Source: Gammaproteobacteria bacterium
GTDB taxonomy: Bacteria > Pseudomonadota > Gammaproteobacteria > Chromatiales > Chromatiaceae
Length of the DNA stretch: 64,000 nucleotides
Assembly (NCBI GenBank): GCA_011390365.1
Contig: JAABSM010000006.1
Span: forward strand, 1 to 64,000
Direction of reading: 5' to 3'
A program made the translations under genes and the position numbers. The notes below the pieces were generated by a model that had not been told where the DNA came from, did not search any database, and saw nothing but the letters and a program-made list of their open reading frames with translations. This document shows positions 1 to 64,000 of the stretch, piece by piece; the first letter of the stretch is position 1, and every line of letters starts with the position of its first letter.

Positions 1-70
1 GTTTACTGTGAAACATCGCGCAGCGATTCCTTATTCCCCCTCTCCCTCTGGGAGAGGGCCGGGGTGAGGG

Positions 71-133
71 AACGATCACGGCGTTGCGCCACCTATGTTT
101 CATCATCCGGGGTGGCGCAACGCCATGATCGTT
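71..133. repeat. Intergenic palindrome, 23-bp arms
   Basis: Positions 71-93 and 111-133 are reverse complements at 22 of 23 positions, around a 17-base loop. The right arm runs into the stop codon of the minus-strand PilZ-like gene, so it could form a 3'-end hairpin for that gene. No T-run follows on the minus strand, so it may be a mobile palindromic repeat rather than a classical terminator. Just upstream (about 36-70) lies the common proteobacterial intergenic motif of the 'ccctctccctctgggagaggg' kind. Confidence 0.7.
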
Positions 134-1718
134 AGCGCCGCACCACCTCGAACCGTTCCAGGCAGCAGGTGCTCTCCAGCAGCTTGCCTGCCTTGACCGT
201 CCAGGCCGAGCGCGGGCCGGTCTTGATCTCGATAATGCGCCCGCTGCGGTAGACCTTGCCCGGGGTAATCAGGATCTTGTTCATTTTCTCGCCGCGATCC
301 ACCAGCAGCACGTCGATGGGCTTGTCGCGATGGTGGATGTGGGTGGGGGTAATGTTGTTGCCGATGAACTGCAACCCCGCCTCCATGTTGGCATTGTCGC
401 GGCGCACCAGCCGCCGCACGATACCGACGCGCCGCCGCCCGCCGCTTCGCCCCTGCTCACTCTCGATCAGCACCAGTTGCCCCACCTGCAACGCCTTGGC
501 CTCCGACAGGGGCAGCACCACCCCCATGCCACTGGCGCTGAAATCGGTTTGCCGCCAGCGGTAGACCTTGCGATCGACGGCGACGATCTGGGTCAGGTGG
601 TGGCTGATCTCCACCTCCTCTTCTTCGGGCTCTTCTTCGGCAGTGCATTCGTCGCCTTGCAGGTAACAGCAGATGTTGGAGAGACCGCAGATGGCGGTCA
701 GCCAGTCGTACTGCTCGATTCGCTCATGGCGGCGGGCCGGGCTGATGTGCCAGCTGACCAGCATGGTGCGAAACAGGTGCATCGCTTGCGGCCCTTCCAT
801 GTTGTACAGCCCCTCGATCTCCACATCCGGATTGATCTCCAGCATCTTGAAGTGGCGATGGACCACGCTGTTGAGGGGGTTCACGTTGACCAGCAGAAAC
901 TCTCGGGGTCGCGGCGGCACCTTTTCGAAGCGAAACGGTTGGGCCTTGCGCGCGCCCTTGAGGTCGACCAGGAAGAATCCCCCCTCGACCTCCGGCACCC
1001 TGAAGGTCCCCACCTGGGCGTTCTTGGCGAAGTGGCTGAGGTAGTCATAGGCGTTCCAGACGTCACCACGTCGCAGCTTGTAGGGGTCTACCAGCGAGAT
1101 CAGCAACGCGCGCAGGAACGCCAGCCCCACGGATGGAGAGGCGCCCGCGAGGGCGTAGGGGTCATCCACCGCGCCGCGGGATATCTTGCGCTGTTTCGAC
1201 AGCAGGTAGAGCTTCATGAACTCCGGCCATGTGCTGCGGGGTTCCGGGCGGTAGTCGGCGAAGGCGAACATCAGATCGAAGGTGAGACACTGGGTGGTCC
1301 AGTAGATGATGTCAGCCATCGAGGCTTGCTGGTTGGCGCTGACCCAGGAGGGTTCCAGCGCCTCCTGAAGGGTGCGCTTGAAGCCGAAACCCATCTCCCG
1401 GCACAACTCCTCCATGAACTGGAGGAACAGGTTGTCGTTACGGTGACGCTCCCCGACCGCGCGCGCCTGCAGCAGTTGCCTGCTGCGCTGCATCAGCTCC
1501 ATGAACGGGCGCAGATAGATCCGCATCAACTGATAACGTTGCGGTACCGCCTTGGGGTGCCGATTGAGTAGCTTGAGGGAATCCAGCAACGTCTCCACCG
1601 TCGCCGCCGGATCAGTGACCGGCAGATGCTCAACCCAATCGCCAAGCTCGGCGGGGTTGGTGATGGTCTCGGGATTCTCGACCGCGTAAGATGTAGGGGT
1701 AGTGAATTTAATGCTCAT
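132..1718 (-). CDS. Conserved hypothetical protein with C-terminal PilZ-like domain
   Basis: A 528-residue soluble protein with no signal peptide or membrane segment. The first about 350 residues are mostly helical and I do not recognise them. An acidic linker (EEEPEEEEVE) follows, then a PilZ-like segment around residues 383-450 with RxxxR (RKVYR) close to DxSxxG (DFSASG), the residues that bind cyclic di-GMP in PilZ proteins. That suggests a cyclic di-GMP effector, but the spacing between the two motifs is shorter than usual, so nucleotide binding is inference. It stands alone, divergent from the thioredoxin gene across about 217 bases. The ATG at 1718 is the only good start; no strong ribosome site precedes it. 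Confidence 0.7.
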   Translation of the reverse strand: MSIKFTTPTSYAVENPETITNPAELGDWVEHLPVTDPAATVETLLDSLKLLNRHPKAVPQRYQLMRIYLRPFMELMQRSRQLLQARAVGERHRNDNLFLQFMEELCREMGFGFKRTLQEALEPSWVSANQQASMADIIYWTTQCLTFDLMFAFADYRPEPRSTWPEFMKLYLLSKQRKISRGAVDDPYALAGASPSVGLAFLRALLISLVDPYKLRRGDVWNAYDYLSHFAKNAQVGTFRVPEVEGGFFLVDLKGARKAQPFRFEKVPPRPREFLLVNVNPLNSVVHRHFKMLEINPDVEIEGLYNMEGPQAMHLFRTMLVSWHISPARRHERIEQYDWLTAICGLSNICCYLQGDECTAEEEPEEEEVEISHHLTQIVAVDRKVYRWRQTDFSASGMGVVLPLSEAKALQVGQLVLIESEQGRSGGRRRVGIVRRLVRRDNANMEAGLQFIGNNITPTHIHHRDKPIDVLLVDRGEKMNKILITPGKVYRSGRIIEIKTGPRSAWTVKAGKLLESTCCLERFEVVRR

Positions 1719-1935
1719 CCGTTGAACTCGTTTATTTGACCTCTTGGCCGCCCTGCGATTCTAAAGACTACCGTCGACTTCCCGCGATCGAACTGACAAT
1801 TATGTGATAAAGTTCTCACTTATTCCCGCTAAAGCGGTTGCCCGTCGATAGGCGAAAAAGTACGTTTATGCCACCGGGCGGCGCCGCCGGAAGCAAGCCG
1901 CCACCAATGCATCCAGAAAGGAAGTGTAACAGAAC

Positions 1936-2490
1936 ATGACCCTGAAACCGACACGCAAGAATCCCCTGCTCAATCTGACCCTCGTCATCCTGTTCGGCCT
2001 GGCGCTGCTCATCTCCGCCGATGGCCGCGCGGACGCCGCCGCCTTTTTCGACAGCACCTTTGGCGACTTCAGTGAAGAGCTGCAAACCGCCCGCGACGAC
2101 GGCAAGAAGGCGATCCTGATCATGTTCGAGATGGACGAATGCCCCTTTTGCCATCGCATGAAGCAGACGGTGCTCAACCGGCCTGAGGTGCAGGAGTACT
2201 TTCGCGAGCACTTCATGATCCTCCGTGTCGACGTCGAGGGGGATATCGAGATCGTCGACTTCAATGGCGACACCACCACCGAGAAGGATTTCGCCTTCAA
2301 GCAGAACCGGGTTCGAGCCACGCCGGTGTTCGCCTTTTTCGATCTCGCGGGCCAACCCATCAAGCGCGCCCGCTTCACCGGCGCCACCAATGGCCCAGAT
2401 GAGTTCATGCTGTTCGGGCAATACATGGTGGAAGGGGCCTACAACGAGACCAGTTTCACCCGTTACAAGCGCGATCGTAAAGACGGATGA
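1936..2490 (+). CDS. SoxW-like thioredoxin-fold protein
   Basis: A 184-residue exported or membrane-anchored thioredoxin-family protein. An N-terminal hydrophobic stretch (about residues 12-28) is a signal peptide or anchor ending near an ADAAA site. The thioredoxin fold carries the active-site motif CPFC (within DECPFCHRM) and the cis-proline region RATPVFAFFD. SoxW/DsbC-like members act as periplasmic thiol reductases or disulfide exchangers; the specific partner is unknown. A purine-rich site (aaggaag) lies about 10 bases before the ATG. Its TGA overlaps the start of the next gene (ATGA), so it is probably translated with the outer-membrane channel that follows. Confidence 0.8.
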   Translation: MTLKPTRKNPLLNLTLVILFGLALLISADGRADAAAFFDSTFGDFSEELQTARDDGKKAILIMFEMDECPFCHRMKQTVLNRPEVQEYFREHFMILRVDVEGDIEIVDFNGDTTTEKDFAFKQNRVRATPVFAFFDLAGQPIKRARFTGATNGPDEFMLFGQYMVEGAYNETSFTRYKRDRKDG

Positions 2491-3794
2491 AGGCGGCATC
2501 CTGGTTTCTTGTGACGGCCCTGGCGAGCGCCTGGGCGGGGGCGGCGACCGCCAGCGATCCGGCCGCCGAGCCGTCGCCGCTGCCCGAACCCCTCACCCTC
2601 GGCGCGGCGCTGGGGGCGCTTGACGACGGCCACCCGAATATCGCCCGCAGCCAGGCTCTCCAGGCGGAGAGCCGGGCCCGGCTTGACGCCGCCCAGGGCG
2701 GATACCGGCCTACCCTGACCCTCGACGCCCGCCTGCGCACGCTCGATGCCTACGAGCCCGGGGCCGATCCGTCGAACAACGACAGCCAGGCGCGGTTGGT
2801 GCTGGGCCAGACCCTGTATGACTTCGGCCGCACCTCCGCCACCGTCGACGCCGGTGAGGCGAGGGTCGAGAGCGACGCCTTTCAGCTCCAGGATCGCCGC
2901 AATGGCCAGGCGCTGGCCGTGATGCGCCGGTTTTTCGACGTCATCCTGGCCGACCTTGCCAACACCGTCGCCAACGAGGCGATGGCGATCACCTACATCA
3001 GCATGGACAAGGCGACCGATCGCCACGAGATGGGCCAGATCTCGGACATCGACCTGTTGGACGCCGAGCGTCAGTTCCAGGCGAGTCGTAGCGAGTTTTC
3101 CCTCACCCAGGCCGAACAGCGGCGCACGCGGATGCGGCTCGCCCACGCCCTCAACCGCCCCGATCAACTCAGCGCCGCCCTCATTCGCCCCAACCTCCCG
3201 GCGCGAGAGCGCCCCGCCCTCGCCCCATTACTGCAAGAGGTACTGGAGAACTCGCCTCGTCTCCACCAGCAGCGGGCGCTGGTGCGCTCCGCCGAGGCCC
3301 GTCTGGAAGCGGCGCGCAGTGATCGCTGGCCCACCCTGCGCGCCGAGATCGAAGGCGCCGCCCATCATCGCGAGATCGGCAGCCGTACCGGCCCCTTCGC
3401 CGCTTCCCTGATCCTGGAGATGGAGCTGTTCGACGGCGGCAGGAAAGAGGCGGAAATCGCCGGCCAGCTGTCCCGGATCCACCAGCAACGGGCGCAGTTG
3501 CGGGCCGCCGAACTGGAGATCCGCGAACAGGCGACGGAGCTGTGGCTGCAGCTGGAGACCCTGGGCGTCCGTCTCGAAGAGCTGGAGTCGCTGGCCGACT
3601 ATCGCGAGCTCTACCTGGACCGTAGTCGCGCCCTGTATGAGCTGGAGGTCACCACGGACCTGGGCGACGCCATGACCCGCACCTCCGAGGTGCGTCTGCA
3701 ACAGGCCGAAGCGGAGTTTGATCTTGCCATGACCTGGGCCAGGCTGGACGCGCTGCGCGGCAAGCCGATCACGATCCCCGCCGCGGCGGAATAG
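2487..3794 (+). CDS. TolC-family outer membrane channel protein
   Basis: A 435-residue protein with a signal peptide (hydrophobic residues 3-20, cleavage near ATAS) and two long coiled-coil halves typical of the outer-membrane efflux family, which forms trimeric channels through the outer membrane and periplasm. Recognisable are the first-repeat pattern GQTLYDFGRT and the second-repeat counterpart LEMELFDGGRK. Length fits the family. It overlaps the upstream thioredoxin gene by four bases and is followed 29 bases later by a periplasmic adaptor gene. No inner-membrane pump gene is present nearby, so the substrate cannot be read from context. Confidence 0.9.
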   Translation: MKAASWFLVTALASAWAGAATASDPAAEPSPLPEPLTLGAALGALDDGHPNIARSQALQAESRARLDAAQGGYRPTLTLDARLRTLDAYEPGADPSNNDSQARLVLGQTLYDFGRTSATVDAGEARVESDAFQLQDRRNGQALAVMRRFFDVILADLANTVANEAMAITYISMDKATDRHEMGQISDIDLLDAERQFQASRSEFSLTQAEQRRTRMRLAHALNRPDQLSAALIRPNLPARERPALAPLLQEVLENSPRLHQQRALVRSAEARLEAARSDRWPTLRAEIEGAAHHREIGSRTGPFAASLILEMELFDGGRKEAEIAGQLSRIHQQRAQLRAAELEIREQATELWLQLETLGVRLEELESLADYRELYLDRSRALYELEVTTDLGDAMTRTSEVRLQQAEAEFDLAMTWARLDALRGKPITIPAAAE

Positions 3795-3823
3795 ACGATG
3801 ACATCTGACAGGAGAATCGCCCC

Positions 3824-4654
3824 TTGAAACCCCCATCCACCCGCACGCCGCTTGACCTCCCCGCGAGCGAGCCGCGCCGAATGAACGGAGACCTCGGAGC
3901 CAGTTTCCGGCATTTTCGCGCGCTCGCATTCGTGCTGCTGTGCTGCGCCAGCGCGGTCCATGCCGAGACCATTGACGCCAGACTCGACTGGGCGCAACGC
4001 ACCGAGCTTTCGACCCCGTTGAGCGGCATTATCGCCGAGGTGAACGGGGTCCCGGGGGCGAAAGTCGCCAAGGGCGATCTTCTGATTCGCCTGGATGATC
4101 GGCAGTGGCGCGCCGAACTCGCGCGCGCCGAAGCCGCGCTGGATGAGGCCCAGGCGCTGAAACAGGAGGCGGAGCGGGAACTGGAGCGCAACCAGGAGCT
4201 GTATGAACGCACCGTACTCTCGGATCACGCCCTGCGCATGGCCGAGATCGAGGCGGCCCGCGCCAATGCCGCCTGGCGACGCGCCCAGGCCGAATTGACC
4301 CGGGCCAGACTGGAGCTGGAGTGGACCCGTATCTCCGCCCCCTTCGACGGCCGGATCCTGGCCGTCGCCAAACAGCCGGGCGAGGTCATCGTCAATCGCC
4401 TGCGCGCCGAACCCTTGATGGTGGTCGCCGGTGATCGCCTGCTGGCAAGGGCCGAAATCAGCGCCCAGACGGCCGCCAGGCTCGCCATCGGCGACGCCAT
4501 TGCCATCGAACCGGGGAGCGGCGAAACCCAAGGCCGGCTCGCTTCCATCCGCCAGAATGGAGAGGGCGACGACGGCTATCGCATCGAAGTGATGCTGCCC
4601 CAGACCTCGGAGAAGCTGTTCCCGGGACACGCGATCCGCCTGGAACTCCCCTGA
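3824..4654 (+). CDS. Periplasmic adaptor (membrane fusion) protein
   Basis: A 276-residue HlyD/RND-type adaptor linking an inner-membrane transporter to the TolC-like channel encoded just before it. It shows a lipoyl-like half (LSTPLSGIIAEV), a long helical hairpin (about residues 95-155) and the returning half with the family signature RISAPFDGRIL. The reading frame opens with TTG at 3824, with an 'aggaga' ribosome site nine bases upstream; an in-frame ATG at 3881 would also keep the signal peptide (ALAFVLLCCASAVHA). It is shorter than most RND adaptors and its cognate pump is not in the window. Confidence 0.85.
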   Translation: MKPPSTRTPLDLPASEPRRMNGDLGASFRHFRALAFVLLCCASAVHAETIDARLDWAQRTELSTPLSGIIAEVNGVPGAKVAKGDLLIRLDDRQWRAELARAEAALDEAQALKQEAERELERNQELYERTVLSDHALRMAEIEAARANAAWRRAQAELTRARLELEWTRISAPFDGRILAVAKQPGEVIVNRLRAEPLMVVAGDRLLARAEISAQTAARLAIGDAIAIEPGSGETQGRLASIRQNGEGDDGYRIEVMLPQTSEKLFPGHAIRLELP

Positions 4655-4676
4655 GGGCGCCCCCGCCGCGCCAGGC

Positions 4677-5777
4677 ATGATTGCCAATATCCAGACCCTG
4701 CGTTTTCTCGCCGCGCTGGCGGTCGTGCTCCACCATACCCAGATGCACGTCGCCGCGGCGGGAGAAGGCGGCGGGCCCTTCGCCCCGTTCGGGGTCATCG
4801 GCTACTTCGGCGTCGACATCTTCTTCGTCATCAGCGGCTACATCATGTGGCACACCACCCGCGCCCTGCACGGCCCGCTGCATGGCCTGGACTTCGCCTA
4901 CCGCCGCGCCAGCCGTATCTACAGCGGCTACTGGCCCTACTTTCTCATCGCCCTGATCGTGACCGCCAGCCTGCTGCCCGAGACCCTCGCGCAAAAGGAC
5001 CTGGCCGGCTCCTTCTTTCTGACCCGCACGCCGATCCCCGAGCTGCTGATCCCGGTCTCCTGGACCCTCTCCTTCGAACTCTACTTCTACGCCCTCTTCA
5101 CCCTGCTGATCATGCTGCCGGAGCGCTGGCATCTCAGGCTGCTCGTCGCCGCCGCGCTGCTGGTGGCGGCGATTCAGGCCCATGGGCTGCATGCCTACGG
5201 CGGCTACCATCGGGACAACTTCGCCGAGGTCTCGATGCTCTATCGCTTCTTCGGCTCCGCCTATCTCCTCGAATTCATCGCCGGCAGCCTGCTCGCGGCG
5301 GGTCGCCGGCATCTGGCGATCCACCCGGCGATCCCCGCCCTGCTCTTCGCGATCATGCTCGGCGCCGCCTGGATCTATCAGGCCCAACTCCCGGAAGGGA
5401 CCCTCTCGCGAGGCTACTATCAACCCGAGCGGGTGGCGCTGCTTGGCGGCGCCGCGCTGTTCTGCGTCTGGACCGCCATCGCCCTGGAGGAGCGACGCAT
5501 TGCGCCCTTCCCGCGTCAGGCGCTCTGGCTCGGGGCCGTCTCCTACAGCCTCTACCTCTCCCACACCATCATCCTGCAACTGATCCAGGCCAGCGGCGGC
5601 CTGGCATGGATCGCGCAGCGGGGCGCGCCCCAGTTCGACTATCTGCTGGTGGCGCTGCTGATCATCCTCTACAGCGCACTCCACTATCACTGGGTCGAAA
5701 GCCCGCTACGCCACCTGTTCCGGCGCTTTCGGGAGTATTACCTGAAAAGGCTCGACATCGTGACAGCGAAACGATAG
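4677..5777 (+). CDS. Acyltransferase 3 (OafA/YrhL) family membrane protein
   Basis: A 366-residue polytopic protein with about ten membrane segments. The N-terminus matches the acyltransferase-3 family: IQTLRFLAALAVVLHH supplies the conserved R and HH, and GYFGVDIFFVISGYIM is the second signature. These enzymes transfer acetyl or other acyl groups from the cytoplasm onto envelope sugars such as O-antigen, peptidoglycan or exopolysaccharide; the acceptor here is unknown. It starts 22 bases after the adaptor gene and is probably co-transcribed with it. Confidence 0.85.
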   Translation: MIANIQTLRFLAALAVVLHHTQMHVAAAGEGGGPFAPFGVIGYFGVDIFFVISGYIMWHTTRALHGPLHGLDFAYRRASRIYSGYWPYFLIALIVTASLLPETLAQKDLAGSFFLTRTPIPELLIPVSWTLSFELYFYALFTLLIMLPERWHLRLLVAAALLVAAIQAHGLHAYGGYHRDNFAEVSMLYRFFGSAYLLEFIAGSLLAAGRRHLAIHPAIPALLFAIMLGAAWIYQAQLPEGTLSRGYYQPERVALLGGAALFCVWTAIALEERRIAPFPRQALWLGAVSYSLYLSHTIILQLIQASGGLAWIAQRGAPQFDYLLVALLIILYSALHYHWVESPLRHLFRRFREYYLKRLDIVTAKR

Positions 5778-5827
5778 ATTTCCGCTACTCGGGCGATCCA
5801 CGAGAAAATTAACCACGGAGTTGTAAT

Positions 5828-6010
5828 ATGAAGAAACTGGGGCTTTACGCGGGCGGTCTGGTACTGTTGCTGATCTCGCTCTACGGCTCGCTCGCCGCGC
5901 TGGTCAATCAGGGCCTCTCCATCATCGGCGCGATCGTCGTACTGATCCTCATCGTCGCCGCCGCCGGCGCCCTGCTCTATGCGGTGAGGGACGAAAAACC
6001 AAGGGAGTAA
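5828..6010 (+). CDS. Small two-helix membrane protein
   Basis: A 60-residue hydrophobic protein with two membrane-spanning stretches (about residues 6-24 and 30-52) and a charged tail DEKPRE. The ATG follows 'cggagttgtaat', which contains a usable ribosome site. I recognise no family. After its stop comes a 25-codon GTG frame (6014-6091) that I do not consider a gene, then the tRNA. Confidence 0.55.
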   Translation: MKKLGLYAGGLVLLLISLYGSLAALVNQGLSIIGAIVVLILIVAAAGALLYAVRDEKPRE

Positions 6011-6104
6011 GGCGTGCGTTCCATGCCCAAGCAGATCCTCAAGGATCGCGCCGATGGAAGTATTGGCAATGTCGGGATCAAGCAGGAATAAGTAAACGAG
6101 AAAT

Positions 6105-6181
6105 TGGTCGGAGCGCGGAGATTCGAACTCCGGACCCCCACAACCCCATTGTGGTGCGCTACCAGGCTGCGCTACGCTCCG
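6105..6181 (-). tRNA. tRNA-Pro (anticodon GGG)
   Basis: Read on the minus strand, 77 bases fold into a cloverleaf: acceptor arms CGGAGCG and CGCTCCG, a D-arm with TAGCGCAGCCTGGTAGCGC, an anticodon stem CCACA/TGTGG with loop ATGGGGT, and a T-arm with GTTCGAATC. The anticodon read 34-36 is GGG (proline, CCC codons). The 3' CCA is encoded. It is a single tRNA gene between the small membrane protein and aspC. Confidence 0.95.
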
Positions 6182-6316
6182 ATTTGTCTCGTTTCAGCCG
6201 CGGTGAAGACCGCTTGCGGAAGGTTTTCGCCGTTACGGCGAAGGCTGCGAATGATAGGCAATGCAGAGCGCCTTGTCAATGGCCGGCGGGAGAGTTTTTC
6301 CCGCCGCCTGACAACT

Positions 6317-7504
6317 TCAGCCCTTGAGGGTCTCCTCCAGCCGATCCAGGGCCTTGGTCAGATTCTCCATGCTGGTGGCAATAGAGATACGCACATGGCC
6401 CGCCAGACCGAATGCCGAACCGGGTACCAGCGCCACCCCGGCCTGCTCGATGAGGTACTCCGAAAGCTCCAGATCATTGCTCACCCCATCCAGCCCCTCG
6501 ATCGCGCCCTGCACGCTGGGAAAGACGTAGAAGGTCCCATCCGTCGGCAGACACTCGATACCCGGAATGGTGTTAAGCCGATTCACCACATAGTCGTGGC
6601 GCTCCTTGAAGGCCGTCAACATCTCGTCAATGCAGCCTTGCGGGCCTTCCAGCGCCGCCTGTGCCGCCACCTGGGAGATGGAGACGGGATTGGAGGTACT
6701 CTGGGACTGCACCTTCTTCATCGCCTTGATCACCTCGGCGGGACCGCCGGCGTAGCCGATACGCCAACCGGTCATGGAGTAGGCCTTGGAGACCCCATTC
6801 AGGACAAAGGTGCGATCCAGCAGCGCCGGGCAGGCGTTGACGATGTTAACGAAGGGCTTGCCGTCCCACAGGATCTTCTCATACATGTCGTCGGTGGCGA
6901 TCATCACCCGCGGATACTCCAGCAGCACCTCGCCCAGCGCCGCCAGCTCCTCGCGGCTGTAGGCCATGCCGGTGGGATTGGAGGGGCTGTTGATGACGAA
7001 CAGTCGGGTTTGGTCGGTGATCGCCGTCTCCAGCTGATGTGGCGTAATCTTGAACCTCTGCGCCGCGCCGGCGTTGACGAAGACCGGCACGCCGTCGGCC
7101 AACAGGGTCATGTCCGGGTAGGAGACCCAATAGGGAACCGGGATGATCACCTCATCGCCCGGGTCGAGGATCGCCTGGGCCAGGTTGTAGAAGCTCTGCT
7201 TGCCCCCGCTGGAGACGAGGACCTGATCCATCTCGTACTCCAGGCCGTTGTCCTTTTTGAACTTTTCGATCACCGCCTTCTTCAGCGCCGGGGTGCCATC
7301 CACCGCGGTGTATTTGGTGAAACCATCCCGAATCGCCTGAATCGCCGCCGCCTTGATGTGGTTGGGGGTGTCAAAATCCGGCTCCCCCGCGCCGAGGCCG
7401 ATGACATCCTTGCCGGCGGCGCGCATTTCCGCGGCCCGCGCGGTTACCGCAAGAGTCGGAGAGGGTTTGACGGCCTTGACACGGTTTGACAGTTTTTTCG
7501 TCAT
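6317..7504 (-). CDS. aspC: Aspartate/aromatic aminotransferase, class I PLP enzyme
   Basis: A 395-residue cytoplasmic aminotransferase that moves an amino group between aspartate and 2-oxoglutarate using pyridoxal phosphate. Family features are clear: the substrate-side motif GLGAGEPDFDTP near residue 37, NSPSNPTG in the middle, and the Schiff-base lysine in NGVSKAYSMTGWRIGY. Length matches the prokaryotic (thermophilic-type) aspartate aminotransferase subgroup. Its divergent position relative to uvrB, with about 1 kb between, is common in gammaproteobacteria. An AT-rich stretch (7520-7545) just upstream on its strand could hold the promoter. Confidence 0.9.
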   Translation of the reverse strand: MTKKLSNRVKAVKPSPTLAVTARAAEMRAAGKDVIGLGAGEPDFDTPNHIKAAAIQAIRDGFTKYTAVDGTPALKKAVIEKFKKDNGLEYEMDQVLVSSGGKQSFYNLAQAILDPGDEVIIPVPYWVSYPDMTLLADGVPVFVNAGAAQRFKITPHQLETAITDQTRLFVINSPSNPTGMAYSREELAALGEVLLEYPRVMIATDDMYEKILWDGKPFVNIVNACPALLDRTFVLNGVSKAYSMTGWRIGYAGGPAEVIKAMKKVQSQSTSNPVSISQVAAQAALEGPQGCIDEMLTAFKERHDYVVNRLNTIPGIECLPTDGTFYVFPSVQGAIEGLDGVSNDLELSEYLIEQAGVALVPGSAFGLAGHVRISIATSMENLTKALDRLEETLKG

Positions 7505-7787
7505 GGGGGTCTCAAAATCCTTTGTATTATGATTAAATTAAGAGGATTCACCCGCGCCTTGGCAGGTGCTCAATGCTTCAGACTATGATAAACAGTCGCG
7601 GCCCAAAAAAAAAGCAATGGTCGCAAACCGGGTCTTGTGCTAGAGCCCGCACCAACGAATCGACACAGGCGGGCGGATTGCCGGCGGGAAGCCGCGTAGC
7701 GCGAGGATGGACCAAACGTCCCTGGACACCCCACTTCGCGGCCGCAAGCAGCCGATGTCGCGACGCGGCATCGGTCTGGCGGTGGGG
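7505..7787. other. Intergenic stretch between aspC and a small ORF
   Basis: About 283 bases hold the likely aspC promoter (AT-rich 7520-7545, CATAAT-like on the minus strand) and an A-run at 7606-7614. Open frames here lack coding character. I see nothing else convincing. Confidence 0.4.
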
Positions 7788-7919
7788 CTAGTGGGGCTTG
7801 GTGATCAGCGGGACGGAGTCGCCGGCGTGTTTCTTGGCCATCTTGGCGGCCTTCTTCTCTTTCGGTGATTGGGCCGGTTTCTTTTTGTCTTCCCGCTTCG
7901 TGTTCTTGGATTTTGACAT
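7788..7919 (-). CDS. Small lysine-rich protein, 43 residues
   Basis: A short frame on the minus strand from ATG at 7919 to TAG at 7788. The product starts MSKSKNTKREDKKKP and ends HAGDSVPLITKPH. About one third of the residues are Lys or Arg, and the tail is neutral and hydrophobic. I associate this layout (MSK..., PKEKKAAKMAKK, then GD.VPLI) with small uncharacterised proteins of proteobacteria, but cannot name a family. A longer open frame over the same bases in another phase (7570-7962) looks like a shadow. It could bind nucleic acid or ribosomes; that is inference only. Confidence 0.55.
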   Translation of the reverse strand: MSKSKNTKREDKKKPAQSPKEKKAAKMAKKHAGDSVPLITKPH

Positions 7920-8100
7920 GATATGTACTCTGAGCTTGGTTAGAGGCAGGCCAGGAACCCATGCAGGGAAGGACGGGTATCAGACCGTGAACCTCGCTAG
8001 CGCCTGGTCGATCGAATGTTATCGAGCATCCGGTTGTTGGAGTATGGGCGCATGTCTACCAAATAGCGAACGATTCCTTAATAACCCCCGGGCGACGGCC

Positions 8101-8322
8101 CAATGCCATTAAGATAAGCCATCGTGGCATCCTCCGGGAATGATGCGCCTCATTTCTTGGGTGCGCCGACCGTTTTTGGTTCTGCATAGGATGTGCCGTC
8201 GACCGAGCGGCAAGGCCTTTTATTCGGCACATCCTATGCCGGCCCGGGCGGATTTCCGGCCTGCCCCGGAGTAAGGCGCATCAACAGCGGGAACCTGGCG
8301 TGGCGCTAACTTAATGACATTG
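8101..8322. mobile_element. MITE-like element, family 2, copy A (222 bp)
   Basis: The ends are inverted: CAATGCCATTAAG at 8101 and CTTAATGACATTG ending at 8322. A related sequence of 221 bp lies in the opposite orientation at 39169-39389, similar over its whole length (roughly 80 percent by hand alignment). The 9-mer GCGACGGCC occurs immediately left (8092-8100) and one base right (8324-8332), a candidate target duplication. There is no coding frame, so it would be non-autonomous and moved by an unlinked transposase. Confidence 0.7.
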
Positions 8323-8478
8323 AGCGACGGCCAGCGGGACATGGCGTGGCCCGGGTCGTGATACGAGGCGTCGCCCGATGGGCGCCATGACCTCCGCGGC
8401 GCCGCGAGGATCTCCCTTGTAATTGCGAAAGCAGTCATTCCAGGGCTTCACCTCCTGCAATGGCAGCCCGTGCAACTG

Positions 8479-8484
8479 TATAAT
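8479..8484 (+). promoter_or_regulatory. Probable -10 element of uvrB
   Basis: A perfect TATAAT lies 29 bases before the uvrB ATG, leaving a short leader with a GGAG ribosome site at 8503. No good -35 box is visible. The -10 overlaps CTGT, one half of a LexA site, but the second half (expected ACAG eight bases on) is not conserved, so SOS control is not supported by the sequence. Confidence 0.5.
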
Positions 8485-8513
8485 GACCGTTCCAGACACC
8501 CCCCGGAGCCGCC

Positions 8514-10535
8514 ATGTCCGATTCATCACAAGCCAAGGATTTCCAACTCGTCTCCCAGTTCGAGCCCGCCGGCGATCAGCCCGCCGCCATCCGCGGCCTG
8601 CTCGAAGGGCTGAACGACGGCGAGATGGCGATGACGCTGCTGGGGGTGACCGGCTCGGGCAAGACCTTCACCGTCGCCAACGTGGTGCAGGAGTTGCAGC
8701 GCCCTACCCTGGTCTTCGTCCACAACAAGACCCTGGCGGCCCAGCTCTACGGCGAGTTCAAGGAGTTCTTCCCCCACAACGCGGTGGAATACTTCGTCTC
8801 CTACTACGACTATTACCAGCCCGAGGCCTATGTGCCCGCCTCCGACACCTTCATCGAGAAGGACGCCTCGGTCAACGACCACATCGAGCAGATGCGCCTC
8901 TCCGCCACCAAGGCGCTGATGGAACGGCGGGACGTGATCATCGTCGCCACCGTCTCCTGCATCTACGGCCTAGGCGACGTGCGCTCCTACATGAAGATGC
9001 TGCTCCATCTCACCCGGGGCGACATGATCGACCAACGCTCGATCCTGCGCCGGCTGTCGGAGCTGCAATACACCCGCAACGAGGTGGAGCTGCACCGCGG
9101 CACCTTCAGGGTGCGTGGCGAGCTGATCGACATCTACCCGGCGGAGGCCGAAGGCGAGGCGCTGCGGGTGGAGCTGTTCGACGACGAGGTGGAGAATCTG
9201 ACCCTGTTCGACCCCCTCACCGGCGAGGTGCTAAAAAAGGTCCCGCGCTTCACCATCTACCCCAAGACCCACTATGTCACCCCTCGCGAGACCATCCTCG
9301 ACGCCGTCGATCAGATCAAGGAGGAGCTGCGAGATCGCCTGGAGTTCCTGCGCAACGCCGGCAAGCTGGTGGAGGAGCAACGTCTCTCCCAGCGCACCCG
9401 TCACGACATCGAGATGATGCTGGAGCTGGGTTACTGCCAGGGCATCGAGAACTACTCCCGCTACCTCTCCGGGCGCGCCCAGGGCGAAGCCCCGCCGACC
9501 CTGTTCGACTATATCCCGGACGACGCCCTGCTGGTGATCGACGAGAGCCACGTCTCGGTGCCCCAGGTCGGCGGCATGTACAAGGGCGACCGCTCGCGCA
9601 AGGAGACCCTGGTGGAGTACGGCTTCCGCCTCCCCTCGGCGCTGGATAATCGTCCATTAAGATTCGAGGAGTTCGAGGAGCGCTCGCCGCAGACCATCTA
9701 CGTCTCGGCCACCCCCCGCCCCTACGAGCTGGAACGCTCCGGCGGCATCATCGAGCAGGTGGTCAGGCCGACGGGACTGATCGACCCCGAAGTGGAGGTG
9801 CGTCCGGTGGCCACCCAGGTGGACGACGTCCTCTCCGAGATCCACCTGCGGGTGGCCGAGAACGAACGGGTGCTGATCACCACCCTCACCAAGCGGATGG
9901 CCGAGGACCTCACCGACTACCTCAACGACCACGGCATCAAGGTACGCTACCTCCACTCCGACATCGACACCGTCGAACGGGTGGAGATCATCCGGGATTT
10001 GAGGCTGGGCGAATTCGACGTGCTGGTAGGCATTAACCTGCTGCGCGAAGGGCTCGACATGCCCGAGGTCTCGCTGGTGGCGATCCTTGACGCCGACAAA
10101 GAGGGCTTCCTGCGCTCCGAAGGCTCCCTGATCCAGACCATCGGCCGCGCCGCCCGCAACGCCCACGGCAAGGCGATCCTCTACGGCGACAAGATCACCA
10201 ACTCCATGCGCCGCGCCATTGACGAAACCAACCGTCGCCGCGAAAAGCAGATCGCCTTCAACGCAGCCAACGGCATCACCCCCCAGACCGTGATCAAGAA
10301 GATCCACGACATCATGGAAGGCGCCTACCCCGGCGGCCCGGTACCGCCCGAGGTCTACGCCAAGGTCGCGGAAGAGGAGCTGGAATACGCCAGGCTCAAT
10401 CCCCAGCAGATGGCGAAGAAGGTCAAGGAGCTGGAGAAGACCATGTACAAGCACGCCAAGAACCTGGAGTTCGAAGAGGCGGCGAAGGTGCGGGATCAGA
10501 TCAAGCAGCTGCGGGAGCGGGGGGTGTTAGCTTGA
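8514..10535 (+). CDS. uvrB: Excinuclease ABC subunit B
   Basis: A 673-residue nucleotide-excision-repair helicase-like subunit that receives damaged DNA from UvrA and recruits UvrC. Helicase motifs appear in order: Walker A GVTGSGKT near residue 43, the damage-probing beta-hairpin region ([18 protein letters not shown]), VIDESH, and the C-terminal helicase motif QTIGRAARN. The UVR domain that contacts UvrC is at the very end ([18 protein letters not shown]). Length equals the E. coli protein. It is monocistronic; a 100-bp MITE-like element follows 48 bases after the stop. Confidence 0.97.
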
Positions 10536-10583
10536 GATGGGGGTAATGGGTAACGTCTCGCCATATTTCCGTCGCCGCCGTCT

Positions 10584-10683
10584 CTAGTGCAGCACCCGAC
10601 AAGTGACTATGAATCATGCGGGGCATATAGTATCGATTTTTATATCAATAGCGTTATTGATTATTTAGCGGGTGCTGCACTAG
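10584..10683. mobile_element. MITE-like element, family 1, copy 1 (100 bp)
   Basis: Exactly 100 bases bounded by inverted repeats: CTAGTGCAGCACCCGACAA at the left, and at the right the complement of CTAGTGCAGCACCCGCTAA. The interior is AT-rich, in contrast to the GC-rich surroundings. A second 100-bp copy in the same orientation lies at 18749-18848, about 88 percent identical by hand count. Both sit just downstream of genes. There is no coding capacity. Confidence 0.8.
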
Positions 10684-10902
10684 CCACCCCCCAAAGCGTT
10701 CGCATTCCCCCTCTTGGTTCAGATCGCGCCTCGCCTCGCCGGCGGCTGCCATTTGCGAGATGCCGGGAGATATCCCGCCGCCGCCAAAAGCGTCGTTCCT
10801 CCAGAACGAAGGGCAACGAGGCAGGGTCGGCTTACCCCATGGGTTTTCCAGGCATTACCAACCGCTCTAATGCTCTCCCGGATTTTGATCAGCGCTTTGC
10901 GA

Positions 10903-13203
10903 TCACGTCCCGGAGGCGCCCTGGATCATGAAATTCTGCCGCGATTCGTCCCAGATCAGGCCGGTCTGCTGGTTGGGCGCGGGGAATTCGGGCAGGATCA
11001 GCTCCGCCTCCAGGCCGCGCATGAAGGCGTCGCCGAGGGTGGTAACGAAGAAGGCGGCGCGGTCGACCTCGACGCCGTCGGCGAGGATGCGCAGCCAGTG
11101 TTCGCCCTGGCCGAGCAGGTTCATGTTATAGAGGACGCCGAAGCCGTTGTCGGTATCGCCGCAGACGCCCTGGGTGTCGCCGCGCGGGGTGCCGTAGGCG
11201 GCTTGCAGGCGGCGCTTGCCGTCGATATCGATCTCCACCTTTTCGGCGTCGCAGACCCAGCCCGAGATGACGCTAATGCCGCTCTGATAGGATGGGTGGG
11301 CGGGATTTTCCAGATTGCCCCTTGGCGCATTCGCTGGGGCCTCCCCCCAGGGCGCCTCTGAAGGCTCGAAGTCGACGCCGCCGATGGCGAAGTTCTGCTG
11401 GCTCTCCTGCCAGGTGAGGGAGAGGGTATCGCCATGGAACGGGAAGTTTTCGACCTGATAATTTCCAGACAGACCGCGAATGAACGGCTCGCCGAAGGTG
11501 GTGACGTCGAACTTGGCGGCGTCAAACTCGCGTCCGTCGATCAGCGCGCGGACCCGATGCTCGCCGTCGCCAAGCAGATTGAAGTTGTAGAGCAGCCCGA
11601 AACCATTGTCGGTATCGCCGCAAGCGGCCTGGGTATCCTTGCGCGGCGTGCCGCTGGCGGCCTTGAGGTATTTCGCGCCATCCAGTTCGATCTCGACCTC
11701 GTCGCCGCAGAACCAGCCGGAGATCACGCCGATGCCGCTCTGATGGGACCAGACCCCGGGGTTTTCCAGGTTGCCTGTTTGCTCGCTGTGGCAGGCGGTG
11801 CCGGCGAAAGGCAGCCCCTTTGGCAGGATGCTGACCTTGGTAGTGTAGTATTGATTGAGATCAAACAGGCCGCCGTAGTCGTCCTGGTCATAGCGCAGCT
11901 CCACCGCATAGGCGATAAAGCCCTGCGCCGGGACCTCCACCTGGCCGCTATAGACCCCTTCCGCCTCCCTGGTCAGACGGCTGTGGGTCCAGGCCTCGCC
12001 GATCGCCTCCAGGCGAAAGTCCCGGGCCTGCGGATTGACCGCCTGCCACAACAACACGTTGTCCGGGGTGCGTCCGTTGGTGATCTCCAGGCGTATCGTG
12101 CCGTTGTCGTCGGTCTGATAGTCGAAGGCGGGGGAGTTCCTGCCGCGATTGACGTCGTCCACCCACAGCAGGCCGGAGATCAGGGTCTGCTCCAGTTCCG
12201 CGGTGCTGCCATGGCGATGGTCGGTATTGAAGGTATTGCGCAGATACTTGGGTTCCGGCAGATCGTCGTAGTAGAGGTCCGCCGAATCGGAGACGAAGAA
12301 CTGGTCGCCGGCGGAGTTGATCAGCAGCTTGGGCATGGTATAGCGATCCCGGTAGTAGTAGGGGTCGATCATGCGTTGCAGCTCCATGCCGCGTGTCGAC
12401 TGAAGACGACAGCCGAAATCGTAGGCGATGTAGTCATCCACCGCCGGGGCGTAGAAGCCATAGGAGCCCCAGTGGTGGTTGAACTGATCCTTGAGCTTGA
12501 GGATGTCGATGGAGATGGGCATGATCGCCTTGATCCGCTCATCCACGGCCGCCGTCAGCCAGGTAGCCCAGCCCCGCTTGGAGGCGCCCAGCAGGATGAA
12601 GTCGTCGATACGCCTGCCCTTGGTGGTGAGAAGGTAATCCTGGAGGGCGTCCATGGCGCGCACCACCGACTTGGTCATGGCGAGATGGACCGGCCAGGTC
12701 TCGTCCCCGGTCTCCATGTACTTGTTCATGCTGTAGGCGAGGATCTCGTCTTCTCGACGCGGGTTGTCCTCCTCGTCGGCGAAGCGCAACGGCTGATTGG
12801 GGACTTGGCGCACAATCGCCACCACCGCGCCCAGGGCGTTGGCGATGGCGCCGACCAGGTCCTCGCCGCGGCGAATGGGGGTCTGCTCGTTGACGCCGCC
12901 ATCGACGAGCAGGACTACGGTATTCTTGGCGTGGGAACGCAGGATATCGGGGATGGTGACGATCAGCTCGTGCTCCCACACGCTACGATCCACCTCGTTC
13001 TCGTCCCGCCACTGTTGGGAGATCAGGCGCAGAAAATAGGTCTTGTAGAACCACTCCTTGTCGGAGCCGACCTGCTCCCAGAAGTAGTGGTCATCGGGCG
13101 TGGCGACATAACGATCAAGTGCCGTCTCCTCGGCGACGGCGCCTCCCAAGGTCAGCCAGATCGCGATTCCCGTTATCACGCTTGTTGAAAATCGATTAAA
13201 CAT
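10903..13203 (-). CDS. PhoPQ-activated pathogenicity-related (PqaA-like) secreted protein with duplicated C-terminal module
   Basis: I chose the ATG at 13203 (766 residues): it begins a clear signal peptide (MFNRFSTSVITGIAIWL, cleavage after AVA) and follows an 'aagg' site; a start at 13248 adds 15 residues. Residues about 25-450 match the PhoPQ-related family, an alpha/beta-hydrolase-like fold, with the nucleophile-elbow-like GASKRGW near residue 208, SAGDQFF and TDHRHGS. Two tandem modules follow, starting NLENPGVWSHQSGIGVISGW (about 478) and NLENPAHPSYQSGISVISGW (about 630). Each has a Cys pair and CGDTDNGFG, and ends with VTT.G..F.RGL. Substrate unknown. Confidence 0.85.
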   Translation of the reverse strand: MFNRFSTSVITGIAIWLTLGGAVAEETALDRYVATPDDHYFWEQVGSDKEWFYKTYFLRLISQQWRDENEVDRSVWEHELIVTIPDILRSHAKNTVVLLVDGGVNEQTPIRRGEDLVGAIANALGAVVAIVRQVPNQPLRFADEEDNPRREDEILAYSMNKYMETGDETWPVHLAMTKSVVRAMDALQDYLLTTKGRRIDDFILLGASKRGWATWLTAAVDERIKAIMPISIDILKLKDQFNHHWGSYGFYAPAVDDYIAYDFGCRLQSTRGMELQRMIDPYYYRDRYTMPKLLINSAGDQFFVSDSADLYYDDLPEPKYLRNTFNTDHRHGSTAELEQTLISGLLWVDDVNRGRNSPAFDYQTDDNGTIRLEITNGRTPDNVLLWQAVNPQARDFRLEAIGEAWTHSRLTREAEGVYSGQVEVPAQGFIAYAVELRYDQDDYGGLFDLNQYYTTKVSILPKGLPFAGTACHSEQTGNLENPGVWSHQSGIGVISGWFCGDEVEIELDGAKYLKAASGTPRKDTQAACGDTDNGFGLLYNFNLLGDGEHRVRALIDGREFDAAKFDVTTFGEPFIRGLSGNYQVENFPFHGDTLSLTWQESQQNFAIGGVDFEPSEAPWGEAPANAPRGNLENPAHPSYQSGISVISGWVCDAEKVEIDIDGKRRLQAAYGTPRGDTQGVCGDTDNGFGVLYNMNLLGQGEHWLRILADGVEVDRAAFFVTTLGDAFMRGLEAELILPEFPAPNQQTGLIWDESRQNFMIQGASGT

Positions 13204-13438
13204 CTTGATACCTTCAGTCGATAGCGGAGACGGAGAGACCCATCTCACCCTGCTGCGTACATGCTATTCCTGACCCAGCCGCATATTTGCGGAGGTCCGT
13301 GGAAACTTTGCGACCGGCACACCCTTTTCCCCTTGTCGCCGGTCGTTTGCAACCTATAATAGTGCGCCTTGAGCAAGGGCCAGGCAGTATTCCGTCCGCT
13401 CGTCAATTTGCTAACCGAATCCGGATCTACTGCACCTT

Positions 13439-14203
13439 ATGAATCTGCGACATAACCTTGCAAGCGCCCCCCTCGGAACCCTGGTCTGGGCCATCGCCGG
13501 CATCCTCTTCGGCGGCATCTTCGCCACCGCATCCGATACCTTCACGATCCTGCTGGAGAGCCGCTCCCTCGCCCTGCCCCTCGCCTGCGCACTGGCCGGC
13601 ATGTTCACCGCCGCCTGCTTCGGCTCGCTGCGCTCCGCCACTCTGGGGATCATGACCGGCGTCCTCTCCGGCCTTGGTTACCTTGCCTTCGCCGATGCCG
13701 CCACCAATCCCCTGCCCTTTCTGGCGGGCGCCGCACTGTTCGCCATCTTTCTCGCCAACATCATGCCCCAGGATGTCGCCATCACCCACCCGCTGGGCCA
13801 GTCCCTCTCCGGGGCCATCGCCGGGATCATCGGCGGGATGCTGATGCTGATCCTGCTCGGATCCCAACCGACGCTATCCATGACCTGGCAGGGAGCAGCG
13901 GCGGTGGCGCTGGTTGGCGTGCTCTACGTGGCGATCAGTCGCCTGGTCCTCAAACTCTGTACCGACCGCCTCTCCCGCATCAGTGGACCGCTGATTTCCG
14001 GTTTGGTTGCGGCGACCACCTCCGCCGCCATCTGGCTGCTGATCCGCACCGCCCCCGCCATCGACGGCAGCGTCGCCTCCCCGGCCTACGCTGGTGTATT
14101 CGCCAGCGTCCCGGAGAGCGCGCTGGGGGCGATGATCGGCGGCGCCATCGGCGGCGCGCTGTTCAGCCTGCTGGGCATTCGCGCAGGGGATTACACATTG
14201 TAG
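13439..14203 (+). CDS. Polytopic membrane protein of unknown function
   Basis: A 254-residue very hydrophobic protein with about seven or eight predicted membrane segments rich in Gly and Ala (for example GTLVWAIAGILFGGIF and AMIGGAIGGALFSLLG). I recognise no family and see no catalytic motif. It begins about 235 bases from the divergent PqaA-like gene and ends 47 bases before the convergent YeaQ-like gene. Confidence 0.6.
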   Translation: MNLRHNLASAPLGTLVWAIAGILFGGIFATASDTFTILLESRSLALPLACALAGMFTAACFGSLRSATLGIMTGVLSGLGYLAFADAATNPLPFLAGAALFAIFLANIMPQDVAITHPLGQSLSGAIAGIIGGMLMLILLGSQPTLSMTWQGAAAVALVGVLYVAISRLVLKLCTDRLSRISGPLISGLVAATTSAAIWLLIRTAPAIDGSVASPAYAGVFASVPESALGAMIGGAIGGALFSLLGIRAGDYTL

Positions 14204-14250
14204 GAATCAAGGATTGGCGGTCCGTGAAGGCGCGCCCCCCTCGGCGCTGG

Positions 14251-14496
14251 TCACTTCCCCTTCTTTACCGCACCCGCGACATAGAGCAGGATCACCGCGC
14301 CAATGGTCGCCATGATGATTGAACCGATGAAACCGCCGGCGTTCACCCCCACCACTCGAAAAAGAAAGCCGCCGATAAGGGCGCCGATAATCCCCACCAC
14401 GATATTGCCGACGAGGCCGAAGCCCTCGCCCTTGATGATCTTTCCCGCCAGCCAGCCGGCGATCAAGCCGACGATGAGAAACGCGATAATCCCCAT
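14251..14496 (-). CDS. GlsB/YeaQ/YmgE family membrane protein
   Basis: An 81-residue protein with three membrane helices and the Gly-rich pattern of the transglycosylase-associated (YeaQ/YmgE) family: LIAGWLAGKIIKG, then VGIIGALIGGF. Members are stress-responsive inner-membrane proteins of unclear biochemical role. The ATG at 14496 is preceded by an excellent ribosome site (aggagggaggag); the longer upstream extension lacks one and looks non-coding. Confidence 0.85.
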   Translation of the reverse strand: MGIIAFLIVGLIAGWLAGKIIKGEGFGLVGNIVVGIIGALIGGFLFRVVGVNAGGFIGSIIMATIGAVILLYVAGAVKKGK

Positions 14497-14695
14497 ATTT
14501 TCTCCTCCCTCCTGAACGTGTTCCGTTCCCTGAAGCCAGTGTATCCGCCGAACGCCGCCGAGCTCAAGCGACGCCGTCACCAAACGGTAAACCCGCTGGT
14601 CATTCGCCTTGCTCGTGGTAGATGTTTTCCTGGAGATCGCCTAAGGTTGTAAAGAAGGGGCCCTCGGTCTGGCGTACAGCGCTGGAACCGTACGA

Positions 14696-15055
14696 TTGGC
14701 CCTCGGACGCCAAGGCGTGTGCGCCATTGCCAGGGCAGCCACTGGGGCAGCTTCACCCTCGCCGCCTTCAACTCCATGCCGCCGGCGGGCGATCCGCTAC
14801 TGGACCGAGATCCTGAGCGAGCATCCCGACGATCTGACCTACCTGCTGCGCCGGGCGGAGAGCCACCTGCGACTCGGCAACCTGCGCCCGGGCACCGCGG
14901 GCATTCGGCGCTTCTCCACTTATCGGGGCCTCAAGGATAGCGGCCTGAGCAAGGCCAAGGCCCTGCAACCGGCCAAGATTGAACTATTGCAACAGAACGC
15001 CTTCGCCCACCCGGCGCTGTGGTGGCCGTTCATTCTGATCGGGAATTGGTTTTAG
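14696..15055 (+). pseudogene. Remnant of a CHAT-domain/TPR protein
   Basis: The open frame here ends with GLSKAKALQPAKIELLQQ, then AHPALWWPFILIGNWF and a stop. That pattern matches the last 40 residues of CHAT-domain proteases (usual form: KAEALRQAQ... HP.YWA.F.LIG.W). Before it lies a tetratricopeptide-like segment (RYWTEILSEHPDDLTYLLRR, ESHLRLGNL). The peptidase His and Cys region between the two is missing and other frames carry fragments, so this is a deleted, frameshifted remnant. The parts are recognisable; the ancestral protein's role cannot be said. Confidence 0.6.
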
Positions 15056-15065
15056 AGAGGGAGTA

Positions 15066-15153
15066 TGGTGCCCGGGGCCGGACTTGAACCGGCACGGTTG
15101 CAATAACCGGCGGATTTTAAGTCCGCTGCGTCTACCAATTTCGCCACCCGGGC
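15066..15153 (-). tRNA. tRNA-Leu (anticodon TAA)
   Basis: Minus-strand cloverleaf of 88 bases with a long variable arm typical of leucine tRNAs: acceptor GCCCGGG/CCCGGGC, anticodon stem GCGGA/TCCGC with loop CTTAAAA (anticodon TAA), T-arm GTTCAAGTC, and encoded CCA. It is the last of a Gly-Cys-Leu tRNA cluster read leftwards. Confidence 0.95.
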
Positions 15154-15187
15154 TTGCGTAACGCGAGGGGATGGACTTGGAGATGTA

Positions 15188-15261
15188 TGGAGGCTGAGCC
15201 CGGAATCGAACCGAGGTACACGGCTTTGCAGGCCGCTGCATAACCACTCTGCCACTCAGCC
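15188..15261 (-). tRNA. tRNA-Cys (anticodon GCA)
   Basis: Minus-strand cloverleaf of 74 bases: acceptor GGCTGAG/CTCAGCC, anticodon loop CTGCAAA (anticodon GCA), T-loop GTTCGATTC, encoded CCA. It lies between the Gly and Leu tRNA genes. Confidence 0.95.
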
Positions 15262-15310
15262 TTAGAGGGTTTGCCTTGCGCCGAAATCGTTCATCCGGTC
15301 TTGAAGGCAA

Positions 15311-15336
15311 AAACCCCGGCTTGTCGGCCGGGGTTT
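15311..15336 (-). terminator. Terminator-like hairpin between tRNA-Gly and tRNA-Cys
   Basis: Ten-base arms AAACCCCGGC and GCCGGGGTTT enclose a six-base loop. On the minus strand the hairpin is followed by a T-run (GGTTTTTGCC), the form of a rho-independent terminator, just after tRNA-Gly. It would separate tRNA-Gly from the Cys and Leu genes or attenuate read-through. Confidence 0.65.
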
Positions 15337-15344
15337 CTGGAAAT

Positions 15345-15420
15345 TGGAGCGGGAAACGAGATTCGAACTCGCGACCCCAACCTTGGCAAGGTTGTGCTCT
15401 ACCAACTGAGCTATTCCCGC
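15345..15420 (-). tRNA. tRNA-Gly (anticodon GCC)
   Basis: Minus-strand cloverleaf of 76 bases: acceptor GCGGGAA/TTCCCGC, D-arm TAGCTCAGTTGGTAGAGCA, anticodon stem CAACC/GGTTG with loop TTGCCAA (anticodon GCC), T-arm GTTCGAATC, encoded CCA. First gene of the Gly-Cys-Leu cluster. Confidence 0.95.
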
Positions 15421-15696
15421 GTCGTTTGGTGAGGCGGTATTATAGGGCGATTCGATTTACTGTCAACACTCGTGAAGCATTTTTTTCGTTTTTTCTCATC
15501 CCGAGATTTTGGCATCATAAGGTATGATTTGGTGAAACGGTCGCCGCACTGGGCCATCAGCCCCCTGAAGATGATCATCCGCTAATTCATGTCGCGAACA
15601 ATTGACAGCGGCCACGCCAGCCACTACAATTCCGCTTCTTTTTTCACGGCGTCCCTTGATACGCCGGTTCACAGCGTATTTTCGGAGAATTGGAAC

Positions 15697-16011
15697 ATGT
15701 ATGCCGTAATTCAGACCGGTGGCAAACAGTACCGAGTAGCCAAGGGCGACAAGCTGAAGGTCGAAAAGCTTACCGCCGAGGAAGGCCAGGATGTGGAGCT
15801 GGACAAGGTCCTGATGATCGCCGATGGCGAAAACATCACCGTCGGCGCCCCGTTCGTCGAGGGCGGCAAGGTGACCGCCACCGTCAAGGCCCACGGCCGC
15901 GGCAAAAAGGTCAAGATCATCAAGTTTCGTCGTCGCAAACACCACATGAAGCGTCAGGGCCACCGTCAGTGGTTCACCGAACTGGAGATCACCGGCATCA
16001 ACGCCGGCTAA
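15697..16011 (+). CDS. rplU: 50S ribosomal protein L21
   Basis: A 104-residue large-subunit ribosomal protein. It opens [19 protein letters not shown] and contains [20 protein letters not shown], both diagnostic of L21. The ATG at 15697 follows a 'cggaga' ribosome site; a longer in-frame extension to 15589 lacks support. It is first in the conserved order rplU-rpmA-obgE-proB, with rpmA 24 bases downstream. Confidence 0.97.
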
Positions 16012-16035
16012 GCGAGATTACAGGAGAGATTCAGC

Positions 16036-16293
16036 ATGGCTCATAAAAAGGCAGGCGGCAGCACACGCAACGGTCGCGATTCAGAATCAAAACGCCTTGG
16101 CGTCAAGGTTTTCGGCGGCCAGCAGATCAACGCCGGCGGCATCATCATCCGTCAGCGCGGCACCCGCTTCCACAAGGGTGACAACGTCGGCATCGGCAAG
16201 GACCACACCCTTTTCGCCACCGCCAACGGCACCGTGAAATTCCAGATCAAGGGCCCCAACAAGCGCAAGTTCGTCAGCGTCGTCCCAGCCTGA
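16036..16293 (+). CDS. rpmA: 50S ribosomal protein L27
   Basis: An 85-residue ribosomal protein placed next to the peptidyl-transferase centre. The start [20 protein letters not shown] is the classic L27 N-terminus. A ribosome site 'caggaga' precedes the ATG. Co-transcribed with rplU; a terminator-like hairpin follows at 16313-16348. Confidence 0.97.
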
Positions 16294-16312
16294 CCCGCCG
16301 CCCGTGCGGCGT

Positions 16313-16348
16313 CGCAAAAGGCCTCGTCCCATGGCGGGGCTTTTTGCG
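16313..16348 (+). terminator. Rho-independent terminator after rpmA
   Basis: CGCAAAAGGCCTCG pairs with CGGGGCTTTTTGCG across a short loop (two G-U type mismatches), with the T-run inside the right arm. It lies 20 bases after the rpmA stop, so obgE probably has its own promoter in the following 135 bases or depends on read-through. Confidence 0.7.
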
Positions 16349-16375
16349 TTGTGGACCAAAGCCCGCCCTTGTTGA

Positions 16376-17593
<1,218 letters not shown>

Positions 17594-17594
17594 C

Positions 17595-18746
17595 ATGTTC
17601 ACACGCAGTGATATCCCGCGCTGCCGTCGCTGGGTCGTCAAGATCGGCAGCGCCATGCTCACCGCCGACGGCCAGGGCGTCAGCCGCGCCCGAGTCTCGC
17701 CCTGGGCGGAACAGATGGCCGCCCATATCCAGGGCGGCGGCGAGCTGGTGTTGGTCTCCTCCGGCGCGGTAGCCGAGGGGATGGCGCGCCTGGGACTCAA
17801 AAAGCGCCCCAACAGCCTGCACGAATTGCAGGCGCTGGCCGCCATCGGCCAGATGGGACTGGTGCGCGCCTACGAGGCCTGCTTCATCAAGCGCGACCTC
17901 CACGCCGCCCAGATCCTGCTCTCCCGGGACGACCTGACCAATCGGGAGCGCTACCTCAACGCCCGCAGCACCCTGCGCACCCTGATGGACTGGAAGGTGG
18001 TGCCGGTGATCAACGAAAACGACACGGTGGCGACCGAGGAGCTGCGCTTCGGCGACAACGACACCCTCTCGGCACTGGTCGCCAACCTGATCAGCGCCGA
18101 CCTGCTGATCCTGCTCACCGACCAGAAAGGGCTCTATGAGAGCGACCCCCGTTTTAACCCCGACGCCCAACTGATCAGCCACGCCGATGCGGAAGACCCG
18201 CACCTGGAGCGCATCGCCGGCGGCAGCGTTGGCGGCCTGGGACGGGGCGGCATGGCAACCAAGATCAAGGCGGCGCAACTGGCGGCCCGCTCCGGCACCG
18301 CCACCGTCATCGCCTGGGGCGGCGATGAGGATGTCCTCAAACGTGTCGGCGCCGGCGAAGAGATCGGCACATTGCTGACCCCATCCCAGGAGCCCCAGAC
18401 CGCCCGCAAGCGCTGGCTCGCCGGCCACCTGGGGGCGAAGGGGAGCATCATCCTCGACGCCGGCGCGGTGCGCGGCCTGCTGGAGCAGGGGCGCTCGCTG
18501 CTCGCGGTCGGCGTCCAGCGGGTCGAGGGCCGCTTCGCCCGCGGCGACGTGGTCTCCTGCCGCGACGAGGAGGGGCGCGAGATCGCCCGCGGCCTGATCA
18601 ACTACGACCACCAGGAGACCGACCTCATCAAGGGCATGCCGACCCGACGCTTCGCGGAGATCCTCGGCTATCTCGACGAGGAGGAGCTGATCCACCGCGA
18701 CAACCTGGCGATCACCCTGGGGCGGCGTTATGATGCGCCATCCTGA
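17595..18746 (+). CDS. proB: Glutamate 5-kinase
   Basis: A 383-residue enzyme that phosphorylates glutamate in the first committed step of proline synthesis. It has an N-terminal amino-acid-kinase domain (RRWVVKIGSAMLT, LVSSGAVAEGMARLG, NENDTVATEELRFGDND, GTGGMATK-like GRGGMATKIKAAQLA) and a C-terminal PUA domain (about 280-383). The ATG at 17595 is almost contiguous with obgE, so the two are translationally close. proA is not adjacent. A 100-bp MITE-like element starts two bases after the stop. Confidence 0.96.
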   Translation: MFTRSDIPRCRRWVVKIGSAMLTADGQGVSRARVSPWAEQMAAHIQGGGELVLVSSGAVAEGMARLGLKKRPNSLHELQALAAIGQMGLVRAYEACFIKRDLHAAQILLSRDDLTNRERYLNARSTLRTLMDWKVVPVINENDTVATEELRFGDNDTLSALVANLISADLLILLTDQKGLYESDPRFNPDAQLISHADAEDPHLERIAGGSVGGLGRGGMATKIKAAQLAARSGTATVIAWGGDEDVLKRVGAGEEIGTLLTPSQEPQTARKRWLAGHLGAKGSIILDAGAVRGLLEQGRSLLAVGVQRVEGRFARGDVVSCRDEEGREIARGLINYDHQETDLIKGMPTRRFAEILGYLDEEELIHRDNLAITLGRRYDAPS

Positions 18747-18748
18747 CG

Positions 18749-18848
18749 CTAGTGCGGCACCCGCCAAGCGACCATGAATAATGCGGGGCATAGGGTATTG
18801 ATTTTTATATAAATAGTGTTATTGCTTATTTGGCGGGTGCTGCACTAG
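18749..18848. mobile_element. MITE-like element, family 1, copy 2 (100 bp)
   Basis: Second copy of the family seen at 10584-10683, same length and orientation, about 88 of 100 bases identical. Terminal inverted repeats CTAGTGCGGCACCCGCCAA and the complement of CTAGTGCAGCACCCGCCAA differ at one base. Its edge is two bases from the proB stop codon, so proB transcripts may end in this hairpin. Confidence 0.8.
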
Positions 18849-19029
18849 CTCCTGTTTCGGCGGTGGAAGCCGCGGAGATACCCGACAAGCTGAGCTTTAT
18901 AACCCATAGCTCATTGACGATACGCCGTGCGCCCCGCGGCTCTGAGGTCAGCACCCCTTGCCGCTTGATACCGCCCCAAGACCCCCCATGTAACGGGATT
19001 TGCTCCCCTACAGACCCAACGGACCCGAC

Positions 19030-19641
19030 ATGATCATCGACGCCGCCAACCTCTCCGGATACCACGCCTACAACGCCCTCACCCAGACCATCGTACCGCG
19101 CCCGGTGGCCTGGGTGCTCTCGGACAACGGCGATGCCAGCTTCAACCTGGCCCCCTTCTCCTACTTCAGCGCCCTCACCAGCGACCCCATGCTCTTCACC
19201 CTCTCGATCGGCAAGAAGCGCGGCGGCGAGGCCAAGGACACCCTGCGCAACATCGAGGAGCGCAAACACCTCGTGGTGCAGATCCCCCACCGCGAACAGG
19301 CGCTGCAAGTCACCCGAAGCGCCGCACCGCTGGAGCATGGCGATTCCGAGCTGTCGCTGCTGGGGCTGGAGACCACCCCCTTCGACGGCTTCACCCTGCC
19401 CCGGATCAAGGATTGCCGTATCGCCCTCGGCTGCACCCACTACCAGACCCTGGAGATCGGCCCCCGCCCCCAGTCGCTGGTGGTGTGCGAGATCAAGACC
19501 CTCTTCGTCGATGACGCCATCATCGCCAGCCGGGACGACGAGCCGCTGGCGGTGGACACCCTCAAGCTCGATCCCCTGGGCCGCCTTGGCGGCAACGACT
19601 ACATCACCATGGGCCAAGTGCTCACGGTTTGCGACGACTGA
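19030..19641 (+). CDS. Flavin reductase-like, FMN-binding protein
   Basis: A 203-residue protein of the flavin-reductase/FMN-binding split-barrel family. Diagnostic stretches are TIVPRPVAWVLS, FNLAPFSYFSALTSDPMLF and SIGKKRGGEAKDTLRNI, which form the FMN pocket in related oxidoreductases. The substrate cannot be inferred. I use the ATG at 19030, where the family begins; an earlier in-frame ATG at 19000 adds ten unsupported residues. It is followed ten bases later by a membrane-anchored protein gene, probably in the same transcript. Confidence 0.85.
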   Translation: MIIDAANLSGYHAYNALTQTIVPRPVAWVLSDNGDASFNLAPFSYFSALTSDPMLFTLSIGKKRGGEAKDTLRNIEERKHLVVQIPHREQALQVTRSAAPLEHGDSELSLLGLETTPFDGFTLPRIKDCRIALGCTHYQTLEIGPRPQSLVVCEIKTLFVDDAIIASRDDEPLAVDTLKLDPLGRLGGNDYITMGQVLTVCDD

Positions 19642-19650
19642 GCCGCCGCA

Positions 19651-20412
19651 ATGATGCACAAGGGTAACAAGGGCCCCTACTCCATGCTGCGACGCTTCGA
19701 TCGCATGGCGCTGGGGCTGTTCCTGCTGATCGCCTTCGGCCTGTTTCTCGCCATCAACCTGGAGATGCGCCGGCTGGCGCAACTGGAGGCGAAGGAGTCA
19801 GGCGAGGTGATCCTGGCCAGCGTCGTCAATGCCCATCAGTCCCTGATCCAGCGCGAGACGCCAAACGCCTCCCTTGCCCTGATGAAGGATCTGCTGGCCG
19901 GCTTTGAAAAAGGTCTCGCCGAAAACGGCGGCGGCGATCTGGCGCTTCGGGTCCTCGACGGCACCGACCCCGCCCACACCCCCGACGCCGTGCAGCGCGC
20001 GCTCATCGAGCAACTGGTGAAAGACCCGCAATCCCGCGGCGGCGCCTCGCTGCGCCGCATCGACGGCGAACACCTCTACGCCATCATGCATCGCGGCCCG
20101 ATGATCGACGGAAAGCCCACCCTGCTCACCCTCCACACCCCCCTGGCCACCCTCCACCAGCAGGCCAACCAGGACTCCCTGCGCCTGATGCTGCTCATCC
20201 TCTCCGCCCTGGGCCTCCTCTACATGCTGCAACGCGTGATGGTCGGCAAATATCTCGCCGCCCCCCTCCACTACCTGCGCACCCTCGCCTACCGGATCTG
20301 CCATGCCGAAGAGCTCCCGGCGGAACCCTTTTCGAAACCCCGGGAGATCGAGCTGGGGGAGGCGATTGATGCGTTTAACAAGCTGGCGGGAAAGGAGAAG
20401 CTTCAAGAGTGA
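19651..20412 (+). CDS. Membrane protein with periplasmic loop and HAMP-like tail, unknown function
   Basis: A 253-residue protein with two membrane helices (about residues 20-36 and 177-193) enclosing a periplasmic domain of roughly 140 residues, then a short cytoplasmic helix containing APLHYLRTLAYRI, like a partial HAMP segment. This is the layout of a sensor lacking its output domain. It may be a truncated receptor or an accessory protein. No family recognised. Confidence 0.55.
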   Translation: MMHKGNKGPYSMLRRFDRMALGLFLLIAFGLFLAINLEMRRLAQLEAKESGEVILASVVNAHQSLIQRETPNASLALMKDLLAGFEKGLAENGGGDLALRVLDGTDPAHTPDAVQRALIEQLVKDPQSRGGASLRRIDGEHLYAIMHRGPMIDGKPTLLTLHTPLATLHQQANQDSLRLMLLILSALGLLYMLQRVMVGKYLAAPLHYLRTLAYRICHAEELPAEPFSKPREIELGEAIDAFNKLAGKEKLQE

Positions 20413-20453
20413 AGGGGCTGGGCCAGGGAATAGTAGATAGAAATCAGGAAAAT

Positions 20454-20478
20454 GCCGGATGCGCTACGCTTATCCGGC
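20454..20478. repeat. REP-like palindrome
   Basis: GCCGGAT and ATCCGGC form a hairpin around an 11-base loop, followed by CTACGC; this resembles the REP/BIME units that dot enterobacterial and pseudomonad intergenic regions. A low-complexity stretch of 'ctcagc/ctaagc' motifs follows to about 20525. Only one unit is present. Confidence 0.5.
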
Positions 20479-20514
20479 CTACGCACTCAGCTCTAAGCTC
20501 TCAGCACTAAGCAC

Positions 20515-20955
20515 TCAACCCTCAGCTTCGCCCAGCGCCTTGATCATGGCCTGCTTTTCCGCCACCCGTTCGCCGCTGAGGACGAAGCCGGCGAGGCGGT
20601 CGGAGGGGCCGAGCCAGCGGCCGCGGGTGCCGGTTAGGTCTTGTTCCATCTCCCAGCGGCATGACGCAGGGCAGGTCGCGACCGGCCACCTCGGCGCAGT
20701 CGCCTAGCGCGTGGAGTGCGGGTCGCTGGCGCGCAGGAAGGGGTCGCAGACGATGCCGCGATGGCATTTCAGTCCGGTGGCCTGGGCGAGCTGGAGGTCG
20801 GGTTTGAGGCCGACGGCGGAGAGCATCGGCCTGGAGTAGAGGGCGCCGTCGTCGCAACTGATCAGCAGCAACGGCCGCCGCGGGTCCAGCCGTCGATATT
20901 CCCTGGCGACGGTGTAGCCGGCGAGCCCGGTCCCGGTGCTGATGATCGGTTTCAT
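20515..20955 (-). pseudogene. Rubredoxin-NAD(+) reductase remnant
   Basis: The frame from ATG at 20955 begins like an FAD-dependent rubredoxin reductase ([20 protein letters not shown], then [17 protein letters not shown]) but stops after 83 residues (DPHSTR, stop at 20704). Two further pieces follow in other frames: [18 protein letters not shown], the second FAD-binding motif, and LTGTRGRWLGPSDRLAGFVL to EAEG with a stop at 20515. The family has about 380 residues; roughly the middle 250, including the NAD-binding part, are gone. It lies 11 bases after the rubredoxin stop in the expected rubA-rubB order. Confidence 0.85.
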
Positions 20956-20966
20956 GGCGGGGTTCG

Positions 20967-21134
20967 CTACTCCGCCTCAATCATCTCGAAATCCGCCTTG
21001 GAGACGCCGCATTCGGGGCATTCCCACTCTTCCGGGACGTCTTCCCATTTGACGCCGGGGGCGATGCCGTCTTCCGGAACGCCCGCCGCTTCATCGTAGA
21101 CATAGCCGCAAACCAAGCATTGATATTTTTTCAT
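20967..21134 (-). CDS. Rubredoxin
   Basis: A 55-residue iron-sulfur electron carrier too short for most gene finders. Both metal-binding knuckles are present: CLVCGY near residue 6 and CPECGV near residue 39, four cysteines for one iron. The aromatic and acidic positions ([19 protein letters not shown]) fit the family. A GGAG-type site (caggagcgcgaa) precedes the ATG. Its cognate reductase gene just downstream is broken, so electrons must come from another reductase if the protein is used. It is divergent from oxyR. Confidence 0.95.
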
Positions 21135-21162
21135 TTCGCGCTCCTGACTGTTTCGCGGTCTT

Positions 21163-21209
21163 GTAACGATTCAGCACATCCCGCGATAGCGGGATTGCTG
21201 AACGGTTAC
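21163..21209. repeat. Palindrome in the rubredoxin-oxyR intergenic region
   Basis: GTAACGATTCAGCA...CCCGC and its near complement GCGGGATTGCTGAACGGTTAC form arms of about 20 bases around a four-base loop. The rest of the 360-base intergenic space holds GC-rich dyads but no clear OxyR site or promoter that I can defend. Confidence 0.5.
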
Positions 21210-21493
21210 GCAACCCTTTGGGGGTTTCCAAGGGGGAGAAGCTGGCGCTCTCCCCCTTGGTCGCAAGCAAAAATCGCATTTTTGCGCAGCGATCTGACTC
21301 GCTACGCGATCTCTTGTAACATAACCGGCCCGCCAATGGCATGGGGACCGCTGAAAAACCCGGCGCAGCCGGCAGCATGACCTTGATTTGCCATGGTAAG
21401 CGCCATAACTTGAACGAACCGGGTCGCCTCGTTCAAAGCGGGATGCGCTTGGCGGCCGGCCGCTCCCATTCACTGAAACGCCGACAATCATCG

Positions 21494-22441
21494 ATGAAAC
21501 CGACGCCCCATCTGCCTACCCTGCGCCAGCTCCAATATCTGGTCGCGGTGGTGGAACTCAAACATTTCGGCAAGGCGGCGGAGCGCTGCTTCGTCAGCCA
21601 GTCGACCCTCAGCGCGGGGATCCAGGAGCTCGAAGAGCTGCTGGGCAACACCCTGCTGGAGCGCAACAAGCGCCGGGTGATGCCGACCCGCATCGGCGAG
21701 GAGATCGCCGACAAGGCGCGTCACCTGCTGGCGCTGGCGGTGGATCTGGCGGAGACCGGCCGGCCCGGCGCGGATCCGCTCAGCGGTCGCCTCGCCATCG
21801 GCGTGATTCCCACCATCGGCCCGTTCCTGCTGCCCAAGGTGCTGCCGGACATCCGCGCCGCCTATCCGCGGTTGGAGCTGACCCTGGTGGAGGATCAGTC
21901 CGCACGTCTGGTGCGGAAGGTGGAGAGCGGCGATCTGGATGCCGCGATCCTCGCCTTCCCCTATCCCCTCGGCGCGCTGCACCACCGCATCTTCTGGCGG
22001 GAGAACTTCTGCGTCGCCATGCCCCGCGCTCACCCGCTGGCCTCGGCGTCCAGACTCTCCACCCGCCATCTTCCCGGCGATGAGCTGCTGCTGTTGGAGG
22101 AGGGACACTGCCTCACCGATCACGCCCTGGCCGCCTGTCATCTGGAAGGCTTGCGCGGCCACGCGGCATTCAAGGGTACCAGCCTCTACACCCTGTTGCA
22201 GATGGTCGCCGGCGGTCAGGGGCTGACCTTCGTCCCCCAGATGGCCCTTGGCGACACCCTCTTGCAGAGCGAGGAGATTCGCATCACCGAGCTGGCGGAG
22301 AGCGGCCCCCACCGCGAGATCGGCCTGGTATGGCGCGCCAGCTACCACAAGACGGATGACCTGGGGCTGCTGGCGGAAGGATTCGGCGAATCCCTGAAGC
22401 GTAGCGGGGTTCCGGGTCTTGAGAACGCCCCGCGCCATTGA
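21494..22441 (+). CDS. oxyR: Hydrogen-peroxide-sensing regulator OxyR (LysR family)
   Basis: A 315-residue LysR-type transcription factor. The N-terminal helix-turn-helix (LRQLQYLVAVVELKHFGKAA, SQSTLSAGIQELEELLG) is followed by the co-inducer domain. The two redox cysteines of OxyR are present with the correct nine-residue spacing: Cys206 in EEGHCLTDH and Cys215 in ALAACHLEG. This supports a true peroxide sensor that activates antioxidant genes when these form a disulfide. The ATG at 21494 fits the family; the 51-residue upstream extension does not. It is divergent from rubredoxin, a plausible target. Confidence 0.93.
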   Translation: MKPTPHLPTLRQLQYLVAVVELKHFGKAAERCFVSQSTLSAGIQELEELLGNTLLERNKRRVMPTRIGEEIADKARHLLALAVDLAETGRPGADPLSGRLAIGVIPTIGPFLLPKVLPDIRAAYPRLELTLVEDQSARLVRKVESGDLDAAILAFPYPLGALHHRIFWRENFCVAMPRAHPLASASRLSTRHLPGDELLLLEEGHCLTDHALAACHLEGLRGHAAFKGTSLYTLLQMVAGGQGLTFVPQMALGDTLLQSEEIRITELAESGPHREIGLVWRASYHKTDDLGLLAEGFGESLKRSGVPGLENAPRH

Positions 22442-22530
22442 AAATTGGCAATGCCATTTCCTCGTGTCCGTGAAATAATAGTTTACAGTTTTACTAGGGT
22501 ATGACAAGAATTTCCATCGGGAGTGACAAC

Positions 22531-23415
22531 ATGAATGCCGCGCACAGTTCAAACGATCTGGTGACCTGGAGCAACGACCTGAGCCTGGGCCTGGATGAGG
22601 TGGACGACCAGCACCTCTATCTGATCGAACGCATCAACAAGCTCTGGCATGCGTTGCTGGAGAATCGCGACCGCGAGGTGGTGCAGGAGATCATCGAGGA
22701 GCTCTACAGCTACACCCAGACCCACTTTATCGCCGAAGAGGTGCTGATGCGCTCCTTCGACTACCCCCGGCTGGCGGAGCACCAGAAGTCCCACCGCATG
22801 TTTACCGACCACATCCGCAAGGCCGCCGACGACTACAGCAACGGCAAGCCGATCAGCATGGAGCTGCTGCACTTTCTCAACGACTGGTTGCAGAAGCACA
22901 TCAAGGTCACCGACCGGGACTACGCCAACTACATCGACCGCAGGAAGCACGGCGCCCTGCTTGGGGGCTTCAAGTCCCTGTTTCGCAAGTTCAACGACAT
23001 GGCGCGCCATGACAGCAGCGACGACGTGGTCGAGGATAGCTTGCAGGGGCTGGACATGAACCATGCGATTCAGGTTCACGTCAACTGGATCAAGCGCTTG
23101 GAGCAGGCGCTGAAGCATGACGAACGCAGCCTGGATGTCAATGAGGTCGCCGACGACGAGCACTGCATGCTGGGCAACTGGATCAGCGCCAACCAGGGCA
23201 AGGGCATCCGGAAACTGGAGGAGTTCAAGCGCCTCATCGACAACCACGCCGCCTTTCACCAATGCGCCGCATCGATCCTGGTCGAATTGCGGGAAGGACG
23301 GCCCCGCGCCGCCAACATGCTGTTGAAGCGGGACCTGCGCCACCTCTCCAACACCATTCGCTTCGATATCATCCAGCTCTACGGGGCCTACCACCGCAAG
23401 CTGGGCAGCGACTGA
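22531..23415 (+). CDS. Bacteriohemerythrin with C-terminal CZB zinc-binding domain
   Basis: A soluble protein of 294 residues (start at 22531 chosen for its GGGAG site; an ATG at 22501 adds ten residues). Residues about 10-130 form a hemerythrin domain binding a di-iron site: VDDQHLYLIERIN, THFIAEE, EHQKSHRMF and HIKVTDRDY supply the His and acidic ligands. After a linker, residues about 180-275 match the chemoreceptor zinc-binding (CZB) domain: HVNWIKRL, HCMLGNWI and the H.AFH helix (NHAAFHQ). It may sense or carry oxygen or NO coupled to zinc or redox sensing. Confidence 0.85.
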   Translation: MNAAHSSNDLVTWSNDLSLGLDEVDDQHLYLIERINKLWHALLENRDREVVQEIIEELYSYTQTHFIAEEVLMRSFDYPRLAEHQKSHRMFTDHIRKAADDYSNGKPISMELLHFLNDWLQKHIKVTDRDYANYIDRRKHGALLGGFKSLFRKFNDMARHDSSDDVVEDSLQGLDMNHAIQVHVNWIKRLEQALKHDERSLDVNEVADDEHCMLGNWISANQGKGIRKLEEFKRLIDNHAAFHQCAASILVELREGRPRAANMLLKRDLRHLSNTIRFDIIQLYGAYHRKLGSD

Positions 23416-23526
23416 TCCTTCCACGGTGGTTACCGCCAATCCCTGGAGGACGACCAGTCTCAAGGACTGGCCGTGCCGACGCGGAAATCGTCCACCCCCT
23501 TTGCCCTGTCCGGCGGGATCGCTTCG

Positions 23527-24579
23527 TCAATCAGCACCTTTCGCGAGTTTCGCGGTTTTCGGAGTTTGATTGGCTGTAGCAGACCGGGCGGTCGCGCCGG
23601 CGGCCCGCGCCTCCTGCAACTGACCGTGACGCCGGGAGACGCTGCGCACCGTCGCCTCGCCCGAGGAGCGAACACGCATGAAGCGCTGAAGCACGTCGAA
23701 CCAGAAGGGGGCGCCAAGGGAGATGGCGAAGGCGCTAATCACGAAACCCACCACCTTGCTCAGCAGCCAGACCAGAAAGGCCAGAAATCCCTCCGCATGG
23801 GGCGGCGGCGAGACCCCGGACCAGCCGATGGGGAGTCCGCGCTGCCCGAGGTTGCCGGTGGCGAAGCGCACCGCCTGATCCAACTCCCGGGCGCTTTGCG
23901 CCAGGCGTTCCACGGCATCGTCGGAGGCCGGCTGCGCGGCCAGCCGCTGTTCGGCGATCAGCTGCATCTTGCCAGCCTGTTCGACCATCCGTGCGCGGGT
24001 CACGGGATCGTCGGCGAGGCCCTTGATGATGGCGATGCTGTCGACGTTGCCGCCCACCACCAGCAGCGCCGCAGCGATCATGGAGATGGTCTGGGTCTTG
24101 CGCTTGTACCAGCCGGAGGCCCGTTCCATGATGGCGTCGTAGTGACCCTCGATCGCCTCGCGCAACTCTGCGCTGCGTTCGCGGGTGTCACGGCGATAGG
24201 CCTTGAGGATCCCTTTCAGGCGACCATTGGGCAACTTGTCCACCGCCGCGGCGAACTCCCCTACCCCGGCGTGGGCGGTTACCAGGTCTTCCACCACCCG
24301 CCCCAGGATCTCGTTGGGCACATGCGAGGGCCGGCCATTCTTGCCGGAACTGAGGGACTGTACCAGGGGGTGATCGTAAAAGGCGTCCAGAAAGCGGTGG
24401 TCGCCCTCCGCCACGCCGCCGAGCAGCTCCTCAAGCACCTGGCGCAGGCGCTTGCTACGCAGGCTCATCAACGCAGAGACCACTTCGACGATCGCCGTCA
24501 CCACCAGTGCAACCACTAGGTAGACGGTGATCAGACCGATCATGATGTCCAGTGTATCGAGCATGGATGTCATCTCCAA
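23527..24579 (-). CDS. Membrane protein of unknown function
   Basis: A 350-residue protein with an N-terminal membrane helix (IMIGLITVYLVVALVVTAIV), a long soluble helical section, a second hydrophobic stretch near residue 170, and two helices near 270-300 (FLAFLVWLLSKVVGFVISAF). The tail of about 45 residues is basic and low in complexity. I do not recognise a family and see no catalytic motif. Neighbours give no functional hint. Confidence 0.6.
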   Translation of the reverse strand: MEMTSMLDTLDIMIGLITVYLVVALVVTAIVEVVSALMSLRSKRLRQVLEELLGGVAEGDHRFLDAFYDHPLVQSLSSGKNGRPSHVPNEILGRVVEDLVTAHAGVGEFAAAVDKLPNGRLKGILKAYRRDTRERSAELREAIEGHYDAIMERASGWYKRKTQTISMIAAALLVVGGNVDSIAIIKGLADDPVTRARMVEQAGKMQLIAEQRLAAQPASDDAVERLAQSARELDQAVRFATGNLGQRGLPIGWSGVSPPPHAEGFLAFLVWLLSKVVGFVISAFAISLGAPFWFDVLQRFMRVRSSGEATVRSVSRRHGQLQEARAAGATARSATANQTPKTAKLAKGAD

Positions 24580-24615
24580 TTGGGGTTATCCGTCACGAAG
24601 CGGAAGCCCCTGCTC

Positions 24616-24700
24616 GGTAAGCATTCACACCCCGTTTGTTTTGAACCCACGCCCTCTGGCGTGGGCGAGGGGATTTCTGGCAGGTATGTGAACGCTTACC
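24616..24700. repeat. Nested inverted repeat, 85 bp
   Basis: Outer arms GGTAAGCATTCACA (24616-24629) and TGTGAACGCTTACC (24687-24700) match at 13 of 14 positions; inside is a perfect CCCACGCC-ctct-GGCGTGGG hairpin with flanking CCCC/GGGG. The GTAA ends recall IS66-type transposon termini, but I find no target duplication. It is a possible MITE or a structured RNA leader of the ATP-grasp gene 220 bases downstream. Confidence 0.6.
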
Positions 24701-24919
24701 TCGCATGGCCTTCGCGGGCGAAATTTTACCAGAAAACCCTCCTGGCTACCCCCCGGCGCTCCACCCCTCTCTGATGTTGGTTACTGGCATTCGGCGATTG
24801 AGTTCTTTATGATGGTCGTTAACCATTGCCCCCCGCCGGGTTCCTACCCCGCGGTTTCAGCTTGCGAGGTCGGGGCAGGACAAAGGCCTCGCCCCCTAAA
24901 GAAACGGCAGGAGCAGACT

Positions 24920-26146
24920 ATGACTGACAACAATCCCGACAAAGGTTACGTGGCCATCCTCGGCTGGAGCCTCAACGCCATCGACGCCATCGACCGTTTC
25001 GACCGACGCTACATCATCGTCGCCCCGGAGTGGGCCGAAGAGTACGCCCGCGAAAACGACATCCCGTTCATCTCCTGGAACTTCGAGCGTATCAACGACC
25101 GCTCCTTCGAGATCGCCCAGCGCCTCAAGGACGAAGGGGTGGACGTCGCCGTACCCCTGTTCGAGGAGACGGTGGAGTGGGCCGGGGCGATCAACTCGGT
25201 GCTGCTCGACAATCCGCGGCTGATGGGCCAGGCGCTGCTGTTTCGCGACAAGGCGCTGATGAAGCGCCGCGCCCAGCTCGGCGGCATTCGCGTGGGCATC
25301 TTCGAGGAGGCCCACGACAAGTCCGACGTGATCCACTTTCTGCGCCGGGTCAACCAGGCCCTGCTCAAGCTCGACGGCGATCCCAACGACCCGATCCACC
25401 TCAAGGCCTTCGACAAGGCGGGCTGCCTCGGCCACCGCGTGGTGCGCACCGCGGACGACGTGGATAACATCCCCGACGAGGAGTTTCCGGCGCTGATGGA
25501 GAGCCATCTGGACGGCTGGGAGTTCGCCGTGGAGGCCTTCATCAAGGATCGCAAGATCCAGTTCCTGAATATCTCCGAGTACGTCACCCTCGGCTACTCG
25601 GTGTTCGTCCCCGCCACCCCGGACCTTGAAAAGTGGCGACCCCGGGTCACCGAAGAGATCGAAAAGCTGATCGAGACCTTCGACATCGACTTCGGCTTCA
25701 TCCACCCGGAATACTTCGTTACCAATGACGGCAAGATGTACTTCGGCGAGGTGGCCTATCGCCCGCCCGGCTTCCAGGCCTTCGAGCTGATCGAGCGCGC
25801 CTACGGCTTCAACGCCTACCAGGCGATGGTGATGATGTTCGACCCCAAGACCACCCAGCAGGAGATGGACGCCTTCTTTCCCAAACCGGTGGCGGATGCC
25901 AAGGGCCATGCCGGCTGTTTCGGGGTCTACCCCAAGCGCCGCGTGATCAGCGAACTGGCGATCCCCGACGAGACCGAGAACCACCCCTACTTCGAGTTTC
26001 ACGAACTGCCCTCGCCGATGGAAAACAAGGTCCCCAAGCGCACCGCCTTCGGCACCCACTGGGGGTTGCTGCACTTCTTCGGCGACGATCCCTACCAGTT
26101 GCGCGACCTGCTGAAGAAGCAGGAAGAGCTGGATTTCTACGTATAG
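24920..26146 (+). CDS. ATP-grasp fold ligase, unknown substrate
   Basis: A 408-residue cytoplasmic protein of the ATP-grasp superfamily, which joins a carboxylate to an amine or thiol through an acyl-phosphate. An N-terminal Rossmann-like pre-domain (GYVAILGWSLNAIDAI) is followed by nucleotide-binding strands: PIHLKAFDKAGCLGHRVV near residue 160, ESHLDGWEFAVEAFI, and the metal-binding block IHPEYFVTNDGKMYFGEVAY followed by RPPG. It most resembles the carbamoyl-phosphate-synthase/PurK-like carboxylate-amine ligases. ATG at 24920 follows a 'caggagca' site. The next gene starts 14 bases after its stop, so the two are almost certainly co-transcribed. Confidence 0.85.
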   Translation: MTDNNPDKGYVAILGWSLNAIDAIDRFDRRYIIVAPEWAEEYARENDIPFISWNFERINDRSFEIAQRLKDEGVDVAVPLFEETVEWAGAINSVLLDNPRLMGQALLFRDKALMKRRAQLGGIRVGIFEEAHDKSDVIHFLRRVNQALLKLDGDPNDPIHLKAFDKAGCLGHRVVRTADDVDNIPDEEFPALMESHLDGWEFAVEAFIKDRKIQFLNISEYVTLGYSVFVPATPDLEKWRPRVTEEIEKLIETFDIDFGFIHPEYFVTNDGKMYFGEVAYRPPGFQAFELIERAYGFNAYQAMVMMFDPKTTQQEMDAFFPKPVADAKGHAGCFGVYPKRRVISELAIPDETENHPYFEFHELPSPMENKVPKRTAFGTHWGLLHFFGDDPYQLRDLLKKQEELDFYV

Positions 26147-26160
26147 CTTAGGGTTCGCTC

Positions 26161-28149
26161 ATGCATGCCGTAACCGCTCCCGGGGATATCGATCCCCTCG
26201 AAGAGAAGCTGACCCACGCCCTGCACGCCCTGGAACAGGCGCGCCCCTTCGCCAAGATGCGCCATCAGGGCGCGCTGCTGGATCTATCGGCACGCCTGCT
26301 GCAAAGAGAGGGGGGCCTGGAGCGTTTGCATGCCCTGGCCACGCGCATGGATCGCGCCGGCCTCTTCGCGGGTACCGACTGGGACACCCCCGCGGCGCTG
26401 CTGCCGGGGCTGGTGCGCCACACCCTGGAACAGGGGGCGAAACAGACGGTGGTGCTGGAGATCCTCAGCCAATTGCGCATGCTTGCCCTCGCCAAGGGCG
26501 AGGCCGAACACCCCAACCTCACCGCGCAACAGGCGCGCCACTTTCTGACCCAGGTGCTGGCCCTCAACCTGGCGCGGATCTTCGCCGCCGCCAGCGAGGC
26601 GGAGCGGGTGCGGCTGGGCGGCATGGCCCCGGTGGTCGACCATCTGTTCCACTTCCTGCTCGATGAGATCGGTTACCAGCAGATCCTCGGCAATCTGATC
26701 GAGGAGGTCTGGCGCATCCTCGCCCAGCGGCCGATCCAGCTCGATCACGTCAAATCGATGATCACCCAGATCTCGATTGTCATGAGTCAGGGCGGCGTCG
26801 ACCTGGGGGAGAACCGGCTGGGCGCGGACCGCCTGGTCAGCGCCCTGTTCGGCCCCACCCAGGGCTGTCTCGACGATCCCGGGCTGGCGGCCTACCGGCA
26901 ACGCCTGGATGCCATGGATCGGACCTCGCTGCAACAGGAGGCCTATGGTTTCGCCCGCGCCATGCACGACACCGGCCTGGTCTCCGACTATCATGCGGTG
27001 CTGGTACGCTGGTTGCTGGGTAACGAGCAAGGCGAACTGCTGCCCGATGCCCTGGGCCTGAGCAGCACCGGCGTCGATGTCCTGCGCAGCTACCAGCAAC
27101 TGGTGCATCACCTGATCGAGGAGGCGATCCATCCGCGCACCGCCCAGACCCTGTATGGCCTGGCGATGATGCTGGAACGCTGCATCCTCTACGCGCCCCC
27201 CATCGCCCCGGCGCTGTGGCGACAACTCGCCCTGCGCGTATCCGCCAACACCGGGACGCTGCTGGGCAACACCCTGGGGCGGGATCTCGCCCCGGAACAA
27301 CAGCTGCTGGCCGGCGTCATCTCGCTGCTGGGCCTGCCGCTGGGGGTGGGCCAGGGCAACAACCCCACCTGCCAGGCCGCGCGCGCCCTCTCGATGTGGT
27401 CCTACAACGACCCGGACTACCTGCTCCACATCATCGCCCATGCAGCCCGCTTCGACGGCCTGGTGATGCACTTCGAGGGCGCACCGCTGCACTCGGCGCG
27501 GCTGCTCGCCGCCCACCCCAGTCCGAGCGTGCTGGATACGGACCCCGTCTCGATCCTGCTGGTCCCCCACCTGGACGCGATCTACAACGAAATGGGACGC
27601 CTCTGCGCCCATCGCGGCGAAGACCCCCACCGCTGGATCAACCCGGAGTTCCACGGCTGGTGGGTCGGCCGCGCCTTCGTCATCGCCGTCGACGTCGCCA
27701 GCGGCAAGCTGATCAACTTCGACGCCTTCCTGCGCCAGTTCTACGCCAGCTACCACCCCTACTACAACGGCAACCAACCCCTCATCCACCCCCAACCCGC
27801 CGGCATCGCCGTCACCGACAGCCGCGCCCAGTTCGTCGGCTGGCACGCCATCACCATCATCCGCGTCGCCCTCGATCAGGAGAATGTCATGCGGGTATAC
27901 TTCTTCAACCCCAACAACGACAGCGGCCAGGATTGGGGCAACGGCGTCGTCGTCTCCACCCAGGGCCAAGGCGAACGCTACGGCGAATCCTCCCTCCCCT
28001 TCGAGCAACTCGCCTCAAGACTCTACATTTTCCACGACGACCCAACGGAAGAGCTGGATGAATTCGACGTGCCCGGCGAGGAGATTCAGCGTGCGCGGGA
28101 GCTGGCCGTTAACAGCTGGGCGGTGAATCGGTTGTCGCCGAAAAGCTGA
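26161..28149 (+). CDS. Uncharacterised 662-residue protein with papain-like catalytic pattern
   Basis: Partner gene of the ATP-grasp ligase. Residues 1 to about 390 are helical and unfamiliar. The C-terminal about 260 residues carry a pattern typical of cysteine peptidase or transglutaminase folds. Gln398 lies six residues before Cys404 (GQGNNPTCQAARALSMW), the papain oxyanion-Gln to Cys spacing. His562 follows a GW (FVGWHAITIIRV), and an Asn/Asp-rich strand follows (YFFNPNNDSGQDWG, Asn583 to Asp587). No signal peptide. The catalytic reading is inference from spacing; I know no named family with this architecture. A strong hairpin lies 30 bases downstream. Confidence 0.65.
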   Translation: MHAVTAPGDIDPLEEKLTHALHALEQARPFAKMRHQGALLDLSARLLQREGGLERLHALATRMDRAGLFAGTDWDTPAALLPGLVRHTLEQGAKQTVVLEILSQLRMLALAKGEAEHPNLTAQQARHFLTQVLALNLARIFAAASEAERVRLGGMAPVVDHLFHFLLDEIGYQQILGNLIEEVWRILAQRPIQLDHVKSMITQISIVMSQGGVDLGENRLGADRLVSALFGPTQGCLDDPGLAAYRQRLDAMDRTSLQQEAYGFARAMHDTGLVSDYHAVLVRWLLGNEQGELLPDALGLSSTGVDVLRSYQQLVHHLIEEAIHPRTAQTLYGLAMMLERCILYAPPIAPALWRQLALRVSANTGTLLGNTLGRDLAPEQQLLAGVISLLGLPLGVGQGNNPTCQAARALSMWSYNDPDYLLHIIAHAARFDGLVMHFEGAPLHSARLLAAHPSPSVLDTDPVSILLVPHLDAIYNEMGRLCAHRGEDPHRWINPEFHGWWVGRAFVIAVDVASGKLINFDAFLRQFYASYHPYYNGNQPLIHPQPAGIAVTDSRAQFVGWHAITIIRVALDQENVMRVYFFNPNNDSGQDWGNGVVVSTQGQGERYGESSLPFEQLASRLYIFHDDPTEELDEFDVPGEEIQRARELAVNSWAVNRLSPKS

Positions 28150-28178
28150 TGCATCGAAACGGAGAGTGCACATGCGGC

Positions 28179-28235
28179 GGAGCGCGCGGCTTGACGCGCC
28201 CTTGCCGACTATGGCGCGTCAAAGCCGCGCGCTCC
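28179..28235. repeat. Long GC hairpin after the ATP-grasp operon
   Basis: GGAGCGCGCGGCTTGACGCGCC and its complement (one extra base in the right arm) pair over about 22 bases around a 12-base loop. It follows the 662-residue gene by 30 bases and could stop transcription, but no T-run follows, so it may be a mobile palindrome. Confidence 0.65.
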
Positions 28236-28281
28236 TCACGCAGCACTCCGAAAGAGTTAGACGAGACACACCCACACCCGA

Positions 28282-28583
28282 CTACCTGATGTTTGTCTTC
28301 CTTCCAATCCAGTATACGGGCTCACGATAGCTGTTAGCGACAGCCAGTATCCACAATTTGTCTGCTTGAACGACATACGGGACGTGATATGGGAATATCT
28401 TCAGATTGACTCGTCTGTAGCCCCCTTCCCGAACCCTCGGAACGAAGTGGTTTCTTTTACCCAGCCAACATGCTCTTCGAAATCAGCCAGAAAACGCAGT
28501 CCCAATCCATCCTGCCCTCCTTCGTAATACTCAATGGCATCCTGTAGTTCTTTCTGTGCTTGTTCGAGAATGACGGCTTTCAT
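28282..28583 (-). pseudogene. RelE/ParE-family toxin gene, frameshifted
   Basis: The frame from ATG at 28583 encodes a typical RelE/ParE N-terminus (MKAVILEQAQKELQDAIEYY, GLGLRFLADFEEHVGWVKE), then runs off into TTSFRGFGKGATDESI and stops. One frame over, the expected C-terminus is intact: FVPRVREGGYRRVNLKIFPY, then HVPYVVQADKLWILAVANSY and REPVYWIGRKTNIR, with stop at 28282. A one-base loss (or two-base gain) near 28455 explains this. The native toxin would have about 98 residues. It overlaps the antitoxin gene by four bases. Confidence 0.85.
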
Positions 28584-28816
28584 TGCGTAAACCGGGAACG
28601 AAACTCGTTTACAGCTTCATCGTAATCAATTCCCTTCGCATTCCCCTCCTCAATCGCTTTAACCCGGTCTGTTATCTCCCGCTCCCAAGCGGATTCCACA
28701 TCGCCGACATCGGAGCGAGAACGATCCAGAAAAAGCAGAAACCGTGCGATCTCCAGACGCTCATTTTTGGATAGCCGAATCAGTTCTGATGTCAATTCTT
28801 CAATATTTCTACTCAC
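28580..28816 (-). CDS. Addiction-module antitoxin (putative)
   Basis: A 78-residue helical, acidic protein of the kind paired with RelE/ParE toxins: ELTSELIRLSKNERLEIARF followed by a helix ending NEFRSRFTQ. Such 'addiction module' antitoxins neutralise the toxin by direct binding and repress their own promoter. Its TGA overlaps the toxin ATG (ATGA), the usual coupled order antitoxin-toxin. Because the toxin is broken, this gene is probably a relic or a free antitoxin. Confidence 0.75.
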   Translation of the reverse strand: MSRNIEELTSELIRLSKNERLEIARFLLFLDRSRSDVGDVESAWEREITDRVKAIEEGNAKGIDYDEAVNEFRSRFTQ

Positions 28817-28913
28817 TTTGATCCCCTTCTATATAACCGCGTCTCGGAGAATTGGAAAAAATAGCGACAACATAACAAATGTATATATCCAGCAATGGCC
28901 CGTCAAGCCGCGC

Positions 28914-28948
28914 CCCTTCACCCTTCACCCTTCACCCTTCACCCTTCA
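28914..28948. repeat. Five tandem copies of CCCTTCA
   Basis: A perfect heptamer array, five units. The last unit supplies the stop codon of the minus-strand DUF3095 gene (TGA read across 28946-28948). Unit-number slippage would alter only the 3' untranslated region unless it extended leftwards into the frame. Confidence 0.85.
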
Positions 28949-30127
28949 CCCCTCCGCCATCTGCCCCTTCATCTCCTTGGCCGCCAACGCATACCCGCCA
29001 TTGGCGGCATCGAGAAAGTGAACGTGATCGTTGACATAGTCCGAGACCACGCAGGTGATCAACGCGGTGGGGGCGGCGTGGATACCGTATACGATACGCC
29101 CCTCCCTGCGCCACCCTTCCAGCGCCTCGCGCAGTCGACCCCGTTGCTCGGGGGCGCCGGCGATGACCATGCGCAGCACCTCGTCGAGCTTGCGATAGTC
29201 GCTGTTGGCGATGAGGCGGGCCTTGTAGCCGCCCCAGTCGGTCCGATCGGTGCGCACACCGCGTTTCATCATGTAATCGCCCAGGGAGACCAGCACGCGG
29301 GTCTTGAGCATCCACCAGATGCGTTGCGGCATGTTGCCGAAGGCGGTGCGGATCATCGCCTCGGCGGCGACGCCGCGCATGGACTTGGCCAGCCTCAATC
29401 CCTCTTCCCGTAACGGGTGGTACTCCGCCTCGTCGCCATAGATCTCGCCGATTTTGGCGAGGATTTCGTCATGGAGTCGGTCCCGCGCCGCTTCGTCCGG
29501 TTCGGTCACCTGTACCAGCAGGGCGATGGTTTCGCCGTGGGGGCTGGGGATCTCGTTCCAGCGGCACTCGAAGCCTTCGAAACAGTTTTCCTGCGCGCCT
29601 TCCTTTTCATCGATCAGCCAGGGATTGTCTGGGGCGGGCTCCTTCACCAGCTTCTCCGCCTGGCTGAGACCGCCGCCAAGGAACATCGCCTGCCCGAACC
29701 AGGGATGGGGCTGGTACTTGGCCACCAGCACCCGAAAGCCGGCCCGCTCCACTTGCGAGACCGGCACTAGACCGGCCCGCAGCTCCAGACCGAACTCCGC
29801 CCGCGACAAGGCCCGCGCCGCACGCATCGCCTCCTTGGCCTGCTCCAGGGCGCTCGGCGGTAGGCAGGCAGTAGCGCCGTCGCCGCCGAAGACATAGGGG
29901 ATCTCCAGCGGACGCACCTTGTTGAGCAGGGCGACGATGGAGGCGACGCCGATGGCGTTGACCTGGCGATACTTGCCGTCCTGAATCGCCGCCGTCGACC
30001 CCTTCACGTCACTGATCGCCACCCACCAGTCGCTGGGCAAGGGGCGATAGCGGTCCTGATGGGCGACATCGGCGAAGGATGGCAAGCCTGGCAGGTCGTG
30101 GTAGAAGTTGTCGCTTTGGTTGTTCAT
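28946..30127 (-). CDS. DUF3095 family protein, nucleotide-cyclase-like
   Basis: A 393-residue cytoplasmic protein that I recognise as DUF3095. The N-terminal part looks like a class III nucleotide cyclase or GGDEF-type fold: VAISDVKGSTAAI would hold the first metal-binding Asp and YVFGGDGATACLP the second. No cyclase activity is known to me for this family, so function is open. It is downstream of, and on the same strand as, the transglutaminase gene, separated by about 290 bases of palindromes, so co-transcription is doubtful. Confidence 0.75.
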   Translation of the reverse strand: MNNQSDNFYHDLPGLPSFADVAHQDRYRPLPSDWWVAISDVKGSTAAIQDGKYRQVNAIGVASIVALLNKVRPLEIPYVFGGDGATACLPPSALEQAKEAMRAARALSRAEFGLELRAGLVPVSQVERAGFRVLVAKYQPHPWFGQAMFLGGGLSQAEKLVKEPAPDNPWLIDEKEGAQENCFEGFECRWNEIPSPHGETIALLVQVTEPDEAARDRLHDEILAKIGEIYGDEAEYHPLREEGLRLAKSMRGVAAEAMIRTAFGNMPQRIWWMLKTRVLVSLGDYMMKRGVRTDRTDWGGYKARLIANSDYRKLDEVLRMVIAGAPEQRGRLREALEGWRREGRIVYGIHAAPTALITCVVSDYVNDHVHFLDAANGGYALAAKEMKGQMAEG

Positions 30128-30161
30128 TCATTTGAACCGCAGATTACGCCGATTCCGCTGG

Positions 30162-30261
30162 TTCCCAAGCTCCAGCTTGGGAATCCATGTCTTGGCAGCT
30201 CTAGCTGCCAATGCAAGCTGGAGCTTGCAAGACGTGCGTTCCCAAGGGGACCTTGGGAACG
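30162..30261. repeat. Array of four different adjacent palindromes
   Basis: Four perfect hairpins follow each other: 30162-30183 (TTCCCAAGCT), 30192-30211 (TTGGCAGCT), 30212-30229 (TGCAAGCT) and 30237-30261 (CGTTCCCAAGG); arms given, two- or three-base loops. Together they fill the start of the 293-base gap between the DUF3095 and transglutaminase genes. Units of the 'ttcccaagctccagcttgggaa' kind occur widely in proteobacterial intergenic DNA. The remainder (30262-30420) holds a 'ctctgtgttctctgtgg' motif and no gene. Confidence 0.85.
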
Positions 30262-30420
30262 AGCAAAAGCCCTATCAACGACCGGTTATCGCGGATGCAA
30301 TCCGCTCCCACAGGAGAGGCTTTTTGTCTTTTCCACCGGTTCCCAGGGACGACCTTCGGAACAAGCTACGCGTACCCCTCTGTGCGCTCTGTGTTCTCTG
30401 TGGTGAAATTGTTCCCAAAT

Positions 30421-33400
30421 TCAACCACTCCGCCGCAGATCCAGGGTATAGGGATACTCGGGATTGCGCTCCGCCGGTCCGGGTTCGCCGATCTCCGCCT
30501 TGCCGGTCGCTTCCGTATAGCCAAAGCTCCAGAAGCGGGAGATGCGCCGGGCTTCGGCCTCGTAGGCGTTGACCGGGGCGGTGTCGTAGCTGAGGCCGCC
30601 GGGGTGGGCTACGTGGTAGGTGCAGCCGGCGATGGCGCGTTGGTTCCATTGGTCGACCAGCTCCAGGCGCAGCGGGGCGTGACTGGGGATGGTGGGGTGG
30701 AGGGCGGAGGGGGGTTGCCAGGCGCGAAAACGGATGCCGGCGACGTATTCGCCGTGGGTGCCGGTGGGTTTGAGGGGGACGCGGCGACCGTTGCAGGTGA
30801 GCAGGTGGCGGGAGTCGGTGAGGCCGGTGAGCTTGACTTGCAGGCGTTCCACCGAGGAGTCGACGTAGCGGGCGGTGCCCATGCCGCTGACCTCTTCGCC
30901 CAGCACATGCCAGGGCTCGATGGCCTGACGCAGTTCGAGGGTGATGTCGCGGCTCTCCAGGGTGCCGTAGTGGGGGAAGCGGAATTCGTGGAAGGGGGCG
31001 AGCCAGTCCTGGGCGAAGGGGATGCCGTGATCCGTCAGTTCGTCGACGACGTCCTCCAGGTCCCGTCGCACGTAGTGGGGCAACAACCAGCGGTCGTGGA
31101 GCTCGGTGCCCCAGCGCACCAGCGGCTTCTTGTAGGGCTGGTCCCAGAAGCGGGTGATGAGGGCGCGCAGCAGCAGGTTCTGCACCAGTGACATGCGGGC
31201 GTGGGGCGGCATCTCGAAGGCGCGTAGTTCGAGGATGCCGAGGCGACCGCTGGCGGAGTCGGGGGAGTAGAGCTTGTCGATACAGAACTCGGCGCGGTGG
31301 GTGTTGCCGGTGATGTCCACCAGCAGGTTGCGCAGTAGCCGGTCCACCAGCCAGGGGTTGGGGGTCTCGCCGTCGGGCATCAGCCGGAAGGCGGTCTCCA
31401 GTTCATACAGGATCTCGTCGCGCCCCTCGTCGACGCGCGGGGCCTGGCTGGTGGGGCCGATGAACAGGCCGGAGAAGAGGTAGGAGAGCCCGGGGTGGTG
31501 CTGCCAGTAGGTGACCAGGCTGCGCAGCAGGTCGGGGCGACGCAGGATGGGGCTGTCGGCGGGGGTGGGGCCGCCGATGGTGATGTGGTTGCCGCCGCCG
31601 GTGCCGGTGTGGCGACCGTCGATGAGGAACTTCTCGGTGCCCAGCCGCGCCAGACGGGCCTCTTGGTAGAGGGCCTGGGTGTTGTTGACCAGCTCCTGCC
31701 AGGAGTGGGCGGGGTGGATGTTGACCTCGATCACGCCCGGATCAGGGGTCACCAGCAGCCGGTTGAGGCGCGGATCATGGGGGGGCTCGTAGCCCTCCAG
31801 CAGCACCGGGGTTTGCAGCTCGGCGGCCACCGCCTCCACCGCGGCGACCAGATCCAGGTAGTGCTCCAGGTGGGTGAGGGGCGGCAGAAAGACCCGCAGC
31901 CGGCCCTCCCGCGCCTCCAGGCAGAGGGCGGTACGCACCACCGCGCCCATCTCCCCTCGCTGGTCGGCCCCCTCTTCGTCCGCGAAGCGCTGATCGCGGA
32001 TCTTCTGGGGCCGCGGGGCGGTGTCGGCGACGAAGTGGTCAAAGTGACGCGCCACCTCACCCACCGAGTCGCCCAGTTGCGGCCGGGGTTCGAACAGGTC
32101 GGGGGGCTGGGGCTGGCGCTTTTCGCTATCCTTTTCCCAGTGCAGGGCATCCAGCGGCAGGCGGTAGCCCATCGGCGAATCCCCCGGCAGCAGGTAGAGT
32201 CGCTCGCGCCGCAAGCGCCAGGGGCCGGTGACCCAGCCGTCGTCGCGGTAGCCCCATACCAGCGGCAGGACGTAACCGACGATCTTCTCCAGGCCCTGTT
32301 CGAAGACCCGGCGCAGACGCTCCCGCTCCAGTTTATCGGTAAGCTTGCTGTCGAGGGGGTCGACGTTGTCCGGCAGCATCCCTTCTCGCCACAGGTAGTA
32401 GAAGACATCCTCGTAGCCGGCGCGCAATGTGTCGTCCTGAACCGCCAGGCGACGGGCCAGGGCGCGACCGAAGGCGAGCGCCTGCGCGGCGTCGGCGCCA
32501 TAGTCCCGCGCCTCATCGGCGACCCAGCGGTCGTCGCGCCACACCGGCTTGCCGTCGCGCCGCCAGAAGCAGCCGTAGGCCCAGCGCGGCAGTTGTTCGC
32601 CGGGATACCACTTGCCCTGGCCATAGTGACGCACCGCACCGGGGGCGAAGCGGTTCTTGACCCGCGCCAGCAGATCGAAGGCCCGTTCCTGTTTGTGCCT
32701 GCCCAGCGCCTGGGTGTTCCATTGCGGATCATCCATGTCGTCGATGGAGACGAAGGTGGGTTCGCCGCCCATGGTGAGGCGCACGTCCCGCTCCTTGAGT
32801 TTGCCGTCGAGTTCCCGCCCCAGTTGCTGGATTGCGGCCCACTGGTCGTCGGAATAGGGCTTGGTAACCCGCGGGTCTTCGTGAATGCGCCGGACCTGGT
32901 TGGCGAAATCGAACGCCACCTCGACCCTTTCACCCACATAGCCGCCGGTGACCGGCGCGGCGCTGACCGGATCGGGGGTGCCGGCCAGGGGAATGTGGCC
33001 TTCGCCGGCGAACAGCCCGGAGGTGGGGTCGAGGCCGATCCAGCCCGCGCCGGGTACGTAGACCTCGGCCCAGGCATGGAGGTCGGTGAAGTCCTCCTCC
33101 GGGCCGCTAGGGCCGTCGAGGGCCTTCTCATCCGCGGTCAACTGCACCAGATAGCCGGAGACGAAGCGTGCCGCCAGTCCCAGGTGGCGGAGGATCTGCA
33201 CCAGCAACCAGGCGGTGTCGCGGCAGGATCCGGAGCGTTTCTCCAGGGTTTCGTCGCAGCCCTGAATGCCGGGTTCCATGCGGATGGTGTAGCGTATCTT
33301 GCGCCACAGTTCCTGATTGAGGTGAACCAGGAAGTCGACGATCTTCTGCTCGCCGCGATCGATGGTGGTGAGCAGTGCCATCAGGCGATCGCCAAATTCG

Positions 33401-33762
33401 GTGACTTCCAGGTAGGGACTCAGCTCCTTGCGAAGTTGCTTGTCGTAGGCGAAGGGGAAGTTGTCGGCATAGGCCTCGACGAAGAAATCGAAGGGGTTGA
33501 TCACCGTGGTCTCGGCGATCACCGTCACCTTCACCGACATCTCCCGGGTCGGCTCCAGAAACACCACCCGTGCCAGCCAATTGCCGAAGGGGTCCTGCTG
33601 CCAGTTGATGAAGTGCTTGGCCGGCTGGATGTCCAGGGCGTAGTGGAGGATCGGCGTACGCGAATGCACCGCCGGGCGCAGGCGGAAGATATGGGGGGTA
33701 AGCTCCACCGATCGGGGATAGCGGTAGGAGGTATGATGATCGATGGCGACGCGGATGGTCAT
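30421..33762 (-). CDS. Transglutaminase-like protein with DUF2126 domain
   Basis: A 1113-residue cytoplasmic protein. Residues about 1-300 are an N-terminal beta domain plus a transglutaminase/cysteine-peptidase core with a full triad: Cys180 in GSCRDTAWLL, His229 in DLHAWAEVY and Asp245 in GLDPTSG. Residues about 320-1113 form the large DUF2126 region (for example MGGEPTFVSIDDMDDPQWN and TGTGGGNHITIGGPTPADSP) typical of this family. The family was predicted (Iyer and colleagues, 2009) to act with Anbu, alpha-E and permuted ATP-grasp proteins in peptide synthesis or tagging. Here it lies downstream of the Anbu-like gene on the same strand. Confidence 0.9.
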   Translation of the reverse strand: MTIRVAIDHHTSYRYPRSVELTPHIFRLRPAVHSRTPILHYALDIQPAKHFINWQQDPFGNWLARVVFLEPTREMSVKVTVIAETTVINPFDFFVEAYADNFPFAYDKQLRKELSPYLEVTEFGDRLMALLTTIDRGEQKIVDFLVHLNQELWRKIRYTIRMEPGIQGCDETLEKRSGSCRDTAWLLVQILRHLGLAARFVSGYLVQLTADEKALDGPSGPEEDFTDLHAWAEVYVPGAGWIGLDPTSGLFAGEGHIPLAGTPDPVSAAPVTGGYVGERVEVAFDFANQVRRIHEDPRVTKPYSDDQWAAIQQLGRELDGKLKERDVRLTMGGEPTFVSIDDMDDPQWNTQALGRHKQERAFDLLARVKNRFAPGAVRHYGQGKWYPGEQLPRWAYGCFWRRDGKPVWRDDRWVADEARDYGADAAQALAFGRALARRLAVQDDTLRAGYEDVFYYLWREGMLPDNVDPLDSKLTDKLERERLRRVFEQGLEKIVGYVLPLVWGYRDDGWVTGPWRLRRERLYLLPGDSPMGYRLPLDALHWEKDSEKRQPQPPDLFEPRPQLGDSVGEVARHFDHFVADTAPRPQKIRDQRFADEEGADQRGEMGAVVRTALCLEAREGRLRVFLPPLTHLEHYLDLVAAVEAVAAELQTPVLLEGYEPPHDPRLNRLLVTPDPGVIEVNIHPAHSWQELVNNTQALYQEARLARLGTEKFLIDGRHTGTGGGNHITIGGPTPADSPILRRPDLLRSLVTYWQHHPGLSYLFSGLFIGPTSQAPRVDEGRDEILYELETAFRLMPDGETPNPWLVDRLLRNLLVDITGNTHRAEFCIDKLYSPDSASGRLGILELRAFEMPPHARMSLVQNLLLRALITRFWDQPYKKPLVRWGTELHDRWLLPHYVRRDLEDVVDELTDHGIPFAQDWLAPFHEFRFPHYGTLESRDITLELRQAIEPWHVLGEEVSGMGTARYVDSSVERLQVKLTGLTDSRHLLTCNGRRVPLKPTGTHGEYVAGIRFRAWQPPSALHPTIPSHAPLRLELVDQWNQRAIAGCTYHVAHPGGLSYDTAPVNAYEAEARRISRFWSFGYTEATGKAEIGEPGPAERNPEYPYTLDLRRSG

Positions 33763-33802
33763 GGTTCCTTATTTCTCCGGAACGGGGGGCTATCAGAGTG
33801 AG

Positions 33803-34000
33803 GAAATGGACAGGATTAACAGGATTTCTCAGGATTTACATGATTTATAACGGCGAACCTCGTCAGGTACGTTAAACATGGCGACTCAACTCAGGCGATT
33901 GACTGCGGCATAGATAACCTCGGGCCGGCTAAAGCCTCGACCTCCGACTACGTTTTCACAACAAAAAATCCTGTCAATCCTGAGAAATCCTGTCTATGAA
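33803..34000. repeat. Intergenic repeat module ('aggattaacaggat' and 'ccggctaaagcc')
   Basis: Left part 33810-33838 contains ACAGGATTAACAGGATTT; right part 33968-33995 is a near complement (AATCCTGTCAATCCTGAG). Between them lies CGGGCCGGCTAAAGCCTCGA at 33921-33940, shared with a second module at 45144-45366. The space separates the transglutaminase start from the end of the Anbu-like gene. Confidence 0.7.
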
Positions 34001-34019
34001 TTTTTCTTGAACCGATCCC

Positions 34020-34871
34020 TCACTCCAACTGCCGACTCCAGACATGCTCGGAGAGTTCCTGGGGCTGGGAGGCGGCGGCTTCGGACTCCTTGGGCGGTTG
34101 CGCGACACCGGTTTCGCGCGGCGCTGGCGCCGCGACCGCGCCTTCCCAGGGGAAACGCGGCAGACCGCCAAAGGCCTGGCGCAGGCCTTCGTTCCATTGC
34201 TGCTTGATGGCGTTGTAGAGGCTGTCCTCTTCGCTCAGCTTCATGTAATTGGAGACCCGGAACTCGCCCTTGCGCAGGATGCACAGTTCCACCGGTGGCC
34301 CGACGGTGATGTTGGAGCGGATGGTGGAGTCGATGGAGACCAGCGCGGCGCGGGAGGCGTCCTCCAGGGTGGTGACCGGGGTGATCACGCGGTCGAGGAT
34401 GGGTTTGCCATATTTGGTCTCGCCGATCTGCAGGAACGGGTTGTCGTCGGACGGACTGATACAGTTACCCTGGGCGTAGACCAGATAGATGTCCGGATCC
34501 TGGCCACTGATCTCGCCACCGATGATGAAATAGGACTCGCCGTTGATACCGCTCTTCTGCAACGCCGATTCATGACGTCCCTGTACCACCTGACTGGTCT
34601 GGCCGAGGTAGCTGGCGGCGTTGTAGAGGGAATCCGCGGTACGCAGACTGAAGACCGCGTTGGGGTCTTCGAGATCTCGTCGCAACTGCTGAATCACCCC
34701 CTGGCTGGTGGAGAGATTGCCGGAGGTGATGATGACGAAGGCGCGGCCTGAGTCGACCTCGAAGCGAAACATCTTGCTGTAGGTGTTGACATAGTCCACC
34801 CCTGCGTTGGTGCGGGAGTCGGAGGCGAACACCAGCCCGTCGTTCACCTTGATACTGAGGCAATAGGTCAT
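34020..34871 (-). CDS. Anbu-type proteasome-like peptidase
   Basis: A 283-residue protein of the Anbu/bacterial proteasome homologue family, an Ntn-hydrolase related to HslV and the proteasome beta subunit. The start MTYCLSIKVNDGLVFASDSR with TNAG is the family signature; after removal of Met the N-terminal Thr could be the nucleophile. Other features are FVIITSGNLSTSQGV, YFIIGGEISGQDPDIYLVY and a Pro/Ala-rich C-terminal tail (about 40 residues). The ATG at 34871 is the family start; a longer frame to 34931 adds 20 unrelated residues. Divergent from the permuted ATP-grasp gene. Confidence 0.92.
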   Translation of the reverse strand: MTYCLSIKVNDGLVFASDSRTNAGVDYVNTYSKMFRFEVDSGRAFVIITSGNLSTSQGVIQQLRRDLEDPNAVFSLRTADSLYNAASYLGQTSQVVQGRHESALQKSGINGESYFIIGGEISGQDPDIYLVYAQGNCISPSDDNPFLQIGETKYGKPILDRVITPVTTLEDASRAALVSIDSTIRSNITVGPPVELCILRKGEFRVSNYMKLSEEDSLYNAIKQQWNEGLRQAFGGLPRFPWEGAVAAPAPRETGVAQPPKESEAAASQPQELSEHVWSRQLE

Positions 34872-35149
34872 GGGATGCGTCTTCAAGCCAAGTGGAAGCG
34901 GGTCGCCTCCGAAACAGAATCCGTCACGCACTGGGACGGCGCCGGGAAATCATGTTCGCACATTTTATCCCGCAAGTCTCTCATTGCGAAACGTTTCGAT
35001 TCAGGCTATTTTGCGCTCTCGGAAGGTGCGTAATTCACCCCGACGCACCAGCGGAAGGCGCGGCTGACGGCATGCCTTGCACATTTCGCTTGCGACCGTT
35101 TGCATTGTGACGCCTGGCCCCGATTTTGCTAGACGATCACGAACATGAT

Positions 35150-36613
35150 ATGGCGGACCCCCCTGTGGCTATCGACTGGAAAGAGTACACCCACCACGAC
35201 TTCTTCGATGAACTGGTCGCCAGCGGCGCACCCCGACGCGCCGCCGAAAAGGTCTGCGGCTATCTGTCCGGGCTGGAGGATGGCGAGCTGGAGGACCTGC
35301 GCAACGCGGCGGAGCTGGCGATCAAGGCGATGGGCATCACCTTCACCGTCTACACCGAGGCCGAAGGCTCCATCGATCGCGCCTGGCCCTTCGACCTGAT
35401 CCCGCGCATCATCGAGCGTAACGAGTGGCGGCGCATCGAGGCGGGCCTCAAGCAGCGGGTACGCGCCCTCAACCTGTTTATCGACGACATCTACCACGAT
35501 CAGAAGATCGTCAAGGATGGGGTCTTTCCCGGCGAACTGCTCGCCGATTCGGTAAATTTTCGGCCCGAGTGCGTCGGCATCGATCCGCCGTTTGGGGTCT
35601 GGGCGCACATCTGCGGCTCGGACCTGGTGCGCGACGCCGACGGCACGGTTTACGTGCTGGAAGACAACCTGCGCGTCCCCTCCGGCGTCTCCTACATGCT
35701 GGAAAACCGCATGGTGATGAAGCGGGTCGCGCCGGAGCTGTTCGAGGAGAACACCATCCTGCCGGTGGACGCCTACCCTACCCAGCTCTATGAGACGCTG
35801 GCCGCCCTGTCGCCACGGCCCGGCGACTTCCCCGAGGTGGTGGTGCTGACACCCGGCATCTACAACTCCGCCTATTTCGAGCACGCCTATCTGGCCCAGC
35901 AGATGGGGGCGGAACTGGTGGAGGGGAGCGATCTGGTCGTGGGTGAGGACGATTGCGTCTACATGCGCACCATTTACGGGTTGTCCCGGGTCGACGTGAT
36001 CTACCGTCGCATCGACGACCTGTTCATGGACCCGGAGGTGTTCCACCCGGACTCGGCGCTCGGCGTGCCCGGTCTGATGCGCGCCTGGAAGGCGGGCAAT
36101 GTAGCCCTGGCCAACGCCCCTGGCGCGGGAGTGGCGGACGACAAGGTGGTCTACGCCTATGTGCCGGATGCCATCAAGTACTACCTGGATGAGGATCCGA
36201 TCCTGCCCAACGTCCCCACCTATCGCTGCCTGTATGACCAGGAGCGAGAGCATGTGCTGACCAACCTTGACCAGCTGGTGGTCAAACCCGCGAACGAATC
36301 CGGCGGCTACGGCATGCTCATCGGCCCCCAGGCGGAAGAGGCGGAGCTGGCCAAGTTCGCGGAACTGATCAAACAGGACCCGCGCAACTACATCGCCCAG
36401 CCGATGCTCAAGCTCTCCACCGTGCCGACCCTGACGGATCACCACGCCGCGGCCCGCCACGTCGACCTGCGCCCCTTCATTCTTTCGAGCAAGCACGTCC
36501 ACGTCACCACCGGCGGCCTCACCCGGGTCGCGCTACGCCCTGGGTCCACCGTGGTCAACAGCTCCCAGGGGGGAGGCAGCAAGGATACCTGGATCGTCGA
36601 TCTCGACGACTGA
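35150..36613 (+). CDS. Circularly permuted ATP-grasp protein (DUF404/DUF407)
   Basis: A 487-residue member of the circularly permuted ATP-grasp type 2 family, predicted amide ligases. Recognisable segments are NGAPR-like ASGAPRRAAEKV, RPECVGIDPPFGVWAHICGS, TVYVLEDNLRVPSGVSYMLE, VVLTPGIYNSAYFEHAYLAQ, VVKPANESGGYGMLIGP and DLRPFILSSKH. I choose ATG at 35150 (MADPPVAIDW); a TTG frame from 35126 adds eight residues and neither has a good ribosome site. It is followed 22 bases later by the alpha-E gene, the standard pair. About 278 bases separate it from the divergent Anbu-like gene; these must hold both promoters. Confidence 0.92.
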   Translation: MADPPVAIDWKEYTHHDFFDELVASGAPRRAAEKVCGYLSGLEDGELEDLRNAAELAIKAMGITFTVYTEAEGSIDRAWPFDLIPRIIERNEWRRIEAGLKQRVRALNLFIDDIYHDQKIVKDGVFPGELLADSVNFRPECVGIDPPFGVWAHICGSDLVRDADGTVYVLEDNLRVPSGVSYMLENRMVMKRVAPELFEENTILPVDAYPTQLYETLAALSPRPGDFPEVVVLTPGIYNSAYFEHAYLAQQMGAELVEGSDLVVGEDDCVYMRTIYGLSRVDVIYRRIDDLFMDPEVFHPDSALGVPGLMRAWKAGNVALANAPGAGVADDKVVYAYVPDAIKYYLDEDPILPNVPTYRCLYDQEREHVLTNLDQLVVKPANESGGYGMLIGPQAEEAELAKFAELIKQDPRNYIAQPMLKLSTVPTLTDHHAAARHVDLRPFILSSKHVHVTTGGLTRVALRPGSTVVNSSQGGGSKDTWIVDLDD

Positions 36614-36635
36614 TCGATAGCGAGGATATTGCCCC

Positions 36636-37592
36636 ATGCTTTCACGCGTCGCCGAACACATCTACTGGCTGGCCCGCTATGCCGAACGGGCGGAGAACAC
36701 CGCGCGCCTGATCAACGTCAACACCCATCTGCAACTGGACCTGCCCAAGCACCTGCGTCCCGGCTGGAAACCCTTGATCACCATCACCGGCTGCGAGGAT
36801 CCCTTCTTGCGACGCGCGATGGAGGCCAATGAGAAGAACGTGGTGCGCTTCCTGATCGGCGACTTCGAGAACCCCAGCTCCATCATCCAATCCCTCAAGT
36901 GGGCGCGAGAGAATGGCCGCACGGTGCGCGATTTCTTCCCGCGCGACGGCTGGGAGCAGATCAACAACCTCTACCGCATCGCCTCCGCCGAGATCTACCT
37001 GGGCATCTCGCCTCGCGGTCGCTACAACTACCTCAAGCAGGTCATCCTCGGCGTGCAGGCCCTCTCCGGGATGCTCTCCGGTACCATGAGCCACGACGAA
37101 GGCTACACCTTCCTGCTGCTGGGGCGCTATCTGGAACGGGCCGACATGACCACCCGCATCGTCGACGTGCTCTCCACCCACCTGGAAGAGCAGAGCGGCG
37201 ACATCGAGTACTACGAAGGGGCGTTGTGGATGAACCTGCTCGAATCCCTCAGCGGTTACCAGATGTACCGGCGGGTGATGCAGCAGGCGCCGGACTGGGA
37301 TCCGGTGATCAGCTTCCTTTTTCGTAATCGGGAATTCCCCCGCTCCTTCCGCTACTGCCTGGGCGAGCTGGCTGGGGCGGTGGCGCCGCTGCGCAACAAC
37401 GAACGGGTGAAGGAGCGGATTGAGCGCCTCGAAGAGCTGATCGGCGAATTCGATCCGGATCGGGTTAGTGGAAGCGACCTGCACCAGCTCATCGACGACC
37501 TGCAACGCATGCTGGGGGAGATTCACAACGAGATCGGCATCGCCTGGTTCAACTATCCGTTGCCCGAAGAGTCCCAGCGCCAGGCCAGTTGA
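36636..37592 (+). CDS. Alpha-E domain protein
   Basis: A 318-residue all-helical protein of the alpha-E family (DUF403). The start MLSRVAEHIYWLARYAERAE is diagnostic; further markers are GYTFLLLGRYLERADMTTRI and SYCLGEL-like FRYCLGELAGAV. The conserved Glu residues in the helices give the family its name. No enzymatic function is established; it is nearly always next to a permuted ATP-grasp gene, as here (22 bases), and the two may form a complex. A GAGGAT site precedes the ATG. Confidence 0.93.
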   Translation: MLSRVAEHIYWLARYAERAENTARLINVNTHLQLDLPKHLRPGWKPLITITGCEDPFLRRAMEANEKNVVRFLIGDFENPSSIIQSLKWARENGRTVRDFFPRDGWEQINNLYRIASAEIYLGISPRGRYNYLKQVILGVQALSGMLSGTMSHDEGYTFLLLGRYLERADMTTRIVDVLSTHLEEQSGDIEYYEGALWMNLLESLSGYQMYRRVMQQAPDWDPVISFLFRNREFPRSFRYCLGELAGAVAPLRNNERVKERIERLEELIGEFDPDRVSGSDLHQLIDDLQRMLGEIHNEIGIAWFNYPLPEESQRQAS

Positions 37593-37648
37593 ACACCAGC
37601 GCCCCGGGGCGGGACAGACGCGTCCATTCGTGGTAGTTTTCCCGTCCC

Positions 37649-39094
37649 ATGCCACACGTCAAACATCCCGCCTACCTTGCAGGGCTGGTCCTGCTGATGC
37701 TCGCCGCCGCGCGCATCCTGCTGGTCCAGACCCACGATCCACTGTTCGCCTACGCCAACAACTACGATCAGGTGCGCACCATGTCGGCGCTGGGACTCTC
37801 CCCCGCCGATGAGCGCTACCGCTTCGGGGAAGGTACCCACGCCCACCCGCTGCGTTATTTCGATATTGATCGTGAAGAGAAATGGATCTACCTCTCCAGC
37901 GCCATCGCGCTGGATTACCTGCTGCTCCGGGGAAGAGATCGACTGAGCGACAACCCCGCTGAACCCCGGCGAGTCGACATTCGTGTCAAGGGCGCCTTTT
38001 TCGCGGCCCTGTGGATCCTGATCCTGCTGATCTACCATTTTCGGCTGGCGCGATCCCGGCAGGGCGTCGCGCTGCTCTATGCCTTGGTCGGCCTGCTCAT
38101 CGCCGATCCCTTCTACAGCCTCTATCTCAACACCCTCTACATGGAGCCCGCGACATTCATCGGCCTGCTGTGGTTCGCCTCATCCGTGCTACTGGCGATC
38201 ATCGAACAACGCATTCCCCGCCGACGGATAGCGGCATGGGGCCTGCTGCTGCTTGCCATCGCCCTCTCCCGCAATCAGTATCAATATCTTTTCCTGGCGC
38301 TGATCCCGATCCTGGCGGGGGTCGCGCCGCCCTGGCGCAAGCGCTTCGGCCTTGCGTTGGTTATCGGCCTGGTCGCGACCATCGGCACCCAGCGCATCTT
38401 CTACCTGACCAACCCCGACGCCACCAACACCCTGAACGACATCAAGAACACGAACACGATCAATACTTTTTTTGGCGCGGTACTGCCGGCTCTTTCCGAT
38501 CCCGCGCGGACACTGGACACCTTCGGCCTAGAGCCTGAATGTATCAGGTTCAGCGGGGATAACTGGTACATCGGCGACCTCCAGGCGATCTTCGAGCAGT
38601 GCCCCGCCATCCTATCCCTGTCCCTCGCCGACATGGGGTTGATGAGCGTTCAGGATCCCGCCGCAATCGCAACCATGATCCGAAATGCAGCCCTGTATTC
38701 CCAAGAGCTGTACCATCGCGCCCTCGGTCAGGTAGCGCACGAGTCCAAGATCTTCATCCTTGAGGCGGGCGGTGTTCCTTACCTCGGTATCGCGGATATT
38801 ATCGCGAACATGGATTCCCGGCGGTGGCTCGGTCTCGTGTTCTTCACCCTCTTCTCCCCTTGGCTGGCGGCCCTGCTGGCCTGGACGCGCGGCGCTACTG
38901 AACAGGCCGCATGGCCGACCTTTCTTGGGGCGATGCTGGGATACTCCTTCTTTTCGTCATTGTATGGCGATGGCTACATTGACTTTCCCCGTCACGCCTT
39001 TCTCTTCTACGGCCTGGCTCTCGCCTGGTTCGCCACCTTCGCCTACGGATTGCTCACGACCCTAAGCCCCCGCGAGCAGTTGCGTCGCCGCTAA
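37649..39094 (+). CDS. Polytopic membrane protein, possible GT-C-type
   Basis: A 481-residue protein with about nine membrane segments and large loops, for example between residues 25-110 (ANNYDQVRTM region) and 255-370. The layout recalls GT-C fold glycosyltransferases, which carry an acidic motif in the first external loop, but I cannot identify a family and no D-x-D is evident. It begins 56 bases after the alpha-E gene; a functional link is unproven. Confidence 0.6.
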   Translation: MPHVKHPAYLAGLVLLMLAAARILLVQTHDPLFAYANNYDQVRTMSALGLSPADERYRFGEGTHAHPLRYFDIDREEKWIYLSSAIALDYLLLRGRDRLSDNPAEPRRVDIRVKGAFFAALWILILLIYHFRLARSRQGVALLYALVGLLIADPFYSLYLNTLYMEPATFIGLLWFASSVLLAIIEQRIPRRRIAAWGLLLLAIALSRNQYQYLFLALIPILAGVAPPWRKRFGLALVIGLVATIGTQRIFYLTNPDATNTLNDIKNTNTINTFFGAVLPALSDPARTLDTFGLEPECIRFSGDNWYIGDLQAIFEQCPAILSLSLADMGLMSVQDPAAIATMIRNAALYSQELYHRALGQVAHESKIFILEAGGVPYLGIADIIANMDSRRWLGLVFFTLFSPWLAALLAWTRGATEQAAWPTFLGAMLGYSFFSSLYGDGYIDFPRHAFLFYGLALAWFATFAYGLLTTLSPREQLRRR

Positions 39095-39168
39095 TGGTAT
39101 GGATGCGGCATCTGTTTGGAGTACAGCCCTGGGGTTGCACCATAGCCCTTCACACGCCATGGCGCATG
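39095..39168. other. Left part of the 507-base gap before srmB
   Basis: No gene visible. The gap 39095-39601 consists of this stretch, the MITE-like copy B (39169-39389) and a promoter-bearing region (39390-39601). Confidence 0.5.
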
Positions 39169-39389
39169 CAATGTCACTCAGTTAGCGGCGCGCCAGATTC
39201 CCACCCTTGATGCGCCTTAATCCGGCAGCAGGCCGGAAATCGCCGGGCCGGCATAGGATGCGCCGAATAAAAAGCCTTGTCGCTCGGTCGCCGGCACATC
39301 CATGCAGAACCAAAAACGCTCGGCGTAGCCACGAAATGAGGCGCATCATTCCCGGAAAATGCCACGATGTCTTACTCTTGATGACATTG
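39169..39389. mobile_element. MITE-like element, family 2, copy B (221 bp)
   Basis: The complement of this stretch aligns with 8101-8322 from end to end. Ends are CAATGTCACTCAGTTAGCGG at 39169 and CTTGATGACATTG at 39389, inverted over the outer CAATGTCA. Interior shared blocks include GGAATGATGCGCCTCATTTC and GTTTTTGGTTCTGCAT. I see no flanking target duplication here. It lies between a membrane protein gene and srmB. Confidence 0.7.
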
Positions 39390-39560
39390 ACAGCGTGTAC
39401 TCCACCCCCGAACCGGGTCGATAACCGTGAAACAACGCCACCATAGCCCGGATTCCGCCGCGCGCCATGTTTTGGCGAATTTTCGCGGATCTGCGCCTGG
39501 GGGTCCGCATCTTTCGACCCGATCCAGGATACCTCGCTATGCAGCGCAGTGCGCCGCTAC

Positions 39561-39566
39561 TATAAT
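39561..39566 (+). promoter_or_regulatory. Possible -10 element for srmB
   Basis: A perfect TATAAT lies 36 bases before the srmB start. The expected -35 position is not well conserved, so this is a tentative promoter. Confidence 0.4.
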
Positions 39567-39601
39567 TCACTCCCCGAAGCCATCATACTTGCCAACCCAT
39601 C

Positions 39602-40978
39602 ATGACCCAGACCTCTTTCGCCGACTTTCACCTCCCGGACGAACTGCTGCGCGCCCTGGAGCGCAACGCCTTCGCGACCCCCACGCCAGTTCAACAGGGC
39701 GTCATGCCCAAGGCCCGCGAGGGGCGAGACCTGCTGGTCCGCGCCGCCACCGGCAGCGGCAAGACCGCGGCCTACCTGCTGCCGATGCTGGAGCGGTTTC
39801 ATGACAACCCGGCCCCGGATACCGCTACTCGCGGCCTGATCCTGGCCCCCACCCGGGAGCTGGCCAAGCAGATCCGCCACCACTTTCTGCAACTGGGCAG
39901 TTTTACCCGGCTCACCGCCTGCGTGATTACGGGCGGCCACCTGCGCAAGCATCAGGTCGCCGATCTGCGCAAGAACCCGGACATCATCATCGCCACCCCC
40001 GGACGCCTGCTGGAGCATCTCGAAAACGGCCATGCGGATCTCAGCGACCTCGAAGTACTGGTGATCGACGAAGCGGATCGCATGCTCGACATGGGTTTCG
40101 CGCCGGATGTCCTCGCCATCCTCGAGGTGACCAATCGGGCGCGTCAGTCCATGCTCTTCTCCGCCACCCTCGATCAAAAGGGGCTGAAATCTCTGGTCGA
40201 TCACCTCCTGAACGAGCCGGAATCGATCCTCATCGACTCCGCCCGCCAACAGCACCCGGACATCCACCAACAGGTCGTTCTCGCGGACGATGCCGCCCAC
40301 AAACAGCAGCTACTGCCGTGGCTTGCCGCCAATGATACCTTTACCAAGGCGGTAGTCTTCGCCAATATGCGCGAGTCGGTCAAGGAGCTCGCCAACCTAC
40401 TGCAAGGCAAGGGGGTCCGTTGCGCCGCGCTGCAAGGGGAGATGGAGCAGCGGGAACGCAATCGGGTCATGGACCTGTTTCGACGCGGCGAGATCGATGT
40501 GCTGGTCGCCACAGATGTGGCGGCGCGCGGTCTGGATATCGCCGATCTCGACCTGGTGATCAACTTCGACATGCCCCGCAACGCCGAAGAGCTGCTGCAC
40601 CGCACCGGACGCACCGGGCGCGCCGGCGCATCGGGGCGGGCCATCTCGCTGGTTACCGCGCCGGACTGGAATCGCATGATCAACATCGAGCGCTACCTGG
40701 GGCTGGCCTTCGAGCGGCGCGCGATCGAAGGACTGGAGGCCCGTTTCAAGGGTCCGAAAAAACAGAAGTCGTCGGGTAAAGCGAGCAGCGGCAAGCCCCG
40801 CAAGGAAGAGCAAAAGCCGAGCAAGGCCAAACTCAAGCAACGCCTGCGCGACCGCAAGAACATCGGCAAGCGCCGCAAACCCAGCGTCGCCGAAACCGCC
40901 CCCAAGGCCAGCACCGAATCCGGCGCGGAGAAGAAAACGGTGGAGGCCGGCCTGGGGCCGCTCAAGCGCAAACGTTGA
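39602..40978 (+). CDS. srmB: DEAD-box ATP-dependent RNA helicase SrmB
   Basis: A 458-residue helicase acting in ribosome large-subunit assembly. The motifs run in order: Q-motif PTPVQQ, motif I AATGSGKTAA, PTRELA, GG, TPGR, DEAD in VIDEADRMLDMGF, SAT, and ARGLDIADLD with HRTGRTGRAG. The basic C-terminal tail ends with RLRDRKNIGKRRKPS, the sequence that distinguishes SrmB from RhlE and RhlB types. A metallophosphoesterase gene starts 31 bases after the stop. Confidence 0.92.
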   Translation: MTQTSFADFHLPDELLRALERNAFATPTPVQQGVMPKAREGRDLLVRAATGSGKTAAYLLPMLERFHDNPAPDTATRGLILAPTRELAKQIRHHFLQLGSFTRLTACVITGGHLRKHQVADLRKNPDIIIATPGRLLEHLENGHADLSDLEVLVIDEADRMLDMGFAPDVLAILEVTNRARQSMLFSATLDQKGLKSLVDHLLNEPESILIDSARQQHPDIHQQVVLADDAAHKQQLLPWLAANDTFTKAVVFANMRESVKELANLLQGKGVRCAALQGEMEQRERNRVMDLFRRGEIDVLVATDVAARGLDIADLDLVINFDMPRNAEELLHRTGRTGRAGASGRAISLVTAPDWNRMINIERYLGLAFERRAIEGLEARFKGPKKQKSSGKASSGKPRKEEQKPSKAKLKQRLRDRKNIGKRRKPSVAETAPKASTESGAEKKTVEAGLGPLKRKR

Positions 40979-41009
40979 TTCCGCCAGGCCGCGACCAAAT
41001 ATCCCGGGC

Positions 41010-41840
41010 ATGAAGATCGCCATCCTCTCCGATATCCACGGCAACGTCCCGGCACTGGAAGCAGTGCTGGAGGATCTGCCGCGGGATCCCCCGGACCTCT
41101 GCGTCATCAACGGCGACGCCATCAACCGCGGCCCGGACAGCCTGGCGACTCTGCGCATGCTGGCGCGACACCTGCCCGAGGCGATCTACACCAAGGGCAA
41201 CCATGAATCCTGGGTGCTGAGATGCCGTGACGAAGCCATACCGAGAGAAGGCGTGCAATTCGAGACCAAGCGGTTCGCCTACTGGACCCTGGATCAGCTG
41301 GGCGATCAGCTGACCCAGATCGACAAGTGGCACGACAATCTCGACCTGCAACTGGAGAGCGGTGCGGCGATCCACGTCACCCATGGTTCGCGACTCGGCA
41401 ACCGCGACGGCATCCACCCGCGGGTACCAGACGAGCAACTGCCCGCCAAGCTGGGGGACAAGCGGGATCTGTTCATTGCCTCCCACACCCATGTCCCCAT
41501 GGTGCGGGAGTTCGAAGGGACGCTGGTGGTCAACTCCGGCTCCATCGGCTCGCCCTTCGATCGCGATCCCCGGGCCGCCTACGCCCGCCTGAATCTCGGC
41601 ATGGAGGGCTGGCGGGCGGAGGTCACTCGCGTCCCCTATGATCGCCAGGCCACCGAACGCCTCTATGAAGAGAGCGGCTTTCTCGATCAGGCGGGGCCGT
41701 TGACACGGTTGATGCTGCGTGAGCTCCAGATCTCGCGCGGCCTGATGGGGATCTGGATGCGCACCTGGCAGCCGGCGGTGCTCGACCAGACCATCACGCT
41801 TGAGGAGTCGGTGTCCCGGGTTCTTGCCGAGACCTTGTAA
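41010..41840 (+). CDS. Calcineurin-like metallophosphoesterase
   Basis: A 276-residue enzyme of the calcineurin-like phosphoesterase superfamily with a complete two-metal site: DIHGN near residue 8, GDAINRGP, GNHESW, and the C-terminal ASHTHVPM. The length and NSGSIGSPFDRDPRAAYA resemble the YfcE/serine-threonine-phosphatase-like bacterial group. Substrate unknown. Probably co-transcribed with srmB. Confidence 0.88.
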   Translation: MKIAILSDIHGNVPALEAVLEDLPRDPPDLCVINGDAINRGPDSLATLRMLARHLPEAIYTKGNHESWVLRCRDEAIPREGVQFETKRFAYWTLDQLGDQLTQIDKWHDNLDLQLESGAAIHVTHGSRLGNRDGIHPRVPDEQLPAKLGDKRDLFIASHTHVPMVREFEGTLVVNSGSIGSPFDRDPRAAYARLNLGMEGWRAEVTRVPYDRQATERLYEESGFLDQAGPLTRLMLRELQISRGLMGIWMRTWQPAVLDQTITLEESVSRVLAETL

Positions 41841-42242
41841 TGAACACCGGGACTTCAAACTGATAAACCACGAAATACACGATAATCGGATTATTGAAGA
41901 GCCTAGTACAGCCGCTCCAAAGTTTTCATAATATCTCTCACTGAGCCACAGAGATCACGGATGAGGAGTTCTCCGCGTGCTCCGTGCCTTTGTGAGAGAT
42001 TTTTTTGGTCTTGATAATACACGCGAAACTTAAGCGCAGCCGTACTGGCAAAGTTTCAAGGGTAGCGCGTTAAACAGATGAAACCATATGAAATACCAAA
42101 ATTCTCGCCCTCGACCTCTCGGTTTCCGCTGCGCTTCATCGGGTCTGGGGTCTCTCGAAACTTTCGTGTATTTCGTGATTTTTGTGGCTCCAAATCAATT
42201 GCGAGATGAAAGCGAATCGATGACAAGGCCCTCCCCCATACC
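41841..42242. other. Repeat-rich intergenic region before ttcA
   Basis: About 400 bases without a gene. It holds an inverted pair (AAACCACGAAATACACGA near 41866 and TTTCGTGTATTTCGTGATTT near 42163) and a 'cacagagatcacgg...ctccgtgcctttgtgag' dyad (41944-41998). These are the same classes of palindromic repeat seen near 44974 and 46919. The ttcA promoter must be near the right end, but no box is convincing. Confidence 0.6.
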
Positions 42243-43046
42243 ATGACCCCACCCATCAAACCGCCCAAGTCCCTGCTGCGCAAGGTTGGCCGCGCCATCG
42301 CCGACTACACCATGATCCGCGAAGGGGATCGTATCCTGCTGGGGGTCTCCGGCGGCAAGGACTCCCTCTCCCTGCTCCAGGTCCTGGCGCACCTGCGCGG
42401 CTATGCCCCGGTGAAGTTCGAGCTGGGCGTGATTACCGTGGACCCGGAGATCGACGGCTTCGATCCCTCGCCTCTCAAGGTCTATTACGAGCGCCTCGGG
42501 ACGCCCTGGTTCTATCGCGATCAGCCGATCATGGACGAGGCCCGGGAACGCATGGACGGCGACTCCTTCTGCGCCTACTGCGCGCGCATGAAGCGGGGCA
42601 TCATGTACACCACCTGCCGCAACGAGGGTTACAACGTGCTGGCGCTGGCCCAGCACCTGGACGACCTCGCCGAGAGCCTGATGATGTCACTGTTTCACAA
42701 CGGCAAGCTGCTCACCATGAAGGCCCACTATCTCAATAACGACGGCGATATCCGCATCATCCGACCGCTGGTCTATTGTCGGGAGAGCCAGACCGCCGAT
42801 TTCGCGGTCAAGGCCGAACTGCCAGTCATTCCCGACAGTTGCCCCGCCTGCTTCACCAAGCCGACCCAGCGCGCCTACATGAAGGGCCTGCTGGCGCGGG
42901 AATCCCGAACCAACCCCCACCTCTTCGCCAATCTGCTGCACGCCATGCGACCGCTGATGGATGAGGCGCCGCCAGTGGCGTCGGACCAGGGTTCGCCCGA
43001 ACCTCGGCAAGACGAAGACAAGAGTAACGAAAATGGGTTAGTATAG
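42243..43046 (+). CDS. ttcA: tRNA 2-thiocytidine synthetase TtcA
   Basis: A 267-residue PP-loop ATPase that thiolates cytidine-32 of certain tRNAs using an iron-sulfur cluster. The PP-loop SGGKDSLS is near residue 38, followed by the cluster-binding CAYCARMKRG and CPACF, and HLDDLAESLMM. These are the exact landmarks of TtcA. The start ATG at 42243 fits the usual N-terminal helix (KSLLRKVGRAIADYTMI). The yciB gene follows after 144 bases. Confidence 0.95.
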   Translation: MTPPIKPPKSLLRKVGRAIADYTMIREGDRILLGVSGGKDSLSLLQVLAHLRGYAPVKFELGVITVDPEIDGFDPSPLKVYYERLGTPWFYRDQPIMDEARERMDGDSFCAYCARMKRGIMYTTCRNEGYNVLALAQHLDDLAESLMMSLFHNGKLLTMKAHYLNNDGDIRIIRPLVYCRESQTADFAVKAELPVIPDSCPACFTKPTQRAYMKGLLARESRTNPHLFANLLHAMRPLMDEAPPVASDQGSPEPRQDEDKSNENGLV

Positions 43047-43190
43047 CGCCCCGCGATGGGCAGGGTGGCAGTTGCGGCGACCCTGAACGGGAATGAACCT
43101 GCGTACCGCCAGTCCTTGAGACGGGCAATGCCGCACCGCCACTCGACTCTCCAGATCAGACTCCAATCACCCCCATGCGTAGCTGAAACC

Positions 43191-43751
43191 ATGAAATTTC
43201 TCGCCGACTTTTTCCCCATCCTGCTCTTCTTCATCGCCTACAAGGCCTATGACATCTACGTCGCCACCGCCGTCGCCATCGCCGCCGCCCTGATCCAGGT
43301 CGGCTATCATTGGCTGCGCCACCGCAAGGCGGAGAAGATGCAGCTCATTACCCTGGGGCTACTTGTCGTATTCGGTGGCATGACCCTGCTGCTCCACGAT
43401 CCCCTCTTCATCAAGTGGAAACCGACGGTAGTCAACTGGCTGTTCGGCATCGTCTTTCTGGCGAGCCCCCTGTTCGGTGGCAAAACGCTTACGGAACGGA
43501 TGCTGTCTCACGCGGTCCAACTGCCGACTTCGGTGTGGGGACGTCTCAATCTGGCCTGGGCCGGGTTCTTCATCGCCATGGGTCTGCTCAACCTTTACGT
43601 CGCCTTCAGCTTTTCCGAGGAGGCCTGGGTCAACTTCAAGCTCTTCGGCATGATGGGATTGACCTTTCTGTTCGTCATCGCCCAGGGCTTCTTTCTGGCC
43701 AGGTACATGGACCAAGCGCCCGCGACGGCGACGGCGAGCGAGGAGAGATAG
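43191..43751 (+). CDS. yciB: Inner membrane-spanning protein YciB (septation protein A homologue)
   Basis: A 186-residue inner-membrane protein with five predicted helices. The start MKFLADFFPILLFFIAYKAY is diagnostic; further markers are FIKWKPTVVNWLFG and LNLAWAGFFIAMGLLNLYVA. The E. coli protein takes part in envelope integrity and septation. The ATG at 43191 is the family start; 45 upstream codons in frame are non-coding. yciI begins on the base after its stop codon. Confidence 0.95.
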   Translation: MKFLADFFPILLFFIAYKAYDIYVATAVAIAAALIQVGYHWLRHRKAEKMQLITLGLLVVFGGMTLLLHDPLFIKWKPTVVNWLFGIVFLASPLFGGKTLTERMLSHAVQLPTSVWGRLNLAWAGFFIAMGLLNLYVAFSFSEEAWVNFKLFGMMGLTFLFVIAQGFFLARYMDQAPATATASEER

Positions 43752-44051
43752 ATGTACTACGCAATCTTCGGCATCGACAACCCCGATAGCCTACAGGCCC
43801 GCTTGGCGGCGCGCCCGGCCCATCTGGAACGCATCAAGGCGCTGCAGGCCGATGGCCGCCTGCTGCTGGCCGGCCCCCATCCAGCGATCGACAGCCCCGA
43901 CCCCGGCCCCGCCGGCTTCAGCGGCTCGCTGATCATCGCCGAATTCGCCGATCTGGAGGACGCCCGCGACTGGGCCGAGGCAGACCCCTACGCAACCGAC
44001 GGCGTGTTCGCGTCCGTTACCGTAAAACCGTTCAATAAAGTGCTACCCTAG
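43752..44051 (+). CDS. yciI: YciI family protein
   Basis: A 99-residue protein of the YciI/YCII family (ferredoxin-like fold), with LQARLAARPAHLERIKALQA, RLLLAGPHPA and the Asp/His region DWAEADPYATDGVF. The biochemical role is unsettled. It starts directly at the yciB stop and ends eight bases before the ppiC-like gene, so the three form one operon. Confidence 0.92.
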   Translation: MYYAIFGIDNPDSLQARLAARPAHLERIKALQADGRLLLAGPHPAIDSPDPGPAGFSGSLIIAEFADLEDARDWAEADPYATDGVFASVTVKPFNKVLP

Positions 44052-44059
44052 GAGGATTC

Positions 44060-44944
44060 ATGGCTCTGTTTCATCTTCGTCCCTCTCGCAAACTGCTGCT
44101 CACCGCCGCCATCGGGCTGACCCTCTCCGCGACGCCGCTGGTCGCCCCCCTGGCCTCCCAGGAAGCGACCGCGGAAGCGCAGCAGCCCGCCGCCGAGGAG
44201 ATGGACGGCAACACCGCGGTAATCAGCGTCAACGGCACCCCGGTGACGCGCAACATGTTTACCATCTTCTACCAGCGCACCGTGCCCCAGCAGGCCCAGA
44301 AGGAGGAGCTGAGCGACCAGATGCGTACCGCGCTGCTGGATCAACTGGTCAACTACCTGATCCTGGCCGACGAAGCGGAGAAGCTCGGACTGGACAAGCA
44401 ACCGGAGGTCCAGGCGGGCCTGGAGCTGGTGCGGGCCGAGTATCTCGCCAACCTGGTGCTCAATCGGGAATCGGTGGCCAATCCGATCACCGAAGAGGAG
44501 CTCAAGGCCCTCTACGACGAGGCCAGCGCCGGCCCCGCCGAGAAGGAGTACAAGGCGCGCCACATCCTGCTCAAGGAGGAGCAGGAAGCCCGGGATGTCA
44601 TCACCAGCCTGGATGAGGGCGGCGACTTTCAGGAACTCGCCAAGGAGCTCTCCACCGGACCCTCCGGACCCTCCGGCGGTGATCTTGGGTGGTTCGGCGC
44701 CGGCCGGATGGTGCCGGAGTTCGAACAGGCGGTCATGGCCCTGGAGCCCGGCAGCCACACCGCCGAGCCGGTAAAGACCCAGTTCGGCTGGCATGTCGTT
44801 CTCCTTGAGGAGACGCGTGAGAAGGCCAAGCCTACCTTCGACAAGATGAAGGGCAAACTGCTTCAGCAGGAGCAGCGCAAGCGGCTCTCCGACTATCTCA
44901 AGAAACTGCGCGCGGATGCCGATGTGCAGGTGCTTGCGGAGTAA
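44060..44944 (+). CDS. Periplasmic peptidyl-prolyl isomerase, parvulin/PpiC type
   Basis: A 294-residue exported foldase. A signal peptide (LLLTAAIGLTLSATPLVAPL) is followed by a SurA-N-like helical chaperone part and a parvulin domain at about residues 165-260: YKARHILLKEE, AKELSTGPSGPSGGDLGWFG, MVPEFEQAV and TQFGWHVVLLE. It speeds proline isomerisation in exported proteins. An 'aggaggatt' ribosome site precedes the ATG. Confidence 0.9.
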   Translation: MALFHLRPSRKLLLTAAIGLTLSATPLVAPLASQEATAEAQQPAAEEMDGNTAVISVNGTPVTRNMFTIFYQRTVPQQAQKEELSDQMRTALLDQLVNYLILADEAEKLGLDKQPEVQAGLELVRAEYLANLVLNRESVANPITEEELKALYDEASAGPAEKEYKARHILLKEEQEARDVITSLDEGGDFQELAKELSTGPSGPSGGDLGWFGAGRMVPEFEQAVMALEPGSHTAEPVKTQFGWHVVLLEETREKAKPTFDKMKGKLLQQEQRKRLSDYLKKLRADADVQVLAE

Positions 44945-44973
44945 CTGACGGTTTCGGGGGCAGAAAAACCCTA

Positions 44974-45055
44974 ACCACAGAGAACACAGAGCACACAGAG
45001 AGCAATACACGCACACCCTCTCCATTACCTCTGTGTTCTCTGCGTTCTCCGTGGT
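44974..45055. repeat. 'cacagag' inverted intergenic repeat
   Basis: ACCACAGAGAACACAGAGCA (44974 on) and the complementary CTGTGTTCTCTGCGTTCTCC (45031 on) form arms of about 26 bases. Similar motifs lie at 30385 and 41944. This is the start of a 496-base gap without genes (44945-45440). Confidence 0.7.
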
Positions 45056-45143
45056 GTATTTTTTTTCGCAAATCGCCTATCCTTTGCGCCTTCGCGACGC
45101 GAGCTAATACCCTAGCACCACCATGTCTAAGTCATCCAGGCAT

Positions 45144-45366
45144 GGGGAGGTTGAACCTTTAGGCTGGCCGTGATCGAACTCGGCCCGGCTAAAGCCTCAA
45201 CCTCCCCGAGAAGTTGTCGCGAAAACTTATGCGCGGGTAACTATTCAGATCTTTATCCGCAAAGAGGAAAAATTGGACACAATTAACAGGATTTCCCAGG
45301 ATTTACAGGATATGAAATGTAAAAATCCTGTTAATCTTGGAACATCCTGTTAATCCTGTCTATTTC
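45144..45366. repeat. Intergenic repeat module, second copy
   Basis: A palindrome of about 27-base arms (GGGGAGGTTGAACCTTTAGG from 45144 and CGGCCCGGCTAAAGCCTCAA from 45181, ending at 45207) is followed by 'acaattaacaggatttcc...' and its complement (45274-45366). The same two components occur at 33803-34000. No gene is visible. Confidence 0.7.
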
Positions 45367-45440
45367 TTATATGCTGAGTCCGGTGCTGAGTAGTTACATG
45401 CGCGGTTGTACTAGCCCCACTGTATGAGGATATTAATCCT

Positions 45441-46082
45441 ATGGCCCGATCCATTGTTGTCGTCGACTACGGCATGGGAAACCTGCGTTCCGTCTCCAAG
45501 GCGATCGAGCATGTCTGCGCCGCCGGCGATCAGGTCATGGTTACCGATGACCCCCAGCGCATCGCCGACGCCGACCGCATTGTGTTCCCCGGTCAGGGCG
45601 CGGCGCGGGACTGCATGGCGGCTTTATCGGATCACCACCTCAATCGCGCGATCCTCGACACCGCCCGCGACAAACCCTTTCTGGGGATCTGCATGGGCCT
45701 GCAAGTGCTGATGGAGTTCAGCGAGGAGAACGACGGAACCCCCCTGCTCGGCCTCTTTCCCGGTCAGGTGCGACGCTTCCCCGACACTTCGGATGCCAAC
45801 GGTAACCGCCTCAAGGTCCCCCACATGGGCTGGAGCGAAGTGGAACAGACCCGGGAACACGCGCTATGGGAAGGGATCGACGACAACGCCCGCTTCTATT
45901 TCGTGCACAGCTACTTCGTCGATCCGACCGACTCGACGCTCACCGTCGGCGCCACCGACTACGCCGCCCGCTTTACCGCGGCGCTGGCCAGGGGCAACCT
46001 CTTCGCCGTGCAATTCCACCCGGAAAAGAGCGCCGACGCGGGCCTTAGGCTGTTGCGCAACTTCGTGGAGTGGCAGGCCTGA
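45441..46082 (+). CDS. hisH: Imidazole glycerol phosphate synthase, glutaminase subunit HisH
   Basis: A 213-residue class I glutamine amidotransferase that supplies ammonia to HisF in histidine synthesis. The nucleophile is in FLGICMGLQVL; the catalytic His and Glu are in AVQFHPEKS. The start MARSIVVVDYGMGNLRSV is standard. A GAGGA site lies before the ATG. hisA follows 50 bases later. Neither hisB before nor hisF after is present. Confidence 0.95.
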   Translation: MARSIVVVDYGMGNLRSVSKAIEHVCAAGDQVMVTDDPQRIADADRIVFPGQGAARDCMAALSDHHLNRAILDTARDKPFLGICMGLQVLMEFSEENDGTPLLGLFPGQVRRFPDTSDANGNRLKVPHMGWSEVEQTREHALWEGIDDNARFYFVHSYFVDPTDSTLTVGATDYAARFTAALARGNLFAVQFHPEKSADAGLRLLRNFVEWQA

Positions 46083-46132
46083 AGAGGGCCGCCGCTCGTC
46101 TTTTCAACCGACCAAGATAAGCGAGTAGAGCC

Positions 46133-46876
46133 TTGTTACTGATTCCCGCCATTGATCTCAAGGACGGCCAATGCGTACGCCTGCGCCAGGGCCGAATGGA
46201 TGACGATACCGTCTTTTCCGATAGCCCGGTGGAGACCGCCTCACGCTGGGTAAAGGCGGGAGGCAGGCGCCTGCACCTGGTCGATCTCAACGGCGCCTTC
46301 GCCGGAGAGCCGGTCAATGGCGACTCGATTCGCGCCATCGCCCGGGAATTCCCGGATCTGCCGATCCAGGTGGGCGGCGGCATTCGCGACGAAGCGACCA
46401 TTGAGACCTACCTGAAAGCCGGGGTCAGCTACGCCATCATCGGCACCCAGGCGGTGAAAGAGCCGGAATTCGTCGCCCGCGCCTGCAAGGCCTTTCCCGG
46501 GCAGGTGATCGTCGGCCTGGACGCCAAGGATGGCATGGTGGCGATCAGCGGCTGGGCGGAGATCACCAACCAGCGGGTGGACGAACTGGCGAAACGTTTC
46601 GAGCAGGATGGGGTCAGCGCCATCGTCTACACCGATATCGGCCGCGACGGCATGATGACCGGCGTCAACGTGGACGCCACCGCGGCGCTGGCGCGGGCGG
46701 TGGCGATCCCCATTATCGCCTCCGGCGGCATCACCAACCTGGATGACATCCGCGCCCTGTGCGAGGCGGATACCAACAACATCACCGGGGCGATCACCGG
46801 GCGGGCGATCTACGAAGGGACCCTGGACTTCGCGGAAGGACAGCAGCTGGCGGACCGACTAAGCGCGGCCTCCTGA
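46133..46876 (+). CDS. hisA: Phosphoribosylformimino-AICAR-phosphate isomerase HisA
   Basis: A 247-residue TIM-barrel isomerase, fourth step of histidine synthesis. The start [20 protein letters not shown] is the classic HisA N-terminus and carries the catalytic Asp; [12 protein letters not shown] and [10 protein letters not shown], with the second Asp, follow. The initiation codon is TTG at 46133; no ATG lies at the right place, and the conserved N-terminus makes this start certain. It is followed by a hairpin and the convergent glutaredoxin gene instead of hisF. Confidence 0.95.
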
Positions 46877-46918
46877 TAACATAACCCGCACCTGGTTTTC
46901 GGGAACCGCGAGATTCTC

Positions 46919-46956
46919 AAAACACGCGAAAAACAAATAGGAATTTTCGCGTGTTT
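46919..46956. terminator. Bidirectional terminator-like hairpin
   Basis: AAAACACGCGAAAA pairs with TTTTCGCGTGTTT across an 11-base loop, giving A-runs and T-runs on both sides, between convergent hisA and the glutaredoxin gene. It probably ends both transcripts. Confidence 0.65.
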
Positions 46957-46976
46957 CGCGTATTTCGTCGTTTAAA

Positions 46977-47297
46977 TTAGCGACTGGCGGTGGCCTCGGT
47001 CACCATCTTCTTGAGATCGCCGCTGGCGTGCATCTCCAGGGTGATGTCGCAGCCGCCGATCAGTTCGCCATTGATATAGACCTGGGGAAAGGTGGGCCAG
47101 TCCGCGAATTTCGGAAGATTTTCGTACACCTCCTGATCCGCCAGCACATTGACGTGGGCGAATGGTGCGCCGCAGTCCTGAAGCGCGGCCGCGGTGCGGG
47201 AGGAAAATCCGCACATGGGAAACTGAGGCGTTCCCTTCATGAAAATGATTACCGGGTTCTTTTCAACAAGATCCTTTATTCGCTCCAATGGGTCCAT
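46977..47297 (-). CDS. grxD: Monothiol glutaredoxin (Grx4 type)
   Basis: A 106-residue protein of the monothiol glutaredoxin family that carries and delivers [2Fe-2S] clusters. The active site CGFS (PMCGFSSRTAAAL) and the glutathione-binding WPTFPQVYINGELIGGCD are intact. A GGAGG site lies seven bases before the ATG at 47297; a GTG directly upstream could also be read. Its start is divergent from thyA across 95 bases. Confidence 0.95.
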   Translation of the reverse strand: MDPLERIKDLVEKNPVIIFMKGTPQFPMCGFSSRTAAALQDCGAPFAHVNVLADQEVYENLPKFADWPTFPQVYINGELIGGCDITLEMHASGDLKKMVTEATASR

Positions 47298-47392
47298 CAC
47301 GACACCTCCATCGTTATTGAATGACTAGGGTTTCGCCAACATGGGATCCACAGCGCGGCTTTGCAAGACAGATCCTTTACTTCGGCCATGAC

Positions 47393-48232
47393 ATGAAAGC
47401 ATACCACGACCTCCTTCGTGACATCATCGACAACGGCATCGATCGGGGCGATCGCACCGGCGTCGGCACCCGCGCCCTGTTCGGACGCCAGATACGCTTC
47501 GACCTGCAACAGGGGTTCCCGCTGGTCACCACCAAACGCATTCACCTCAAAAGCGTGATCCACGAACTGCTGTGGTTCCTGTCAGGGGCCACCAACAACA
47601 TGCCGCTGCGCGAACAAGGCGTCTCGATCTGGAACGAATGGGCGCGGGACGACGGCGATCTAGGCCCGATCTACGGCGCCCAGTGGCGATCCTGGCAATG
47701 CCCGGACGGGCGCGTCATCGACCAGATCGCCGAACTGATGCAACAACTGAGGGAAAAGCCACACTCTCGCCGACACCTCATCTCGGCCTGGAATCCGGCG
47801 GATCTTCCAGACGAGTCTATCCCACCTCAGGCCAATGTCGAACAGGGGCGCATGGCGTTGGCCCCTTGCCACTGCCTGTTTCAGTTCTTCATTGCCGACG
47901 GTCGCCTCTCCTGCCAGCTCTACCAGCGCAGCGCCGATTGCTTCCTCGGCGTGCCGTTCAACATCGCCAGCTACGCGCTGCTCACCCACATGATCGCCCA
48001 GCAGTGCGATCTCCTCCCGGGCGAGTTCATTCACACCTTTGGCGATCTGCACCTCTACAGCAACCACCTGACCGACGAGATCGTCTTCGAGCAGTTGCGA
48101 CGTGAGCCCCGCCCCCTGCCGCAACTGAGGATCCTGCGTCGTGCCGACGACATCTTCTGCTACCGCTTCGAGGATTTTCTCTTCGAGGGCTATGACCCCC
48201 ACCCGGCCATTCGCGCCCCGATCGCGGTCTGA
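47393..48232 (+). CDS. thyA: Thymidylate synthase
   Basis: A 279-residue enzyme that methylates dUMP to dTMP with methylene-tetrahydrofolate. Conserved parts are [49 protein letters not shown], the catalytic Cys in [10 protein letters not shown], and the dUMP site [20 protein letters not shown]. Length is close to the short bacterial form with a small insertion (264 in E. coli). The ATG at 47393 is the family start. dfrA is not adjacent. Confidence 0.96.
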
Positions 48233-48316
48233 GGGTTACTACAGTCGCGCCAGCGTATCCATGAGATCTCTCGCGGGGGCGCGGAGATCACGGCGCTGGA
48301 CTCACCCCCAGCCATA

Positions 48317-48820
48317 CTAATCGGCAGGCAACTCCAGTTCCGCCCCTACCCCGACGCCGTTGCGATGGAACCAGCCCTGGTTAACCTCCAGCGCCCACAG
48401 GGTCGGCGAAGAGGCCTGATGGATCGTGGCGCCACCGTCGGGAGGCATCTCAACGACCTCCGTGAGTACCCCTTCGGCTGAAAAAAAGCCGATAGCAAGG
48501 GGAATATCCACCCCCTTCATCCAGAACCTAACCCGCTGGGGGTACTCGAATCGAAACAGCATGCCCCGATCATCCGGCAGTTGTCGAACTCCGGCAAGCC
48601 CCCGACCCCGACTCGTCGGAGAGATCGCCATGCGCACCTGAAGATCCGCGCCACCCACCCGGATTCGCCGCAACTCGCCATCCGTCCCGGCCGCCAGAGA
48701 TGACGACAGGCAGACCGCCAGCGCCAGCAGCCACCATGGCCAGGCCCAGCCGCGCATCAATCCGCCCGCCCCGCCCCGTCGCTCGCCGCTCGCCGTTTTC
48801 ACTTTTGTGCGTTTCCCCAC
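48317..48820 (-). CDS. DUF192 family protein, exported
   Basis: A protein of up to 167 residues from GTG at 48820, or 146 from ATG at 48757, which begins directly before a signal-peptide-like stretch (WPWWLLALAVCLSSSLAAG). The mature part is a DUF192 domain: ISPTSRGRGLAGVRQLPDD, GMLFRFEYPQRVRFWMKGVD, IPLAIGFFSAEG and the C-terminal ALEVNQGWFHRNGVGVG. The function of DUF192 is unknown. It is convergent with thyA. Confidence 0.85.
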   Translation of the reverse strand: MGKRTKVKTASGERRGGAGGLMRGWAWPWWLLALAVCLSSSLAAGTDGELRRIRVGGADLQVRMAISPTSRGRGLAGVRQLPDDRGMLFRFEYPQRVRFWMKGVDIPLAIGFFSAEGVLTEVVEMPPDGGATIHQASSPTLWALEVNQGWFHRNGVGVGAELELPAD

Positions 48821-48941
48821 TCGACATCTCAGGATTCATTGCGATATCTTAACGCGATTGTTCCGTGCACCGTGATATGGTCATTTCGCCCATTGAGCCG
48901 GGTCGAACTTAGCCGTAGTATTCATAACCGAGGAAACCATC

Positions 48942-49517
48942 ATGCACAAGAGATTCGCAGCACTTGCGCTGGCCGTCGCCATGACCCCCATAACCGGTAC
49001 CGCCGAAGAGAGTGCCGAGATGCAGCCCCGCATCGACGCCTCAAAGGCCGCCATTCAGGACTTTTTCGGCGCCCTCAAGGGGGAGCTGGTCAAGGGCATG
49101 AAGGAGGGCGGTCCGCCCCACGCCATCGATGTCTGCCACAAGGTCGCCGGGCCGATCACCGCCAACAAGGCCCAGGAACACGACATGCACCTCGCCCGCA
49201 CCAGCCTCAAGGTGCGTAATCCGGAAAACGCCCCGGACGCCTGGGAGAGTGGCGTACTCAAGCAATTCGAGGAGCGCAAGGCGAATGGCGAAGATCCCCA
49301 GAAGATCGCCCATGCGGAGATCGTCGAAGAGGATGGCCGTCAGGTATTTCGCTTCATGAAGGCGATCCCCACCGGCGAGGTCTGCCTCAAGTGTCACGGC
49401 GTGGAGACCGCCCCGGAGGTCCAGGCCAAGCTCGACGAGTACTATCCTGAAGACGAGGCCACCGGCTACTCTTTGGGGGACATCCGCGGCGCCTTCACCA
49501 TCAAGCAGGAGATGTAA
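48942..49517 (+). CDS. Tll0287-like (DUF3365) c-type haem protein
   Basis: A 191-residue periplasmic protein with a signal peptide (FAALALAVAMTPITGTA) and one haem c site, CLKCHG, near residue 146. The N-terminal helices and the conserved YPEDEATGYSLGDIRGAFT segment match the Tll0287-like family, which includes haem sensor or electron-transfer domains. It is a stand-alone domain here, not fused to a kinase. Confidence 0.85.
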   Translation: MHKRFAALALAVAMTPITGTAEESAEMQPRIDASKAAIQDFFGALKGELVKGMKEGGPPHAIDVCHKVAGPITANKAQEHDMHLARTSLKVRNPENAPDAWESGVLKQFEERKANGEDPQKIAHAEIVEEDGRQVFRFMKAIPTGEVCLKCHGVETAPEVQAKLDEYYPEDEATGYSLGDIRGAFTIKQEM

Positions 49518-49658
49518 GGGCCGAGTTGGCGGCCAGGGCATGGGAATCCCTGCGCTGCCGACAATTGTCACTTCATTTTCCGGGACCAATGTCCTACAAT
49601 GAAGAACATTAAGTTCGCAAATTTCTCCCCCGCACACTTCAATTTAGAGGGCTCGATC

Positions 49659-51455
49659 ATGATAGGGAACTTCGCGAGAACCGCTTCTCTCTGCCTGCTG
49701 CTGATTTTCGCCGTATTCGCCGAGTCGACCTTCGCCGCGGCACGCGTCGCGCCCAGCGCGATGAAGATCGGTGACATCACCACGTTCAGCGGAGAAGTGC
49801 TGGTGCGCTCCGCCGGAGAGTGGTCAAGGCTCTCCCGGACCCCTTATCCCCTATACAACACGGACAAGGTGATCACCAAGCGCGGGCGCGCCGAGATCCG
49901 ACTGGTCGACACCGGCGTGATGCGCATGGAGGCCAACTCCAACGTCACCATCAATCAGCGTTACGAGGGAGCGGGCAAGCTACGAACCGTAGCCCATCGC
50001 CAGGCCAACGTACTGGTTGGAGATGTGGTTTTTGGCGTCAACCTCAAGCAAGATGGTCCAAACCACTTCAATGTACGTACCCCTGGCATGATCGCGGCGA
50101 TTCGCGGAACGACGTTCCCGGTATCCGTTGCCGCGTCCGGTGAAACCGAGTACGACCTGGCGGGCGACGCAACCGTCTCCGGGGGCAACCGTGCCGGGTT
50201 GCTGGAAGCAGGCGTTCTCGAATCTTCCGATATCGATGTACCGGTTTCCGAGCTGCCGGGAATCGACCGCGAAGTCGCCAGATTGCCGTTCCAGAAACAG
50301 GCTGCTGAAGCCGTCAAACTCAGCGATAATGCAAGGCGGATGAAGGACAGAAGCGACGCCTTGGAGCAGATCGCTTCACCCATTACCGACATCGCCACTC
50401 GAACCCTCGCCAATGCCAGCGCCTACTCGGCGGCAGCGGCCACCTCTCTCGCCTACGCAGAGGCGGCGGTAACCGATGCGGAATTGGCGGTGATCGAGAC
50501 CGAATACATGTCGAATGGCCCGGATGCAGAAGCGGTAGCCTACTACCAGGACGGAACCCGCTCACTAACAAAACACCTCTCCGCCCGGCTCTCGGAGATG
50601 GGCAGCGCCCTTATCCCCTCTGCGCAGGCGGAAACCAACATGGACCCTGTTGCCTTCGCGAAGGAAGCCCTCGAAGAGGCCAGGAACAGCCTTAATCGGA
50701 CCCGAGCGGCGGCGGAACTGGCGCAAGCAAATCAAGCCACGATCGAAGAGTGCAACGCATGGATGGACGATCACTCCGTCGACTTCGCGCAGCCGGGTGC
50801 CTGCGACGCGCTAAGCGGCGACGCGGTTGCTGAATGCAACACTTGTACCTTGCAACTGCTCAGGCTTAAGGCCGCCATCGCCCAGGCCAATGCCAACCTC
50901 GCGGCGGCCGAAGCCGATGTCGCCGTCGCTTACGCCCAGGTCGCCTTCGCCCAGGCTGTGGGAGACAGCGAAACAGCTGCCGCCGCCCAAAAGGTCCTGG
51001 AGATCCCCAAAAAGCGCGCGGAGGATGCCCGAAAGGCGGCGGAATTCGCAGAGTCAGCCTACAATCAGGCCACCCAGACCACCGATCCAGAGGCCCTTAG
51101 ACTGCTGGTGATCCGGGTGGAGACCTCCATGGCCGCCGCCATCGCCGCCGGCAATGCGGCAGAAGCCCAGCAGCTCGCGGCCTTGGCGATCATTCAGAGC
51201 GCGTACGGCAAGGAGGTGGATGACCTCGAGAACTTCCATCGTTGGTCCGACCAAGCGATGGCGGCCCTGGATGAAGCCTTCGCAACCGATGACCCGGGCA
51301 AGGCGGAAGAGGCCAGGCGGAAGGCCGAAGAAGCGGCTAAAAATTCCGAGAACGGCGGCGGCAGCCCCATCCCGGGTCCCGGCGGTCCTCCGGAAAGGGG
51401 CGGCAGCTCCACCGGTGGCGGCTCGGCCAGCCCGATTGGGGCTTCCCAGGAGTAG
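49659..51455 (+). CDS. FecR-domain protein with long alanine-rich coiled coil
   Basis: A 598-residue exported protein (start at 49659 for the GAGGG site; an ATG at 49599 adds 20). A signal peptide (LCLLLIFAVFAESTFA) precedes a FecR-like domain at about 30-170: GDITTFSGEVLVRSAGEWSR, LYNTDKVITKRGRAEIRL and FNVRTPGMIAAIRGTTF. From about 220 to 560 the sequence is Ala/Glu-rich helices, with two Cys-containing spots (TIEECNAWM, PGACDALSGDAVAECNTCTL). The tail is Gly/Pro/Ser-rich. It probably acts in the periplasm or at the cell surface. Confidence 0.75.
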   Translation: MIGNFARTASLCLLLIFAVFAESTFAAARVAPSAMKIGDITTFSGEVLVRSAGEWSRLSRTPYPLYNTDKVITKRGRAEIRLVDTGVMRMEANSNVTINQRYEGAGKLRTVAHRQANVLVGDVVFGVNLKQDGPNHFNVRTPGMIAAIRGTTFPVSVAASGETEYDLAGDATVSGGNRAGLLEAGVLESSDIDVPVSELPGIDREVARLPFQKQAAEAVKLSDNARRMKDRSDALEQIASPITDIATRTLANASAYSAAAATSLAYAEAAVTDAELAVIETEYMSNGPDAEAVAYYQDGTRSLTKHLSARLSEMGSALIPSAQAETNMDPVAFAKEALEEARNSLNRTRAAAELAQANQATIEECNAWMDDHSVDFAQPGACDALSGDAVAECNTCTLQLLRLKAAIAQANANLAAAEADVAVAYAQVAFAQAVGDSETAAAAQKVLEIPKKRAEDARKAAEFAESAYNQATQTTDPEALRLLVIRVETSMAAAIAAGNAAEAQQLAALAIIQSAYGKEVDDLENFHRWSDQAMAALDEAFATDDPGKAEEARRKAEEAAKNSENGGGSPIPGPGGPPERGGSSTGGGSASPIGASQE

Positions 51456-51495
51456 CCCACCGAAGCGATCGCGGCACGCATGCTTCATCACCAAG

Positions 51496-51518
51496 CCAAC
51501 CGCCCCGGAGGCGGTTGG
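51496..51518. terminator. GC hairpin after the FecR-domain gene
   Basis: CCAACCGCC and GGCGGTTGG enclose a five-base loop 40 bases after the stop. No T-run follows, so termination efficiency is uncertain. Confidence 0.5.
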
Positions 51519-51615
51519 CGAGTGTGATGATGCCTAAGATACTACATCATTCCGACCCCTATCTGGCCGCCAAGGCGCTTGAGGGGTAAACCATCCTCGT
51601 CTTTCTCCTACATCA

Positions 51616-53106
51616 TTGAACGACACTCCATTTCGCCGTCCCGATCAGTGGCTTTATGTCGCCTTCCTTGGGCTGATCTTGTGGATGCCACTGCCCATCG
51701 GTTCGGTTCCGTTCTGGGCGAACAGCCTGTTGCAGGCATGGGTCTTCGCCCTGTCGGCGGTAATGTTGGTGCTGCTTGCAAACGGCAGGATTCGCCAGAC
51801 CTCGGCGCTGTACGCGGCAAGATACCTCTTCGGAATACTTGGCGCCTGGCTGCTGTGGCTTTTGCTGCAACGCATGCCCCTGCCGAGAGAGTATCTGGCG
51901 TCGCTATCCTCCGGCGCCGGCGACTTTCTTGCTCTCACGCAACCACTGGCGACAGCGCCAGAGACCGCGCACCTCAGCCTCTACCCTTTCGCCACGACCA
52001 CGGCCATACTTAACACCTTCGCCTACGCACTCTTCCTCGCCCTCGCCCTGCAGCTGATCAACAGCTCGCGGCGGATCCGCACCCTGCTCTGGGTCATCAT
52101 TGCATGCGGCATCTTCCAGGCGGTTTATGGCGGTCTTGCGGCGCTGAGCCACTCCACCGTCGCTACCGGTACCTTCGTCAATCGCAACCATCTTGGCGGC
52201 TACCTCGAGATGTGCCTGGCCGTGGGTATAGGGCTGCTCCTCTCCGAAACCGGGGACATACAGATGGTCAGTTGGCGACACCGACTCTTCACCGTCCTGC
52301 GCTGGCTATCCGGGCCGAAATTTCGCTTGCGCCTGGGCCTGGCGTTGATGGTGGTGACCCTGGTACTCACCCGCTCGCGGGGGGCCAACACCGCCTTTTT
52401 CGTCAGCCTCATCCTCGCCGGAGCGGTATGGTTGTACATCACCCGCAAACGTCCAAGCATCGCCGCGATGCTGATGCTGGCAAGCATCTTCGTGATTGAC
52501 ATCATCATCCTCGGTGAATGGTTCGGGCTCGACAAGGTCGTGCAACGTATCCAGGAGACCAGCGCGGCAACGGAGATGCGGGATGATGTGTGGCTGGAGA
52601 CCTCGCGCATCTGGAGCGACTTTCCGGTAACAGGGACCGGCGCGGGTTCCTTCGTGTCGATCTTTGCCTCCTATCGCGATGCCGCCAGCGCCGGAGCCAA
52701 CGTCTTTCTGCGTCACGCCCACAACGACTACCTGGAATTCCTGATTGAAACCGGCCCGGTGGGCCTGTTGCTGTTGGCGAGCGTTGCCTTGCTGGCCCTG
52801 CGCCAGGCCTGGCTGGCGATGTCGACCCGCCATCGGCCCTTGCTGCAGGGGCTGGGGTTTGGCAGTCTGATGGGGATTATCGCGATCCTCTACCACTCCA
52901 TCGCCGACTTCAATCTGCGCATCCCCTCCAATGCGATGATGTTCATGTTACTGATCGGTCTCGCCTATATCGGCGCCCACTACCGTTCACCTCGTCCAGA
53001 GCCGCGCCGCCCTGTCATCCCAGCATCCGACGGGCGAGAGGACGATACTGGAGACCGTACAGCATCTGCAGGTAGCGGCGTGTCTCGGAGCGCTCGAGAT
53101 CGGTGA
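51616..53106 (+). CDS. O-antigen ligase / Wzy-like polymerase family protein
   Basis: A 496-residue inner-membrane protein with about twelve helices. The family signature is [13 protein letters not shown] before a large loop, and the periplasmic loop ends [20 protein letters not shown]. Such proteins attach or polymerise undecaprenyl-linked glycans; the substrate is unknown. The frame opens with TTG at 51616 because no ATG precedes the first helix. The last 30 residues (from about RPEPRRP) are low in complexity and overlap the convergent sucrose synthase gene by 92 bases. Confidence 0.82.
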
Positions 53107-55417
53107 CATATTTCCAGAATCCATACACCCGGGAGAGGGTCATCATCCGCCGGGCATAAAGCCGCCAGGTATAATTCTCTTCCACCCGCTCCATGCCGCC
53201 TTGTGATATGCGCTCCCAGCAGCCCGGATCCCCCTGGCACTTGGCGAAGAAATCGCCTATCTCCCGGGCTGCGGCGGCGCCGTGATTGGGATCGATGTGG
53301 AACCCCGACACGCCGTCCTCGATGATCTCCAGCGGACCACCGAAACAGGTAGCGAAGGTGGGCAGGCCCGAGGCCATGGCCTCGATCACCGTGAGGCCGA
53401 ACGCCTCGAACAGCGCCGGCTGCACGAACACCCCTTGTCGATCGGCGACGTAGCGATACAACTCCCCCGCCACCGCCTTCTCCATGTGGATCCCCAGCCA
53501 GCGCACCGAGGCGTCCAGGCCATGGCGATCGAACAGGGCGTGCATCGCCTGGATCTGCTCCCGCTCCTCCTCATCCGCCGAGTGCTCTGGGTTCACGTGA
53601 CCCGCGATCACCAACAGATTGGCTCTCTCCCTGAGGGTATCCGACGCCCCGTACCACTCCACCAGGCCGGCGATATTCTTGATGCGATCCAGACGCGCCA
53701 TGGTAAAAATGAGTGGCTTATTCCCCTCGCTTAACACACCGCGCCGATCATCCCCCACGTCGTCACCGAAAATCAGCTGATCCAGCTCGTCGTGCAGGTG
53801 GCGTAAGCGCTTCTCGGTGTCGCGGTAGGAGAAGTAGATATCTGAATCCGCGCCAGGTGAAACGATATTGAATTTGGGATCGTAGACATCCACCCCCTGT
53901 ACCACGCGATAGAGTTCCGGCATGGTATAGGCTTGGTAACTTTCGTACTGGCCGACGCTGTCATCCGTGCCGGCGATCTCCTGGTAGGTGCTGGTGATGA
54001 TGAAATCGGCGGTATTCATCGCCACCAGATCGGCGGTGAACTGGCAGGAGAAGTGATATCTTTCGTCGTTTTCCCGCCAGTAAAGGTCGGAATAGAGGTA
54101 TTTGGTCTTCTCCAGGGCATGGGCGATATTGCATTGGGTCACCCCCAGGCGCTGACTCAGCAGCGAGGCGACCAGGCTTCCGTCCGAGTAGTTTCCTACC
54201 AGCAGATCGGGACGCCCCCCGAGTTCCGACAGCAATTCCCGCTCCGAATCGAAGGCGAAGCGTTCCAGATAGGGCCAGATCTCGAAGCGAGAGATCCACC
54301 GCGGAATCACCTCGCCGCCCTCGGTGTGAAAGGGCACGCGCAGGATGACCGCATTCCGGGTGCCTGATACGGATTCCAGACGCTGGTCGCAGGTCGTCCC
54401 TTCCGACTCCGGAATCTGGCGGGTGAGGATCACGATCCGCGGCTCGATATCCAGGCCCTGCTCATGCAAGCGGCTGCGCATCTCCCGCTCCAGTGCCCGC
54501 ACCTGATCCAGGATATACACCACCTGGCCGCCAGTATCCGGACGCCCGAGCACGTTGGACTGACCAAAATAGCCGTGGGGGGTAATGATCGCGATGGAAA
54601 AGATCATCGGCACCCGACTGAGAAACTCCTCCAGGGTGCGCGGCGAGGGGGCTTCGAGGATATCGAGCAACAAATCCATGGTATCGCGAACACGCGCCAC
54701 GTCCTCGCCCCAACCCGGCTCGAAGCCCAGCGCTCGCAGCTCGTGACGCACCTCCTCCCAGGGCTTCTTGCCCGCCTTGCCCTTGAGGCTGCGCTGCGCC
54801 CCGCGCAGTGCGCTCCTGAGCCCCGATAGGTCGGAAATCGCTTCATTCAGCATCAGTTGCTGATCACGATACTTGTGGACTTGCAGGAAATCGAGCAGCC
54901 GCTGCTCGCCCTTTCCCACGCCCTCGAAGAGAACGCTAGAGAGGCGGCGATTGAGGAACTCGACACCGCGCCCGATGGACCCGGTTTCATGCAACTTGGA
55001 GAACTCCCGGGAGAAGGGGGCAAGGTCCACCTCCAGCGTCCACTCATCCGGCGGCACGCCCACCAGCCGCTCCTTGACTTCGAGGAACCGTTCGCCGCTC
55101 ATCTCCTCCAGACACAGGGTGTCCTGATGAAGACGCACGTAGACCCAGCGCGCCACCCGCGGCCGCAAGGCGAAACAGACCCAGCACTCATGCACCACCA
55201 CCTCCTGGCACCAGGAGATCAGATGCGCGAACGGGGACTCCTTCAGATTTTCCCGCGACTCCTCCCCGGCCAGCTCCGAAAACAGATCCAGCACATCGGA
55301 GCGCAACATCAATTGCCGATCGAGAGCGAGAAGACGATGCAGAAAGTGGTGCACCCTGGCCTTGTTCTCGTCGATATAGCGACCCGCTTCGACGATCGGA
55401 TTCGACTCCCGATTCAC
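53015..55417 (-). CDS. Sucrose synthase
   Basis: An 800-residue GT-B glycosyltransferase that reversibly makes sucrose and UDP from UDP-glucose and fructose, usually working in the cleavage direction. An N-terminal regulatory region is followed by [32 protein letters not shown] and the C-terminal [20 protein letters not shown]; the end [15 protein letters not shown] is typical. The start is GTG at 55417, overlapping the fructokinase stop (GTGA); upstream in-frame codons belong to the fructokinase gene region. Last gene of the sucrose operon. Confidence 0.95.
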
Positions 55418-56280
55418 CTGGCGAGCCCCCAGTCCGCGCTCGCCTGGCGATAGAACCCGGCGTCCGCGACGGTAGCGCCCCGCTGGCCGACGACCCGGGA
55501 GGCGAAGGATTGGGCGCGCTCCAGGGTCAGTCTCGGCTCCCAACCCAGAATCAGTCCGGCGATGACCACCGAAGCAAAGGCGTCCCCGGCCCCTACCGTA
55601 TCCACTACCTGGCTCTCGCCCTTGCGGGGCGCTACCTGCATCCGTTCGTTGCCGGCAACACGGGCCTCCGCACCCGCCTCGCCATGGGTGACCAGCAACA
55701 GCTCCAGATTGGCGGCGAGTTCGCCCTCATCATCTTCCAGCAGGGCCAGCTCACCGCCATTGAGTTTCGCCCAACGCGCCTCCCGAACCCATGCCCGTGC
55801 CCTGTCCCGCTGCCACCAGGGATCACGCAAATTGACATCGACAAAGACATTGCGGGCCGAGCGCTCCCTGAGGAATCGCAGCGCCCGCGCCGACGTCGCG
55901 TTGCGCAGCGCCAGGGTGCCGTGGTAAAGCAACGGGATCTCACCCAGAGGGGGAATCTGGGTCTCATCCACGAAGTCGTAGGCCCGATCCGCCAGAATTT
56001 CGTAGCTCGGCTCGCCACCCTCCAGTGAGATGTCGACCACGCCCGTCGGGTGGGCGGAATCAAGTTGCAATCCGGAGGTGTCCATCCCCCACCCCTTCAT
56101 GGCCGAGCGTATGCCATGTCCCAGCGGGTCATCACCTACCCGGGATACCAACAGGGGACTGAGGCCGAAGGCATGGAGGTTCCAGGCAACATTGAAAGGC
56201 GCCCCTCCCAGCACGGCGGCGCCATCGGGAAAACGATCGTAGAGCACCTCGCCGAAAATCACCGGTCTCTGTCCTGTCAT
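55414..56280 (-). CDS. Fructokinase, PfkB family
   Basis: A 288-residue ribokinase-family sugar kinase; by context it phosphorylates fructose released by sucrose synthase. N-terminal substrate pattern [12 protein letters not shown] with [13 protein letters not shown], and the PfkB C-terminal signature with catalytic Asp, [11 protein letters not shown]. Its ATG overlaps the upstream phosphatase stop (ATGA) and its TGA overlaps the sucrose synthase GTG, so all three are translationally coupled. Confidence 0.93.
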
Positions 56281-57167
56281 GTCACCTCCCCTCCCTCAGC
56301 CACGGCGACCTGGGTCTGCCCGCACATCGTCTCAAGCCAGTCCCGGCTCTCCGGATAGCGCCGCGTCACCCCCTCCAGGATACCGGCGGCATAGTTGCCG
56401 TTCATGCCCAGATAGCCGCCCTTGGCGATGTACAGCGTATCCAGCTGGCCCTCTTCACCGGCCCGCAGCAACGCCTCCTTGCGCACCTCATCGGCGGCGT
56501 TGGCGACCAGAATGGAGTGAACGGGGCTCGCCAGCACCTCCAGTTCAGCGCTGCCGTCGCCAGCGAAGATGGTCCTTTCGTAACCGGCCCCGGATGCCAC
56601 CATCAGAAACTCCACCGCGTGGCGCTTGGTCGCGCGCGCCGGGACCACATCCACCAAACCGTTGGCACTGGCCTCGTCCCGGCTCCAGATCACCCGCGCA
56701 TTTATCCCCTGACTTTTGAGTCGCCCCTCCATGGTTTCAACCAGCCCCGCCGCCGAAGCTTGCGACTCCGTGATATAGCTCAGCTTGTAGCGGCCCTGGC
56801 GGGCCTTTTCCTGGAGTTCCAGCGCCGCCAGATCGGCGAACAGCTCGGCGAGATCGCCGTGATTGCGCCCCCGCCAATCCTCGCCGATATGCTCCCACCA
56901 GTTTTCCCAGGCGTGCCAGCGACCATTTTCCAGGGAGTGGATACTGGTCCCCACGTCGCACACCAGGAAGTCGGGTAAGGGAACCCGCCAGCTGCGTATC
57001 GCGTTCAGGGCCAGAGAGAGATGACGCCCGGTAACATAGGCGATGGAAACCGCCGGCATGGCGGCCAATCGCGCAAAACCAGGGCGCGCGCCGGGACTCT
57101 CCCGCGCCACCCCATTGGGCAACAGGGTACGATCCATGTCGCTACAGATCAGCAAGGGTTCGCTCAT
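56277..57167 (-). CDS. Sucrose-6-phosphate phosphatase (HAD family)
   Basis: A 296-residue phosphatase releasing sucrose from sucrose-6-phosphate. HAD motif I is CSDMDRTLLPNG, motif II includes AYVTGR, and motif IV includes FAGDGSAELEVL, a slight variation of the usual GDSGND. I use the ATG at 57167 because it overlaps the SPS stop (ATGA); the frame could start nine codons earlier. Second gene of the operon, completing the two-step synthesis begun by SPS. Confidence 0.9.
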   Translation of the reverse strand: MSEPLLICSDMDRTLLPNGVARESPGARPGFARLAAMPAVSIAYVTGRHLSLALNAIRSWRVPLPDFLVCDVGTSIHSLENGRWHAWENWWEHIGEDWRGRNHGDLAELFADLAALELQEKARQGRYKLSYITESQASAAGLVETMEGRLKSQGINARVIWSRDEASANGLVDVVPARATKRHAVEFLMVASGAGYERTIFAGDGSAELEVLASPVHSILVANAADEVRKEALLRAGEEGQLDTLYIAKGGYLGMNGNYAAGILEGVTRRYPESRDWLETMCGQTQVAVAEGGEVT

Positions 57168-59335
57168 GCGCCCTCCTCCGGCGGCAAGGTGCAAGCGCCG
57201 TAGAAATCATAATGCTCAATGGCCTCCAGGATGCCCCGGGCGTAGCTCTCCCGGGCGAAGTAGATCCGCTCCACATCCGCCAGGTGGGAAAGCTCCTCGC
57301 CGTGTCGGTTCGCCACCACCACCGCCAGGGTGTTGCCGCGCATCAGATCCTCGTCCGCCCCCGATCCGCCGGCGGCGAGGATATGCTCCAGCGGGATCCC
57401 CCACTGATCGGCATACCAGCGCAGGGCCATGCCCTTGGAGGCGCGAATCGGGATGATATCGAGAAACTGGCCGAAGGCGAGGTAGGTATTGACCGACAGC
57501 TCGGCCTGGTGGAGCATGCTCTGGATCTCTTCCAGGCAGGGAGACTTCTCCAGATCGATGTAGTAGCTGATCTTGAACTTGGCCTGCTCTTTGCGCGGCT
57601 GCAACTCGATACCGGGCAACCCCTCCATCAGACGCTTGACCCGGATCGGCTGCCACAGATATTCGATATGCCGCTCCCAACCCTTGTCTTCGGTCAGTTG
57701 CGGCGCATAGTGGATCTCGGTACCGGCGCCGGTGATGAGGATATCGGGCTGGGGTATGCCGTAGCGCCGCATCACTCGCAGCGCCGACTCCATCGAACGC
57801 CCGGTGGCGATGCCGAAGGTGGCGCACTTGCGGTTATCGCGCACCACCCGGACGAACTCCGCCAGGGATTCCGGATCCCCCAGCAGGTTCTGATCCAGAT
57901 CGGTGAAGATGGCACGGTCGTGGTAGAGCATGCGCCGCCGGGAGAGTCTGGGACGCTCCGGCAGCGAATCCCGTTGCTCCACCAGCGGCCGAATCGCGGC
58001 GATGTACTTGTCGGCATGGGCCTCCCAGGAGTAGTGCCGCGCGACCCCCTTGAGACCGCTTTCGGACATCTTCCGCCATTGCGCCTGATTGCTCAGCGCC
58101 TTGAGCAGCGACTTGGCCATCTCGGCGCCATCGAGGGGATCGATGAGATAGCCGTTGCGGCAATGGCTGATGATGTCCCGGGGGCCGCCATCCTCGGTGG
58201 CGACGATGGGCAGGCCGCTGGCGGCGGCCTCGATCAGCGTCAGCCCGAAGGGCTCGGTCAGGGCCGGATTGACGAAGACCCCCTTGCTCAGGGCGGTCAG
58301 CCGGTAGAACTCGGAGACCTGATCCGCCGTGTGGTGTTTGGGGATGGCGATCGAGCCATACAGGTCATAGGCATCCATCAGCAACAGGATCTCGCTCAGC
58401 ACCCCGCGCGATCCGGCATCCATCTCGCGAATATCATCCCGATTGCCCGCCACCACCACCAGATTGGCCATCTTGCGCAACTCGTCGGACTGGCCGAAGG
58501 CCTCGACCAGGGTCGTGATGTTCTTGCGCTCATCCGGGCGCGACAGCGCCAGCACCATCGGTTTTTCCGGATCACGCAGAAATCGCTTCAACTCGCGATA
58601 AACCTTGCCTCGCCGTTCACCTCCCTGGGCGGGGAAGAAGCGCTTGAGGTCGGTCCCCGGCGGGATCACCTCCATCTGCCGCGGCTGGTAGTGATCGTAC
58701 ATGCCGTACTGCTCTTCCACCTCGTTAGCGGTACTGGCGATCACCATGCGCGCGACCGCAAGAGTCTCCTCCTCCGCCTCGATGCGACGCGCCATGCTGT
58801 ATTTGCTCTCGATATCCTGGCCGGTCAATCCTCGCGCCAGCAGGCGTCGCCGCTTGACCCGACCCAGCGAGTGGCCGGTATGGATCAGCGGGATTTCCAG
58901 CAGATTAGCCAGCCGTGACCCCACATAGCCGGCATCGGCGTAATGGCTGTGGATGAGATCGGGAAGCCGAGACTGACCGCGCAGGTATTCCGCCGTGTTG
59001 TCCGCGAAGCTATCCAGGTGATCCCACAATTGCTCCTTGGGGATGTATCCCTCGGGTCCGGCCTCGATGCGCACGATACTCGCCTTGCCGCCCAGCGCCT
59101 CCTCCGGCTTGCCGTAGTCGGAACTCACATGGGTGTCGATCACCGCGCGGGTAAGCAGCTCCACCCGTTCGACATCCTCCCGCTCCCCCAAGGCGCGGGC
59201 CAGCTCGACCACATACTTGGTCTGGCCGCCGGTGTCCGCGTCCCGCCCGAGTTCGAGTTCCCGCCCCCGGATCAGGCCATGCACGCTCACCAGCACGATG
59301 TACAGCGGTTGCCTGGCCGATTGTTTCTTTTTCAT
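57164..59335 (-). CDS. Sucrose-phosphate synthase
   Basis: A 723-residue two-domain enzyme. Residues about 1-460 form the GT-B synthase joining UDP-glucose and fructose-6-phosphate: VSVHGLIRG, DTGGQTKYVVELARAL, HSHYADAGYVG, TGHSLGRVKRRRLL, EPFGLTLIEAAASGLPIVAT. Residues about 480-710 are an HAD phosphatase-like domain (FTDLDQNLLGDPESLAEF, GIATGRSMESAL, GGSGADEDLM), as in the bifunctional-type SPS of cyanobacteria and methanotrophs. First gene of the operon; 183 bases separate it from the divergent regulator gene, which must contain both promoters. Confidence 0.95.
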   Translation of the reverse strand: MKKKQSARQPLYIVLVSVHGLIRGRELELGRDADTGGQTKYVVELARALGEREDVERVELLTRAVIDTHVSSDYGKPEEALGGKASIVRIEAGPEGYIPKEQLWDHLDSFADNTAEYLRGQSRLPDLIHSHYADAGYVGSRLANLLEIPLIHTGHSLGRVKRRRLLARGLTGQDIESKYSMARRIEAEEETLAVARMVIASTANEVEEQYGMYDHYQPRQMEVIPPGTDLKRFFPAQGGERRGKVYRELKRFLRDPEKPMVLALSRPDERKNITTLVEAFGQSDELRKMANLVVVAGNRDDIREMDAGSRGVLSEILLLMDAYDLYGSIAIPKHHTADQVSEFYRLTALSKGVFVNPALTEPFGLTLIEAAASGLPIVATEDGGPRDIISHCRNGYLIDPLDGAEMAKSLLKALSNQAQWRKMSESGLKGVARHYSWEAHADKYIAAIRPLVEQRDSLPERPRLSRRRMLYHDRAIFTDLDQNLLGDPESLAEFVRVVRDNRKCATFGIATGRSMESALRVMRRYGIPQPDILITGAGTEIHYAPQLTEDKGWERHIEYLWQPIRVKRLMEGLPGIELQPRKEQAKFKISYYIDLEKSPCLEEIQSMLHQAELSVNTYLAFGQFLDIIPIRASKGMALRWYADQWGIPLEHILAAGGSGADEDLMRGNTLAVVVANRHGEELSHLADVERIYFARESYARGILEAIEHYDFYGACTLPPEEGA

Positions 59336-59464
59336 CTCCTACTCCCTCGCTGCCCCCTCGCTTCCTCACGTATCGAGACTAAACAACCCGTCTGAATTAA
59401 TCAAGCCGGCGGCGCGCCGATGTGAACCCGCCCTGCGTCCCATCACCAAAAACTGTTACAGAAT

Positions 59465-59475
59465 CCGAATTTCGG
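59465..59475. promoter_or_regulatory. Candidate operator between SPS and the MarR-type gene
   Basis: The perfect dyad CCGAA-T-TTCGG lies just before a GATAAT (59477-59482) that could be the -10 of the regulator gene, 37 bases before its ATG. A repressor binding here would block its own promoter. MarR proteins bind such short dyads; assignment is inference. Confidence 0.35.
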
Positions 59476-59518
59476 CGATAATGGTCCTTTTCGCGAGCGC
59501 AACCCAGAGCCTACCCGG

Positions 59519-60037
59519 ATGGCTACATCCCAGCAATCAGAACAGATACTCATCGCCCTGCGCAGGGTGAATCGGGCGATTGACCTGCACTCCCGCAAAC
59601 TGGCCCAGACCCATGGCCTGACCAGCCCGCAAGCGGTGGTGCTGAAAGCGGCGGCGACCCAACACCCACTGACCACCGGGGAACTGGCGGACAGGGTAAG
59701 CCTGAGCCAGGCGACGGTGACCGACATCCTCAAACGCCTGGAACAGAGAGGTCTCATCGAACGCCGCCGGGACACCCGCGACAGACGCCGGGTGCTGGTA
59801 TCGGTGACCCAAGACGGCCAGCAACTCGTCGCCACCGCGCCGCCCTTGCTGCAAGAGCGCTTTCTGAGACGCTTCGAACAGCTCAAGGACTGGGAACGCA
59901 ACCTGCTCATCGCCTCCATCCAACGTACCGCGGAACTGATGGATGCGGAGGAGCTGGACGTCGCGCCGATGCTCTCCAACGGCCCCATCTGCCCGCCCTC
60001 GCCCTGCGACGAAGAGGAATCCGCCACCACCGTGTGA
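59519..60037 (+). CDS. MarR-family regulator, EctR/CosR-like
   Basis: A 172-residue winged-helix regulator. The DNA-binding part (PLTTGELADRVSLSQATVTD, LEQRGLIERRRDTRDRRR) is standard MarR. The C-terminal half, with APPLLQERFLRRFEQLKDWE and MDAEELDVAPMLSNGPI, matches the subgroup that controls compatible-solute genes (EctR of halophilic methylotrophs, CosR of Vibrio). Its divergent position next to the sucrose operon suggests it governs sucrose as an osmolyte. It ends 18 bases before the convergent maf gene. Confidence 0.85.
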   Translation: MATSQQSEQILIALRRVNRAIDLHSRKLAQTHGLTSPQAVVLKAAATQHPLTTGELADRVSLSQATVTDILKRLEQRGLIERRRDTRDRRRVLVSVTQDGQQLVATAPPLLQERFLRRFEQLKDWERNLLIASIQRTAELMDAEELDVAPMLSNGPICPPSPCDEEESATTV

Positions 60038-60055
60038 CAGGCGCGACGCCGCCGA

Positions 60056-60631
60056 TCAGGGAAGCGCGACCCCCTCCTCCGCCAGCATATCCACCAGCCG
60101 GATCAGCGGCAGACCGATGAGGGCGTTGGGGTCCTCCCCATGCAGACCGCGAAACAGGGTGATGCCCAAACCCTCCGACTTGAAGCCGCCGGCGCAATTG
60201 AAGGGCTGTTCCGCGTCGACGTAGCGGGCGATCCGCTCGTCATCCAGCTCCCGAAAACGCACCCTGAAAGGCTCGCAGATCACCTGACGCCGTCCGCTCA
60301 TCCCGTTGAACAGACACAACCCGGTCAGAAACAACACCTCTTTCCCCGCACTATCCCGCAGCTGCCGCATGGCGTTATCGCGACTCCCCGGCTTGCCCAG
60401 CACCCGATCCTCCAGACAAGCCACCTGATCCGAGCCGATGATCAGTGCCTTTGGGAAGCGCTGGGCGACCGCCTCCGCCTTGCGCGCCGCCAGCCGCATC
60501 ACCAGCGCCTCCGGCTTTTCACCCGCTTCCCGGGTCTCATCGACCTCCGGCGCGCATGTCTCGAAGCTCAACCCCAACCGCTCCAGCAATTCACGTCGAA
60601 AAGGCGAAGTGGACGCCAATACCAACTGCAT
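60056..60631 (-). CDS. Maf-family nucleotide pyrophosphatase (YceF type)
   Basis: A 191-residue house-cleaning enzyme hydrolysing modified nucleoside triphosphates, in the YceF subgroup 7-methyl-GTP. Markers: LVLASTSPFRRELLERLGL at the start, IIGSDQVACLEDRVLGKPG, and CAGGFKSEGLGITLFRGLHG. The ATG at 60631 is the family start; 20 upstream codons in frame are not supported. In many gammaproteobacteria this gene is divergent from yceD-rpmF; here it is not. Confidence 0.92.
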   Translation of the reverse strand: MQLVLASTSPFRRELLERLGLSFETCAPEVDETREAGEKPEALVMRLAARKAEAVAQRFPKALIIGSDQVACLEDRVLGKPGSRDNAMRQLRDSAGKEVLFLTGLCLFNGMSGRRQVICEPFRVRFRELDDERIARYVDAEQPFNCAGGFKSEGLGITLFRGLHGEDPNALIGLPLIRLVDMLAEEGVALP

Positions 60632-60986
60632 GTACACCCCCGTGAGCTCCGCGAACTCAAACAGAATAACCATAAATGAGATCTGTTTCACATCTCTTCG
60701 AGAGTTATAGTATCATGATCGGCCGCGCTTTGTTGCGTGCTAAGCTCTGATGGAATCACCGCTTTTCACCGGCGGCGGGCATCCGTCACGGGCCGTCCCG
60801 AGTCGGACGCATGCGCCACGGGCGATAGCGAACAGGGACGCAAACAAACGGAGCCGATAGTTGACGGCGGGAATGCAACACCATAGTTTCCGGCCCGGCC
60901 TCAAAGATTTGATCGATGTCACACTTGTCTCGCCCCAGGCCGCGAGCCAAACCGCGAAAAAGTGAAAACCAATCCAGGAACAGTCT
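60632..60986. other. Intergenic region between maf and the TctC-like gene
   Basis: About 355 bases. The left end (60690-60720) is AT-rich, including TTATAGTATCAT, and could be a promoter. I see no gene; the frames present are short and lack family features. Confidence 0.4.
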
Positions 60987-61967
60987 ATGAAAACAGGACA
61001 CCTCACCTCCCGAGTCATCAGCGGCATTCTGCTGCTGGCCCTCGCTACCTTGGCCCTGGCGGAAACAGCGGCGCCGGAAAACTACCTGGACGGCCCGTTG
61101 ACCCTCATCGTGCCACGCGGCCAGGGCGGCGGCTCCCACAAGCTGGCGATGAAGATGGCCGCCGAGCTGGAAGAGATCACCGGCGTCGAGGTCCTTATCG
61201 AGAACATTCCCGCCGACGACGGCGAGGAGGCGATAAGGGAATTCATGAAACGCCCGCGCGACGGTCGCACCCTGTTACAGCATGTGGACGATGTACCCAG
61301 CGCCTATGCCAAGGGCGAGATCAAGTTCGACCCCACCAAAGACCTGGTGCCCGTGGCCGTCGTGCAGATCACCTTCAGCCAGCTCTACATCCGCAACATC
61401 GAAACGCGGTTTTCCGACTGGACGGAGTTCCTGCAGTACGCCCGCGAACACCCGGGCGAGCTGACCGTATCGCTGGTGGGGCATGAAGGGGCGATGGAGG
61501 CGCTGCTGCTGGAGATGCTGATCCAGGAGGCGGGCATCGAAGTCGCCCACGAGGCCTACAACAAGCCCTCCGAGCGCTACATGTCGCTGGTCAAGGGCAA
61601 GGTGGACGCGCTCATCGAACAGCCCGGCGACGTGCGCGTGTTCCTCGACAATCGCATGATCAAGCCGATTCTCACGCTGCTGCCGGAGCCCCATCCGGTT
61701 TTCCCCGACGCAGCCGGCCTCAACTCCGTCAAAGAGGATTTTCCGACCCTCTATCGCGCGCGCATGTACTTCGCCCACGGCGACCTGCCGAAGGAGAAAC
61801 TCGCCTATCTTGAATGGGCGCTGAAAAAAGCCTATGATTCCCACGACTTCCAGGCCTTCAACGAGAAGGGCTTCATGAACCTCATTGACAGCTATCGCGA
61901 TATCGAAGGCGGCAAGAGGTTCGTCGGCGACATGATCAACACCTTCAAGAGGATCAACGGTAAGTAA
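60987..61967 (+). CDS. TctC/Bug-type periplasmic binding protein
   Basis: A 326-residue exported protein with a signal peptide (ISGILLLALATLALA). The mature part follows the tripartite tricarboxylate transporter receptor (TctC/Bug) plan: LTLIVPRGQGGGSHKLAMKM at the start, then ENIPADDGEEA and the inter-lobe VALVGHEG-like SLVGHEGAMEALLLE. Bug proteins bind small carboxylates. No TctA/TctB membrane genes follow; a sensor gene follows instead, so this protein may present a ligand to a sensor rather than a transporter. Confidence 0.8.
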   Translation: MKTGHLTSRVISGILLLALATLALAETAAPENYLDGPLTLIVPRGQGGGSHKLAMKMAAELEEITGVEVLIENIPADDGEEAIREFMKRPRDGRTLLQHVDDVPSAYAKGEIKFDPTKDLVPVAVVQITFSQLYIRNIETRFSDWTEFLQYAREHPGELTVSLVGHEGAMEALLLEMLIQEAGIEVAHEAYNKPSERYMSLVKGKVDALIEQPGDVRVFLDNRMIKPILTLLPEPHPVFPDAAGLNSVKEDFPTLYRARMYFAHGDLPKEKLAYLEWALKKAYDSHDFQAFNEKGFMNLIDSYRDIEGGKRFVGDMINTFKRINGK

Positions 61968-61990
61968 CCGCCGGTCCGAAACTCCGCCCG

Positions 61991-62019
61991 AGAACCGCCG
62001 CCTGCTCGGCGGTTCTTTG
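61991..62019 (+). terminator. Terminator-like hairpin after the TctC-like gene
   Basis: AGAACCGCCG pairs with CGGCGGTTCT around a six-base loop, followed by TTTGCG. It lies 23 bases after the stop; the short T-run suggests partial termination before the sensor gene. Confidence 0.6.
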
Positions 62020-62063
62020 CGTTGCGATAAGCGTAAACATACACAACCTGAAAAAACACCCTT

Positions 62064-64000
62064 ATGTCCAACCGCCGCACTCGCCTCTCTTTCAATCTGT
62101 TGGCTCTCCTGTTCGTTCTGGGTTTCGTTCCGCTCACCATCGGCAATGCGGACGACAATCTCACCTCCGCGAAGGAAGAGACGGCGAAGCTGGAGGTAGC
62201 GGACGCGGCGGCGGCGCCAGAGAATGACGCCGAAAGCATCGCGCAAGAGGCATCAGACGCAGGGCCGCAATCGAAGCAAACACAATCCAGCACCGCCGAA
62301 AGCGCGGTCAAGCCCCGCGACATCCCCCGCAAACGCATCAACATCGGCGTCCTCGCCCACAAGGGCGCGGAAGCCGCCATGAAACGCTGGGGGGGGCTTG
62401 GCGACTACCTGACATCGGCCATCCCCGGCCACGAGTTCGTCATGGTTCCGCTCGACTGGGACCAGATGCGGGGCGCGGTGATCTCCGCCAAGGTCGATTT
62501 CATGCTCAGCAACCCGGGCATGTACGTGGAGTATGAATTCCTCTACAACGTCCGCTCGCTGGCCACCCTCAAGAACCTGCGCATGGGCGAGGCCTACACC
62601 AAGTTCGGTTCGATCATCTTTCGCCGCAAGGATCGCACCGATATCCAGAGCGTCCAGGACCTGGCCGACAAGCGTTTCGCCGCCGTTAACGAGAACGCCT
62701 GGGGCGGCTGGCGGGTAGGTTGGCGACAGATGCTCGAACTGGATTTCGACCCCTACCGGGAACTCGGGCAACTGACCTTCACCAAGTCCCATGACAACGT
62801 CATCCGCGCTGTGCTCAACGGCGACGTCGATGCCGGCACGGTGCGCACCGACGCCCTCGAAGGGCTGGCGGCGAAAGACGACGCCATCAATATCGACGAC
62901 TTCGAGCTCATCTATCGCAATACCGCCTATGGCGACCGCTTTCCGTTTCTCCTGAGCACCCGCCTCTACCCCGAATGGGCCTTTTCCGCCGCCGCCCACG
63001 CCAACGAAGACCTGGCCGAACAGGTCTCCATCGCCCTCCTCAATATGCCCGCCGACCACCCGACCGCCAAAACGGGCGACTACGCGGGCTGGACCATTCC
63101 AGAAAATTACCAGCCCGTCCACGAAACCTTCAAGATGCTGGGTGTCACGCCCTACGAAGATTACCAATCGATCACCTTCGATATGGTGTTGCGGAAATAT
63201 GGCGGCGTACTCGCCATCGGCGGCATCATCGGGCTGTTGCTGCTGCTCTCCCTCGCCGGCTATTTCTACTATCTCGGACGCAAGGCCATTCGCGAAGAGG
63301 AGGAGGCGGACGAGCGAGGAGAGGCGGAACCCACCTCCTTCTGGCTCGAAAAATTCCCGGGCTTCGCATCCATTACCCTGCGCAGCCTACCGCTGGTGCT
63401 GGTTACCGCATTCTCCCTGCTGCTGCTGATCTACGTCAGTTACGGCGAATCCCGCCGCACCTATGAAAAACACCAACTCAACCGTATCGCCGCCGAGAGC
63501 GAGATCAGCAAATCCCTGATCGAGGAGTTCCTTTCCGAAGGGCTCCCGTTCACCTTCATCACCCCGCTGCTGGAGGAGAATCTCGCCCTGGGCAAGCTTG
63601 CCGGCTTCCGCATCTCGCGGGGAGACGAATCCAGCGAATATCCCCCCAATACCCTGACCCTCTACGACAGCGAGGGCAATCTGGTCTACAGCAACAGCGA
63701 TATCCCCGCCCCTCTCGAACAGGGCGAAGCAGGGGCCAGGGTGGAAAACCTGCGCTACGACACCAGCAAAAGGGGACATATCTATCGCATGGTGCTGCCG
63801 CTGGAGCAGGTCCAGGCCGATGAAGAGGCGGACCCGAACCGGCTGGGCACGATGATCGTCAATGCCCACGAGGATGCCATCGTCGGCCCCATCGAGAAGA
63901 AATTCGAACCGATCTTCCACACCGCACTGATCCTGCTCGCGGTCTTCTCGCTATTCATTCTGTTGCTGGAGGCGCGCGTCGGCCGCGGCAAGGACAAGCT
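62064..64000 (+). CDS. Membrane sensor with PhnD-like domain, truncated by the window edge
   Basis: An open frame from ATG at 62064 runs 645 codons with no stop before the window ends. After a signal-like segment (residues 9-28) and a low-complexity linker, residues about 90-360 form a PhnD-like periplasmic binding fold: RINIGVLAHKGAEAAMKRW, DFMLSNPGMYVEYEF, NAWGGWRVGWRQML, NGDVDAGTVRTDALEG. Membrane helices follow at about 380-405 and 442-462, then a second extracytoplasmic domain (about 465-620) and a third helix near 621-640. The missing C-terminus is probably a histidine kinase, GGDEF or similar output. It may sense a ligand with the TctC-like protein upstream. Confidence 0.8.
   Translation, partial: MSNRRTRLSFNLLALLFVLGFVPLTIGNADDNLTSAKEETAKLEVADAAAAPENDAESIAQEASDAGPQSKQTQSSTAESAVKPRDIPRKRINIGVLAHKGAEAAMKRWGGLGDYLTSAIPGHEFVMVPLDWDQMRGAVISAKVDFMLSNPGMYVEYEFLYNVRSLATLKNLRMGEAYTKFGSIIFRRKDRTDIQSVQDLADKRFAAVNENAWGGWRVGWRQMLELDFDPYRELGQLTFTKSHDNVIRAVLNGDVDAGTVRTDALEGLAAKDDAINIDDFELIYRNTAYGDRFPFLLSTRLYPEWAFSAAAHANEDLAEQVSIALLNMPADHPTAKTGDYAGWTIPENYQPVHETFKMLGVTPYEDYQSITFDMVLRKYGGVLAIGGIIGLLLLLSLAGYFYYLGRKAIREEEEADERGEAEPTSFWLEKFPGFASITLRSLPLVLVTAFSLLLLIYVSYGESRRTYEKHQLNRIAAESEISKSLIEEFLSEGLPFTFITPLLEENLALGKLAGFRISRGDESSEYPPNTLTLYDSEGNLVYSNSDIPAPLEQGEAGARVENLRYDTSKRGHIYRMVLPLEQVQADEEADPNRLGTMIVNAHEDAIVGPIEKKFEPIFHTALILLAVFSLFILLLEARVGRGKDK

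Follow-up and report, generated by a model that had tools for sequence, protein, structure and literature searches.

Glutathionylspermidine synthetase/amidase (GspSA) consists of an ATP-grasp ligase and a papain-like amidase that are fused and act on the same amide; CHAP and GSP_synth are the families of its two domains. Butirosin biosynthesis, too, has an ATP-grasp ligase and a papain-fold enzyme in one pathway, where BtrJ is paired with BtrH, the latter using an acyl carrier protein. BtrH is a papain-fold acyltransferase (PMC10318531, PMC2922099). PMC2922099 also mentions a novel papain-like family in methionyl-tRNA-synthetase-paralogue clusters, which could be the family reported here.

The locus that we studied lies in a window of 64,000 nucleotides (the whole stretch of DNA analysed) and encodes an ATP-grasp protein followed by a papain-like protein of 662 aa. 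It resembles GspSA in uniting an ATP-grasp ligase with a predicted papain-like amidase; however, the two enzymes are fused there and are encoded by separate genes here, and family searches found neither CHAP nor GSP_synth domains in the two proteins. The conserved Cys of BtrH_N proteins sits in an HC motif (judged by eye), whereas the 662-aa protein has Q-x5-C. A literature search of titles and abstract openings returned no account of an ATP-grasp/papain-like pair, which agrees with the initial annotation, whose author knew of no described system of this kind; an earlier mention is possible. The locus adds a large papain-like family that has neither a model in the Pfam and NCBIfam versions used nor a PDB sequence match. 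The family is tied to an amide ligase and, among the genomes sampled, to holders of ectoine synthase. If the ectoine link is functional, a salt-adaptation metabolite could be sought experimentally by way of this pair.

The two genes form a recurrent unit

The stop codon of the ATP-grasp gene ends at 26146 and the ATG of the following gene is at 26161; the coordinates, plus strand, 14-base spacing and 662-aa length given in the initial annotation are all correct. The longest ATP-grasp frame begins at 24809, but we set the start at 24920, for a protein of 408 aa, because the alignment of homologues begins there.

Table 1. Features of the locus, in window coordinates
Feature	Coordinates	Strand	Basis
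ATP-grasp ligase, L-amino-acid-ligase type, 408 aa	24920..26146	+	weak PF13535 match, profile A2, invariant residues
Intergenic gap, 14 bases	26147..26160	+	gene coordinates
Papain-like protein, 662 aa, without Pfam or NCBIfam model	26161..28149	+	family and profile searches
N-terminal region of 662-aa protein, residues 41-380	26281..27300	+	30 invariant positions in A1
Papain-like catalytic region, about residues 381-640	27301..28080	+	invariance, pattern search, weak hhalign match to C1
Q398	27352-27354	+	catalytic region
C404	27370-27372	+	catalytic region
H562	27844-27846	+	catalytic region
N583	27907-27909	+	catalytic region
W592-G593	27934-27939	+	catalytic region

The pair is a real, recurrent unit in many bacteria. 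Conservation of the neighbourhood, which the initial annotation had proposed to check, is borne out by adjacency of the ATP-grasp gene to the papain-like gene in 77 of 80 loci; in the other 3 it lies elsewhere in the genome. Both genes are on the same strand with the ATP-grasp gene upstream in 76 of the 80 loci (intact in 69, interrupted by an internal stop in 1, split in 3 and cut by a contig edge in 3) and are divergent in 1. The estimated gap in related loci with the same gene order (n = 70) has a median of 67 bases and ranges from -14 to 499. Among 369 genomes of the class, the papain-like protein and an ATP-grasp protein at 73-100% identity occur in an identical set of 13.

The ATP-grasp protein is a probable amide-bond-forming enzyme

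The match to PF13535 (ATP-grasp_4) is weak (E 5.5e-4, 20 bits) and below the cut-off of 27; against the PDB, profile A2 matched 4dim (E 0.0009) and the L-amino acid ligases 3vot (E 0.0033) and 4wd3 (E 0.0067). The residues H262, E264, E277 and R281 are invariant in 53 of 53 alignment rows, and H262-x-E264 ... E277-x-A279-x-R281 aligns with 4wd3 and 3vot at what we take to be the metal site of amide ligases. Based on its sequence, the protein is a probable amide-bond-forming enzyme with a predicted role in amino acid ligation. It shares the aligned H-x-E and E-x-[AG]-x-R motifs and a weak profile match with L-amino acid ligases (BL00235, RizA-type), but differs from them in scoring below the Pfam cut-off, in lacking a LAL_C domain in the family search and in having a near-obligate papain-like partner.

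A predicted papain-like catalytic region follows a conserved N-terminal region

No Pfam or NCBIfam family matched the 662-aa protein, and PDB profile searches, run once with the full protein and once with its catalytic region, brought no match at E up to 10. Its family comprises at least 566 encoding stretches in a genome contig search. A Pfam scan of 69 members (E up to 5) returned 12 families, all weak (best E 0.011; the commonest in 8 members) and none convincing.

In alignment A1, which contains 69 sequences 55-64% identical to the window's protein, Q398, C404, H562, N583, N585 and D587 are invariant in all 69; in a more divergent set (n = 40) the first five are invariant and D587 varies. 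The motifs are Q398-G-N-N-P-T-C404-Q, G560-W561-H562-A563 and N583-P-N-N-D587. Hence the residues singled out in the initial annotation (Q398, C404, H562 and the strand at 583-587) are present and numbered correctly, and the Cys and His are retained by the 69 homologues. The roughly 390 residues of unknown helical sequence that it placed before the catalytic part include a separately conserved region, residues 41-380, in which 30 of 340 positions are invariant in A1.

The initial annotation had likened the order and spacing of these residues to papain or transglutaminase enzymes. The oxyanion Gln, the Cys, the His and the Asn stand in papain order with papain-like spacing (69 sequences, pattern search), and QG-x4-C, G-x-H-A, N and W-G are common to this family and peptidase C1, in the same order and similarly spaced. 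The transglutaminase half of the comparison fell away, as PF01841 had no match in the 662-aa protein. A PF01841 match was found in a 1113-aa protein of the same window. A tight papain-style pattern, defined after inspection of both the family and the C1 groups, matched 147 of 3,901 open frames, namely 142 family members and 5 C1 proteases; it caught 5 of the 7 C1 loci present and nothing outside the family and C1, while a looser pattern matched 2 unrelated frames as well. In an hhalign comparison with C1, H562...W592-G593 aligned on the C1 His/Asn/WG segment with the Cys segment left out, a weak match (P 0.057) whose score was reached by 18 of 400 column-shuffled controls.

The family also differs from C1. 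The C1 model PF00112 did not match the 662-aa protein and is not among the 12 families of the 69 members, a long N-terminal region stands where C1 has its propeptide, and NPNND takes the place of the NS of the C1 proteins compared. BtrH_N (PF14399) was likewise absent from the matches of the 662-aa protein and from the families matched by the 69 members. Kinship with BtrH_N was set aside after hhalign against 6 BtrH_N proteins gave no overlap at the catalytic residues, and kinship with C39_2 after a profile comparison without such overlap; the same was seen for an ATP-grasp control.

Sampled genomes with the pair carry ectoine synthase

EctC was found in 13 of 13 genomes with the pair versus 53 of 369 genomes of the class overall (hypergeometric 2.8e-12, with genomes treated as independent); 40 of the 53 EctC genomes are without the pair. 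In the order of G380, a genome picked as a holder, EctC is present in 3 of 3 ATP-grasp holders versus 16 of 61. The pair also covaries with EctC inside two families, f1 and f3, and probably inside f148.

In the genome of the window the pair lies outside the ect cluster, ectC being located on a different contig; an intact adjacent ectC occurs in one genome (G260). There, the papain-like, HDAC-like, ATP-grasp and ectC genes are consecutive on one strand; the genome is a draft, and the contig that carries this run is 5.6 kb long. The EctC of this run passes the NCBI ectoine synthase cut-off and is 90-91% identical to the EctCs of two genomes (G171 and G279), both in ordinary ect clusters. Elsewhere, an EctD gene above the cut-off lies about 0.45 kb from the pair (L029), and an ectC remnant lies about 70 bases upstream of the ATP-grasp gene (L016). 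Across the available stretches surrounding the 80 loci, ectC has matches in 2, of which one is a remnant and the other lies at a distance of about 10 kb, and a single locus has an EctD match. These observations are hints that the pair serves salt adaptation; the co-occurrence may also reflect a shared saline habitat.

An HDAC-like gene accompanies the pair in some lineages

Five genomes have an HDAC-like gene directly beside the pair, and a sixth has one at a distance of 2.2 kb; in the 5 of these 6 genomes that were scanned, the proteins match PF00850 at E 7e-85 to 9e-96. HDAC-like matches occurred in the surroundings of 6 of the 80 loci, with the close subfamily in only 2 of the 6. The matches in L039, L049, L052 and L074 share only 32-40% identity with the three query HDACs and lie at distances of about 1.5-9 kb, and were rejected as partners on these grounds.

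Besides the ATP-grasp gene, the papain-like gene has no general neighbour among 22 sequence groups (frames of at least 90 aa, 60% coverage). Clusters spanning at least 4 of the 22 groups were, apart from the pair, two shadow-frame sets and a family identified by eye as ABC-transporter ATPases, and those spanning 3 were HDAC and aldehyde dehydrogenase (both named by eye). Aldehyde dehydrogenase also lies beside the ATP-grasp gene in L125; we judged it to be a probable chance neighbour. A GCS2-type ligase and an AstE/AspA-like deacylase near one copy of the papain-like gene in two genomes of one genus are absent at the copy without ATP-grasp gene in a third genome of that genus, and we treated this neighbourhood as one lineage event.

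Proposed role of the pair

We propose, at a probability somewhat below one half, that the pair is an osmoadaptation-linked module in which an ATP-grasp enzyme of the L-amino-acid-ligase type produces an amide for the papain-like enzyme to cleave or transfer. GspSA, whose ligase and papain-like amidase share one amide, is a precedent. Here we infer the fold, chemistry, substrates, cytosolic location and physiological role of the pair. The two genes would constitute a self-contained two-enzyme module in bacteria that also carry ectoine synthase. Judging from its family, the ATP-grasp enzyme would activate a small carboxylate with ATP and couple it to an amine, yielding an amide or dipeptide-like compound. 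The residue pattern suggests that the papain-like protein would attack such an amide through a papain-type site (Cys404-His562-Asn583, Gln398 being the oxyanion residue), and the amide would be hydrolysed or have its acyl group handed to another amine. The N-terminal region of about 340 residues may set substrate choice, and in some lineages the HDAC-like zinc deacetylase could strip N-acetyl groups from substrates of this type. In the cell, the pair would most likely serve osmoadaptation by producing or modifying an amide-type solute or an intermediate close to the diaminobutyrate/ectoine pathway.

The initial annotation had seen a ligase/hydrolase pair that builds and trims, or adds and removes, a peptide-like modification. 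The pair itself is upheld by the recurrent unit, the invariant papain-spaced residues and the residues aligned with the metal site, but its context, namely the EctC co-occurrence and the HDAC-like neighbour, favours small-molecule chemistry over protein tagging. Tagging close to that proposal, with the ATP-grasp enzyme attaching amino acids to a protein and the papain-like enzyme shortening the tag or taking it off, appears quite improbable: the weak matches of the ATP-grasp enzyme are to ATP-grasp_4, PurD-like proteins and free L-amino acid ligases, with no match to the RimK model in the family search, and the 22 groups hold no conserved gene as a candidate protein target. Consistent with tagging, ATP-grasp enzymes such as RimK and the tubulin ligases modify proteins, no signal peptide is apparent by eye in either protein, and the pair is without a general third gene.

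The near-obligate pairing would suit successive steps in one pathway, such as a relay in which the ATP-grasp enzyme makes an acyl donor and a papain-like transferase, comparable to BtrH or phytochelatin synthase, moves the acyl group to the final acceptor; papain-fold transferases are known (PMC10318531, PMC2922099). We regard such a relay as unlikely, given the lack of a BtrH_N model match, of profile overlap with BtrH_N at the catalytic residues and of a general neighbour as carrier protein, although a small carrier could escape a search of frames of at least 90 aa. It is also doubtful that the pair has a function unrelated to ectoine, e.g., the turnover of dipeptides, and is found with ectoine producers only because both occupy saline niches. 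Halophilic or marine genera account for many of the 80 named loci, and the EctC genomes without the pair fit this explanation, but the adjacent ectC in G260 and the remnant in L016 speak against it, as does the presence of the pair, scored by itself in these genera, in Nocardia and Actinophytocola, which are not known as typical halophiles. Within the osmoadaptation reading, a bolder version is distinctly unlikely: in a new branch of ectoine metabolism, the ATP-grasp enzyme would couple another amino acid to 2,4-diaminobutyrate, N-acetyl-diaminobutyrate or ectoine itself, and the papain-like enzyme, joined in some lineages by the HDAC-like deacetylase, would process the amide to give a new class of compatible solute or a salt-regulated store.

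Distribution and a second cluster in the window

By record title, the matches listed include genera of the Gammaproteobacteria and Alphaproteobacteria as well as actinobacteria and one MAG of the Desulfobacteraceae. No phage record matched the papain-like protein, viral contigs gave 74 pattern matches and zero relatives, and PADLOC anti-phage defence models matched neither protein at E up to 1. The single match among plasmid records is a 1.8-Mb Halomonas replicon without usable annotation.

A further cluster lies 2-11 kb downstream in the same window, which we take to be of the Anbu/circularly permuted ATP-grasp type. It has other ATP-grasp families, a proteasome-type peptidase and no family match in common with the pair, but it, too, combines an amide ligase with a peptidase.

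Conservation of the gene pair

Both genes lie on the plus strand with 14 bases between them, and the coordinates of the initial annotation were borne out (table). The annotation had left it to be seen whether the two genes are neighbours elsewhere. A scan of genome contigs yielded at least 566 stretches encoding the papain-like family, and in 69 of the best 80, taken as the locus set, an intact ATP-grasp gene is located upstream on the same strand; the genes thus recur as neighbours. In the other 11 loci the ATP-grasp gene contains an internal stop (1), is split (3), is cut by a contig edge (3), is divergent (1) or is missing from the stretch (3). The genomes of the last three loci (L018, L025 and L088) encode an ATP-grasp protein elsewhere, which in L018 adjoins a second papain-like gene copy; in L025 both genes are at contig ends. 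Record titles of the best 80 loci include Halomonas and relatives, Marinobacter, Microbulbifer, Thiomicrorhabdus, Halorhodospira, Rhodobacteraceae, Pararhizobium, a Desulfobacteraceae MAG, Hoyosella, Lolliginicoccus, Nocardia and Actinophytocola, among others. No relatives were found in phage records or viral contigs.

Features in the window around the gene pair
Feature	Position	Strand
Bacteriohemerythrin/CZB protein, flanking gene	22531-23412	+
350-aa protein without convincing family match, divergent from and upstream of the ATP-grasp gene	23530-24579	-
ATP-grasp protein, 408 aa	24920-26146	+
Papain-like protein, 662 aa	26161-28149	+
DUF3095 protein, flanking gene	28949-30127	-
Transglutaminase-DUF2126 fusion, downstream neighbourhood	30424-33762	-
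Proteasome-like subunit, downstream neighbourhood	34023-34931	-
Circularly permuted ATP-grasp, downstream neighbourhood	35147-36610	+
Alpha-E, downstream neighbourhood	36636-37589	+
481-aa protein lacking a Pfam match (E 1e-5), downstream neighbourhood	37649-39091	+

Among sampled genomes, the papain-like protein is present in 13 of 369 from the class and 11 of 398 from the phylum. The same 13 class genomes hold a 73-100% identical ATP-grasp, and 17 further ones have weak ATP-grasp matches alone (23-38% identity). The two genes are about 55 kb apart in one of the 13 (G288), and extra copies occur in G171, G279 and G365. Pairwise distances of one protein track those of the other over 81 loci (r 0.90, species tree not controlled for). 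No other gene family was found as a general neighbour of the pair, and clustering of neighbours placed no relatives of the window's three flanking genes beside the 80 loci.

Two genomes of one genus each have three papain-like copies, one of them without an ATP-grasp neighbour; a GCS2-type ligase and an AstE/AspA-like deacylase are located close to this copy (L126:9025-14841 and L129:9279-13868). In a third genome of this genus (L207), neither is present in the stretch around the papain-like copy that has no ATP-grasp gene beside it.

A papain-type residue pattern

No Pfam or NCBIfam family covers the 662-aa protein; Pfam gave scattered weak matches only over 69 members, and profile searches returned no PDB match up to E 10. 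The proposed catalytic residues Q398, C404 and H562 held up, being invariant in 69/69 sequences, as are G399, A563, N583, P584, N585, D587, Q590, W592 and G593; C404 is the sole invariant cysteine. The same residues, D587 excepted, are also invariant across a set of 40 catalytic regions of greater divergence (identity as low as 50%). Papain has Q19-x5-C25, H159, N175 and W181-G182; the papain-like protein has Q-x5-C, then 158 residues to His, 21 to Asn and 9 to Trp.

We searched 3,901 open frames (minimum length 200 aa) with the pattern QG-x4-C-x(80-250)-G-x-HA-x(8-35)-N-x(2-9)-WG, which was composed after both groups had been seen, the loci of the papain peptidase family C1 having been collected as PF00112 hits. 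Of the 147 frames that it fits, 142 are family members, counted with redundant loci, and the remaining 5 belong to the 7 C1 loci; there is no match outside these two groups. A looser form (Q-x5-C, no Gly before HA) fits 151, adding the other 2 C1 loci and 2 unrelated frames to the set. Comparison of the catalytic-region profile with five C1 sequences aligned exactly the His-Asn-WG segment (P 0.057); this comparison alone is weak because equally high scores arise in 18 of 400 column shuffles. No such overlap was seen with BtrH_N, C39_2 or ATP-grasp profiles. The window's genome also has two C1 genes (G000:C97:4111-4725 and G000:C113:10859-11434), and a search of 80 genomes gave a C1 match in just 6.

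The ATP-grasp partner

The sole Pfam match of the ATP-grasp protein, ATP-grasp_4, is sub-threshold (20 bits, cut-off 27). With a profile of 53 sequences, weak matches were obtained to 4dim (E 0.0009) and to two L-amino acid ligases, 3vot (E 0.0033) and 4wd3 (E 0.0067), all three being ATP-grasp enzymes of solved structure. Residues H262, E264, E277 and R281, invariant in 53/53 rows, align with 3vot and 4wd3; their counterparts bind metal in the relatives. ATP-grasp is the more conserved of the two partners, with 74-87% identity to the window copy as against 55-64% for the papain-like protein. Genes split or with an in-frame stop (L024, L041, L054 and L090) represent either real decay or assembly error. 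A genome with the pair carries a second, 74% identical ATP-grasp copy (L134; G365:C1:2421783-2423003) that has no papain-like gene within about 9 kb.

Association with ectoine synthase and a deacetylase

Ectoine synthase (EctC, PF06339) scored above cut-off in 53 of the 369 class genomes, including 13/13 pair genomes (hypergeometric 2.8e-12, genomes taken as independent). These 13 come from 10 families and are not independent; within-family contrasts therefore matter. In family f1, the pair and EctC are both present in the window's genome and both absent from G141, G254 and G350; family f3 likewise divides into G160, with both, and G002, with neither. In f148, both occur in G260, and G148, presumed to be among the 369, lacks ATP-grasp and does not figure in the matches to EctC. 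Family f171 supplies a counter-example, G272, with EctC and no pair. In the order of G380, picked because G380 holds the pair, ATP-grasp occurs in 3 of 61 genomes, all among the 16 with EctC (2/2 holders without G380). A shared saline habitat is a live alternative explanation for this co-occurrence.

As to physical linkage, a 5.6-kb contig of G260 carries the papain-like, HDAC-like (zinc deacetylase), ATP-grasp and ectC genes in series on one strand. Its EctC seems to be a regular ectoine synthase that is unusually placed, provided the contig is correct, because it scores above NCBI's cut-off and is 90-91% identical to the EctCs of G171 and G279, which sit after ectA- and ectB-like genes. EctC proteins encoded outside ect clusters are mentioned in the excerpt of PMC5924519, which calls their function unresolved. 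The Desulfobacteraceae MAG has an ectC 3'-end remnant (L016:8552-8647) about 70 bases upstream of ATP-grasp. In L029 an ectoine hydroxylase gene scoring above cut-off follows the pair at about 0.45 kb, in opposite orientation, and L052 has an ectC match about 10 kb off. In the window's genome, ectC is on a separate contig from the pair, adjoined by ectA and ectB (read by eye and by similarity).

The HDAC-like deacetylase is a recurrent third partner, adjacent to the pair in G181, G260, G347, L040 and G544 in differing gene orders, and 2.2 kb upstream with one frame between in L020. Five scanned proteins match PF00850 at E 7e-85 to 9e-96, and the closest solved chains to the G347 copy are HDAC6 and bacterial HDAH. 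Identity among these neighbours was 44-69% in the 12 comparisons made; HDAC matches that lie further away, in four additional loci, share 32-40% identity with the query proteins of those comparisons.

Proposed function

We propose that the ATP-grasp ligase would form an amide in the cytosol, and that the papain-type thiol enzyme would cleave or transfer this amide or a closely related compound. The association with ectoine and deacetylase genes hints at diamino acids or acetylated diamino compounds as possible substrates. We take glutathionylspermidine synthetase/amidase to be the best-known parallel; BtrJ/BtrH is one of the transferase type. We regard the pair as a variation on this known combination of ATP-grasp and papain-like enzymes, with a papain-like family that has no Pfam or NCBIfam model and an unexpected genomic association. 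A literature search of titles and abstract beginnings found no published description of the pair, nor do the excerpts of PMC10318531, PMC2922099 and PMC5924519 contain one; that of PMC2922099 names a novel papain-like family, which may or may not coincide with ours.

A second amide-ligase/peptidase neighbourhood lies 2-11 kb downstream of the pair (window 30421-39094), and it resembles Anbu clusters.
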